Assembly (NCBI GenBank): GCA_947473125.1
Contig: CANJDH010000048.1
Span: 1 to 35,112, forward strand
Length of the DNA: 35,112 nucleotides
Source: Burkholderiales bacterium
GTDB lineage: Bacteria; Pseudomonadota; Gammaproteobacteria; Burkholderiales; JAEUOS01
Direction: 5' to 3'
Part shown: positions 1 to 35,112 of the stretch, piece by piece
How the letters are laid out: each line of letters opens with the position of its first letter
Position numbering within the stretch: the stretch's first letter is position 1
Position numbers and translations under genes: made by a program
Notes under the pieces: generated by a model
Seen by the model: the letters and a program-made list of their open reading frames with translations, nothing else
What the model was told of the DNA's origin: nothing
The model's database searches: none

Positions 1-3
1 CTC

Positions 4-31
4 GATGCGCACAGGGTTTTCCCTGCGCATC
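4..31. repeat. Inverted repeat (imperfect hairpin) at window start
   Basis: GATGCGC (4-10) pairs with GCGCATC (25-31), and AGGG (13-16) pairs with CCCT (21-24). The loop is TTTT and the left arm has a 2-nt bulge (AC). On the minus strand an open frame starts with ATG at 30-28 and runs off the window edge, so the repeat could simply be the first codons of an upstream minus-strand gene. Ten codons are too few to identify it. Confidence 0.4.
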
Positions 32-64
32 TTCGACAGTATTGATTCGAATTTTCTAATTATT

Positions 65-106
65 GATATTCCTCATTGGTGCTTTGGAGCGAGTTATTGG
101 AATATC
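65..106. promoter_or_regulatory. Perfect 8-bp inverted repeat in AT-rich intergenic DNA
   Basis: GATATTCC (65-72) and GGAATATC (99-106) are exact reverse complements separated by 26 bp. They lie in the only clearly AT-rich stretch near the left edge, upstream of the DUF1330 gene. The arrangement fits a two-site operator for a dimeric regulator in a possibly divergent promoter region. The regulator is not identified. Confidence 0.35.
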
Positions 107-233
107 TGGGTATCATTGCAAGACAACATGTCGAGTCGACCGCATGCTCAACCTTGCGGTCGCCACTGGTACGACAGGTCTGCCCCGGCTCGACAATGCG
201 ATGGCCCGATAACTTCAACCTGGAGAAACAAGC

Positions 234-536
234 ATGGCCGCTTACTGGATTGCCCGCGCAAAAATCAACGACCCGGTCGAGTACAAAAAGTACACCGACC
301 TGGTTCCCGGCATCCTCAAACAATATGGCGGCCGCGTGATTGTGCGCGGCGGCAAATTCCAGATCATGGAAGGCACCGATGCGTTCCAGCGTTTTATCGT
401 GATCGAGTTTGACTCGCTCGAGGCCGGCGTCAAATGCTTTGAATCGCCCGAATACGTGGCAGCAGCAGCCTATCGCCGGGGTGGCGCCGGCATCGTCGAA
501 AACGTCATCGTTGAAGGTGGCGAAGCCACCAAGTAG
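234..536 (+). CDS. DUF1330 family protein
   Basis: A 100-residue protein of the DUF1330 family, small dimeric alpha-beta-barrel (ferredoxin-like) proteins of unknown function often found beside catabolic genes. The family pattern is visible: an N-terminal AAYWIARAKINDP strand, a central GGKFQIMEG segment, and a C-terminal FESPEYVAAAAYR helix. The length is normal for a single-domain member. The ATG at 234 is preceded by GGAG about 9 nt upstream, which supports this start. It lies about 130 bp upstream of the fumarylpyruvate-hydrolase-like gene on the same strand, so it may belong to the same catabolic unit. The family assignment is firm, but no reaction can be given. Confidence 0.9.
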   Translation: MAAYWIARAKINDPVEYKKYTDLVPGILKQYGGRVIVRGGKFQIMEGTDAFQRFIVIEFDSLEAGVKCFESPEYVAAAAYRRGGAGIVENVIVEGGEATK

Positions 537-670
537 GCGCCTGGAGCACGCCACCCCGCCACGCGCGGTGCACGCCGTTGCATCCGCACCTGACGCCTGG
601 CAATCCCGGCGCACGGCGACTTGCGTAAAATTCCGTTTCCCTTTTCTCATATCCCTCGTCTGGAGATCCC

Positions 671-1363
671 ATGCAGTACGTTATTGCCGCACCCAAGCAA
701 GCCGCCGTTGATGTCGTCGGCACCGACGCCAAATTTCCGGTCCGCCGCATCTGGTGCGTCGGCCGCAACTATGCCGACCACGCCCGTGAAATGGGCCATG
801 ACCCGAACCGCGAACCGCCGTTCTTTTTTGCCAAGCCGGCCGATGCCGTCGTGGCATCCGGGAGCACCATCGCCTACCCCGCACAAACCAAGGACCTGCA
901 CCACGAAATCGAGCTGGTGATCTGCATCGGCAAGGGCGGCCGCAATATCCCGCAGGACAAGGCGCTCGACCACGTGTTTGGCTATGCCCTCGGCCTCGAC
1001 ATGACGCGTCGCGACCTGCAAAGCGACGCCAAAAAGCTGCAGCGCCCCTGGGAAATGGGCAAATCATTTGACGAATCCTGCCCGATCACTGCGGTCCAGC
1101 CGGCGGCCAAAATCGGCCATCCCAAAGCCGGTGCGATCTGGCTCAAGGTCAACGGTGAAGTAAAACAAAAAGGGGATCTCAACCAGCAGATCTGGCAGAT
1201 CGACGAAGCCATTGCCTACCTCTCGACCTTCGTCGCCCTCGAACCCGGCGACATCATCATGAACGGCACGCCGGCGGGTGTCGGGCCGTGCAAGGCCGGC
1301 GACACGCTCGAAGGCCATTGCGACGGTGTCGGTGACCTGAAGGTGACGTATCGCACTGCCTGA
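671..1363 (+). CDS. Fumarylacetoacetate hydrolase family protein, fumarylpyruvate-hydrolase-like
   Basis: A 230-residue cytoplasmic enzyme of the FAH superfamily, metal-dependent hydrolases or decarboxylases of acylpyruvates. The length fits the short single-domain subgroup (fumarylpyruvate hydrolase NagK, acylpyruvase), not FAH itself. Visible landmarks are WCVGRNYADHA near residue 28, FFFAKPADAVV near 51, the metal ligands E79 and E81 in HHEIEL, D110 in GLDMTRRDLQ, and the C-terminal MNGTPAGVG loop. These match the gentisate-pathway fumarylpyruvate hydrolase pattern. The start follows a GGAG box at 662-665. No gentisate dioxygenase or isomerase is present here, so the substrate is inferred from family resemblance only. 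Two Bug receptor genes follow on the same strand. Confidence 0.88.
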   Translation: MQYVIAAPKQAAVDVVGTDAKFPVRRIWCVGRNYADHAREMGHDPNREPPFFFAKPADAVVASGSTIAYPAQTKDLHHEIELVICIGKGGRNIPQDKALDHVFGYALGLDMTRRDLQSDAKKLQRPWEMGKSFDESCPITAVQPAAKIGHPKAGAIWLKVNGEVKQKGDLNQQIWQIDEAIAYLSTFVALEPGDIIMNGTPAGVGPCKAGDTLEGHCDGVGDLKVTYRTA

Positions 1364-1423
1364 TGCATCCCGCGCATGGCCGCCGTCGCGGTCATGCGCT
1401 TCCAAACCAGCAAGGAACGCCAA

Positions 1424-2416
1424 ATGAATCCACGCGTCGCGCCCCGCTACCGCACCTTCACAGCCGCACTGGTCGCCTTACTGGCCTGCGCGCCGGCATC
1501 GCTTCTGGCGCAATCCGATTACCCGAACAAGCCGATTCGCTTGATCGTGCCGTTTCCGGCAGGCGGGTCAACCGATATCGTCGGCCGTGTGGTCGCCCAG
1601 AAGCTCTCGGAGCGCCTCGGCCAGCAGGTCGTCGTCGACAACCGCGGCGGTGCCGGCGGCACCATCGGCACCGATGCTGCCGCCAAAGCCGCGCCTGACG
1701 GCTACACGCTGACCATTGGCACCACCAGCACCCATGCGGTGGCGGCTGGCGCCTACTCCAAGCTCAGCTACCACCCAGCCAAGGATTTTGCGCCGGTCTC
1801 GCTGGTGGCGATCACGCCCTATCTGCTGGTGGTCAATCCGCAGGTCAAGGCCAACGACCTGAAAGACTTTGTGGCGCTTGCCAAGACCATGCCCGGCAAG
1901 ATGAACTACGCCTCGGCCGGCAATGGCTCCACCACCCACCTGGCGATGGAAATGCTCAAGGACGCAGCCCAGATCAATTTGCAGCACATCCCCTACAAGG
2001 GCAACGCGCAGGCCGATCTGGCCCTGCTGGCCAACGAAGTGCAGGCAGTGTTCGGCTCCATGCCCGCCCTGCTGCAACACACCAAGGCCGGCAAGTTGCG
2101 CCCCCTTGCCGTCGGCACCAGCCAGCGTTCGCCGGCCCTGCCCGATGTGCCCACCGTAGCGGAACTCGGTTACCCCGGGTTTGAGGCGGCGTTGTGGCTC
2201 GGCGTGCTCGCGCCCGCGGGGACCCCGAAAGCGGTGATCGAGCGCCTGCACAAGGAGCTGGCCGCCATCGTCCCCACGGCCGATTTCAAGCTGGCCATGG
2301 AGCGCAATGGTGCGGACGCGGTCGGCAACACGCCGGAGCAGTTCGCCAAGCTGATCGCCGACGAAAGCGCGCGCTACATCAAGGTGGTCAAGGCCATCGG
2401 CCTCAAGCTCGACTGA
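1424..2416 (+). CDS. Bug/TctC family tripartite tricarboxylate transporter substrate-binding protein
   Basis: A 330-residue periplasmic receptor of the Bug family. It has an N-terminal signal peptide with a hydrophobic core (LVALLACAPASLLA) ending at an A-Q cleavage site. The family hallmarks follow: YPNKPIRLIVPFPAGGSTDIVGR near residue 30, VDNRGGAGGTIGTDAAAKAAPDGYT, and the HIPYKGNAQA segment. I chose the ATG at 1424 because it starts the signal peptide and has AAGGAA upstream. An earlier in-frame ATG at 1376 would add 16 non-signal residues. No TctA/TctB permease lies nearby, which is common for this expanded family in Burkholderiales. The ligand, probably a carboxylate or other small metabolite, cannot be read from sequence. 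Confidence 0.93.
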   Translation: MNPRVAPRYRTFTAALVALLACAPASLLAQSDYPNKPIRLIVPFPAGGSTDIVGRVVAQKLSERLGQQVVVDNRGGAGGTIGTDAAAKAAPDGYTLTIGTTSTHAVAAGAYSKLSYHPAKDFAPVSLVAITPYLLVVNPQVKANDLKDFVALAKTMPGKMNYASAGNGSTTHLAMEMLKDAAQINLQHIPYKGNAQADLALLANEVQAVFGSMPALLQHTKAGKLRPLAVGTSQRSPALPDVPTVAELGYPGFEAALWLGVLAPAGTPKAVIERLHKELAAIVPTADFKLAMERNGADAVGNTPEQFAKLIADESARYIKVVKAIGLKLD

Positions 2417-2460
2417 TTCTTGCGGCATCGCCGGTTCAACGCCATCTGAAAGCGACCATC

Positions 2461-3444
2461 ATGCAAAAAAGGACATTCCTCCGGGCGTCGCTGGCCCTCG
2501 GTGGCGCTGCCGCGCTGCCGACCTCGGCCTGGGCGCAAAAATTCGGATTCACCAACCCGATAGCGGTCGGCCTGCCCCTGCAGGCCGGCAGCGCGTCAGA
2601 CGTGGCAGTGCGCTACGTCACCAACGCCATGGGCACGCGCATGGGGCTCAATTTCGCCGTGGAGAACATCCCCGGCGCGGGCGGGGTGGTCGGCCTCCAG
2701 AAGCTGGCCAGTTCCAAGCCCGATGGCCAGACCGTCGCCGCGCTCAACAACAGCATCCTGACGATCCTGCCGCACCTGCAGCCACAGAACGTCAAGGTTG
2801 ATACGCAGGCCGACTTCGTGCCCATCGTCGGGATCGCCAACATCCCGACCTTTTTTGGCGTGCCGGGCAATTCCCCGATCCGCAATATCAAGGACCTGGT
2901 CGAGCGCGCGCGCAAAGAGCCGGATCGCGTCACCTATTCTTCGGGTGGCGTCGGCAGCCCGCAGCACCTGGCTGCCGAAATGTTCAACGCGTTTGCCGGC
3001 GTCAAGCTCTCGCACATACCTTACAAGGGCGCCAGCCAGGCCACGCTCGCAGTGGCCTCGGGTGAAGTGCAGGTGATGCCGGTGGCGCTATCGCTGGCCC
3101 TGCCGTTCCTTGCCGACAAGCGTGTGCGCCTGATCGCGTACTGCGGCACAGAGCGCCACCCCGGCTATCCGGACCTGCCGACCCTGCAGGAGGAAGGCGT
3201 GAGCAACTACGACTACTCCTCCTGGATCGGCTTGTTCGTGCGCAAGGAGACGCCTGCGGCGGCACTGGCCGAGCTGCGCAGTGTCGCCACCGCCGTTGTC
3301 AATGATGCCGGCATTCAGAAACAGTTGACTGGCGCCGGGCTCGACCCGTGGCCGCGCACACCGGCACAACTGACGCAGATCATCAAGGACGACTACGCCA
3401 AGTGGCAAAAGATCATCAGGGACGCCAACATCAAGAGCACCTGA
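2461..3444 (+). CDS. Second Bug/TctC family substrate-binding protein
   Basis: A 327-residue Bug-type periplasmic receptor. It starts at the ATG at 2461, which opens a signal peptide of the form MQKRTFLRASLALGG ending near AWAQ. The KRTFLRAS stretch resembles a weak Tat motif with one arginine replaced by lysine. Downstream are the Bug-fold features VENIPGAGGVVGLQKLASSKPDG, a central SSGGVGSPQHLAAEMF segment, and SHIPYKGASQA. It is divergent from the preceding Bug protein, so it is not a recent duplicate. It lies 44 bp after that gene and 4 bp before the DctP-like gene, indicating one transcript. The ligand is unknown. Confidence 0.9.
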   Translation: MQKRTFLRASLALGGAAALPTSAWAQKFGFTNPIAVGLPLQAGSASDVAVRYVTNAMGTRMGLNFAVENIPGAGGVVGLQKLASSKPDGQTVAALNNSILTILPHLQPQNVKVDTQADFVPIVGIANIPTFFGVPGNSPIRNIKDLVERARKEPDRVTYSSGGVGSPQHLAAEMFNAFAGVKLSHIPYKGASQATLAVASGEVQVMPVALSLALPFLADKRVRLIAYCGTERHPGYPDLPTLQEEGVSNYDYSSWIGLFVRKETPAAALAELRSVATAVVNDAGIQKQLTGAGLDPWPRTPAQLTQIIKDDYAKWQKIIRDANIKST

Positions 3445-3448
3445 AATC

Positions 3449-4381
3449 ATGGGCACTTTGAACCCGGTTTGCCTTGCCGGCTACCAGGGGCCCAAGTCGA
3501 TTCTCACCACATCCCTGCAAGCACTGGCCGCACGGATCGCGCCGCAGTTTGGCGAAGCTAATGTGCGGCTGGAGGGCAACATTACTGCCACTGGCGAAAC
3601 GGCTGCGTCACTTTTCGCCAGTGTCGATAGCGGTGTCCGGCAGATTTGCTACATCGCCACCGGTTATCTGGCAGCGAAGGTGCCCGAGTTGGCTGCGCTC
3701 GACCTGCCCTTCACCGTGCATGACCGCAGCGTCGCACTGGTTGCGCTTGACGGGCCGGCCGGCGAAGTGCTGAAAGCAGCGATTGAATCACGCACCGGAT
3801 ACAAGGTCCTCGGGTTTTGGGACAACGGCTTTCGCCATCTCACCAACGGCGTACGTCCGATCTGCGTCCCGGCAGATTGCGCCGGCCTGACCATTCGCAC
3901 CCTCGACAGCGCCATTTACCGCGAAGCGCTGGCGGCACTGGGGTTCTTGCCCAGGTCCATCGATGTCAAGGACCTAGTGCGAGTCATAGAGACACGCCAA
4001 GTCGATGCCCAGGAAAACCCGCTCACCAACTACGTGAACTTCGCGTTGTACAAATACCACCCCTACGTGAGCCTCACCGGCCATTTTTTCGGCGTACTGG
4101 TGCTGGCCTGCAACCGCGCCTGGTTTGAATCACTGCCCGCAGCCAGGCAGGCAGCGTTGGCCGATGCGGCAGCGCACGCCACCCGGCTGCAGCGCAACCA
4201 GGCGGCGCTTGAGGACGAGGCCCTGATGGCGCGCATCCTGGAAGGTGGTGCGCAGATCATCACGGCGCCGCAACTGGACCTCGACGCGATGAAGCTGGCG
4301 ACCCGCTTCATCGTCGAGCGCGAACGCAGGCAACTCCCGCTGCAGATCGTGAATACGTATCTGGACCAGGTCATCGCCTGA
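3449..4381 (+). CDS. DctP-like (TRAP substrate-binding family) protein lacking a signal peptide
   Basis: A 310-residue protein resembling the DctP family of TRAP solute receptors. Supporting segments are a GFWDNGFRHLTNGVRPI-type motif near residue 125, LTIRTLDSAIYREALAALG, DAQENPLTNYV near 190, and a SLPAARQAALADAAAHAT helix. The family normally has an exported N-terminus, but this protein starts directly with MGTLNPVCLAGYQGP and has no hydrophobic segment. The ATG lies 5 bp after the stop of the Bug gene, and the in-frame codons upstream overlap that gene without encoding a signal. It may be cytoplasmic, a decayed receptor, or secreted in an unknown way. No TRAP membrane subunits adjoin it; the complete TRAP set at 8822-11959 has its own receptor. 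Confidence 0.75.
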   Translation: MGTLNPVCLAGYQGPKSILTTSLQALAARIAPQFGEANVRLEGNITATGETAASLFASVDSGVRQICYIATGYLAAKVPELAALDLPFTVHDRSVALVALDGPAGEVLKAAIESRTGYKVLGFWDNGFRHLTNGVRPICVPADCAGLTIRTLDSAIYREALAALGFLPRSIDVKDLVRVIETRQVDAQENPLTNYVNFALYKYHPYVSLTGHFFGVLVLACNRAWFESLPAARQAALADAAAHATRLQRNQAALEDEALMARILEGGAQIITAPQLDLDAMKLATRFIVERERRQLPLQIVNTYLDQVIA

Positions 4382-4423
4382 TCCGGCAACTCGCCAAGGG
4401 CTGACGCTGTTAGTTAAAGGGTC

Positions 4424-4747
4424 CCATTCGAGGTTCGGTCCCATCTCAATGCCGCTGCGCCGTTGCACCATGGCCGTCAGGAGCACGCCCGCGCGCATCA
4501 GATCGACGCCATAGGTCTCTTTGTATTCGAACATCAGGATCGGCGCGAGAAACAGCTCCGTACCCTTGCCATCGGTGTACCTGGGGAATGACGCCACACC
4601 GACGCCGGCGTAGCCGGTCCAGTCGTTGCCGCCACCGACGACCGACTGCGCCAGGGCCGCGCCGGACAGGACTGCGAACACGATCGCCATGGCAAATGCG
4701 GCAAACGCGAAAAAGACCCGCAAACCTGGCTTGGGGAAATGGGCCAT
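4424..4747 (-). pseudogene. Truncated MipA/OmpV family outer-membrane protein (N-terminal part)
   Basis: Read on the minus strand from the ATG at 4747, about 105 residues look like the start of a MipA/OmpV protein. There is a signal peptide (hydrophobic FFAFAAFAMAIVFAVLSGAALAQ), then WTGYAGVGVASFPRYTDG, LFLAPILMFEYKETYGVDLMRAGVLL and a RSGIEMGPNLEW strand. Family members are usually about 250 residues with an outer-membrane beta barrel. Here the recognisable part ends near 4424. The frame then runs antisense through the DctP-like gene to 4130 with unrelated composition. I read this as a gene stump whose 3' part was lost at a junction near 4400-4424. A barrel this short would not be functional. 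Confidence 0.6.
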
Positions 4748-4884
4748 TGCGTTGTCGATCAGCCGTCTTTCGTCGCCAGGTTAACTGCTGTGGCCATCCT
4801 TCAAACTACACGACAAGTCTCCCCTTGATCAGGCCATGCATTTGCTTGGCGCGAGCGAGAATGGTCATCAGGAGAACCATAGCC

Positions 4885-5154
4885 ATGCCTTCGTCAGACC
4901 ATATGGCCGTCATCAGCGGCCGAGTCGCCCGCATCGAGTGGGAGAACTTTATGCAAAGCACCGCCGCCGTCATCCTGCTGCAGGACAGCCGGGTATTGCG
5001 CATTCACCCGCAAGGCCTGGGATCATCGGAACAGGACCTGCTCACGCTGACACGCGACGGCGACAGCATCGAAGTCACCGTGGTTGACCAGCCCGAACCG
5101 CACGTGCGACGCTTCAACAATTGCTCAATCAGCGGAACCTGCGCAGCAGCCTGA
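4885..5154 (+). CDS. Hypothetical small protein
   Basis: An 89-residue protein I do not recognise. Of the possible starts, the ATG at 4885 is best because AGGAGA lies 9 nt upstream (4870-4875). An earlier in-frame ATG at 4861 overlaps that site. The product is soluble, with no signal peptide or membrane segment. It begins MPSSDHMAVISGRVARIEWE and ends with a CSISGTCAAA tail containing two cysteines. The alternating hydrophobic pattern (AAVILLQDSRVLRIHP, DSIEVTVVDQ) suggests a small beta-rich fold. Its end is 10 bp from the convergent end of the HyuA-HyuB gene. Confidence 0.5.
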   Translation: MPSSDHMAVISGRVARIEWENFMQSTAAVILLQDSRVLRIHPQGLGSSEQDLLTLTRDGDSIEVTVVDQPEPHVRRFNNCSISGTCAAA

Positions 5155-5164
5155 ACCGGGCAGA

Positions 5165-8100
5165 TCAAGCCTTGCCGAACCCACCCGCCGTCGGCGTCTG
5201 AATCACGAACACATCGCCCGGCTGGCACACGGTCTCGTCGCAACCGCCCAGCGGCGTGATGCTGCCGTCGGCCCGCTCGACCCAATTCTTGCCGACCTGC
5301 CCCGGCCCACCGCCCTGCATGCCGTAAGGCGGAATGCGCCGATGGCCCGAGAGCGCGCTGCCGACCATGGTTTCGAGGAAGCGGATGCGCCGCAATGCAC
5401 CGGGACCGCCGTTCCATTTGCCTTTGCCGCCGGAACCGTAGCGAATCGAATGCTCCTCGACCCGCACCGGGTAGCGGAATTCGAGTACTTCGGGGTCGGT
5501 CATCCGGCTGTTGGTCATGTGGGTTTGCACCGGCGTGCAGCCGTCAAAGCCGTCGCCTGCACCTGAGCCGGACGAGATCGTCTCGTAATACTGATAGGTG
5601 TCGTTGCCAAAGGTGAAGTTGTTCATCGTGCCCTGGCTGGCGCCCATCACGCCCAGCGCGCCATAGAGTGTGTCAGTGAGGCACTGGCTGGTCTCCACGT
5701 TGCCTGCCACCACCGCGGCCGGATAACGTGGATTGAGCATTGACCCCTCGGGGATGATGATGTTGAGGGGTTTGAGGCAACCGGCATTGAGCGGGATGTC
5801 GTCATCGACCAGCGAACGGAAAACGTAAAGCACCGCCGCATAGCAAACCGCCGACGGTGCGTTGAAGTTGTTCGCCACCTGCATGCTGGTGCCGGTGAAG
5901 TCGATGCTGCCGGTGCGCGTGGCCTTGTCGAGCGTGATCTTTACCTTGATGACGGCGCCGTGGTCCATCTCGTAGCTGAATTCACCGTCTTTCAACACAT
6001 CAATCACGCGGCGCACTGCTTCCTCGGCGTTGTCCTGCACATGCTGCATGTAGGCGTGCACGGTGGCAAGGCCGAATTCACCGACCATGCGGCGCAACTC
6101 CTGCACGCCCTTCTCGTTGGCGGCAATCATCGCGCGCAGGTCGGCCATGTTCTGCTCGACGTTGCGCGACGGGTATTTCCCCGAAGCCAACAAAGCGCGC
6201 GTTTCGGTTTCACGCAAGCGGCCTTCCTCAACCAGGAGGAAGTTGTCGATCAGCACGCCCTCTTCTTCCACCACCTTGGAGTTGGGTGGCATCGATCCGG
6301 GGGAAATGCCGCCGATATCGGCATGGTGACCGCGTGAGCCGACGTAGAACAGGATGTGTTTTCCTTCAGCGTCAAACACGGGGGTGATCACCGTGATGTC
6401 CGGCAGGTGCGTGCCGCCGGCGTAAGGCGCGTTGAGCACATAGACATTGCCCGGCTTGATCGCGCGGCCCTTGTCGGCCGTGTTTTCACGAATGACGGTC
6501 TTGATCGACTCCCCCATCGAACCCAGATGTACCGGCATGTGCGGCGCATTGGCGATCAGGTCACCGTACTGGTTGAACACCGCACACGAGAAGTCCAGGC
6601 GCTCCTTGATGTTGACCGAGTAGGCCGTGTTGGCCAGCGTCAGGCCCATCTGCTCGGCAATCGCCATGAACAGGTTGTTGAAAATCTCCAGCATCACCGG
6701 ATCAGCAGTCGTACCAATTGCGTGTTGCTTCGGGCGTGGCACGGCGCGCGTCAGCACCAGGTGGTTGAGCGCAGTCACCTCAAGCTGCCAGCCCGGCTCG
6801 ACAATGGTGGTGGCGTTCTGCTCGGCAATGATGGCCGGGCCCAGCAGTTTGTCACCGGGTTGCATGGCATCACGCACATACACAGGCGTAGCGTGCGCCG
6901 CACCGCCGGAAAACATGCGCACCGACTCCACCGGCGTCAATGCGCCGCTTCGGCCAGCGGCCGGGAACGCCGCCTGAGCGCTATGCCCGGACTGGCCAAT
7001 CGCCTCGACCGACACCGCCTCAACCACCAGCGCCTTGTGCTCCATCAGGAACGAATAGCGCATGCGGTAGGCCGCCTCGAAGCGCGCCTTGATTTCCTCC
7101 AATGTGCCGTCATCGACGACCAACGCCGAATCGGTGCCGTCATAGCGCACATGGACGCGCTGCTTGATCACAATCTGCGCAGGGGCGATGCCCTGCGAGG
7201 CAATCTGGGAGCGCGCCTCCGAGGCAAGGGCCTGGAAAGCCGCATCCAGAGCGGCTCTTGAGGCAGGCACCAGTTTCAATTCAATCGCGCGCTCACGCAT
7301 CGCGGTCAGGTCGGCCAGACCCATTCCGTAAGCGGAGAGCACCCCCGCATACGGGTGGATGTAGACGCGCGGAATGCCGAGCTTGTCAGCAATCAGGCAG
7401 GCGTGCTGCCCCCCCGCTCCGCCAAAGCATTGCAGTGTGTACTGCGTGATGTCATAGCCACGCGCCACCGAAACCTTCTTGATCGCATTGGCCATGTTTT
7501 CCACAGCGATCTGGATGAAGCCTTCGGCCACTGCTTCGGGCGTCTTCTTGCTGCCGGTGTTCTTCTCGATCTCGCCGGCCAGCGCAGCGAACTTGGCTGC
7601 CGTCACGTCGAAATCGAGTGCTTCGTTGGCTGCTCGCCCGAACACCTTGGGGAAGAACTTTGGCTGTACCTTGCCCAGCATCACGTTGGCGTCCGTCACG
7701 GCGAGCGGGCCGCCGCGCCGGTACGACGCCGGCCCCGGGTTGGCACCCGCCGAATCGGGCCCGACGCGATAGCGGCTGCCGTCAAAGTGCAGGATCGAGC
7801 CTCCCCCTGCCGCCACCGTGTGGATGCTCATCATCGGCGCGCGCATGCGTACCCCGGCCACCAGCGTCTCGAAGGCGCGCTCGTACTCGCCGGCGTAGTG
7901 CGACACGTCGGTCGAGGTGCCGCCCATGTCGAAGCCGATTACCTTGTCAAACCCGGCTCCCGCCGCTGTCTGCACCATGCCGACAATGCCCCCGGCCGGG
8001 CCGGACAGGATGGAATCCTTGCCCTGGAACAACTCGGACGAGGTAAGGCCACCCGACGACTGCATGAACATCAGTCGCGCGCCCGCAAGCTCGGACGCCA

Positions 8101-8800
8101 CCTGGCTGACGTAGCGCCGCAATATCGGCGAGAGATAAGCATCCACCACGGTGGTATCACCGCGCGACACCAGCTTCATCAGCGGCGAGACTTCGTGCGA
8201 CACCGACACCTGCGTGAAACCGATTTCACGCGCCATCTTTGCCACGGCCTTTTCGTGTTCCTGAAAGCGGTAGCCGTGCATGAAGGCGATCGCAATCGCC
8301 CGGAAACCCTTGTCCCATGCGGATTTCAGGTCAGCTCGTGCCTTCTCGACGTCGAGCGGTGTCACCAGATCCCCATGTGCGCCGACGCGTTCGGTGACCT
8401 CCACGACTTCGCTGTAGAGCAGCTCGGGCAACACGATGTGGCGGTCAAAGATGCGCGGCCGGTTCTGGTAACCAATGCGCAACTGGTCGCGAAAGCCACG
8501 AGTGATGAACAACACGGTGCGGTCGCCCTTGCGCTCGAGCAGTGCATTGGTGGCCACCGTGGTGCCCATCTTCACCGCTTCGATCACCTCACCGGGAATG
8601 TGCTCGCCGGCTTTCAGCTTAAGGAAATGGCGAATGCCGGCCAGCGCCGCGTCCTTGTACTGCTCCGGGTTCTCGGAGAGCAGCTTGTGGGTCTTGAGCG
8701 TGCCATTCGGTGCGCGCGCCACCAGATCGGTAAACGTGCCGCCCCGGTCAATCCAGAATTGCCAGCGGGAAGATGGAGTGAGCGAAGAAGGAGTCGTCAT
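5165..8800 (-). CDS. Fused HyuA-HyuB hydantoinase/5-oxoprolinase family protein
   Basis: A 1211-residue cytoplasmic enzyme of the ATP-dependent hydantoinase/oxoprolinase family, which opens cyclic amides such as 5-oxoproline or N-methylhydantoin. Residues 1 to about 690 form the HyuA part: [14 protein letters not shown] near residue 15, [43 protein letters not shown] and the phosphate-binding [14 protein letters not shown]. Residues from about 700 to the end form the HyuB part: [46 protein letters not shown] and a glycine-rich C-terminus. Many bacteria encode these as two genes; the fused layout resembles eukaryotic 5-oxoprolinase. It is the last gene of the minus-strand run after DUF1445 and the TRAP genes. 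The exact substrate cannot be fixed from sequence. Confidence 0.93.
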
Positions 8801-8821
8801 GAAGCGAAGTAGGAATGCAAA

Positions 8822-10195
8822 TTAACGGGAGACCGACACCAGCCACAGGGCGATGGCCGGGAAAAACATCAGCAGCACGATGGCCAGCACATAGACCGCA
8901 ATGAAGGGCATGACGCCGCGAAACACATCGGTAATCGAACCCTTGGTACCACGCATGCCCTGCAACACATAGAGCACCGTGCCATCCGGCGGGCTGATCA
9001 GCGCAATCTCGACCAGCATGGTGACGATGACGCCAAACCAGATCGGGTCATAGCCCAGCGCCTTGACCACCGGGAAGATCACCGGGATGGTCGTCACGAT
9101 CATCGAAAAGCCTTCCATGAAGGTGCCCAGCGCAAGATAAAAACCGACGATCAGTGCCATGATCACCCAAGGTGGTACCGGCAGCCCCGCCACAAACTTG
9201 GACAACGCCTGCGGCACGCCAAGTGCGCCAAACACGTAGTTGAGAAGATAAGCACCGCACAAGATCAGGCCGATGAAGGACGTCGTGCGCGCCGTCGCCT
9301 CAGCAGACTCATGCAGCATGCGCCACGAGAGCTTGCCGGCGATGGCCGCCGCCACGATGGCTGCCACCACGCCCAGGGCGGCCGATTCGGTCGGCGTGGC
9401 CAGACCCGAATAGATCGTGCCCAGCACCACCAGAATGAGAAGCAAGGTCGGCACCAGCCCGGTGAGGCCTTTCAACTTTTCCATCAGGGGAATGGCGGGC
9501 GGTTTGGGCAAAGGATTGCGCACGCCGTGCCAGAAAATCACTGCCGTAAACAGCAATACCACCAGCACACTGGGGCCCACCGCTGCAATGTACAGCGCGC
9601 CCACCGAAGTTTCGGTTATCAGGCCGTAGACGATGAACGTGATACCTGGCGGGATCAGGTTGCCCAGCGCCCCACCGGCGGCCAGCGAACCGAGCACCAT
9701 TGGCTGCGAATACTGCGTCTGGCGGAAATACGGCAGCGCCACCGCTCCCATGGTGGCCGCCGTCGCCACGCTCGAACCCGAGATCGCCGAGAACACGCTT
9801 GACGACGCAATGTTGGTATGCAGCAAGCCTCCGGGAACGCGTGACAGCCACTGGCTGAGCGACTTGTAGAGCCGGTCCGAAAGCCCGGCGCGCAGCATGA
9901 TTTCGCCCATCAGCAAGAATAGCGGCACCGCGACCAGCACGAAATTGGTGGTCGGGCCCCAGACCATCTGGCCGATGAAATTCCAGAACGGCCGGTCGGA
10001 AAAAGCGAAGCCGGCAATGATGCCGAGAATGCCAAGCGCCGCCGCAATGTAGATGCCGGCACCGAAGAACAGGCAGAACAGCGCCAGCAGCACGGCCATC
10101 GGCCCGATCGGCAGCGATGAGACATCGGCCCCGCCAAACAAGGCGGCAGCGGCAGAGACAATCAGTACGATCGCGAGAAAGACGACGGCAATCAT
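8822..10195 (-). CDS. TRAP transporter large permease (DctM family)
   Basis: A 457-residue membrane protein, the 12-helix ion-coupled transport subunit of a TRAP transporter. Family features are the GEIMLRAGLSDRLYKSLSQWLSRVPGGLLHTNI segment, SGSSVATAATMGAVALPYF, GALGNLIPPGITFIVYG with the conserved IPPG, and a second repeat with LALGTFMEGFSMIVTTIPVIFP and LISPPDGTVLYVLQ. The start at 10195 overlaps the stop of the small permease gene by 4 nt (ATGA), indicating translational coupling. Together with the DctQ and DctP genes upstream it makes a complete transporter. It sits between the DUF1445 gene and the HyuA-HyuB gene, so its cargo may be 5-oxoproline, a hydantoin or a related acid; that is inference from context. 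Confidence 0.95.
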   Translation of the reverse strand: MIAVVFLAIVLIVSAAAALFGGADVSSLPIGPMAVLLALFCLFFGAGIYIAAALGILGIIAGFAFSDRPFWNFIGQMVWGPTTNFVLVAVPLFLLMGEIMLRAGLSDRLYKSLSQWLSRVPGGLLHTNIASSSVFSAISGSSVATAATMGAVALPYFRQTQYSQPMVLGSLAAGGALGNLIPPGITFIVYGLITETSVGALYIAAVGPSVLVVLLFTAVIFWHGVRNPLPKPPAIPLMEKLKGLTGLVPTLLLILVVLGTIYSGLATPTESAALGVVAAIVAAAIAGKLSWRMLHESAEATARTTSFIGLILCGAYLLNYVFGALGVPQALSKFVAGLPVPPWVIMALIVGFYLALGTFMEGFSMIVTTIPVIFPVVKALGYDPIWFGVIVTMLVEIALISPPDGTVLYVLQGMRGTKGSITDVFRGVMPFIAVYVLAIVLLMFFPAIALWLVSVSR

Positions 10196-10890
10196 GGGGC
10201 CGCCTTTCCGGCAGGCGCATCGACCGCCAGTGCCGAAACATCGACCGGCGCCATGCCCAACACATGCAGCGTCTCGTCCGCTTCTTCGATAAAGCTCTTG
10301 GGGCCGGTCAGGTGCTCGATCGCCTCGATATCCTGCGAAGGCAGCAGCAAGGCCACTTCGAAGACGCGCAGCGTGATCATCAGACCGAACACGCCCAACC
10401 CGATCAGCCACAAACCTTGCGGGATGATCAATGGGGTTCTCAACAAACTGTTGTCGGTGGCCTTGAACTCCCACGATTCGAACGTGGTGTGCCAGGCGCC
10501 GTAGACCAGGAAGCCGACAAATACCGCCAGCAATATCAAGGCCAGAAAATGCAGATACGACTTGATGCCGGTTGGGAAGCGTTGGATCAACACATCAATG
10601 CGCACATGGGTACGCGCTTCCAGAGCCGACGCCAGCCCCCAGGCAATGCCGACTCCCAGCATGTAGCCGGACAACTCGGTGGTTGATTGGGACGAGAAAC
10701 CCAAAAACTTGCGCGCCAGCACATCAAACGTGATGAAGATTGCGCAGGCCATGAACAGCCAGCCTGCGCACGCCCCCATCAGCCGGGCCAGCCAATCGAC
10801 CCGCCGGTTGACGGCAGACACCAGCCGCAAAGCCGCTCCTGGAGCGGATTTACGCGATGTGGCCGCCGTTTTGGCCAAATCAGCCGCCAC
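10192..10890 (-). CDS. TRAP transporter small permease (DctQ family)
   Basis: A 232-residue membrane protein of the DctQ family, the small four-helix subunit that pairs with DctM. Visible segments are LMGACAGWLFMACAIFITFDVLARKFLG, the WGLASALEARTHVRIDVL family motif near residues 84-101, and two more hydrophobic helices (LHFLALILLAVFVGFLVYGAW and GLWLIGLGVFGLMITLRVF). The N-terminal tail is rich in Lys, Arg and Ala. The C-terminal 50 residues are an acidic, Ala-rich extension longer than usual for DctQ. The start is GTG at 10890, overlapping the end of the receptor gene by 11 nt; the next ATG would fall inside the first helix. Both overlaps point to an operon with coupled translation. Confidence 0.9.
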   Translation of the reverse strand: MAADLAKTAATSRKSAPGAALRLVSAVNRRVDWLARLMGACAGWLFMACAIFITFDVLARKFLGFSSQSTTELSGYMLGVGIAWGLASALEARTHVRIDVLIQRFPTGIKSYLHFLALILLAVFVGFLVYGAWHTTFESWEFKATDNSLLRTPLIIPQGLWLIGLGVFGLMITLRVFEVALLLPSQDIEAIEHLTGPKSFIEEADETLHVLGMAPVDVSALAVDAPAGKAAP

Positions 10891-11959
10891 TATATTTGAC
10901 GCCGGAGATCGGTGCGATCACTTCGTTATAGATCTCGCCACACTTGGCGCCGCAACGCTTCACCCAGTTCGGCAGCACCACCTTGGAAAGTGCTTCGCGC
11001 AGGCGCGCCTTGTCGGCATCTGTTGCTTTCACTTGCGTCATCGGCTTGGCTTTGACCAGCGTGTGAATCTTGCACGCGGCAGCATTGCCGATGTTGCAGT
11101 CAATGCCATCCTGGCTGACCTCGGCGCCAAGCTTCCACTGGGCTGCCTGCACCTGCATGAGCTGCGCTTCGATGAAGGTGCGCACTTGCGGATCCAGCTT
11201 GTTCCACCAGGCAAGGTTCACGAAGTAACCCGATACCGACCAGGAGGTGGCCAGCGTATAGAGCGTGCCGGTCACTTCGTACCATTTCACGCCGTTGCCG
11301 GAGCCGGTACCGGTAATCGCGCAATCGACCGTACCGCGCTCAAGTGCGGTGTACACCTCGCCAAAGGCGATGGCGGTGGGTTGTGCACCGAAGGCATTCA
11401 TCAGGTCACCCTGGGCCGGGCCATTGGTACGAACCTTGAGGCCCTTGAGGTCGGACAGGCCGGCGATCGGCTTCTTGCAGAAAAACACCTGCGCCGGGAA
11501 CGGATAAGTGGCGATCAGCTTGACGCCGAGGCGCTCGAGTTCCTTGTTGGCAATCGGCAGTACGGCATTGGCCACCTTGTGCGCCTGGTCGAGTTCAGGG
11601 TTGAGGCCCGACAGGTCAATGCCGTCGAGAATCGGCACATCCCCCGACACGGTAGTCAGCGGTGCAGCGGCCAAATCGACCTGGCCCGAACGTACCAGAC
11701 GGATCACCTCCGGCCCCTGCACGTTCATCTCCGGCCAGCTCTTGAGGTTGAATTCCACGCGGCCGCCACTGGCTTTGGTCGCGCCTTCACGCAACAGCGG
11801 TATGTCGACACGGGTGTACTGCGGCACGGTGGGTGCCACTTGCGTCACGGCCGAGACTGTGACTTTCGGGCCGGCAGGCAGGCCTTGTGCCAGGGCCATC
11901 GAGGCCATCGCGCCAAGCGCCAGCGCCATCAGGGAATGCTTCAACGTGGGTTTCATCAT
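10880..11959 (-). CDS. TRAP transporter substrate-binding protein (DctP family)
   Basis: A 359-residue periplasmic receptor of the DctP family. The signal peptide is LKHSLMALALGAMASMALAQ, with cleavage near A-Q. The mature part has REGATKASGGRVEFNLKSWPEMN, RLVRSGQVDLAAAPL, LKGLKVRTNGPAQGDLMNAFGAQPTAIAFGEVYTALERGTVDCAITGTG (the family's core ligand-binding region) and a cysteine-rich C-terminus. Cysteines in CNIGNAAACK and RCGAKCGE may form disulfides. The ATG at 11959 has AGGAGA upstream with good spacing; a second ATG follows immediately and a TTG precedes it. It is the first TRAP gene, 24 bp after the DUF1445 gene, and is probably transcribed with it. Confidence 0.93.
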   Translation of the reverse strand: MMKPTLKHSLMALALGAMASMALAQGLPAGPKVTVSAVTQVAPTVPQYTRVDIPLLREGATKASGGRVEFNLKSWPEMNVQGPEVIRLVRSGQVDLAAAPLTTVSGDVPILDGIDLSGLNPELDQAHKVANAVLPIANKELERLGVKLIATYPFPAQVFFCKKPIAGLSDLKGLKVRTNGPAQGDLMNAFGAQPTAIAFGEVYTALERGTVDCAITGTGSGNGVKWYEVTGTLYTLATSWSVSGYFVNLAWWNKLDPQVRTFIEAQLMQVQAAQWKLGAEVSQDGIDCNIGNAAACKIHTLVKAKPMTQVKATDADKARLREALSKVVLPNWVKRCGAKCGEIYNEVIAPISGVKYSGG

Positions 11960-11982
11960 CAACTTCTCCTCAGAAGGGTGGT

Positions 11983-12774
11983 TCAGGAACTACTCAAATC
12001 GCTGTTGCGCAAATCGGTGACCAGCATGCAGCCAGGCTTGTGGGTGATGGCAAAAGAAGGTTTGGCGGCGCGAATTGCCGATTGCGGTGTCACGCCGCAG
12101 GCCCAGAACACCGGTACTTCACCGGCCTTGATCTCGACCGCATCGCCAAAATCGGGCTTCATGATGTTGGCAATGCCAATTGCCGCCGGGTCGCCAAAAT
12201 GCACTGGCGCACCATGCACGGTCGGAAAGCGTGACGTGATCTGGATCGCGCGGATCGCATCGGCCGGCTTCATGGGCCGCATCGACACCACCATCGGCCC
12301 GCCAAACGGCCCGGCTGGCGCAGTCGCAATATTGGTGCGCCACATTGCCACATTGCGCCCCTGTTCGATATGGCGCAGCGGAATGCCAGCCTCCATCAGC
12401 GCCGCTTCAAATGAGAACGAACAGCCGATCACAAACGTGACCAGGTCATCGCGCCACACGTCGTTCAGGTTGTCGAGGTCGCGCGCGAACTCGCCGTCCT
12501 TCCAGAGCACATAGCCGGAAAGGTCGGTACGGATATCGAGATCGCCACCGAGCATCGGGATGCGCGGCGAACCGACATCGGACACTGCCACCAGCGGGCA
12601 CGGCTTGGGGTTGCGCTGACAAAACAGCAAAAAATCAGCGGCGTATTCGCGCGGCAGGATCGCGAGATTGCCCTGCACCTGTCCGGGCGCAAGATTGGAG
12701 GTCGGGCCACGATGGCGACCGGTTCGAATGGCATCGCGGGCACCGCTGGCTGCGGATAAGTCAGGAGCGTTCAT
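11983..12774 (-). CDS. DUF1445 / D-glutamate cyclase family protein (putative hydro-lyase)
   Basis: A 263-residue protein of the DUF1445 family (named putative hydro-lyase in bacteria). The mammalian member DGLUCY interconverts D-glutamate and 5-oxo-D-proline by dehydration. Family blocks are clear: [11 protein letters not shown]-like (here [18 protein letters not shown]) near residue 32, [26 protein letters not shown] near 115, the [16 protein letters not shown] block, and [10 protein letters not shown] near 224, followed by [13 protein letters not shown]. The length is normal. It begins a minus-strand run that continues into the TRAP transporter and the hydantoinase/oxoprolinase, consistent with 5-oxoproline or cyclic-amide chemistry. 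It is divergent from the LysR gene, which probably regulates it. The function is a family-based inference. Confidence 0.88.
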
Positions 12775-12878
12775 GGTGGATAGGGGTAGTCGTGTATATT
12801 TTGTTGCCTATTGTTGAATTGGATGGCGCTTCGAGGCAAGACAGTTATTCCTATCGCACCTGATTACTTTTTCCTTTC
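12775..12878. promoter_or_regulatory. Divergent LysR-type control region
   Basis: This 104-bp gap separates the divergent DUF1445 and LysR genes and is AT-richer than its surroundings. It contains TTGCCT (12804-12809) and its exact inverse AGGCAA (12834-12839), plus a TTGTTG direct repeat (12801-12806 and 12811-12816). On the minus strand TATACA near 12796 could serve as a -10 for the DUF1445-TRAP-Hyu operon, but its -35 is poor. The position is standard for autoregulated LysR binding sites; the exact box is not proven. Confidence 0.5.
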
Positions 12879-13769
12879 ATGAATCTGCGCTTTGTTGAAG
12901 CCTTCCTGTGGGTCGCGCGCCTGCGAAGCTTCAAGGCTGCGGCAGAGCAGATGCACACGACGCAGGCAGCCATCAGCGGGCGCATCGCCACGCTCGAGGA
13001 AGAGCTCGGCACCAAGCTGTTCGAACGCGACAACCGCTCGGTCAAGCTGACCCATCGGGGCGCGGGCCTGATCCCGCTGGCCGAACAAATGCTCGATCTG
13101 GCGGCGCAGATGCGCCAGACCGTCGTTGTGAAGGAAGCGGTCACCGGCACCTTGCGCGTCGGCGCCATGGAAACGGTCGTGCACACCTGCCTCCCCGATC
13201 TCTTGTCGCGCTTCTCGCGGATGTACCCGCAGGTTACCGTCGAACTGCATTGCGACATCACGCCGTTCCTGCGCGACGAACTCCTCAAAGGCAGGCTGGA
13301 CGTGGTGCTCGCCAGCGAGGAAGTGACCGAAGGATTCGTCGAAAACCGCCGCATGGCCGAATTGCCGATGCGTTGGGTCGCTGCACCCTCCCTGGAATTG
13401 CCCGAGGGCATACTCGACTTCGCCAGCATCGTACATCTGCCCCTGCTCACCTTTCACAAGCAATCGATCATTTGCAAGAACGTGGTCCAGATTGGTGCGC
13501 GGCGCCCGCTGCGCCTCAATTGCCTCTCATCCCTGGCCGCGATGATCAGTCTCGCCAAGACCGGTTTTGGCATTGCCACCCTGCCGCCCCAGGCGATTCG
13601 GGAGGAAACGCGCACCGGCAGCTTGCGCGTGCTCGAGGTCAACCCGGTCCTGCAGCCCTTGCCGATCATCTCGAGCATTCAGGCCGGCAATGCCTCGCCA
13701 GTGGCCGAGGATTTCGCCCGTCTCGCGCAGGAAGCCTGCGACGACTATCTGCGCACGAATCCTGCATGA
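12879..13769 (+). CDS. LysR family transcriptional regulator
   Basis: A 296-residue LysR-type regulator. The N-terminal winged helix-turn-helix is typical: NLRFVEAFLWVARLRSFKAAAEQMHTTQ, then AISGRIATLEEELGTKLFERD, then the linker helix LIPLAEQMLDLAAQM. The effector domain spans about residues 90-290, with TGTLRVGAMETVVHTCLPDLLSRF at its start. It is divergent from the DUF1445-TRAP-HyuAB run and upstream of the hydantoinase and carbamoylase genes. It could therefore control both sides in response to a cyclic amide or D-amino acid; this is inferred from gene order. No strong ribosome binding site is visible before the ATG. Confidence 0.95.
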   Translation: MNLRFVEAFLWVARLRSFKAAAEQMHTTQAAISGRIATLEEELGTKLFERDNRSVKLTHRGAGLIPLAEQMLDLAAQMRQTVVVKEAVTGTLRVGAMETVVHTCLPDLLSRFSRMYPQVTVELHCDITPFLRDELLKGRLDVVLASEEVTEGFVENRRMAELPMRWVAAPSLELPEGILDFASIVHLPLLTFHKQSIICKNVVQIGARRPLRLNCLSSLAAMISLAKTGFGIATLPPQAIREETRTGSLRVLEVNPVLQPLPIISSIQAGNASPVAEDFARLAQEACDDYLRTNPA

Positions 13770-13791
13770 TCGAGGCAAGTCGGGCACAAGC

Positions 13792-13827
13792 TATAGCATC
13801 TATGGCATCTATGGCACCTATGGCAAA
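13792..13827. repeat. Four tandem 9-bp repeats
   Basis: Four consecutive units, TATAGCATC, TATGGCATC, TATGGCACC and TATGGCAAA, lie in the 105-bp gap between the LysR and dihydropyrimidinase genes. A 9-bp period keeps any reading frame (SIYGIYGTYGK in one frame), but no plausible gene covers it. Slipped-strand copy-number change is possible and would alter the spacing upstream of the hydantoinase gene. Confidence 0.75.
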
Positions 13828-13874
13828 CTCGGCGCAACACGACAACCACTCACGCACAACCCTGGGAGCCGGCA

Positions 13875-15338
13875 TTGCCCGAATTTGATCTCACCATCCG
13901 CAACGGCAGCATCGTCAACGCTGCCGACACCACCCGTGGCGACATCGGCGTGCGTGCCGGCAAGATCGTCGCCGTCGCCGACAAGCTGCCCGCCGGTACT
14001 CGTGACCTGGATGCCAGCGGCCGCTACGTGCTACCAGGCGGCATCGACAGCCATTGCCATGTGGAGCAACTCTCCGCCAGCGGCATGATGACCGCCGACG
14101 ACTTTTACTCCGCCACCGTATCGGCCGCGTTTGGCGGCACCACCACCATCATCCCGTTCGCGGCGCAGCATCGCGGCATGTCCTTGCCCAAGGTGGTGGC
14201 CGACTACCACGCTTGCGCAGGCCCGAAGGCGGTGATCGACTACGGCTTTCACCTGATCGTCTCCGACCCGACCGAGCAGGCCTTGAAGCACGACCTGCCC
14301 GACCTGATCCGCAAGGGCTACAGCTCGTTCAAGGTCTACATGACCTACGACAAACTCAAGATTGATGATTACGCCATGCTCGACGTGCTCGATACCGCCG
14401 GCCGCGAAGGCGCGCTGGTGATGGTGCACGCCGAGAACAACGACATCATCAAGTGGGTGGCGCAGCGCCTCTTGGCCAACGGCCATGGCGCGCCCAAGTT
14501 CCATGCTGTCGCGCATGACCCGCTGGCCGAGAGCGAAGCCACCAACCGCATGATTTCCCTTTCACGCCTGGTCGATGTGCCAATCCTGATCGTGCACGTA
14601 TCGGGCATTGAAGCGGTGAAGACCATCCGCGCCGCGCAAACCCTGGGTGCGCGCGTGTTTGGCGAGACCTGCCCGCAATACCTGTTCCTCACCGCTGCCG
14701 ACATCGACAAGCCCGGCCTCGAAGGCGCCAAGTTCTGCTGCAGCCCGCCGCCGCGCGATGCCGCCTCGCAAGAAGCCGTGTGGGAGGGTCTGGCCAACGG
14801 CACCTTCCAGGTCTATTCCTCCGACCACGCACCGTACCGGTACGACGAAACCGGCAAGCTGCCCAAGGGTGACAAGACCACCTTCAAGGACATGGCCAAC
14901 GGCGTGCCCGGGCTGGAACTGCGCCTGCCGCTACTCTTCTCCGAAGGGGTCGGCAAGGGCCGCCTCACGATGAACCAGTTTGTTGCCCTCACCTCTACCA
15001 ACCACGCGCGCATGTACGGCTTTGCCGATCGCAAAGGTTCGGTTGCTGTGGGGCAGGATGCCGACATCGCGATCTGGGATGCCGAAAAGCGCACCACCAT
15101 CCGCGCCGAAGACATCCACGACAACGTCGGTTACACGCCCTATGAAGGGCGCACGATTCAAGGTTGGCCGACAACGGTGATCAACCGTGGCCGTGTGGTG
15201 GTGGCCGATGGCAAGCTGCATGCAGAGCGCGGCAGTGGCCAGTTCATTCCGCGCGGCATGCCCGGCCCACTGACTACGCCGCGCAAGCCTTCCGAAGCGA
15301 TGCGCCTGTTCCAGTCTTTCATTCAACCCAAGCCGTAA
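13875..15338 (+). CDS. hydA: Dihydropyrimidinase / D-hydantoinase
   Basis: A 487-residue amidohydrolase that opens dihydropyrimidine and 5-substituted hydantoin rings to N-carbamoyl amino acids. The binuclear metal centre is complete: H60 and H62 in DSHCHVEQ, the carboxylated lysine K153 in SSFKVYMTY, H185 in MVHAEN, H241 in IVHVSG and D317 in SSDHAPYR. The tyrosine in KVYMTY that shapes substrate chirality is also present. The start codon is TTG at 13875, chosen because translation from it gives the canonical PEFDLTIRNGSIVNA beginning; GGGAG lies a few bases upstream. The carbamoylase gene follows after 22 bp. Together they make the standard two-step route from hydantoins to D-amino acids, or from dihydropyrimidines to beta-amino acids. 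Confidence 0.95.
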   Translation: MPEFDLTIRNGSIVNAADTTRGDIGVRAGKIVAVADKLPAGTRDLDASGRYVLPGGIDSHCHVEQLSASGMMTADDFYSATVSAAFGGTTTIIPFAAQHRGMSLPKVVADYHACAGPKAVIDYGFHLIVSDPTEQALKHDLPDLIRKGYSSFKVYMTYDKLKIDDYAMLDVLDTAGREGALVMVHAENNDIIKWVAQRLLANGHGAPKFHAVAHDPLAESEATNRMISLSRLVDVPILIVHVSGIEAVKTIRAAQTLGARVFGETCPQYLFLTAADIDKPGLEGAKFCCSPPPRDAASQEAVWEGLANGTFQVYSSDHAPYRYDETGKLPKGDKTTFKDMANGVPGLELRLPLLFSEGVGKGRLTMNQFVALTSTNHARMYGFADRKGSVAVGQDADIAIWDAEKRTTIRAEDIHDNVGYTPYEGRTIQGWPTTVINRGRVVVADGKLHAERGSGQFIPRGMPGPLTTPRKPSEAMRLFQSFIQPKP

Positions 15339-15360
15339 AGAAACCTTCAGGAAAACCCGC

Positions 15361-16296
15361 ATGAAACGCCCCTTCCCCATGGCCGTGGCCCAGCTCGGGC
15401 CAATCCACCTGGCTGACACGCGCGCCGCCGTCGTCAAGCGTCTGCTCGACATGCTGCGCGAAGCCCACTCGCGCAGTGCCAAATTCGTGGTGTTCCCCGA
15501 ACTGGCGCTGACCACTTTTTTCCCGCGCTACTGGATGACCGACCAGGCCGAGATCGACCGCTTTTTCGAGCGTTCCATGCCCAACGCCGATGTGCAGCCG
15601 CTGTTCGACGAAGCCAAAAAATGCGGCATCGGCTTCTACCTGGGCTATGCCGAACTGACCCCCGAAGGCGAGCGCTTCAACACCGCCGTGATCGTTGATG
15701 GCGCAGGCAAGATCGTCGGGCGCTACCGCAAGGTGCACCTGCCCGGCCACGACGATCACAAGCCCCAGGCGCCGTTCCAGCACCTGGAGAAAAAGTACTT
15801 CCAGGTCGGCAACGAAGGCTTCAAGGTGTGGAACACCATGGGCACCAAAATGGGCATGTGCATCTGCAACGACCGGCGCTGGCCCGAAACCTTTCGCGTC
15901 ATGAGCCTGCAGAGTGCCGAGGTGGTGGTGCTGGGCTACAACACGCCGTCGCATAACATCCATTGGCCGGAACCTTCGCACCTGCGCATGTTCCACCACC
16001 TGCTGCTGTTGCAGGCCCATGCCCACGAAAATGCACTATGGGTGGGCGCAGCGGCCAAATGCGGGCGTGAAGACGGCTTTCACATGATTGCCGGCTCGGT
16101 CATCGTTTCGCCTTCCGGTGAAATCGCCGCCCAAAGCACCACCGAAGAAGACGAAGTCATCTTTTTCAACTGCGATCTGGCGCTGGGCGACACCTTCCGC
16201 GAGCACGTGTTCAATTTTGCCAAACACCGCCGCCCGGAGCACTACAAGCTGATCATCGACCGCGTCGGTGCGGGAAAACCGGTAACCGAGGCGTAG
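15361..16296 (+). CDS. N-carbamoyl-D-amino acid amidohydrolase (nitrilase superfamily)
   Basis: A 311-residue cytoplasmic amidase that hydrolyses N-carbamoyl-D-amino acids to D-amino acids, CO2 and ammonia. The nitrilase triad is visible: E47 in FPELALTTFFPR, K124 in YRKVHLPGH and C169 in CICNDRRWPE. The blocks KPQAPFQHLEKKYF and NTPSHNIHWPEPSHLRMFHH closely match the characterised Agrobacterium D-carbamoylases, so the specific name is justified over a generic nitrilase call. The length of about 310 residues also fits. It begins 22 bp after the hydantoinase stop, in one operon. The D-specificity is inferred from this resemblance. Confidence 0.95.
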   Translation: MKRPFPMAVAQLGPIHLADTRAAVVKRLLDMLREAHSRSAKFVVFPELALTTFFPRYWMTDQAEIDRFFERSMPNADVQPLFDEAKKCGIGFYLGYAELTPEGERFNTAVIVDGAGKIVGRYRKVHLPGHDDHKPQAPFQHLEKKYFQVGNEGFKVWNTMGTKMGMCICNDRRWPETFRVMSLQSAEVVVLGYNTPSHNIHWPEPSHLRMFHHLLLLQAHAHENALWVGAAAKCGREDGFHMIAGSVIVSPSGEIAAQSTTEEDEVIFFNCDLALGDTFREHVFNFAKHRRPEHYKLIIDRVGAGKPVTEA

Positions 16297-16438
16297 CCGA
16301 CCCACAGACTGTGGCATGATGATTGCTGCATGATCGTTGCTGCTTACTGCTTGTTGATTGCCGAGACATTGCTCGTGAAACCGATTCAAGAGTTGCCCTT
16401 GGGCACGATTTATTTTGGACTTCCAGGAGACTGAAGAC

Positions 16439-17275
16439 ATGCACCGTTCCATTCCGTTTGTAGTTGCCGCCTTGTCGTTTGCCGTGCTCTCGGGCACGGT
16501 GTCTGCCCAACCGATCCAGACCGCGGTCGACGCCACCTTCGCCCCGCACGCCATGCCCAAGCTCGGCGGCGGCATTGAAGGTTTCAACGTCGACATGGCC
16601 AATGAAATCGCCAAGCGCCTGAACCGCCCGATCAACATCGAAGGCACGCAGTTTTCCGGCCTGGTCCCAGGCCTCAACGCCAAAAAGTACGACTGGATCG
16701 CCGCGCCCACCACGGTCACCCCCGAGCGTGCCAAGGCACTGCTGTTCACCGAAGGCTATCTGGACACGGACTTCCAGTTTCTGGTCAAAAAAACCGACCC
16801 CGAGATCAAGGGGCTGGAAGACCTCAAGGGCAAGACCATCGCCGTCAACAAGGGCTCGGCCTACGATTCGTGGGCCAAGGCCAACGCCGAAAAGTACGGC
16901 TTCAAGTTCGACATCTACGACACCAATGCCGACGCGGTGCAGGCGGTGCTCTCGGGCCGCGCCAACAGCAACCTGGCCGGCAACACGGTGGCGCAGTGGG
17001 CCGCCAAACAGAACCCGATGGTCAAGACCACCTACACCATCAAGACCGGCCTGGTCTGGGCGATTCCGTTCCGCATTGATGACAAAGCCGGCCGCAACCA
17101 GGTCTCCAACGTCGTCAAGTGCATGAAGATCGATGGCACGTTTGCGCGCCTGCACGAAAAATGGTTTGGCACCAAGCCGGCCCCCGATGCAGCAGCGGTC
17201 AAAGTGGTAGCGGGCCATGGCGTACCCAACATGGACGGCTATGACGCCACCCCGGTGACGCCGAAGTGTTCCTGA
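16439..17275 (+). CDS. Amino acid ABC transporter substrate-binding protein (family 3)
   Basis: A 278-residue periplasmic receptor of the bacterial solute-binding family 3. The signal peptide HRSIPFVVAALSFAVLSGTVSAQ starts at the ATG at 16439, preceded by AGGAGA. The mature protein has GFNVDMANEIAKRLNRPINIE, AAPTTVTPERAKALLFTEGY, LEDLKGKTIAVNKGSAYDSWAK and a YTIKTGLVWAIPFRIDD segment. The family binds polar amino acids or related compounds. A strong terminator follows at 17304-17340, before the ATPase gene, so the receptor can be made in excess over the membrane parts. Its place after the hydantoinase and carbamoylase suggests uptake of a hydantoin, carbamoyl amino acid or amino acid. Confidence 0.93.
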   Translation: MHRSIPFVVAALSFAVLSGTVSAQPIQTAVDATFAPHAMPKLGGGIEGFNVDMANEIAKRLNRPINIEGTQFSGLVPGLNAKKYDWIAAPTTVTPERAKALLFTEGYLDTDFQFLVKKTDPEIKGLEDLKGKTIAVNKGSAYDSWAKANAEKYGFKFDIYDTNADAVQAVLSGRANSNLAGNTVAQWAAKQNPMVKTTYTIKTGLVWAIPFRIDDKAGRNQVSNVVKCMKIDGTFARLHEKWFGTKPAPDAAAVKVVAGHGVPNMDGYDATPVTPKCS

Positions 17276-17303
17276 TCTGACGCCCGGTAAACAACGCGCT
17301 CGG

Positions 17304-17340
17304 AGCGAAGCGCCGGATCATTCCGGCGCTTCGCTTTTCT
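17304..17340 (+). terminator. Strong rho-independent terminator between receptor and ATPase genes
   Basis: A perfect 13-bp stem, AGCGAAGCGCCGG (17304-17316) with CCGGCGCTTCGCT (17323-17335), encloses the loop ATCATT. The stem's final T and the following TTTCT give the short T-tract. It starts 29 bp after the stop of the solute-binding gene. It should end most transcripts there, with read-through or a separate promoter serving the ATPase and permease genes. Confidence 0.88.
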
Positions 17341-17371
17341 ACCCGCCCGCCTAGCCAATCTCAGCACGGAC

Positions 17372-18124
17372 ATGAAGCAAGACCTCCCGCCTATTCTTGA
17401 ACTGAAGGGTCTCGTCAAGTCGTTCGGCGCCCTGCAGGTATTGAAGGGCATTGATTTTTCGGTGCAGCCGGGCGAGCTCGCGTTCATCATCGGGCCGTCG
17501 GGCTCGGGCAAGAGCACGCTGCTGCGCTGCTGCAACCGGCTCGAAGAACCGGATGGCGGCAGCGTCACCGTCGATGGCATTGACATCACCGCACCCGGCG
17601 TGGACATCAACCGCCTGCGCCAGAAGATCGGCATGGTGTTTCAATCGTTCAACCTGTACCCGCACATGACGGCGCTCGGCAACGTCACGCTGGCCTTGCG
17701 CAAGGTGCAGGGCATGGACAAGGCGACCGCCGACGCCAAGGGTCGTGCAGCGCTGGAGCGCGTCGGGCTCACCGACAAGGCCGATGCCTACCCGAACCAG
17801 TTGTCCGGCGGCCAGCAGCAGCGCGTCGGCATCGCGCGCTCGCTCGCACTCGAACCCCTGATCGTGCTGTTTGACGAGCCCACCAGCGCGCTCGACCCGG
17901 AACTGGTCGGCGGCGTCCTCAAGGTGATGCGCGAGCTGCGCGAATCGGGCATGACCATGGTGGTGGTGAGCCATGAAATGGCGTTTGCCCGCGCGGCGGC
18001 GGACCGCGTGGTGTTCATGGACCAGGGGCAGATTGTCGAACAGGGCCCGCCCGAAGAAGTATTCGGCAACCCGAAGCACGCGCGCTTGCGCGAGTTTCTC
18101 GCGACCCTGGCCGACCGGCACTGA
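17372..18124 (+). CDS. Polar amino acid ABC transporter ATP-binding protein
   Basis: A 250-residue ABC ATPase of the polar amino acid uptake class (GlnQ/HisP-like). Walker A is GPSGSGKST at residues 41-49, the Q-loop is in [18 protein letters not shown], the signature is LSGGQQQRV near 144, Walker B is [13 protein letters not shown] near 164, and the switch histidine is in [16 protein letters not shown]. The order Q-loop then FNLYPHMT is typical of this subfamily. Two permease genes follow, and the receptor gene lies upstream beyond the terminator. The ATPase, two permeases and receptor form a complete importer. Confidence 0.96.
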
Positions 18125-18193
18125 GTTGCGCCACGCCGCCCGCACCATGCAATGCGACCCGTCGTTTGAGCGCCCCGACATGAAGCCCGCAGC

Positions 18194-18904
18194 ATGAACC
18201 CGGTCGTCAACGTTCCGCCCACGATGAGCACGCTGGACCGTTTCCTGTTCAGCTTTTTCAATCCCGATATCGCCGGGCGCTACTGGAAGGCGATTGCCGA
18301 AGGCTTCGTCACCACCACCTGGCTCGGGGTGACCGTGATCATCACCGGGCTGGTGGTCGGGCTGGCGCTGGCGGTGGCGCGCGCGCAGCACGTCAAGCCG
18401 CTCAATTTTTGCATCATCGTGTTTGCCGACGTGTTTCGCGCCTTGCCGCCGCTGGTGATCATCATCATCCTGTTTTTCGCGTTTCCCTACATCGAGATGG
18501 CGATGAGCGCGTTCACCGCGACCTGGCTGTCGCTGTCGCTCGTGCTGGCCGCCTTCGCCGAGGAAATTTTCTGGGCCGGCATTCTGGCGGTGCCCAAGGG
18601 CCAGTGGGAAGCGGCGCGCTCTACCGGCATGAGCCGCCTCGAAACCCTGCAGCACGTGGTATTGCCGCAAGCCGTGCGCATGACCGTGCCGCCCCTCACC
18701 AACCGCGTGATGGCAATCACCAAGGGCACGGCCCTGGGGTCGGTCGTGGCGCTGCATGAAATCCTCAACGTGTCGTCGTCTGCCTCGAGTGAATCAGGCA
18801 ACGCCACGCCGCTGCTGGTCGGCGCCTGCGCGTATCTGATCCTGTTCATCCCCTTCGTCTGGTTTGGCCGCTGGATCGAAACGCGCTTTGCCTGGAAACG
18901 TTAA
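18194..18904 (+). CDS. Amino acid ABC transporter permease (first)
   Basis: A 236-residue inner-membrane permease of the His/Glu/Gln/Arg/opine family. It has about five hydrophobic helices and the EAA-type cytoplasmic loop near residues 133-155 (GILAVPKGQWEAARSTGMSR). FADVFRALPPLVIIIILFFAFPYIE is the typical segment after the second helix. The ATG at 18194 is the first in frame and lacks a clear ribosome binding site; a second in-frame ATG at 18224 (MSTLDRFLFSFFNPD) is an alternative. It lies 69 bp after the ATPase gene and pairs with the next permease as a heterodimer. Confidence 0.93.
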   Translation: MNPVVNVPPTMSTLDRFLFSFFNPDIAGRYWKAIAEGFVTTTWLGVTVIITGLVVGLALAVARAQHVKPLNFCIIVFADVFRALPPLVIIIILFFAFPYIEMAMSAFTATWLSLSLVLAAFAEEIFWAGILAVPKGQWEAARSTGMSRLETLQHVVLPQAVRMTVPPLTNRVMAITKGTALGSVVALHEILNVSSSASSESGNATPLLVGACAYLILFIPFVWFGRWIETRFAWKR

Positions 18905-18929
18905 GCAGCACCCCACCCACCAAGCCGCC

Positions 18930-19601
18930 ATGGAAACCCTGCTCACCGTATTCTTCAACGTCGAGATCATGAAAAAGGTCTGGCCCTTCCTGTTGCAGGG
19001 ATTGGGCATGACCGTCGTGCTCTCGCTGGTGGTGATTCCGCTGGGGCTTGCCGGCGGCCTCGGCATCGCCATCCTCTCCAGCCTGCAGCGGCGCTGGCTG
19101 AACCGCGTGCTGATCGTCTACGTCGACTTCTTTCGCGCCTTCCCGCCGCTGGTGCTGCTGATCTTCATTTACTTCGGCTTTCCGTTCCTGCAGATCGACT
19201 TGCCCAAGTTTGCGGCGGTGGCGCTGGGGTTTTTCCTCAACACGTCGAGCTACTTTGGCGAGATTTTCCGCGCCGGGTTCGAGAGCATCCCGCGCGGCCA
19301 GCTTGAAGCGGCGCGTTCCACCGGCCTGACGCGCTGGCAGGCGCTGGTGTCGGTGGTGATTCCGCAGGCCACGCGCAACGTGCTGCCCGATTTGATTAGC
19401 AATACGCTCGAAGTGATCAAGCTCACGTCACTGGCGAGCGTGGTAGCCCTGCCGGAGTTGCTCAACAACGCGCGCCAGGCGCAGGCACTCACCTATAACG
19501 CCACGCCGGTGGTGCTGGCGGCGTTGATGTACCTGCTGTTGTTATGGCCGATCGTGCGGCTGCTTTCCAGGCTGGAACACAAGAGCATTGCGCTGCACTA
19601 G
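18930..19601 (+). CDS. Amino acid ABC transporter permease (second)
   Basis: A 223-residue inner-membrane permease of the same family as its upstream neighbour. LLQGLGMTVVLSLVVIPLGLAGGLGIA forms the first helices, FFRAFPPLVLLIFIYFGFPFLQ follows, and the EAA loop is FESIPRGQLEAARSTGLTRWQ. I chose the ATG at 18930 because METLLTVFFNVEIMKKVWPFL resembles the normal start. The longer frame back to 18864 overlaps the previous gene. It is the last gene of the transporter operon, with 50 bp to the antitoxin-like gene. Confidence 0.93.
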   Translation: METLLTVFFNVEIMKKVWPFLLQGLGMTVVLSLVVIPLGLAGGLGIAILSSLQRRWLNRVLIVYVDFFRAFPPLVLLIFIYFGFPFLQIDLPKFAAVALGFFLNTSSYFGEIFRAGFESIPRGQLEAARSTGLTRWQALVSVVIPQATRNVLPDLISNTLEVIKLTSLASVVALPELLNNARQAQALTYNATPVVLAALMYLLLLWPIVRLLSRLEHKSIALH

Positions 19602-19651
19602 CGAGTGCTCAAGTAATATGATTGCGTCACTTGCAACACAAGGATTTCCTC

Positions 19652-19870
19652 ATGCTTAAAAGCTACCCCGCACAACTTGATGGCGTCACATTGCGCTGGC
19701 TGGATCGTGCGCCCGCGCGTGCGCCGGTCAAGCCTGTCATGGTCGTGGTTGATGAGTCTGATGGCGACGTCGCGAACGCGCCCTCTTATCGCCTGCGTGA
19801 TCTGCTGGGCCGGCTCACCTGGCGTGGCGACGCCGTGCGTGAGCAGCGCACGCAGCGCGATGCCTGGTAA
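19652..19870 (+). CDS. Antitoxin of a VapBC-type pair (partner toxin broken)
   Basis: A 72-residue protein resembling the small antitoxins encoded directly upstream of PIN-domain toxins. It begins with MLKSYPAQLDGVTLRWLD, has an acidic VVVDESDGDVANAPS middle and ends in a basic helix (RLRDLLGRLTWRGDAVREQRTQRDAW). AAGGA precedes the ATG. Its stop codon overlaps the start of a PIN-domain toxin reading frame at 19860, the usual coupling of such pairs. That toxin is truncated, so this antitoxin is probably an orphan. The family call rests on gene order and the partner. Confidence 0.6.
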   Translation: MLKSYPAQLDGVTLRWLDRAPARAPVKPVMVVVDESDGDVANAPSYRLRDLLGRLTWRGDAVREQRTQRDAW

Positions 19871-19961
19871 GCGTTTTCTTCTCGATACCAACGCAGTCGT
19901 CGCACTGTTGCAAGGCCACGCCGGCCTGGCGGCAATGACAGATGGCGCAGCGTGGCGGGGC
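19860..19961 (+). pseudogene. Truncated VapC PIN-domain toxin
   Basis: The frame opens with MPGKRFLLDTNAVVALLQGHAGLAA, the first strand and helix of a PIN-domain ribonuclease with its first catalytic aspartate in LLDTN. After about 34 residues the recognisable sequence stops. The rest of the frame, to 20150, runs antisense into the racemase gene and shows no other PIN motif (no ExxxG block, no second aspartate). The start overlaps the antitoxin stop by 11 nt. A full VapC has about 130 residues, so roughly three quarters is missing. This is a decayed TA module. Confidence 0.7.
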
Positions 19962-20011
19962 GCTGAGCGAGCCGCTGCTGCTGGTGTAGCCCGAAATCAG
20001 CCTATTTTTTC

Positions 20012-20725
20012 TCAGGCCGCTCTTTTGGCCACAACGCCTGAGCCAGCCGCCATCCCGCGCACCAGCAACTGGCCAACGGCAATCGCCACGCCCGCTTGTG
20101 TCGGATCAATCACCGGCACCGCCAGCTCCGATTCCAGTCGGGCGCGGTAACGCGCCATGCCGGCACAACCCATGATGATGACGCGCGCCCCGTGCCTGTC
20201 GATCAGGGTCTTGCCGACGCTCAGCATGCGCGTGAAGGTCAGGTCTTCCTTGACCAGGTCAACCACGTTGACCTCGATCGCCAGGTCTTCCGCCAGCTTG
20301 TGCTCCAGCCCAAGCAGGCGCACCTGGCGCTTGTGGCGGCCGATGGCGCGCGAGAGAATCGAGATCACCCCGAACTTGTCGCCCATCGCCGCCGCTGTCA
20401 GATAGGCGCACTCGGCGCTGCCAAACACCGGGACCGAGATCGTCTCGCGCAGCGCCACCATGCCGGGGTCGGAGAAGCACGCCAGCACGACGGCATCGAC
20501 GTTGCGATAGTGCGGATGCGCCTCGAACCAGGCGATCAGCTTTTCACTGATCCCGTCCACATGCGCCTGGCTTTCAATGCCGGGCGGGCCGCTGGTCAGC
20601 GTTTCGCAGAGGATGGCGGGACCGTCCGGTCGACGAAACACTTCCAGCGCGAGGCTGATGTGGTCGGTCACCACCTGGGTACTGTTGGGGTTGATGACCA
20701 GCAAGGTGGACTGCGCAGGCTTCAT
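20012..20725 (-). CDS. Asp/Glu/hydantoin racemase family protein
   Basis: A 237-residue cofactor-independent racemase of the Asp/Glu/hydantoin family (HyuE-like). The motifs are clear: VINPNST near residues 10-16, ACFSDPG with catalytic C83, [22 protein letters not shown], and the second catalytic cysteine C187 in MGCAGM. Hydantoin racemases interconvert L- and D-5-substituted hydantoins so that a D-specific hydantoinase can use both. The hydantoinase and D-carbamoylase genes are about 4-6 kb away on the other strand, which supports that role. Related aspartate racemase, allantoin racemase and maleate isomerase activities cannot be excluded. Confidence 0.87.
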
Positions 20726-20889
20726 GGCTAACCTCTGTTGAGCGAATGCGGTTCAGGGATTGGGTTTCATTGATTGCGCGGAGACTGGAGCGCGCATCCC
20801 GGGCCGCGAGTAATGTCGTTGATTGTAGCCAAAGGCACGTTTCACGCACCGCTATACTCGTCTCCTCCCGCAAGACGAATGCACCTGCC

Positions 20890-22599
20890 ATGTCGAACCC
20901 CAAAGCCAAGCCCTATCGCTCTTCGATCACCACCGACGGCATGGACCGCGTGGCCCACCGCGCCTTCATGCGCGCCACCGGCATGGACGATGAAGCGATT
21001 GCCAAACCCTTCATCGGCGTGATGAGCACCCATGGCGAGAACACGCCCTGCTCGATGTCGCTGCGCCCACAGGCCGACGCCGCCAAGATGGGCGTGGCGG
21101 CGGCAGGCGGCACGCCGATTGAATTCACCACCATTTCAGTGTCGGACGGCACCTCGATGAACCACAAGGGCATGCGCATGAGCCTGGTGTCGCGCGAGCT
21201 GATTGCCGACAGCATCGAGCTGGTGATGCGCGGCCACGCCTACGACGGCTTCATCGGTTTTGCCGGCTGCGACAAGACCCTCCCCGGCGTGATGATGGCC
21301 ATGGTCCGCCTCAACTGCCCTTCCGTGTTCGTCTACGGCGGCGCCATGCTGCCGGGCGAATGGAAAGGCAAGCCTGCCACCGTGCTCACCGCTTATGAAG
21401 GCGTGGGCGCGGTGCTGGCCGGCAACATGACAGAGCAGGACCTGGCCGAGCTGGAACTCACCTGTGCGCCCACAGTCGGCTCCTGCCCGGGGCAATTCAC
21501 CGCCAACACCATGGCCATGGTGTCCGAAACCTTAGGCCTGGCGATTCCCGGCTCGGCCATGATGCCGGCGGTGTACTCGCAGCGCCTGGCGCTGGCACGC
21601 CGCGCCGGCAAGATCGTGATGCAGATTCTGGAGAACGGTGGCCCCTTCCCGCGTGATCTCGTTACCCGCAAGAGCATCGAAAATGCCTGCGCTGCCGTGG
21701 CGGCCACCGGCGGCTCCACCAACGCCGGCCTGCACTTGCCGGCAATTGCGCACGAAGCCGGCATCAAGTTCACCATGGACGATGTGGCCGAAGTGTTCCA
21801 GCGCACGCCGTTGATCGCCAGCCTGCAGCCGGGCGGCAAATACCTCGCACGCGACCTGCACCATCGCGGTGGCGTCGCGCTGGTGTTGAAAGCCCTGCTC
21901 AATGGCGGTTATCTGCATGGCGATGCCCTCGCCCTCTCCGGCCGTACCTTGAAGGAAGAACTGGCCGGCATTCCCGCGCCGGATGGCGACATCGTCACCA
22001 CCACGGCGCAACCGCTGCATCCCACCGGCGGCGTCGTGGTCCTGAAAGGCAATCTGTGCCCGGATGGCGCGTTGATCAAGATCGCCGGCTTGAAGGCGCT
22101 GGTATTCGAAGGCAAAGCCCGGGTATTCGATGGTGAGGAAGCCTGCGTCAAGGTCGTCAAAGATCGTGGCTACGAAGCGGGCGACGTTCTCATCATCCGC
22201 AACGAAGGCCCCAAAGGCGGCCCCGGCATGCGTGAAATGCTCGGCACCACCGCGCTGATCTATGGCCAGGGCATGGGCGAGACAGTCGCACTGCTCACCG
22301 ACGGCCGCTTTTCCGGCGCCACCCGCGGCATGTGCATCGGCTACGCCGCGCCCGAAGCGGCCGAAGGCGGGCCGCTGGCGTTGGTGAAAGATGGCGATGC
22401 GATCCGCATCGATTGCAACGCCCGCACCATCGACATGCTGGTGAGCGATGCGGAACTGGCCGCGCGGCGCGCGGCGTGGACGCCGCGGCGGCAGGAGCGT
22501 CTTGCCGGCGCTCTGGAAAAATACGCCAGGCTGGTCGGCCCGGCGAATCTGGGTGCAGTCACCCATTCGGGCGCGGTTGATTGGCCCGAGGGCGTTTAA
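20890..22599 (+). CDS. ilvD: Dihydroxy-acid dehydratase (IlvD/Edd family)
   Basis: A 569-residue iron-sulfur dehydratase. In branched-chain amino acid synthesis IlvD converts 2,3-dihydroxy-acids to 2-keto acids; relatives act on sugar acids. The three cluster-ligand cysteines are visible in [19 protein letters not shown] and [13 protein letters not shown]. The C-terminal [13 protein letters not shown] and [15 protein letters not shown] blocks match the family. I chose the ATG at 20890 because [26 protein letters not shown] is the normal start; the frame back to 20746 overlaps the upstream promoter region. A TATACT (20853-20858) is a possible -10. With no other ilv genes here, a sugar-acid role remains possible, but the length and motifs favour IlvD. 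Confidence 0.9.
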
Positions 22600-22624
22600 C
22601 TCACCACCGGACCAGCCTCCCAAA

Positions 22625-22637
22625 AGGCAATTTGCCT
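22625..22637. repeat. Short palindrome upstream of brnTA
   Basis: AGGCAA (22625-22630) and TTGCCT (22632-22637) form a 6-bp inverted repeat around one T. It lies 26 bp after the ilvD stop and runs into the first TGTACATACAAT repeat. With no T-run it is a poor terminator; it may be an extra operator half. Confidence 0.35.
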
Positions 22638-22689
22638 GTACATACAATAAACCTTGACGCAACATCTATTTGTACATACAATTTAGAGA
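22637..22689 (+). promoter_or_regulatory. brnTA promoter and operator
   Basis: The -35 box is TTGACG (22654-22659) and the -10 box is TACAAT (22677-22682), with an exact 17-bp spacer. The 12-bp sequence TGTACATACAAT occurs twice, at 22637-22648 and 22671-22682. One copy lies upstream of the -35 and the other covers the -10. Each contains the inverted half-sites TGTA-CA-TACA expected for a ribbon-helix-helix repressor such as BrnA. Only 7 nt separate the -10 from the brnT ATG, so transcription should start at or next to the start codon. Confidence 0.8.
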
Positions 22690-22968
22690 ATGAAAGTCGA
22701 CTTTGACCCGGTCAAAAACGAAAGAAACATCAGAGAGCGCAAGCTTTCGTTTGAACGAGCGGCAGACGTCGATTTCAATACTGCGCTGGTTTTTCCGGAC
22801 ACCCGAAAGGCATATGGCGAAACACGTTATATCGCGCTGTGCTACCTGGATCGCCGGCTGCATGTTCTGTGCTTTACCGAAACTGAGACGGGCATTCGGG
22901 TAATCAGTTTTCGTAGAGCAAATACCAGAGAGGCAAACAGGTATGGCAAGCCGCAAACCATTGATTGA
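22690..22968 (+). CDS. brnT: BrnT family toxin
   Basis: A 92-residue ribonuclease toxin of the BrnT family (RelE-like fold), which cuts RNA and halts growth until neutralised by BrnA. The family signature is clear: FDPVKNERNIRERKLSFERAADVDF, then PDTRKAYGETRYIALCYLDRRLHVLCFT, then IRVISFRRANTREANRYG. The length is normal and the gene is intact. It is the first gene of the pair and overlaps brnA by 26 nt. No Shine-Dalgarno box exists at the ATG, and the -10 box ends 7 nt before it, so a leaderless message is predicted. The ORF looks less GC-rich than its metabolic neighbours. Confidence 0.93.
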   Translation: MKVDFDPVKNERNIRERKLSFERAADVDFNTALVFPDTRKAYGETRYIALCYLDRRLHVLCFTETETGIRVISFRRANTREANRYGKPQTID

Positions 22969-23218
22969 CGCTGAGGGTGAAGTCCGCGAACTAACCGCCG
23001 AAGATATGGCGAGGTTCAAGCCAGCCGGCAAAGTATTGCCCTCATCCCTGAGAAAAAAGTTGGGCGTGCGTGGCCCTCAGAAATCGCCCACCAAAGAGCG
23101 CATCACCATTCGCTTGTCCAAAGAAGTGGTTGAGCAATTTCGCGAAAGTGGCGAAGGCTGGCAAACCCGCGTGGATTCGGCCTTGCGCGATTGGCTCAAA
23201 AGTCATTCTCCTGCGTAA
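22943..23218 (+). CDS. brnA: BrnA family antitoxin
   Basis: A 91-residue antitoxin that binds BrnT and represses the operon. The N-terminal half is the BrnT-binding region (LTAEDMARFKPAGKVLPSSLR). The C-terminal half is a ribbon-helix-helix DNA-binding domain: KERITIRLSKEVVEQFRESGEGWQTRVDSALRDWL. It starts inside brnT (26-nt overlap), so its translation is probably coupled to that of the toxin. The duplicated TGTACATACAAT elements upstream are its likely operators. The next gene begins 56 bp later. Confidence 0.93.
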   Translation: MASRKPLIDAEGEVRELTAEDMARFKPAGKVLPSSLRKKLGVRGPQKSPTKERITIRLSKEVVEQFRESGEGWQTRVDSALRDWLKSHSPA

Positions 23219-23274
23219 GCCATTGGCTCACTCACCCGCCTGGTCAAATCCATCACTCCACGGACACAAGCCCA

Positions 23275-24153
23275 ATGACCAAACCAGTACTCGCCTATCT
23301 CGGCCTCGGCCTGATGGGCGACCCCATGACCAAACGCCTCCTCGCTGCCGGCTATCAGGTGCACGTGTGGAACCGCTCCAAGTCCAAGCTGGCACCCGCG
23401 CTGGCACTGGGCGCGATCGCCGCCGAGAGCCCGCGTGCGGCAGTGGAAAAGGCGGACATCATCATGATGTGCCTGTTCGATGCCAAGGCGGTGGAAGAAG
23501 TCGTGTTCGGCGCAGACGGTGTCGCCAAGGCCACAGGCAGCGGCAAGGTGCTGGTGGACCATGCCAGCATTCGGCCGGACAAAACCCGTGACTTCGCGCA
23601 ACGCCTGAAACAGGCCAACGGCATGGAATGGATCGACGCACCGGTTTCCGGCGGCGTCAAAGGTGCGGGAGAAGGCACGCTGGCCATCATGTGCGGCGGC
23701 GATGCGGCCGCGTTCGAGCGCGCCAAACCCGTGCTGGCCGCGTATGGCGCCAACATCAACCTGATGGGGCCCTCCGGGGCGGGCCAGGTGACCAAACTGT
23801 GCAACCAGGTGATCGTCGGCAGCAACATTGCGGTGATTGCCGAGGCGATTCGCCTGGCGCAGAACGCGGGGGTCGATGCGCGCCTTTTGCCCCGCGCCCT
23901 GGCGGGAGGCTTTGCCGATTCCAAGCCCCTGCAGATTTTTGTGCCGAGAATGATCGACCGGCCGGCAGAATCGATCGGCGCCGCCAACACCATGCTCAAG
24001 GACCTGGACACCGCGCTTGACCTCGGGCGCGACACCGGCACCCCGCTGCCGGTGAGCGGCCTGGCGGCGCAGCTGTTGCGCACCCTCGCCGCCCAGGGCA
24101 AGGGCGAGGAAGAACTATCGGCGGTGATCGACCTTTACGGCAAGCAGGCCTAG
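23275..24153 (+). CDS. NAD(P)-dependent 3-hydroxyisobutyrate dehydrogenase family oxidoreductase
   Basis: A 292-residue beta-hydroxyacid dehydrogenase. The Rossmann motif GLGLMG is at residues 10-15. The family substrate-binding block is DAPVSGGVKGAGEGTLAIMCGG, with S125. The catalytic lysine is K174 in GAGQVTKLCNQ. The C-terminal helical domain follows (SKPLQIFVPRMIDR). Members include 3-hydroxyisobutyrate dehydrogenase and 2-hydroxy-3-oxopropionate (tartronate semialdehyde) reductase, and the sequence does not decide between them. I chose the ATG at 23275 because the Rossmann fold begins right after it; the longer frame from 23191 overlaps brnA. It is the only metabolic gene inside the TA cluster. 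Confidence 0.9.
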   Translation: MTKPVLAYLGLGLMGDPMTKRLLAAGYQVHVWNRSKSKLAPALALGAIAAESPRAAVEKADIIMMCLFDAKAVEEVVFGADGVAKATGSGKVLVDHASIRPDKTRDFAQRLKQANGMEWIDAPVSGGVKGAGEGTLAIMCGGDAAAFERAKPVLAAYGANINLMGPSGAGQVTKLCNQVIVGSNIAVIAEAIRLAQNAGVDARLLPRALAGGFADSKPLQIFVPRMIDRPAESIGAANTMLKDLDTALDLGRDTGTPLPVSGLAAQLLRTLAAQGKGEEELSAVIDLYGKQA

Positions 24154-24249
24154 AAGGCAACCCACAAATTTGTGCAGATCGCCCTGCGTGAGAGATAATG
24201 GGGGAATGCCCGGTACACATTTTCACCAGCGGCCCGGAGGGAGTAAGCC

Positions 24250-24543
24250 ATGAGTTCAGTCACTATTGAACACGTCAATATCGCCGACCTGCCAGAGCTG
24301 TGGCGCGCAAAGCTGCCCTCACTGCAAACCGAGCGCGTAACGGTGCGCATCGATACCGAAGAGCCTGAAACTGCGGCAGTTGCGCCTGCCACGTCTAATG
24401 CCGCAGGTGACACCACGTTCGCATCAAGTGATCCGGCCTTCGGGATCTGGCGTGACCGCGAAGACATGGCTGACGTGGAAGCCTACCTGAGCAAGCTGCG
24501 CGCACCGCGCTACAACCGCGATGGCTCACGCAACCAAGGTTGA
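24250..24543 (+). CDS. Antitoxin of VapBC-type pair
   Basis: A 97-residue antitoxin-like protein encoded directly before a PIN-domain toxin. It starts MSSVTIEHVNIADLPELWRA, has an Ala/Thr-rich linker and ends in an acidic-to-basic segment, DPAFGIWRDREDMADVEAYL, then KLRAPRY. That segment is characteristic of antitoxins paired with VapC toxins and is the likely toxin-wrapping region. The ATG at 24250 has a strong GGAGG upstream. A GATAAT (24194-24199) may be its -10, with a weak -35. Its stop overlaps the toxin start by 4 nt. Unlike the toxin-first modules here, it has a normal leader. Confidence 0.82.
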   Translation: MSSVTIEHVNIADLPELWRAKLPSLQTERVTVRIDTEEPETAAVAPATSNAAGDTTFASSDPAFGIWRDREDMADVEAYLSKLRAPRYNRDGSRNQG

Positions 24544-24944
24544 GCCGGGTGCTGGTAGATAGTGATGTGTTGATCTGGCATTTGCGTGGTTTGGCACGCG
24601 CCACGCAACGCCTTGATCAATTGCCACACCTGACGATTTCCGCCATCACCTGGCTCGAATTGTTGCAAGGGATGCGCAGTCGTGCCGAATTGGAGGCCGT
24701 ACAAAAAAGCTTGACCATGCGCAAGACCGAACGGTTGCCTGTTACCCCGGCAATCACACTACGCGCCACTGCGCTGATGGAAAGTTTGACGCTCTCGCAC
24801 GGCCTTGGCATGGGCGACGCCCTTATCGCTGCAACTGCGCTCGAACATGACTTGCCGTTGCTCACCGCGAATTTCAAACATTTCATTCCGGTAGAAGGGC
24901 TTTCTGTCGAACGCTTCGATCCGACACAGAACGCGCAGGTGTGA
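24540..24944 (+). CDS. vapC: VapC family PIN-domain ribonuclease toxin
   Basis: A 134-residue PIN-domain toxin, a Mg-dependent endoribonuclease typically acting on tRNA or rRNA. The acidic centre is complete: D7 (and D9) in VLVDSDVLIW, E40 in TWLELLQG and D93 in GMGDALIAATALEH, followed by LLTANFKHF. The length is normal. The start is TTG at 24540, overlapping the antitoxin stop; a GTG at 24549 is a shorter alternative that still keeps the first aspartate. It is convergent with the broken vapBC that ends 9 bp downstream on the other strand. Confidence 0.9.
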   Translation: MSRVLVDSDVLIWHLRGLARATQRLDQLPHLTISAITWLELLQGMRSRAELEAVQKSLTMRKTERLPVTPAITLRATALMESLTLSHGLGMGDALIAATALEHDLPLLTANFKHFIPVEGLSVERFDPTQNAQV

Positions 24945-24952
24945 CCCATTTT

Positions 24953-25166
24953 CTACCAGTCGACGCGCGAGACCCCTTCGACAAAGTCAAAATGCGCGTC
25001 CCGGCTCAAAACGGAAAGGCGATGCTCCAGCGCGAGCGCCGCAATCCACGCATCGTTAGCTGGGATCGGTTTGCCGGCGGCCTTGAGCGCAACCCGCAGC
25101 GCCGCGTAAGTAGTGGTGGTTGTCGGCATCGACGAAAGCCGACAGCTCACTGGCCTCGAGAATCAC
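24953..25166 (-). pseudogene. Internally deleted VapC toxin remnant
   Basis: On the minus strand, the C-terminal frame (to 24953) reads YAALRVALKAAGKPIPANDAW and continues IAALALEHRLSVLSRDAHFDFV, the second half of a PIN domain with its ND and RD motifs. In another frame, a GTG at 25166 starts VILEASELSAFVDADNHH, which resembles a PIN N-terminus with Glu in place of the first Asp. The two parts join near 25105 with a frame change, and the middle (about 60 residues, including the conserved Glu region) is absent. The C-terminal identity is firm; the N-terminal part is less certain. A small VapB-like frame lies just upstream. Confidence 0.68.
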
Positions 25167-25174
25167 GCACGGTC

Positions 25175-25312
25175 CTAGGGCTCAATGACGTCGAGAGTTT
25201 CATCAATGCGCGCTTGCACGCGCTCGGTTTCGCGGCGCAATTCTGAAAGCGTGCCAAAGCCCTGCATCCAGTCCGGCTCCGCATCGCTGGCTGCTACAGG
25301 TACTGACTCCAT
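25175..25312 (-). CDS. Small VapB-like antitoxin fragment
   Basis: A 45-codon open frame from the ATG at 25312 to a TAG at 25175-25177. It reads MESVPVAASDAEPDWMQGFG and continues TLSELRRETERVQARIDETLDVIEP. This matches the C-terminal toxin-binding tail of VapB antitoxins (WMxGFG...L..ET.R.Q..ID...IEP) but lacks the N-terminal DNA-binding domain. The ATG directly follows the higA stop codon (TGA-ATG). It lies 8 bp upstream of the broken vapC, in the order expected for vapBC. It is likely a leftover, although translation by re-initiation after higA is possible. The segment near 25260-25300 resembles the end of the orphan vapB at 25981. Confidence 0.6.
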   Translation of the reverse strand: MESVPVAASDAEPDWMQGFGTLSELRRETERVQARIDETLDVIEP

Positions 25313-25630
25313 TCAGGCGACTTCTGCGATTCGCGAAATCTTGGCGCGCCGCACCTTGGGTGCACCGGCCTTGCGGGCTTTCCACAAATCGTAGGCAGCC
25401 TGCTGCCCCAGCCAGGTGTCCGCCCTGCCGCCATTGGCGACCCCGAGCCAACCCTCGATGCGCAGCGCCATTTCCGGCGAAATGGCGGCGCGGCCATTGA
25501 GCACGCGCGACAACGCGGGGCGGGTGACGCACAGCGCCTCCGCGGCTTCGGTCACGGATAGGCCGAGAGCCGGCAACACGTCTTCACGCAGTGTGTGGCC
25601 CGGATGCGGGGGGTTGTGCATTTGCGTCAT
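25313..25630 (-). CDS. higA: HigA family antitoxin (XRE-type HTH)
   Basis: A 105-residue antitoxin with an XRE helix-turn-helix. [20 protein letters not shown] opens the domain; [35 protein letters not shown] is the typical HigA/VapI HTH. The C-terminal part, [18 protein letters not shown], follows. The ATG at 25630 has AGGAG 8 nt upstream (in ACTAGGAGCACGAACC), so unlike higB it has a standard ribosome binding site. It begins 11 bp after the higB stop. It should neutralise HigB and repress the operon by binding the promoter upstream of higB. Confidence 0.94.
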
Positions 25631-25641
25631 GGTTCGTGCTC

Positions 25642-25920
25642 CTAGTGATAGTCCTGATAGTCGACCAGCACGGCATCCTGTCCCTCGAAAGTGAATGTCA
25701 GGCGCCAATTGCCGTTGACCCACACCGAGAAATGCCCTTCATGGTCGCCACCCAGTGAGTGCAGGCGCCAGCCGGGCACATTCATGTCTTCTGATGACTT
25801 GGCCAGGTCCAGCCGGATCAACTGCCGGCTCAACTTTTCAGCATGATGGGGCTGAATCCCGGCTTTGCTGCCACGCCTGAAAAAGCCCTCGATGCCTTTG
25901 TGTCGGAACGACTTGATCAT
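25642..25920 (-). CDS. higB: HigB family toxin (RelE/ParE superfamily)
   Basis: A 92-residue ribosome-dependent mRNA interferase. The family sequence is clear: [31 protein letters not shown], then [42 protein letters not shown], ending in VLVDYQDYH. The active-site histidines and the basic NWRLTF strand are present, and the length is normal. It is the first gene of the pair. A near-consensus promoter ends 6 nt before its ATG and there is no Shine-Dalgarno box, so a leaderless toxin message is predicted. Confidence 0.94.
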
Positions 25921-25955
25921 TGGCGTAGTGTATAGCGTAGCGTTACGAATGTCAA
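25921..25955 (-). promoter_or_regulatory. higBA promoter
   Basis: On the minus strand, TTGACA (25955-25950, a perfect -35) and TACACT (25932-25927, -10) are separated by exactly 17 bp. Only 6 nt follow before the higB ATG at 25920. The spacer contains GTAACGCTAC, a short GTA-N4-TAC palindrome that could be part of the HigA operator. Transcription should start at or within a base of the ATG. Confidence 0.82.
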
Positions 25956-25980
25956 AGACGTTCCCGGCAGGGGCGCTTTG

Positions 25981-26169
25981 TCAGCGGATCAAATCGCTTG
26001 GCTCATCAACGCCCCGCATCCACTCCGGCTCCGCGCCGGTGGCTGCCGCTGCCCCCAATTTCTGTTGCAGGGCTTCGGTAAACAGATCTTTGAGCGACTG
26101 CCCGTGTTCCGCCGCGAATGATTTGGCGCGGCGAAACAGCGGGTCAGGAATTTCTATCGTGGTCTTCAT
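25981..26169 (-). CDS. Orphan VapB/RHH-type antitoxin
   Basis: A 62-residue protein with an N-terminal ribbon-helix-helix domain: MKTTIEIPDPLFRRAKSFAA, then EHGQSLKDLFTEALQQKL, then AAAATGAEPEWMRGVDEPSDLIR. The RHH part is typical of VapB antitoxins, but the usual long toxin-binding tail after EPEWM-G is cut short. No toxin follows on its strand; the next gene is higB with its own promoter. The segment encoding TGAEPEWMRG is close in sequence to the one encoding SDAEPDWMQG in the fragment at 25175-25312. This raises the possibility that both are parts of one old vapB separated by higBA. Confidence 0.72.
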   Translation of the reverse strand: MKTTIEIPDPLFRRAKSFAAEHGQSLKDLFTEALQQKLGAAAATGAEPEWMRGVDEPSDLIR

Positions 26170-26230
26170 ACGCCCATGTTTCCATATTCATGGGGTCCCG
26201 GATGATGCCGGTGAGCGGTCTGGCCTATGG

Positions 26231-26293
26231 GGGGCAGGTTACGGGGTCGAACCCATCATTCCACGTTCGACCCCAACTGCCCTGACCTGCCCC
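26231..26293. repeat. Nested inverted repeat upstream of tumE
   Basis: An outer arm pair, GGGGCAGGT (26231-26239) and ACCTGCCCC (26285-26293), encloses an inner perfect 10-bp pair, GGGGTCGAAC (26243-26252) and GTTCGACCCC (26265-26274), with a 12-nt loop. The structure lies between orphan vapB and the tumE promoter, which diverge from it. It lacks a T-run, so it is not a standard terminator. Part of it (26243-26263) recurs after tumA. Confidence 0.75.
26243..26263 (+). repeat. 21-bp direct repeat, left copy (flanks tumE-tumA)
   Basis: This 21-mer begins GGGGTCGAACCCATC and ends ATTCCA. It matches the copy at 26992-27012 at 20 of 21 positions, the difference being A versus G at the sixteenth base. 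The two copies bracket the tumE-tumA module with a 749-bp period, like the boundaries of a mobile cassette. Confidence 0.8.
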
Positions 26294-26305
26294 TCATCAG
26301 GGTTT

Positions 26306-26351
26306 GTTGGAGTAGTTGACAACAATCTTGCATGTTGGTATTGTCTCCAAC
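26306..26351 (+). promoter_or_regulatory. tumE-tumA promoter with flanking inverted repeat
   Basis: The -35 box TTGACA (26316-26321) and the -10 box TATTGT (26339-26344) have a 17-bp spacer. The -10 ends 7 nt before the tumE ATG at 26352. The inverted arms GTTGGAG (26306-26312) and CTCCAAC (26345-26351) bracket the whole promoter exactly up to the start codon, a likely operator for the antitoxin. No Shine-Dalgarno box is present, so a leaderless message is predicted. Confidence 0.8.
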
Positions 26352-26648
26352 ATGAAAGCCGTTCAGCTTGTCCGCTCCCGCATCCCCTATGCTCAAGCGG
26401 CGTTTGCTGAATTGGTGCTGTGGGAATTACCCAAGCCAGTCGCGGGTTCGTCCCACCGTTTCAAGTACCGGCTTGCGTATGTAGTGGATGGAGTGTGCGT
26501 CGTTCGTTACGACAACGAGGCCGGCAAAGGTGACCACCGGCACTTCGGCAGCAAGGAAAGCATCTACCGCTTCAACACGCCGGATCAATTGATCGCCGAT
26601 TTTCAACGGGACATAACGAGGTGGAACAATGAAAACCGTAACCCTTGA
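26352..26648 (+). CDS. tumE: TumE family toxin (DUF6516)
   Basis: A 98-residue protein of the DUF6516/TumE toxin family. Family landmarks are the FAELVLWELPKPVAGSSHRFKYRLAYV block (conserved SxHxFKYRL core), CVVRYDNEAGKGDHRHFG and the C-terminal YRFNTPDQLIADFQRDITRW. The DNExGKGDHRH motif is the most diagnostic part. I chose the ATG at 26352 because MKAVQLVRSRI is a natural start and the -10 box lies just upstream. An earlier frame start at 26316 would fall on the -35 box itself. The gene overlaps tumA by 20 nt. TumE is known as the toxin of a toxin-first pair; its mechanism is less studied than HigB or VapC. Confidence 0.87.
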   Translation: MKAVQLVRSRIPYAQAAFAELVLWELPKPVAGSSHRFKYRLAYVVDGVCVVRYDNEAGKGDHRHFGSKESIYRFNTPDQLIADFQRDITRWNNENRNP

Positions 26649-26976
26649 GGTACGCGCACCCGCTGATTCAATGGGGGACTTCGTGCAAGCATGGAAGACC
26701 GGGAAGCCGCAGAAGGCTGCGCGCATCAGCTTTGCCACGCCGGAGCTGCTTTGGCAGGTGCTTACCGCCAAGCGGTGGGAATTGCTCAAAGCCCTTTGTG
26801 GAGCGGGTCCAGTCTCCATCCGCGAGGCGGCGCGCCGTGTAGGCCGTGACGTAAAGGCGGTTCACGGCGATGTGATGGCGCTGCTCAATGCCGGTGTTCT
26901 TGACCGTACAGAAGCAGGCAGCATCGAGTTTCCGTTCGAGGCCGTGAAGGTGGAGTTCCTGTTGCAGGCGGCGTAG
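26629..26976 (+). CDS. tumA: TumA-type antitoxin (HVO_A0114 family winged-helix protein)
   Basis: A 115-residue DNA-binding protein of the family paired with TumE toxins. The N-terminal part (KTVTLEVRAPADSMGDFVQAWKTGKPQ) is followed by RISFATPELLWQVLTAKRWELLKAL, then the winged-helix core GPVSIREAARRVGRDVKAVHGDVMALLNAGVLDR, and a C-terminal IEFPFEAVKVEFLL strand. It starts inside tumE with GAGGTGG upstream. It is expected to bind TumE and repress the promoter with the GTTGGAG/CTCCAAC arms. An attC-like structure follows its stop by about 15 bp. Confidence 0.87.
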   Translation: MKTVTLEVRAPADSMGDFVQAWKTGKPQKAARISFATPELLWQVLTAKRWELLKALCGAGPVSIREAARRVGRDVKAVHGDVMALLNAGVLDRTEAGSIEFPFEAVKVEFLLQAA

Positions 26977-26991
26977 TGTGCTTGTGCCGAT

Positions 26992-27012
26992 GGGGTCGAA
27001 CCCATCGTTCCA
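26992..27012 (+). repeat. 21-bp direct repeat, right copy (flanks tumE-tumA)
   Basis: The second copy of the repeat starting GGGGTCGAACCCATC, with one base different from the left copy at 26243-26263. It forms the left end of the attC-like structure that ends at 27052. Confidence 0.8.
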
Positions 27013-27052
27013 GCGGATGCGCTTCGCGGGCCGCTGAAGTCAAACGTTAAAC
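26995..27052 (+). other. Candidate integron attC recombination site
   Basis: The right end has the attC pattern: GTTAAAC (27046-27052) fits the R' consensus GTTRRRY and is preceded by GTCAAAC. To the left, CAGCGG (27011-27016) pairs with CCGCTG (27031-27036), with an inner GCG-CTT-CGC hairpin at 27019-27027. GTCGAAC (26995-27001) fits RYYYAAC with one mismatch as R''. The overall look, with a GCTTCGC centre and AGTCAAACGTT at the right end, resembles integron 59-base elements. Its place right after tumA, in the same orientation, is where a cassette's attC belongs. No integrase or second clear attC is in the window. Confidence 0.45.
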
Positions 27053-27067
27053 GCACGCCTCCACTTG

Positions 27068-28111
27068 TCAGCTTCGCATTGCGGCAACTTCACTAACGAG
27101 TTCCCCGCACCCCGCCGCCTCCAGCACCTCCATCGCGGCTTTCTGATCAGCCGCACCCAGCGCCGCAAACTCCTCACGCAGCCACCTGAGGCACTTGCCC
27201 TGGTACGGAAACGGGTTCTGCACCCAGGCGCGCCCGTCGATCTCGGTTTTGACGCGCTCGGCCCCGGCCTTGAGCGCACGCGCGTTGGCGAGCATCAGGG
27301 GCACATAGGTGCGTCCGGCTTCGGCCAGCAACGCCAGCAGCGTCGGGGGAATGGCATCGCGCGTGATCCAGTCTGCCTCAGTGGGCGCCAAGCCCGAGAG
27401 GTCTTCGGTGAGCCAGGTCCAGGTGAAGACGCGCGGTGCCTGTGCCAGGGTGATGGCAGAAGGCGTGGGGTCGAAGTGCGCCAGTTGCGTCAGTTGGCCG
27501 AAGAAGCCGAAGTCCGAGGCGCCCGGCCGTGCGCCCATGAGGTACGGGTACTGCGCAAGGTGTGCTTCAAACGCGGCGAGGAAGCGCAGGTAGCTCTGCT
27601 CGATCACTTCGGCGGTGGTGGGGTTGGAGCCAACGAAATGCAGCCGGCCGATCTGCCGGCTTGAGAACTCGGCCGCACGTTCGGCGGCCACCTCGTCGGT
27701 AGTAGTCAGCCTGCGCCAGCGCGGCAGGATGTTGCCGGATTTGGCCGCATCCGCCGCAAAGTGCCAGCGGTAGTGAAACATCGGCTTGGTGAGCCATTCG
27801 TCCGCATAGTCTTCGAGCACGCTGTCGAGAAAGCGGATCACCGGGTCTGGCGGTTGCACGCGCGGCCCGGGAAACTGCGCCTCGAAGCGCCGCAAGAGCG
27901 GCGTGGAATCGGTTACCGCTTCGAGCTTGCCTTCTGCGTTCGGCAGGTAGAAGGTGGGCAGCAGTTCCACCTTGGGCACCGGCAGGGCATCCAGCCGGGG
28001 CGAGCCGGGAATCAGCAACGAATAGGCAATGTGCCGATAGCGCAGGAGCGCCAGCATCTTGCGGGTGTAGGGGGAGCCGGGGGCGCCCTTGAGCAGCAAT
28101 GGATGATTCAT
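27068..28111 (-). CDS. Glutathione S-transferase family protein
   Basis: A 347-residue protein with an N-terminal thioredoxin-like GST domain. LLLKGAPGSPYTRKMLALLRYRHIAYSL contains the SPYTRK start of helix 1, and VTDSTPLLRRFEAQFPG is the glutathione-binding block. The helical C-terminal domain includes YLMGARPGASDFGFFGQLTQLAHFDPTP, the conserved GASDFG capping box. It is longer than classical GSTs (about 220 residues), with an extra C-terminal region containing NPFPYQGKCLRWLREEFAALG. The substrate is unknown. It lies 120 bp downstream of the Bug receptor gene on the same strand, separated by a 15-bp tandem repeat. Confidence 0.88.
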   Translation of the reverse strand: MNHPLLLKGAPGSPYTRKMLALLRYRHIAYSLLIPGSPRLDALPVPKVELLPTFYLPNAEGKLEAVTDSTPLLRRFEAQFPGPRVQPPDPVIRFLDSVLEDYADEWLTKPMFHYRWHFAADAAKSGNILPRWRRLTTTDEVAAERAAEFSSRQIGRLHFVGSNPTTAEVIEQSYLRFLAAFEAHLAQYPYLMGARPGASDFGFFGQLTQLAHFDPTPSAITLAQAPRVFTWTWLTEDLSGLAPTEADWITRDAIPPTLLALLAEAGRTYVPLMLANARALKAGAERVKTEIDGRAWVQNPFPYQGKCLRWLREEFAALGAADQKAAMEVLEAAGCGELVSEVAAMRS

Positions 28112-28187
28112 GTGCGCCCTGCCCTGTAAGCCTTGGTGCGTGCACCCCGCATGGGCAATGGCCCTGAAACCCTTGGTGGGTGCGGCT

Positions 28188-28232
28188 CTTGGCGCACCTT
28201 CCCTTGGCGCACCTTCCCTTGGCGCACCTTCC
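28188..28232. repeat. Three tandem 15-bp repeats
   Basis: Three identical units of CTTGGCGCACCTTCC lie at 28188-28202, 28203-28217 and 28218-28232. The last base is also the final base of the Bug receptor's stop codon on the minus strand. The array sits in the 120-bp gap before the GST gene. Perfect identity suggests recent expansion. It makes no obvious hairpin and is far too short for a CRISPR array. Confidence 0.9.
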
Positions 28233-29209
28233 TATTCGACCTTGATATTGCCGTCGGTGACGACCTTCTTCCACAGCGCGATATCTTTCTTGATCAGCGC
28301 GGCAAACTGGTCCGCCGAGCCACCTGCGGGTGCGACACCATCGGTCTCAAGCTTCTCGACCGCCTCCTTGTTGGCCAAGGCCGCAGCCACTTCCTTGTTG
28401 ATGCGGTCTACGATGGCCTTGGGCACGCCTTTGGGTGCAATCAGGCCGTGCCAAAGCACCGCCTCGTAACCTGGCAGGCCAGCCTCGGCGATCGTCGGCA
28501 CCTTGGAGAAGGTGGCACCGGTGGCGCGCTTCGAGGTCGTCACGCCCAGGGCCACGAGCTTGCCGGCATCAACGTGCGCATGGGCTGACGCGGGGCTGGA
28601 GAAGAACACATTGGTCTGGCCGGAGATGGTGTCGGTGAGTGCAGGTGCCGTGCCCTTGTAGGGCACGTGGGTCATCTTGATCTTGGCGGTGCTCGCAAAA
28701 TATTCGCCCGCCATGTGGGTCACGCTGCCGAGCCCGGCTGAAGCGAAAGTGATCTCGCCCGGCTTGGCCTTGGCGCGCTCGATCAGCTCCTTCACGGTCT
28801 TGACGCCCAGCTTGGGGTTGGCGAGCAGCACCATCGGCCCTTGCGATATCTGCGCGACTGGCGTGATGTCGGTGATCGGGTCAAACTTGAGCTTGAAGAT
28901 CGACGGGTTCACCGCATAGCTCGACGCGATCAGGATGAAGGTGTAGCCGTCGGCCGGCGCCTTGACGCCCAACTCGATGCCGAGCAAGCCGCCCGCGCCG
29001 GGGCGGTTGTCAACCAGCACGGTCTGGCCGAGGCTCTTGGTGAGCTTGTCGGCGATGAAGCGGCCGATGAAATCGGAGCCGCCGCCGGGCGCAAACGGCA
29101 CGATGATCTTGATCGGCTGGTTCGGATAGGCCGGCTGCGCCTGGGCGGCAAACGCGGCCAGACCCACAAGAGTGGCGCAGGCGCTTGCAATGACGCGGCG
29201 TAAATTCAT
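28232..29209 (-). CDS. Bug/TctC family substrate-binding protein (third)
   Basis: A 325-residue periplasmic Bug receptor. The signal peptide NLRRVIASACATLVGLAAFAAQAQ is followed by the family start YPNQPIKIIVPFAPGGGSDFIGRF, then VDNRPGAGGLLGIELGVKAPADGYTF, TFASAGLGSVTHMAGEYFA and THVPYKGTAPALTD. GAGGAG upstream of the ATG at 29209 supports the start. It begins 10 bp after the DapA-like gene, so the two are one operon and the ligand may be a precursor of that enzyme's substrate. No permease genes adjoin it. Confidence 0.94.
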   Translation of the reverse strand: MNLRRVIASACATLVGLAAFAAQAQPAYPNQPIKIIVPFAPGGGSDFIGRFIADKLTKSLGQTVLVDNRPGAGGLLGIELGVKAPADGYTFILIASSYAVNPSIFKLKFDPITDITPVAQISQGPMVLLANPKLGVKTVKELIERAKAKPGEITFASAGLGSVTHMAGEYFASTAKIKMTHVPYKGTAPALTDTISGQTNVFFSSPASAHAHVDAGKLVALGVTTSKRATGATFSKVPTIAEAGLPGYEAVLWHGLIAPKGVPKAIVDRINKEVAAALANKEAVEKLETDGVAPAGGSADQFAALIKKDIALWKKVVTDGNIKVE

Positions 29210-29219
29210 GAACGGCTCC

Positions 29220-30140
29220 TCAATGGTTCAGTTGCTTGATGCGCGCTTCGAGGCGCGCCATGAGGCGCTCCACTTCGGCGCGGTCTTTGGGGTTTAGCTT
29301 CGGGCCCGGTGCGCGCACACGATCGCACTTGATCGCGCCGCGCTTCATCAGCGCGTATTTGCGAACCGCCAGGCCCACGCCCGGCTGCATCTCCTGCATG
29401 ATCAGCGGCAGGCAGGCGTCAAACACGTCTTCGGCGGCGTCGAGCTTGCCGGCCTTGAACAGGTCGTAGGTCTTGACCAGCAAGTCGGGATAGGCAAAGC
29501 CGGTCATGGCGCCGTCGACGCCGCGCTCGAGCAACTGCGAGTATTGCGCGCCGCCGTTGCCGATCAAAATCGATACGCGCCGCCCGCCGTCGGCTTCGGC
29601 CTCGCGCAGCTTGGTGATCTTGTTGTTGCCCGGCCAGTCTTCGTGCTTGAGCATCACCATGTCGGTAAAGTCGGCAATCATCTTCACGATCAGCGGTGTC
29701 GACATGAACACGGTGGTCGCGGCCGGAAAATCCTGCAGCACCCAGGGAATGCCCCTGAGGCCGCGCGCCACCTGCTCGTAGTAGGCGTAAATCTGTTCGT
29801 CGGTCTTGAGGCCGGCGGGAGGTGCAATCATCACGCCGGCAGCGCCGGCATCCATGACACCCTTGGAGAACCCGAACAGGTTGTCCAGGCCGGCTGCGCT
29901 GGCACCGACGATGATCGGCACCTTGACGCGCGCCAGACAGGCCTTGACGAAAGCCATGCTTTCGTCGCCGGCCAGCTTGGGCGCTTCGCCCATGATGCCG
30001 AGGATGGTCATGCCGGTGACGCCGCAGCCGATATAAAAATCCATCAGGCTCGCGGTGGAGTCGTGGTCGAGCGCGCCAGAGTCGGTAAAGGGCGTGGCCG
30101 AAATGACATACATGCCGGCGGCAGAAGCGTTCAAGCGCAT
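29220..30140 (-). CDS. Dihydrodipicolinate synthase/N-acetylneuraminate lyase family protein
   Basis: A 306-residue TIM-barrel aldolase/dehydratase of the DapA superfamily. The start is GMYVISATPFTDSGALDHDS, followed by the GVTGMTILGIMGEAPKL phosphate/carboxylate-binding loop (usual form GTTGE). The Schiff-base lysine is in VMLKHEDWPGNNK. The barrel tyrosine region is changed to VLQDFPAAT in place of YNxP, so it is probably not true DapA but a sugar-acid or keto-acid aldolase/dehydratase. I chose the ATG at 30140; the frame extends to a TTG at 30188, which would overlap the predicted -10 box. It is first in the operon with the Bug receptor. Confidence 0.87.
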   Translation of the reverse strand: MRLNASAAGMYVISATPFTDSGALDHDSTASLMDFYIGCGVTGMTILGIMGEAPKLAGDESMAFVKACLARVKVPIIVGASAAGLDNLFGFSKGVMDAGAAGVMIAPPAGLKTDEQIYAYYEQVARGLRGIPWVLQDFPAATTVFMSTPLIVKMIADFTDMVMLKHEDWPGNNKITKLREAEADGGRRVSILIGNGGAQYSQLLERGVDGAMTGFAYPDLLVKTYDLFKAGKLDAAEDVFDACLPLIMQEMQPGVGLAVRKYALMKRGAIKCDRVRAPGPKLNPKDRAEVERLMARLEARIKQLNH

Positions 30141-30171
30141 GGCGGCTTTCAAGGTGAGGTGGGGATGCCGA

Positions 30172-30177
30172 ATTGTA
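30172..30177 (-). promoter_or_regulatory. Possible -10 box for the DapA-like/Bug operon
   Basis: TACAAT on the minus strand (30177-30172) lies 31 bp upstream of the ATG at 30140. The nearest good -35 sequence, TTGATA, belongs to the adjacent 13-bp repeat array but is only 15 bp away. The call is therefore tentative. Confidence 0.4.
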
Positions 30178-30192
30178 CCGGCCGCCAAGATG

Positions 30193-30231
30193 TATCAACC
30201 CGGCGTATCAACCCGGTGCATCAACCCGGCG
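30193..30231. repeat. Three tandem 13-bp repeats in a divergent promoter region
   Basis: The units TATCAACCCGGCG, TATCAACCCGGTG and CATCAACCCGGCG lie at 30193-30205, 30206-30218 and 30219-30231. They sit between the divergent DapA-like and ABM-domain genes. On the minus strand each unit carries GGTTGATR, a -35-like TTGATA/TTGATG. Copy-number change would shift promoter spacing, or they could be regulator sites. Confidence 0.85.
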
Positions 30232-30246
30232 CGTTCACCAGGCGCC

Positions 30247-30282
30247 TCGACGGAGCTGCAAGACGGACCTACAATACAAGCC
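30247..30282 (+). promoter_or_regulatory. Promoter for the ABM-domain gene
   Basis: TCGACG (30247-30252) as -35 and TACAAT (30270-30275) as -10 have a 17-bp spacer. The -10 ends 7 nt before the ATG at 30283, the same near-leaderless layout as in the toxin-first TA modules. Confidence 0.55.
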
Positions 30283-30906
30283 ATGATTGCGCTTTTCTTC
30301 GAAGTCACGCCGCGCCCCGGCCAGTATGACCGCTACCTGGCCATGGCGGCGGCCCTCAGGCCAGGGCTCGACGCACTTGGCGGCTGCCTGTTCATCGACC
30401 GCTTTCGCAGCCTGCAGGACGCAGGCCGCATCCTGTCGTTTCAGATCTGGCGCGACGAAGCCGCCCTCACCGCGTGGCGCGTACACGAAGCCCACCACCG
30501 CACCCAGGAGGCCGGGCGCGAGGCGGTGTTTTCCGACTACCGCTTGCGCGTGGCGCAGGTGATTCGCGCCGAAGAGCCGGGCAAACCGGCATGGCAGCCG
30601 CAACGCCTGTCGGCATGGAACGACCCCGCGGCCCGGCCGCCGCGTTTTTGCGTGATTACCGAGTCGACCAGCCCTGACTTTAACGCGCCTGCCGAATGCC
30701 CGCACGAGCGCTTCGAGAGCATCAACCGCGCCGGCGAGTTCGCCCATCTGGTGACGGTGCCGGACTATGCAACCGCCCTCGAGGTCACCGAAAACTGCCG
30801 CATCGGTGCACCGGCGTATCGCTTCCGCGTGTGCGAAGTCGAACGCGATTACGGCATGTTCGAGCGCGCCGAGGCGCCCCAGTACTACCCGCCGGTGCAA
30901 CGCTGA
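30283..30906 (+). CDS. Antibiotic biosynthesis monooxygenase (ABM) domain protein, double length
   Basis: A 207-residue cytoplasmic protein. The first 100 residues form an ABM-like ferredoxin fold: IALFFEVTPRPGQYDRYLAMAAALRPGLDALGGCLFIDRF, then ILSFQIWRDEAALTAWRVHEAHHRTQEAGR. The W-H-x-HH pattern is common in this family. The second half (FCVITEST, then FESINRAGEFAHLVTVPDYATAL) may be a degenerate second copy. Such proteins act as small oxygenases or stress-related dimers, and no substrate can be given. The ATG at 30283 follows a TACAAT box by 7 nt and lacks a clear ribosome binding site. Confidence 0.78.
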   Translation: MIALFFEVTPRPGQYDRYLAMAAALRPGLDALGGCLFIDRFRSLQDAGRILSFQIWRDEAALTAWRVHEAHHRTQEAGREAVFSDYRLRVAQVIRAEEPGKPAWQPQRLSAWNDPAARPPRFCVITESTSPDFNAPAECPHERFESINRAGEFAHLVTVPDYATALEVTENCRIGAPAYRFRVCEVERDYGMFERAEAPQYYPPVQR

Positions 30907-30923
30907 GGCAGCGCGAGTTGCCG

Positions 30924-30956
30924 GTCCGGAAATGGCGCGTGGCGCCGCTTCCGGAC
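30924..30956 (+). repeat. Inverted repeat after the ABM gene
   Basis: GTCCGGAA (30924-30931) and TTCCGGAC (30949-30956) are exact inverse arms with a 17-nt loop that itself contains GGCGC/GGCGCC. It lies 18 bp after the ABM-domain stop and just before a TACACT (30960-30965) upstream of the EamA gene. There is no T-tract, so it is either a weak terminator or an operator. Confidence 0.5.
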
Positions 30957-30973
30957 GGCTACACTGGGGCCCG

Positions 30974-31858
30974 ATGACGACACGCCTGTATCTCGAACTT
31001 TTGCTGCTCGGCGCCATCTGGGGCGGCTCGTTCGTGTTCGTGCGCGCCCTCGCACCCAACATCGGCGCACTGGTCACCACCGAACTGCGTCTGCTGCTGG
31101 GCGGGCTGGGGCTGTGCGCCTGGTTTGCCTTCGCGCGCTTCGACGCCGACTGGCGCCGCTACTGGAAACACTATCTGGGCCTGGGCCTGCTCAACACCGC
31201 CACGCCGTTTGCGCTGTTCGGCTTTGCCGCGCTGACGCTGCCGGGCTCGTATTCGGCCATCATCAACTCGATGTCGCCCTTGTGGGGGGCCGTGTTTGCC
31301 GCCTTGTTCCTCGGCGAAGCCCTGACCGCGCGCAAGTGCGCCGGATTGGCGCTGGGGGTGGTCGGCGTGGCGTTCATCACGCGCGCCGGGCCGGTGCCGC
31401 TCAACCCCTCGACCCTGCTGGCCATCGGCGCCTGCATCGCCGCGACCATCTGTTACGGGCTGGCCGGCCCCTACATTCGCCACAACCTGCGTGATGCCAA
31501 GCCGATGGGGATCGCCGGCGGCTCGCAGATGCTGCCCGCCCTGCTGTTTCTGCCGGCCCTGTTCACCAGCCCGGTGCAGGCCAGCTACACCCCGCTGGTG
31601 CTGTTCAACATTGCTTTCATCGGGCTGGTGTGCGGCTCGTTCGCGTTCCTGCTTTACTTTCGGCTGGTGGCGCTGGCCGGCCCGGTCAAGGCGCTGACGG
31701 TGACGTTTCTGATCCCGATCTTCGGCATGCTGTGGGGCCACCTGTTCCTCGGTGAAACCATCACGCCGAGCATGGTCGGCGGCTGCGTGATCGTGCTTTG
31801 CGGGCTTGCCTTGTTGTCCACTTCCGCCCCCCGGAAAGCCGCCGCAAAACAACCCTGA
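30974..31858 (+). CDS. EamA family (DMT superfamily) transporter
   Basis: A 294-residue inner-membrane protein with ten predicted helices in two EamA repeats, usually a metabolite exporter. The first repeat opens LYLELLLLGAIWGGSFVFVRALAPNIGALVTTELRLLLGG and contains the conserved PLWGAVFAALFLGEALTARK block. The second repeat ends GPVKALTVTFLIPIFGMLWGHLFLGETITPSMVGGCVIVL, the same block repeated. I chose the ATG at 30974 because it starts the first helix; the longer frame from 30767 overlaps the ABM gene. The substrate is unknown. Confidence 0.92.
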   Translation: MTTRLYLELLLLGAIWGGSFVFVRALAPNIGALVTTELRLLLGGLGLCAWFAFARFDADWRRYWKHYLGLGLLNTATPFALFGFAALTLPGSYSAIINSMSPLWGAVFAALFLGEALTARKCAGLALGVVGVAFITRAGPVPLNPSTLLAIGACIAATICYGLAGPYIRHNLRDAKPMGIAGGSQMLPALLFLPALFTSPVQASYTPLVLFNIAFIGLVCGSFAFLLYFRLVALAGPVKALTVTFLIPIFGMLWGHLFLGETITPSMVGGCVIVLCGLALLSTSAPRKAAAKQP

Positions 31859-31883
31859 CACGCGCGCGGATTTTGCCTACAAT
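31855..31883 (+). promoter_or_regulatory. Promoter for the DUF2848 gene
   Basis: CTGACA (31855-31860, five of six -35 bases, overlapping the EamA stop codon) and TACAAT (31878-31883) have a 17-bp spacer. The start codon of the DUF2848 gene is at 31926, giving a leader of about 36 nt. Confidence 0.65.
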
Positions 31884-31925
31884 GCGCTTTACCCTTCGCC
31901 TTACCCTTTGCCGCGCCCTGACCCA

Positions 31926-32621
31926 ATGCCCCAGGAACTACGGTTTCACCGGTTTTCGAACCAGTCGCCCAACGCCTTCGACTTCACGCCGCGCAACCTG
32001 GTGGTCGCGGGGTGGACCGGGCGCGATCACGCCGCGCTTGAGCACCACGTGCGCGAGCTCGAAGCCCTCGGCGTCAAGCGCCCTTCGTCGATGCCGGTGT
32101 ATTACCGCATGGCTGCCGGCAACCTCACCCAGGAAGCGCGGGTGCAGGTGCTCGGGCCCGACACTTCAGGCGAAATCGAGCCGGTGCTGTTCTCGATGCG
32201 CGACGGCCTCTGGCTCGGCTTGGGCTCCGACCATACCGACCGCAAGCTCGAAACGGTCTCGGTGGCGATGTCGAAACAGGTATGCCACAAGGTGGTCGGC
32301 GACCACGTGTGGGACTGCCGCGAGATCGCGGCGCATTGCGACGACATGATCCTGCGCTCCTGGATTGTGGAAGAAGCCGGCGCCAAGCCGGTGCTCTACC
32401 AGGAAGGCGCGCTGTCGCTGATCCGCTCCCTCGACGAATTGATCGAGGGCCATGCGGGCAAGAACGCGCTCGACGTCGGCACCGTCATGTATTGCGGCAC
32501 GTTTCCGGCCATCGGCGGCATTCGTTCCGCACAGCGCTTCATCGGCGAACTCGAAGACCCGGTTCTGAAGCGCAAGCTGCGTTTCTCCTACGACATCGAA
32601 GTCCTGCCGGTTGTCGAATAA
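31926..32621 (+). CDS. DUF2848 family protein
   Basis: A 231-residue protein of the DUF2848 family, distant relatives of the fumarylacetoacetate hydrolase fold with unknown function. Recognisable blocks are VVAGWTGRDHAALEHHVRELEALGVKRPSSMPVYYR, the VLFSMRDGLWLGLGSDHTDRKLE segment with clustered acidic and histidine residues, and ALDVGTVMYCGTFPAIGGIR near the C-terminus. The ATG at 31926 is favoured because the family begins close to it; the longer frame from 31806 covers the promoter. A TACAAT -10 lies 43 bp upstream. Confidence 0.87.
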   Translation: MPQELRFHRFSNQSPNAFDFTPRNLVVAGWTGRDHAALEHHVRELEALGVKRPSSMPVYYRMAAGNLTQEARVQVLGPDTSGEIEPVLFSMRDGLWLGLGSDHTDRKLETVSVAMSKQVCHKVVGDHVWDCREIAAHCDDMILRSWIVEEAGAKPVLYQEGALSLIRSLDELIEGHAGKNALDVGTVMYCGTFPAIGGIRSAQRFIGELEDPVLKRKLRFSYDIEVLPVVE

Positions 32622-32651
32622 ACCCGCGCTCCGGCGCAGCCCGCCCCGCGC

Positions 32652-34028
32652 ATGAGCAGTTGGGTATTCCTGGACCTCGAAACCACCGGCGCCTCGGCGC
32701 GCGGCGACCGCGTTACCGAAGTCGGCCTGATCCGCGTGGTAGACGGTGTCGAAGTCGACGAGTGGTCGCAACTGGTCAACCCGGGCACGTCGATCCCGCC
32801 GGAAATCGTGCGCCTGACCGGCATCAACAACGCGATGGTGGCGCGCGCCCCACGCTTTGCCGACATCGCGCCGCAACTGCTCGAGCGCATCGGCGACAGC
32901 GTCATGGTGGCACACAACGCGCGCTTTGACTTCGGCTTCCTCAAATCCGAGTACGCGCGCCTCGGCATCACGTTTTCAGCCAAGACCCTGTGCACGGTGC
33001 GCCTGTCGCGCGCGCTGTTTCCCGAGCAGCAGCGCCACAACCTCGACACCCTGATCGAACGCCACGGCCTGGCCGGCATCGACCGGCACCGTGCGCTTGG
33101 CGACACGCGCGCAATCTGCACGCTGTTCCACAAATGGCAATCCGACACCGATGCAGAAACCTTCGAGGCCGCGATCGACCGCCTGCTGCAGCGCCCGAGC
33201 CTGCCGGCCCATCTCGACCCGGATGTGCTGCGCGACCTGCCGGCGCGACCCGGCGTGTATCTGTTCTACGGCCTCAACCCGCTACCCCTCTACATCGGCA
33301 AGGCGGTCAACCTGAAGGACCGCATCGGCTCGCATTTCAGCAACGACTACCGCTCCGGTACCGACCTGCGCCTGTCGCAGGAACTGCGCCGCATCGAAGT
33401 TGAGGAGACCGCCGGCGAACTCGGCGCCCTGCTGCGCGAGGCGCAACTGGTCAAACAGATGATGCCGGCGCACAACATCAAGCTGCGCCGCAAGAACGCC
33501 TGGACCGCGATCCGCCTCAACGCCGAAACCGCACAGCCCGAGTACGTCAAGTCCGATGCCATCGTGCTCGACGAACTTGACAGCCATTACGGCCTGTTCG
33601 CTTCGCGCGCCGCGGCGCGCGCGTGGCTGCTGTCAATCGCCAGCGAAGCCCACCTGTGCGCCAAAGGACTCGGCCTGGAACGCGGCGCCGGGCCGTGTTT
33701 CGGCTACCAGATCAAGCAATGCCACGGCGCATGCATCGGGCTGGAGACGGCGGAACAACACCTGCAGCGCGTGCGTGAAGCGCTTGCGGTCAAGCAGTTG
33801 CGGCACTGGCCCTACGCGGGGCCGATCTCGATTGTCGAAAAGAGCGCAGACCTGCTGCGCGAGGACTGGCACGTGGTCGACCAGTGGTGCTATCTGGGAA
33901 CCGTGCAATCCGAGGCTGCCGCATGGGAACTGGCCCACGATGGCGAACGGCGCTTTGACCTCGATGCGTATCAACTGGTGTTGAAGCATCTGGATGCGGA
34001 ACCGGTGAGCCCGTTCCTGCACTACTGA
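32652..34028 (+). CDS. DnaQ-like 3'-5' exonuclease fused to GIY-YIG (UvrC/Cho-like) nuclease
   Basis: A 458-residue two-nuclease fusion. Residues 1 to about 165 form a DEDDh exonuclease: D8 and E10 in FLDLETTGA, HNARFDFGFL near 90, and HRALGDTRA near 145. Residues from about 198 form a GIY-YIG domain, with RPGVYLFYG and PLYIGKAVNLKDRIGSHF. The C-terminal part has GPCFGYQIKQCHGACIG, a cysteine motif like that of UvrC (RxxCxxPCxG). UvrC's Mg-dependent 5' nuclease and HhH domains are absent. Such fusions occur in several bacterial groups and probably act in DNA repair as a Cho-like 3' incision enzyme with an exonuclease. It starts 30 bp after DUF2848. Confidence 0.92.
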   Translation: MSSWVFLDLETTGASARGDRVTEVGLIRVVDGVEVDEWSQLVNPGTSIPPEIVRLTGINNAMVARAPRFADIAPQLLERIGDSVMVAHNARFDFGFLKSEYARLGITFSAKTLCTVRLSRALFPEQQRHNLDTLIERHGLAGIDRHRALGDTRAICTLFHKWQSDTDAETFEAAIDRLLQRPSLPAHLDPDVLRDLPARPGVYLFYGLNPLPLYIGKAVNLKDRIGSHFSNDYRSGTDLRLSQELRRIEVEETAGELGALLREAQLVKQMMPAHNIKLRRKNAWTAIRLNAETAQPEYVKSDAIVLDELDSHYGLFASRAAARAWLLSIASEAHLCAKGLGLERGAGPCFGYQIKQCHGACIGLETAEQHLQRVREALAVKQLRHWPYAGPISIVEKSADLLREDWHVVDQWCYLGTVQSEAAAWELAHDGERRFDLDAYQLVLKHLDAEPVSPFLHY

Positions 34029-34243
34029 GAGAGCGCTGCAGCACGCCTGACTTCCAGCCCCCCCACGGATACACGCTCGTTACGCAAATTGCACACATCT
34101 GCTACGTAAGCGCGACCATGTTTACACCGGACGGCTTGCGTTAGGCCCTAGTCTTGGCAAGGTTAATTAGCACTGATGGGTCGAGAGTTTGCGAAAGCGG
34201 TGACCGTCGTGCTCCATCTGTTTTTTGAAGGAGGAGAGGCTTT
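34029..34243. promoter_or_regulatory. Intergenic region upstream of the multicopper oxidase gene
   Basis: This 215-bp gap holds no credible gene. A strong ribosome binding site (GAAGGAGGAGAG) lies just before the ATG at 34244. I found no convincing sigma70 promoter. TTGGCAAGGTTAATTAGCA near 34153-34171 resembles a sigma54 site, but its GG-GC spacing is 12 rather than 10. Confidence 0.4.
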
Positions 34244-35112
34244 ATGGACAAGCAGCTGCAACGTCTGATCCAACAGACCATGGACACCCAGCGCGCACTC
34301 ACGCGCTCTGGCCTAAATCGTCGCAACCTGCTCAAGTTGGGCGTGCTGAGCGCGTCCACGGGCATGTTGTTGCCGATCAAGGGGCTGAGCATGCGCGCCG
34401 CTTATGCCGCCGCTGCCTGCCCGATTCCGGGCAAGGAAATCTTCAGCCCGAAAGTGAAGCCCTTCAAGGACCCGTTACAGCGGCTCTTTGAGATGAGTCC
34501 TCTGGCCGCCGGTATCGATGGCGTGAGTGGCGGGCGCCCCGGGCCGCGGCCTGTAGCTGGCAGCAAGGATTCGAAGCTGCGCGTACTGCAGGAGCATCCT
34601 GATCTTGCGCAGGCCACGCCTTATGCTGATCTGGCGCACCAGGCCTGGGTCGATCCGACCTCCAAGTTGTATGCGCCACCGCAGGAATTTTAGTAGCTGC
34701 GCGCGACCCAGCACCGGCATGTCTGGCACAGCGACATGCCCGCCGGTAGCGCGGGTCAGACGGCCTGGGGTTTTGCGCCACCGGGCTTTGATGTCAATGC
34801 CACGCCGCTGGGCGGCAATTCACCTTCGATCGCGCCTGGACCGGTGTTCCGCACGCGCTACGGCCGTTCGCATCTGGTGCGCATCCACAATGACCTGCCC
34901 GACGCGGGTGGCGTCGATCAGGTGAGCGCGCTTGGCTTTGCCACGCCGACGTTGAGCACGCACATGCACAACAGCCATTCGCCCTCGGAGAGTGACGGCG
35001 GCCCGCTTTATTACAACTACGCCGGCGGCTTCTGGGACTATCACTACCCCAACCTCTATGCCGGCATCAACCAGGGCTATGTCTCGCCCAAGGAAGGTGT
35101 GCGCGGCGACTA
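34244..35112 (+). pseudogene. Tat-exported multicopper oxidase-like gene interrupted by tandem in-frame TAG TAG; partial at window end
   Basis: Reading starts at the ATG at 34244 after GAAGGAGGAGAG. It gives a long n-region, then a Tat signal, NRRNLLKLGVLSASTGMLLP, and a cleavage region near AAYAAA. The frame reads to TAG TAG at 34691-34696. In the same frame beyond the stops the protein continues without error: LRATQHRHVWHSDMPAG, then FRTRYGRSHLVRIHNDLP, and a copper-binding-type STHMHNSHSPSESDGGP, followed by FWDYHYPNLYAG at the window end. The H-x-H and H-x-P pattern resembles CotA/bilirubin-oxidase-like multicopper oxidases. The two adjacent stops without frameshift may be a disabled gene, a sequencing error or amber read-through. 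Confidence 0.72.

Follow-up and report, generated by a model that had tools for sequence, protein, structure and literature searches.

The gene at the 3′ end of the window, by which we mean the whole 35,112-nucleotide stretch of DNA analysed here, is probably a recently nonsense-disrupted paralogue, one of two copies of a multicopper oxidase gene in this Burkholderiales genome. The two adjacent amber codons that interrupt it are real in the assembly and look ordinary in kind; the case does not look like a new form of translation control.

Results

Gene layout at the contig end

The window is the whole of contig C48 in a draft assembly of 4,877,126 bases and 209 contigs (97.15% complete), and the gene, which sits after an exonuclease/GIY-YIG gene (32652-34028), is cut at position 35112, where the contig ends. 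Direct reading of the sequence confirmed that codons 150 and 151 of the frame from the ATG at 34244 are both TAG (Table 1), and in translation the same frame runs on for 138 open codons, up to position 35110, with no further stop and no frameshift. The preliminary description had called this continuation family-like, which alignment with six homologues bears out, and it had noted an upstream Tat signal and a strong ribosome-binding site; both hold up, since AAGGAGGAG is a good match and the motif NRRNLLK, recognised by eye, fits what we take to be a predicted Tat signal. Because the homology continues in a single frame from the upstream part into the downstream part, the sequence is a single interrupted gene, not a pair of open reading frames that adjoin by chance. 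Promoter and terminator scans over 33900-35112 found neither element, and no tRNA genes lie within the window. Elsewhere in the window, a cluster of small genes (24250-26976) resembles toxin-antitoxin pairs.

Table 1 Features of the interrupted gene and of the small-gene cluster in the window
Feature	Position	Strand	Remarks
Antitoxin-like ORF	24250-24543		Before the PIN-domain gene
PIN-domain gene	24540-24944		PF01850
HigA/HigB-like pair	25313-25920	-	Recognised by eye only
HVO_A0114-domain gene	26629-26976		
Ribosome-binding site AAGGAGGAG	34228-34236	+	Read in sequence; good match, 7 bases before ATG 34244
Upstream part, 149 codons and first TAG; N-terminal extension with Tat-type signal	34244-34693	+	52.8-57.4% identity to six homologues
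Twin-arginine motif NRRNLLK, codons 25-31	34316-34336	+	From translation; RR kept in 6/6 aligned homologues
Tandem amber TAG TAG	34691-34696	+	Replaces Tyr/Phe-Glu of homologues
Downstream part, 138 open codons, ended by contig end	34697-35110	+	60.4-73.1% identity to six homologues
His-Met-His (HMH), still encoded; presumably the first ligand pair of the trinuclear copper site	34961-34969	+	Sequence and alignment

An intact paralogue and the identity of the family

A DNA search of the own genome with the window gene returned one other match, on contig C47, where an intact open frame encodes a paralogue of 672 amino acids (G000:C47:33371-35386). It is through this paralogue that the earlier label of a multicopper-oxidase-like gene is substantiated: the protein matches Pfam Cu-oxidase_2 (E = 7.6e-16) and Cu-oxidase_3 (E = 1.9e-4; 21.9 bits against a cut-off of 21), and its best match among solved structures is bilirubin oxidase (3.7e-42), with CotA at about 1e-23 and CueO further down. 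Against NCBIfam equivalogs it scores 112.6 of 525 for CueO and 80.6 of 950 for PhsA, and FtsP is also well below its cut-off. It carries the motifs HMH, HDH, HPIHPH and HCH. The window fragment by itself matches no Pfam or NCBIfam model and aligns with the family along its full length; by ancestry it belongs to the multicopper oxidase family, the label resting on the C47 paralogue. The window copy encodes HMH, presumably a copper-ligand motif as in known multicopper oxidases, and the other three copper-ligand motifs of the paralogue correspond to sequence past the contig end, all of it 3′ of the stops. A predicted structure of the intact family, built from a four-sequence alignment, was discarded at a mean pLDDT of 29.4.

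The two copies have different neighbour genes. In the region G000:C47:31323-35386 (L003:5324-9387), the C47 paralogue has TTG as its start codon and comes after a response-regulator-like gene (463 amino acids, recognised by eye), a 66% identical stretch of which is also present upstream of the L007 homologue.

The stops correspond to residues 160-161 of the C47 paralogue. Among the 60 matches listed, the best stretch of a solved multicopper oxidase begins at profile position 207 of the family at the earliest. HMH follows the stops in the window gene, and HDH, HPIHPH and HCH likewise follow the site in the paralogue. A 149-residue product would be exported but would lack the oxidase core and the copper site, and it would not be a small oxidase.

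Homologues have sense codons at the stop site

Scanning genome contigs gave 22 pattern matches and, from these, five relatives; identity was 57-64% for four of them and 35% for the fifth. In the genomes of the four nearer relatives there are seven matches to the C47 paralogue (five at 72-85% identity), all free of inner stops, and one of these genomes, G399, carries a second full-length copy (L073). Six intact homologues were aligned at the site: the C47 paralogue, L007, L008, L009, L010 and the second copy of G399. The codon alignment is free of gaps at the site and places Tyr (five of six) or Phe (L007) and then Glu (all six) opposite the two TAG codons. No intact homologue has a stop there, so the window copy has in-frame stops where 6/6 homologues have sense codons, as in a pseudogene; the same comparison, which the preliminary description had proposed as a check, speaks against read-through. 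The six and the window copy have in common the gene family, the N-terminal extension, the Tat-type start and the frame across the site, at 62-67% identity (0.609-0.667) over 281-285 common codons. The window copy differs in having in-frame gaps in the N-terminal extension together with TAG TAG, whereas the homologues are open over their full length.

When the window gene was searched as DNA against 60 relatives, nothing outside the own genome matched except two stretches of about 28-37 bases, and the gene is absent from the four other genomes of the same family. Among 399 genomes of the order we found 15 matches in 10 genomes besides the own, at 40-48% identity and without inner stops, most of them starting 3′ of the site and thus not informative about it. 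These searches found no closer relative with an intact version of the window copy, and we therefore infer the order of events. The L007 contig, from a metagenome-assembled genome, carries the title Bordetella parapertussis, a name that may be a mislabel. The parts of the literature returned by our search contained nothing on this gene.

A double stop without a frameshift

Two adjacent stops had been described as unusual for random decay, an argument that loses much of its force once the codons of the homologues are considered. When all changes of two neighbouring bases were enumerated in the homologue codon pairs at the site, a single such change produced exactly TAGTAG from the pairs of L009, L010 and the second copy of G399, and TAATAA or TAGTAA from those of C47 and L008; the Phe-Glu pair of L007 yielded no double stop in this way. 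Given that three of six pairs, all Tyr-Glu, stand one two-base change away from TAGTAG, a double stop without a frameshift is not mysterious. Both stops can have come from a single event, and two separate changes are also possible, the ancestral sequence of this copy being unseen. Since one two-base change at a Tyr-Glu pair is enough to create a tandem stop of this type, such a stop does not by itself point to regulation. The title of PMC6764699 reports that eubacteria show no evidence of selection for additional, fail-safe stops, which agrees with, and does not prove, a non-functional double stop.

Constraint before and after the stops

Where five intact homologues all have the same residue, the window copy has it too at 62/74 positions before the stops and 73/84 after them. 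In a leave-one-out comparison L010, the most diverged intact homologue, keeps 74/89 before and 84/98 after the site, and the other four keep 84/84 to 84/90 after it; the lower conservation of the window copy relative to these four could reflect constraint that had relaxed before the stops arose. For the part after the stops, pairwise dN/dS is 0.208-0.364 when the window copy is one of the pair and 0.086-0.299 between intact copies, ranges that overlap with the highest value on the window side and that are rough, since pairwise dS is mostly high (0.6-1.3). On the terminal branch of the window copy dN/dS is 0.133/0.595 after and 0.212/0.983 before the stops, and the terminal-branch ratios of the six intact homologues after the site run from about 0.02 (L007) to 0.28 (L010). 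Relaxed constraint after the stops is therefore not seen, the ratio of the window copy (about 0.22) being far from 1, the same as before them and within the intact range; as such it gives no indication of neutral decay. This is expected if the stops are recent, and it counts only against an old pseudogene.

The window copy has the longest branch in the protein tree (0.43; L010, 0.34), in which inner supports are weak (32-68). Taken together, these sequence comparisons point to a diverged paralogue that for the most part evolved while functional and shows no trace of prolonged neutral decay. The clean 138 codons bound such decay roughly at 23.5 neutral substitutions (5.7%) for an assumed 0.1 indels per substitution; the 95% bound since the stops is about 4-9% divergence at an assumed 0.05-0.15 indels per substitution and 26.4% without indels. 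With its downstream frame this clean, the gene has probably acquired its stops only recently.

TAG is an ordinary stop codon in this genome

Release factor RF1 is present (511.3 bits against a cut-off of 423.25). The search for a suppressor tRNA, another of the checks proposed earlier, went against read-through: none of 37 tRNAs (Rfam RF00005 matches read with ARAGORN, in an incomplete list that lacks tRNA-His and tRNA-Ile) has the CTA anticodon. The PylS profile gave three matches, all below the cut-off (best, 35.6 of 178.15 bits) and in the range of the weak matches in control genomes, 13/14 of which match the profile, one of them above the cut-off. A simple composition filter retained 28 coding-like ORFs in the window; seven end in TAG, including the window fragment, and a Pfam scan of six of these found nearly whole domains in five (DUF1330, CN_hydrolase, BPD_transp_1, NAD_binding_2 with NAD_binding_11, and TctC). 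On the basis of RF1, these five domain genes and the tRNA result, TAG is a working, ordinary stop in this genome. A changed genetic code was rejected, as RF1 is present and other genes end in TAG. RNA structure in the 120 bases from the first TAG is at chance level (z = -0.26; 79/200 shuffles fold as well).

Discussion

According to the explanation we favour, the contig end would carry the 5′ portion of a diverged second gene for a Tat-exported multicopper oxidase, put out of action not long ago by nonsense mutation. A Tyr-Glu pair at codons 150-151 would have become TAG TAG, perhaps in one event that altered two neighbouring bases and left the frame unshifted; ribosomes would then stop at codon 150 and release at most a 149-residue exported fragment lacking the copper site, and the intact C47 paralogue would still supply the enzyme. 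Within this explanation we infer that the stops are real in the cell and recent, that they arose in a single event and that function was lost.

The main rival, which we consider unlikely though worth weighing, is that the gene is intact and that the double TAG was introduced near the contig end by a local consensus error, a mixture of strains or misassembly. The stops lie about 420 bases from the end of a contig in a fragmented draft, and none of the 209 contigs was found to carry the 3′ part of the gene: a protein search of the own genome gives only C47 and the window, and the match of the window copy stops at residue 300 of 672. Identity to C47 is 88% over the last 100 bases of the contig, and exact common stretches of 19, 17 and 17 bases lie close to the end; repeat or strain confusion in the assembly is possible there. 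The otherwise clean frame and the constraint that persists after the stops also suit an error. On the other side, there is no homopolymer at the site, two codons are cleanly replaced without an indel, and the site lies outside even the longest exact run in common with C47 (19 bases). An insertion element as the cause of the contig end was rejected, the last bases still following the family coding sequence. As a broken paralogue or as an assembly error the case matters little: the genome carried two Tat-exported multicopper oxidase copies, one of which may be disused.

Functional readings of the tandem stop fare worse. That the gene is split into an exported 149-residue peptide and a downstream part re-initiated, for example, at the ATG at 34736 is very improbable; the ATG is there, and both parts look coding (pairwise dN/dS against five homologues of 0.16-0.33 upstream and 0.21-0.36 downstream), but no ribosome-binding site is visible by eye ahead of 34736, a protein starting there would have no signal sequence, the gene is unsplit in all six intact homologues and the 3′ part is unseen. 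We give next to no credence to regulated or constitutive read-through of the tandem amber, or to TAG as an amino acid codon (including pyrrolysine). In its favour is only a frame that stays open and constrained after the stops; against it stand the lack of a CTA tRNA among the 37 found, the presence of RF1, a PylS score below the cut-off, the five TAG-ended domain genes, an RNA fold at chance level and the sense codons of the homologues. Two consecutive stops also make read-through less, not more, likely. Just as hard to credit is a selected switch, in which the tandem amber would yield mostly a 149-residue exported peptide and, by rare read-through or re-initiation, the full oxidase, with the amber tRNA missing from the draft. 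Of the three options offered in the preliminary description, two fit, namely recent pseudogenisation and a local or assembly error; the third, regulated read-through, found no support in tRNAs, RF1, TAG use, RNA fold or homologues.

Read as a recently disrupted paralogue, the window gene resembles bacterial nonsense pseudogenes in having a premature stop in one of two copies and an otherwise intact frame, and it differs from them in having two adjacent stops rather than one and an unassembled 3′ end. With bilirubin oxidase, CotA, PhsA and CueO the likeness lies in the structure matches and copper motifs of the C47 paralogue; unlike these enzymes, the family of the window and C47 copies has about 200 residues ahead of the region that matches solved structures.
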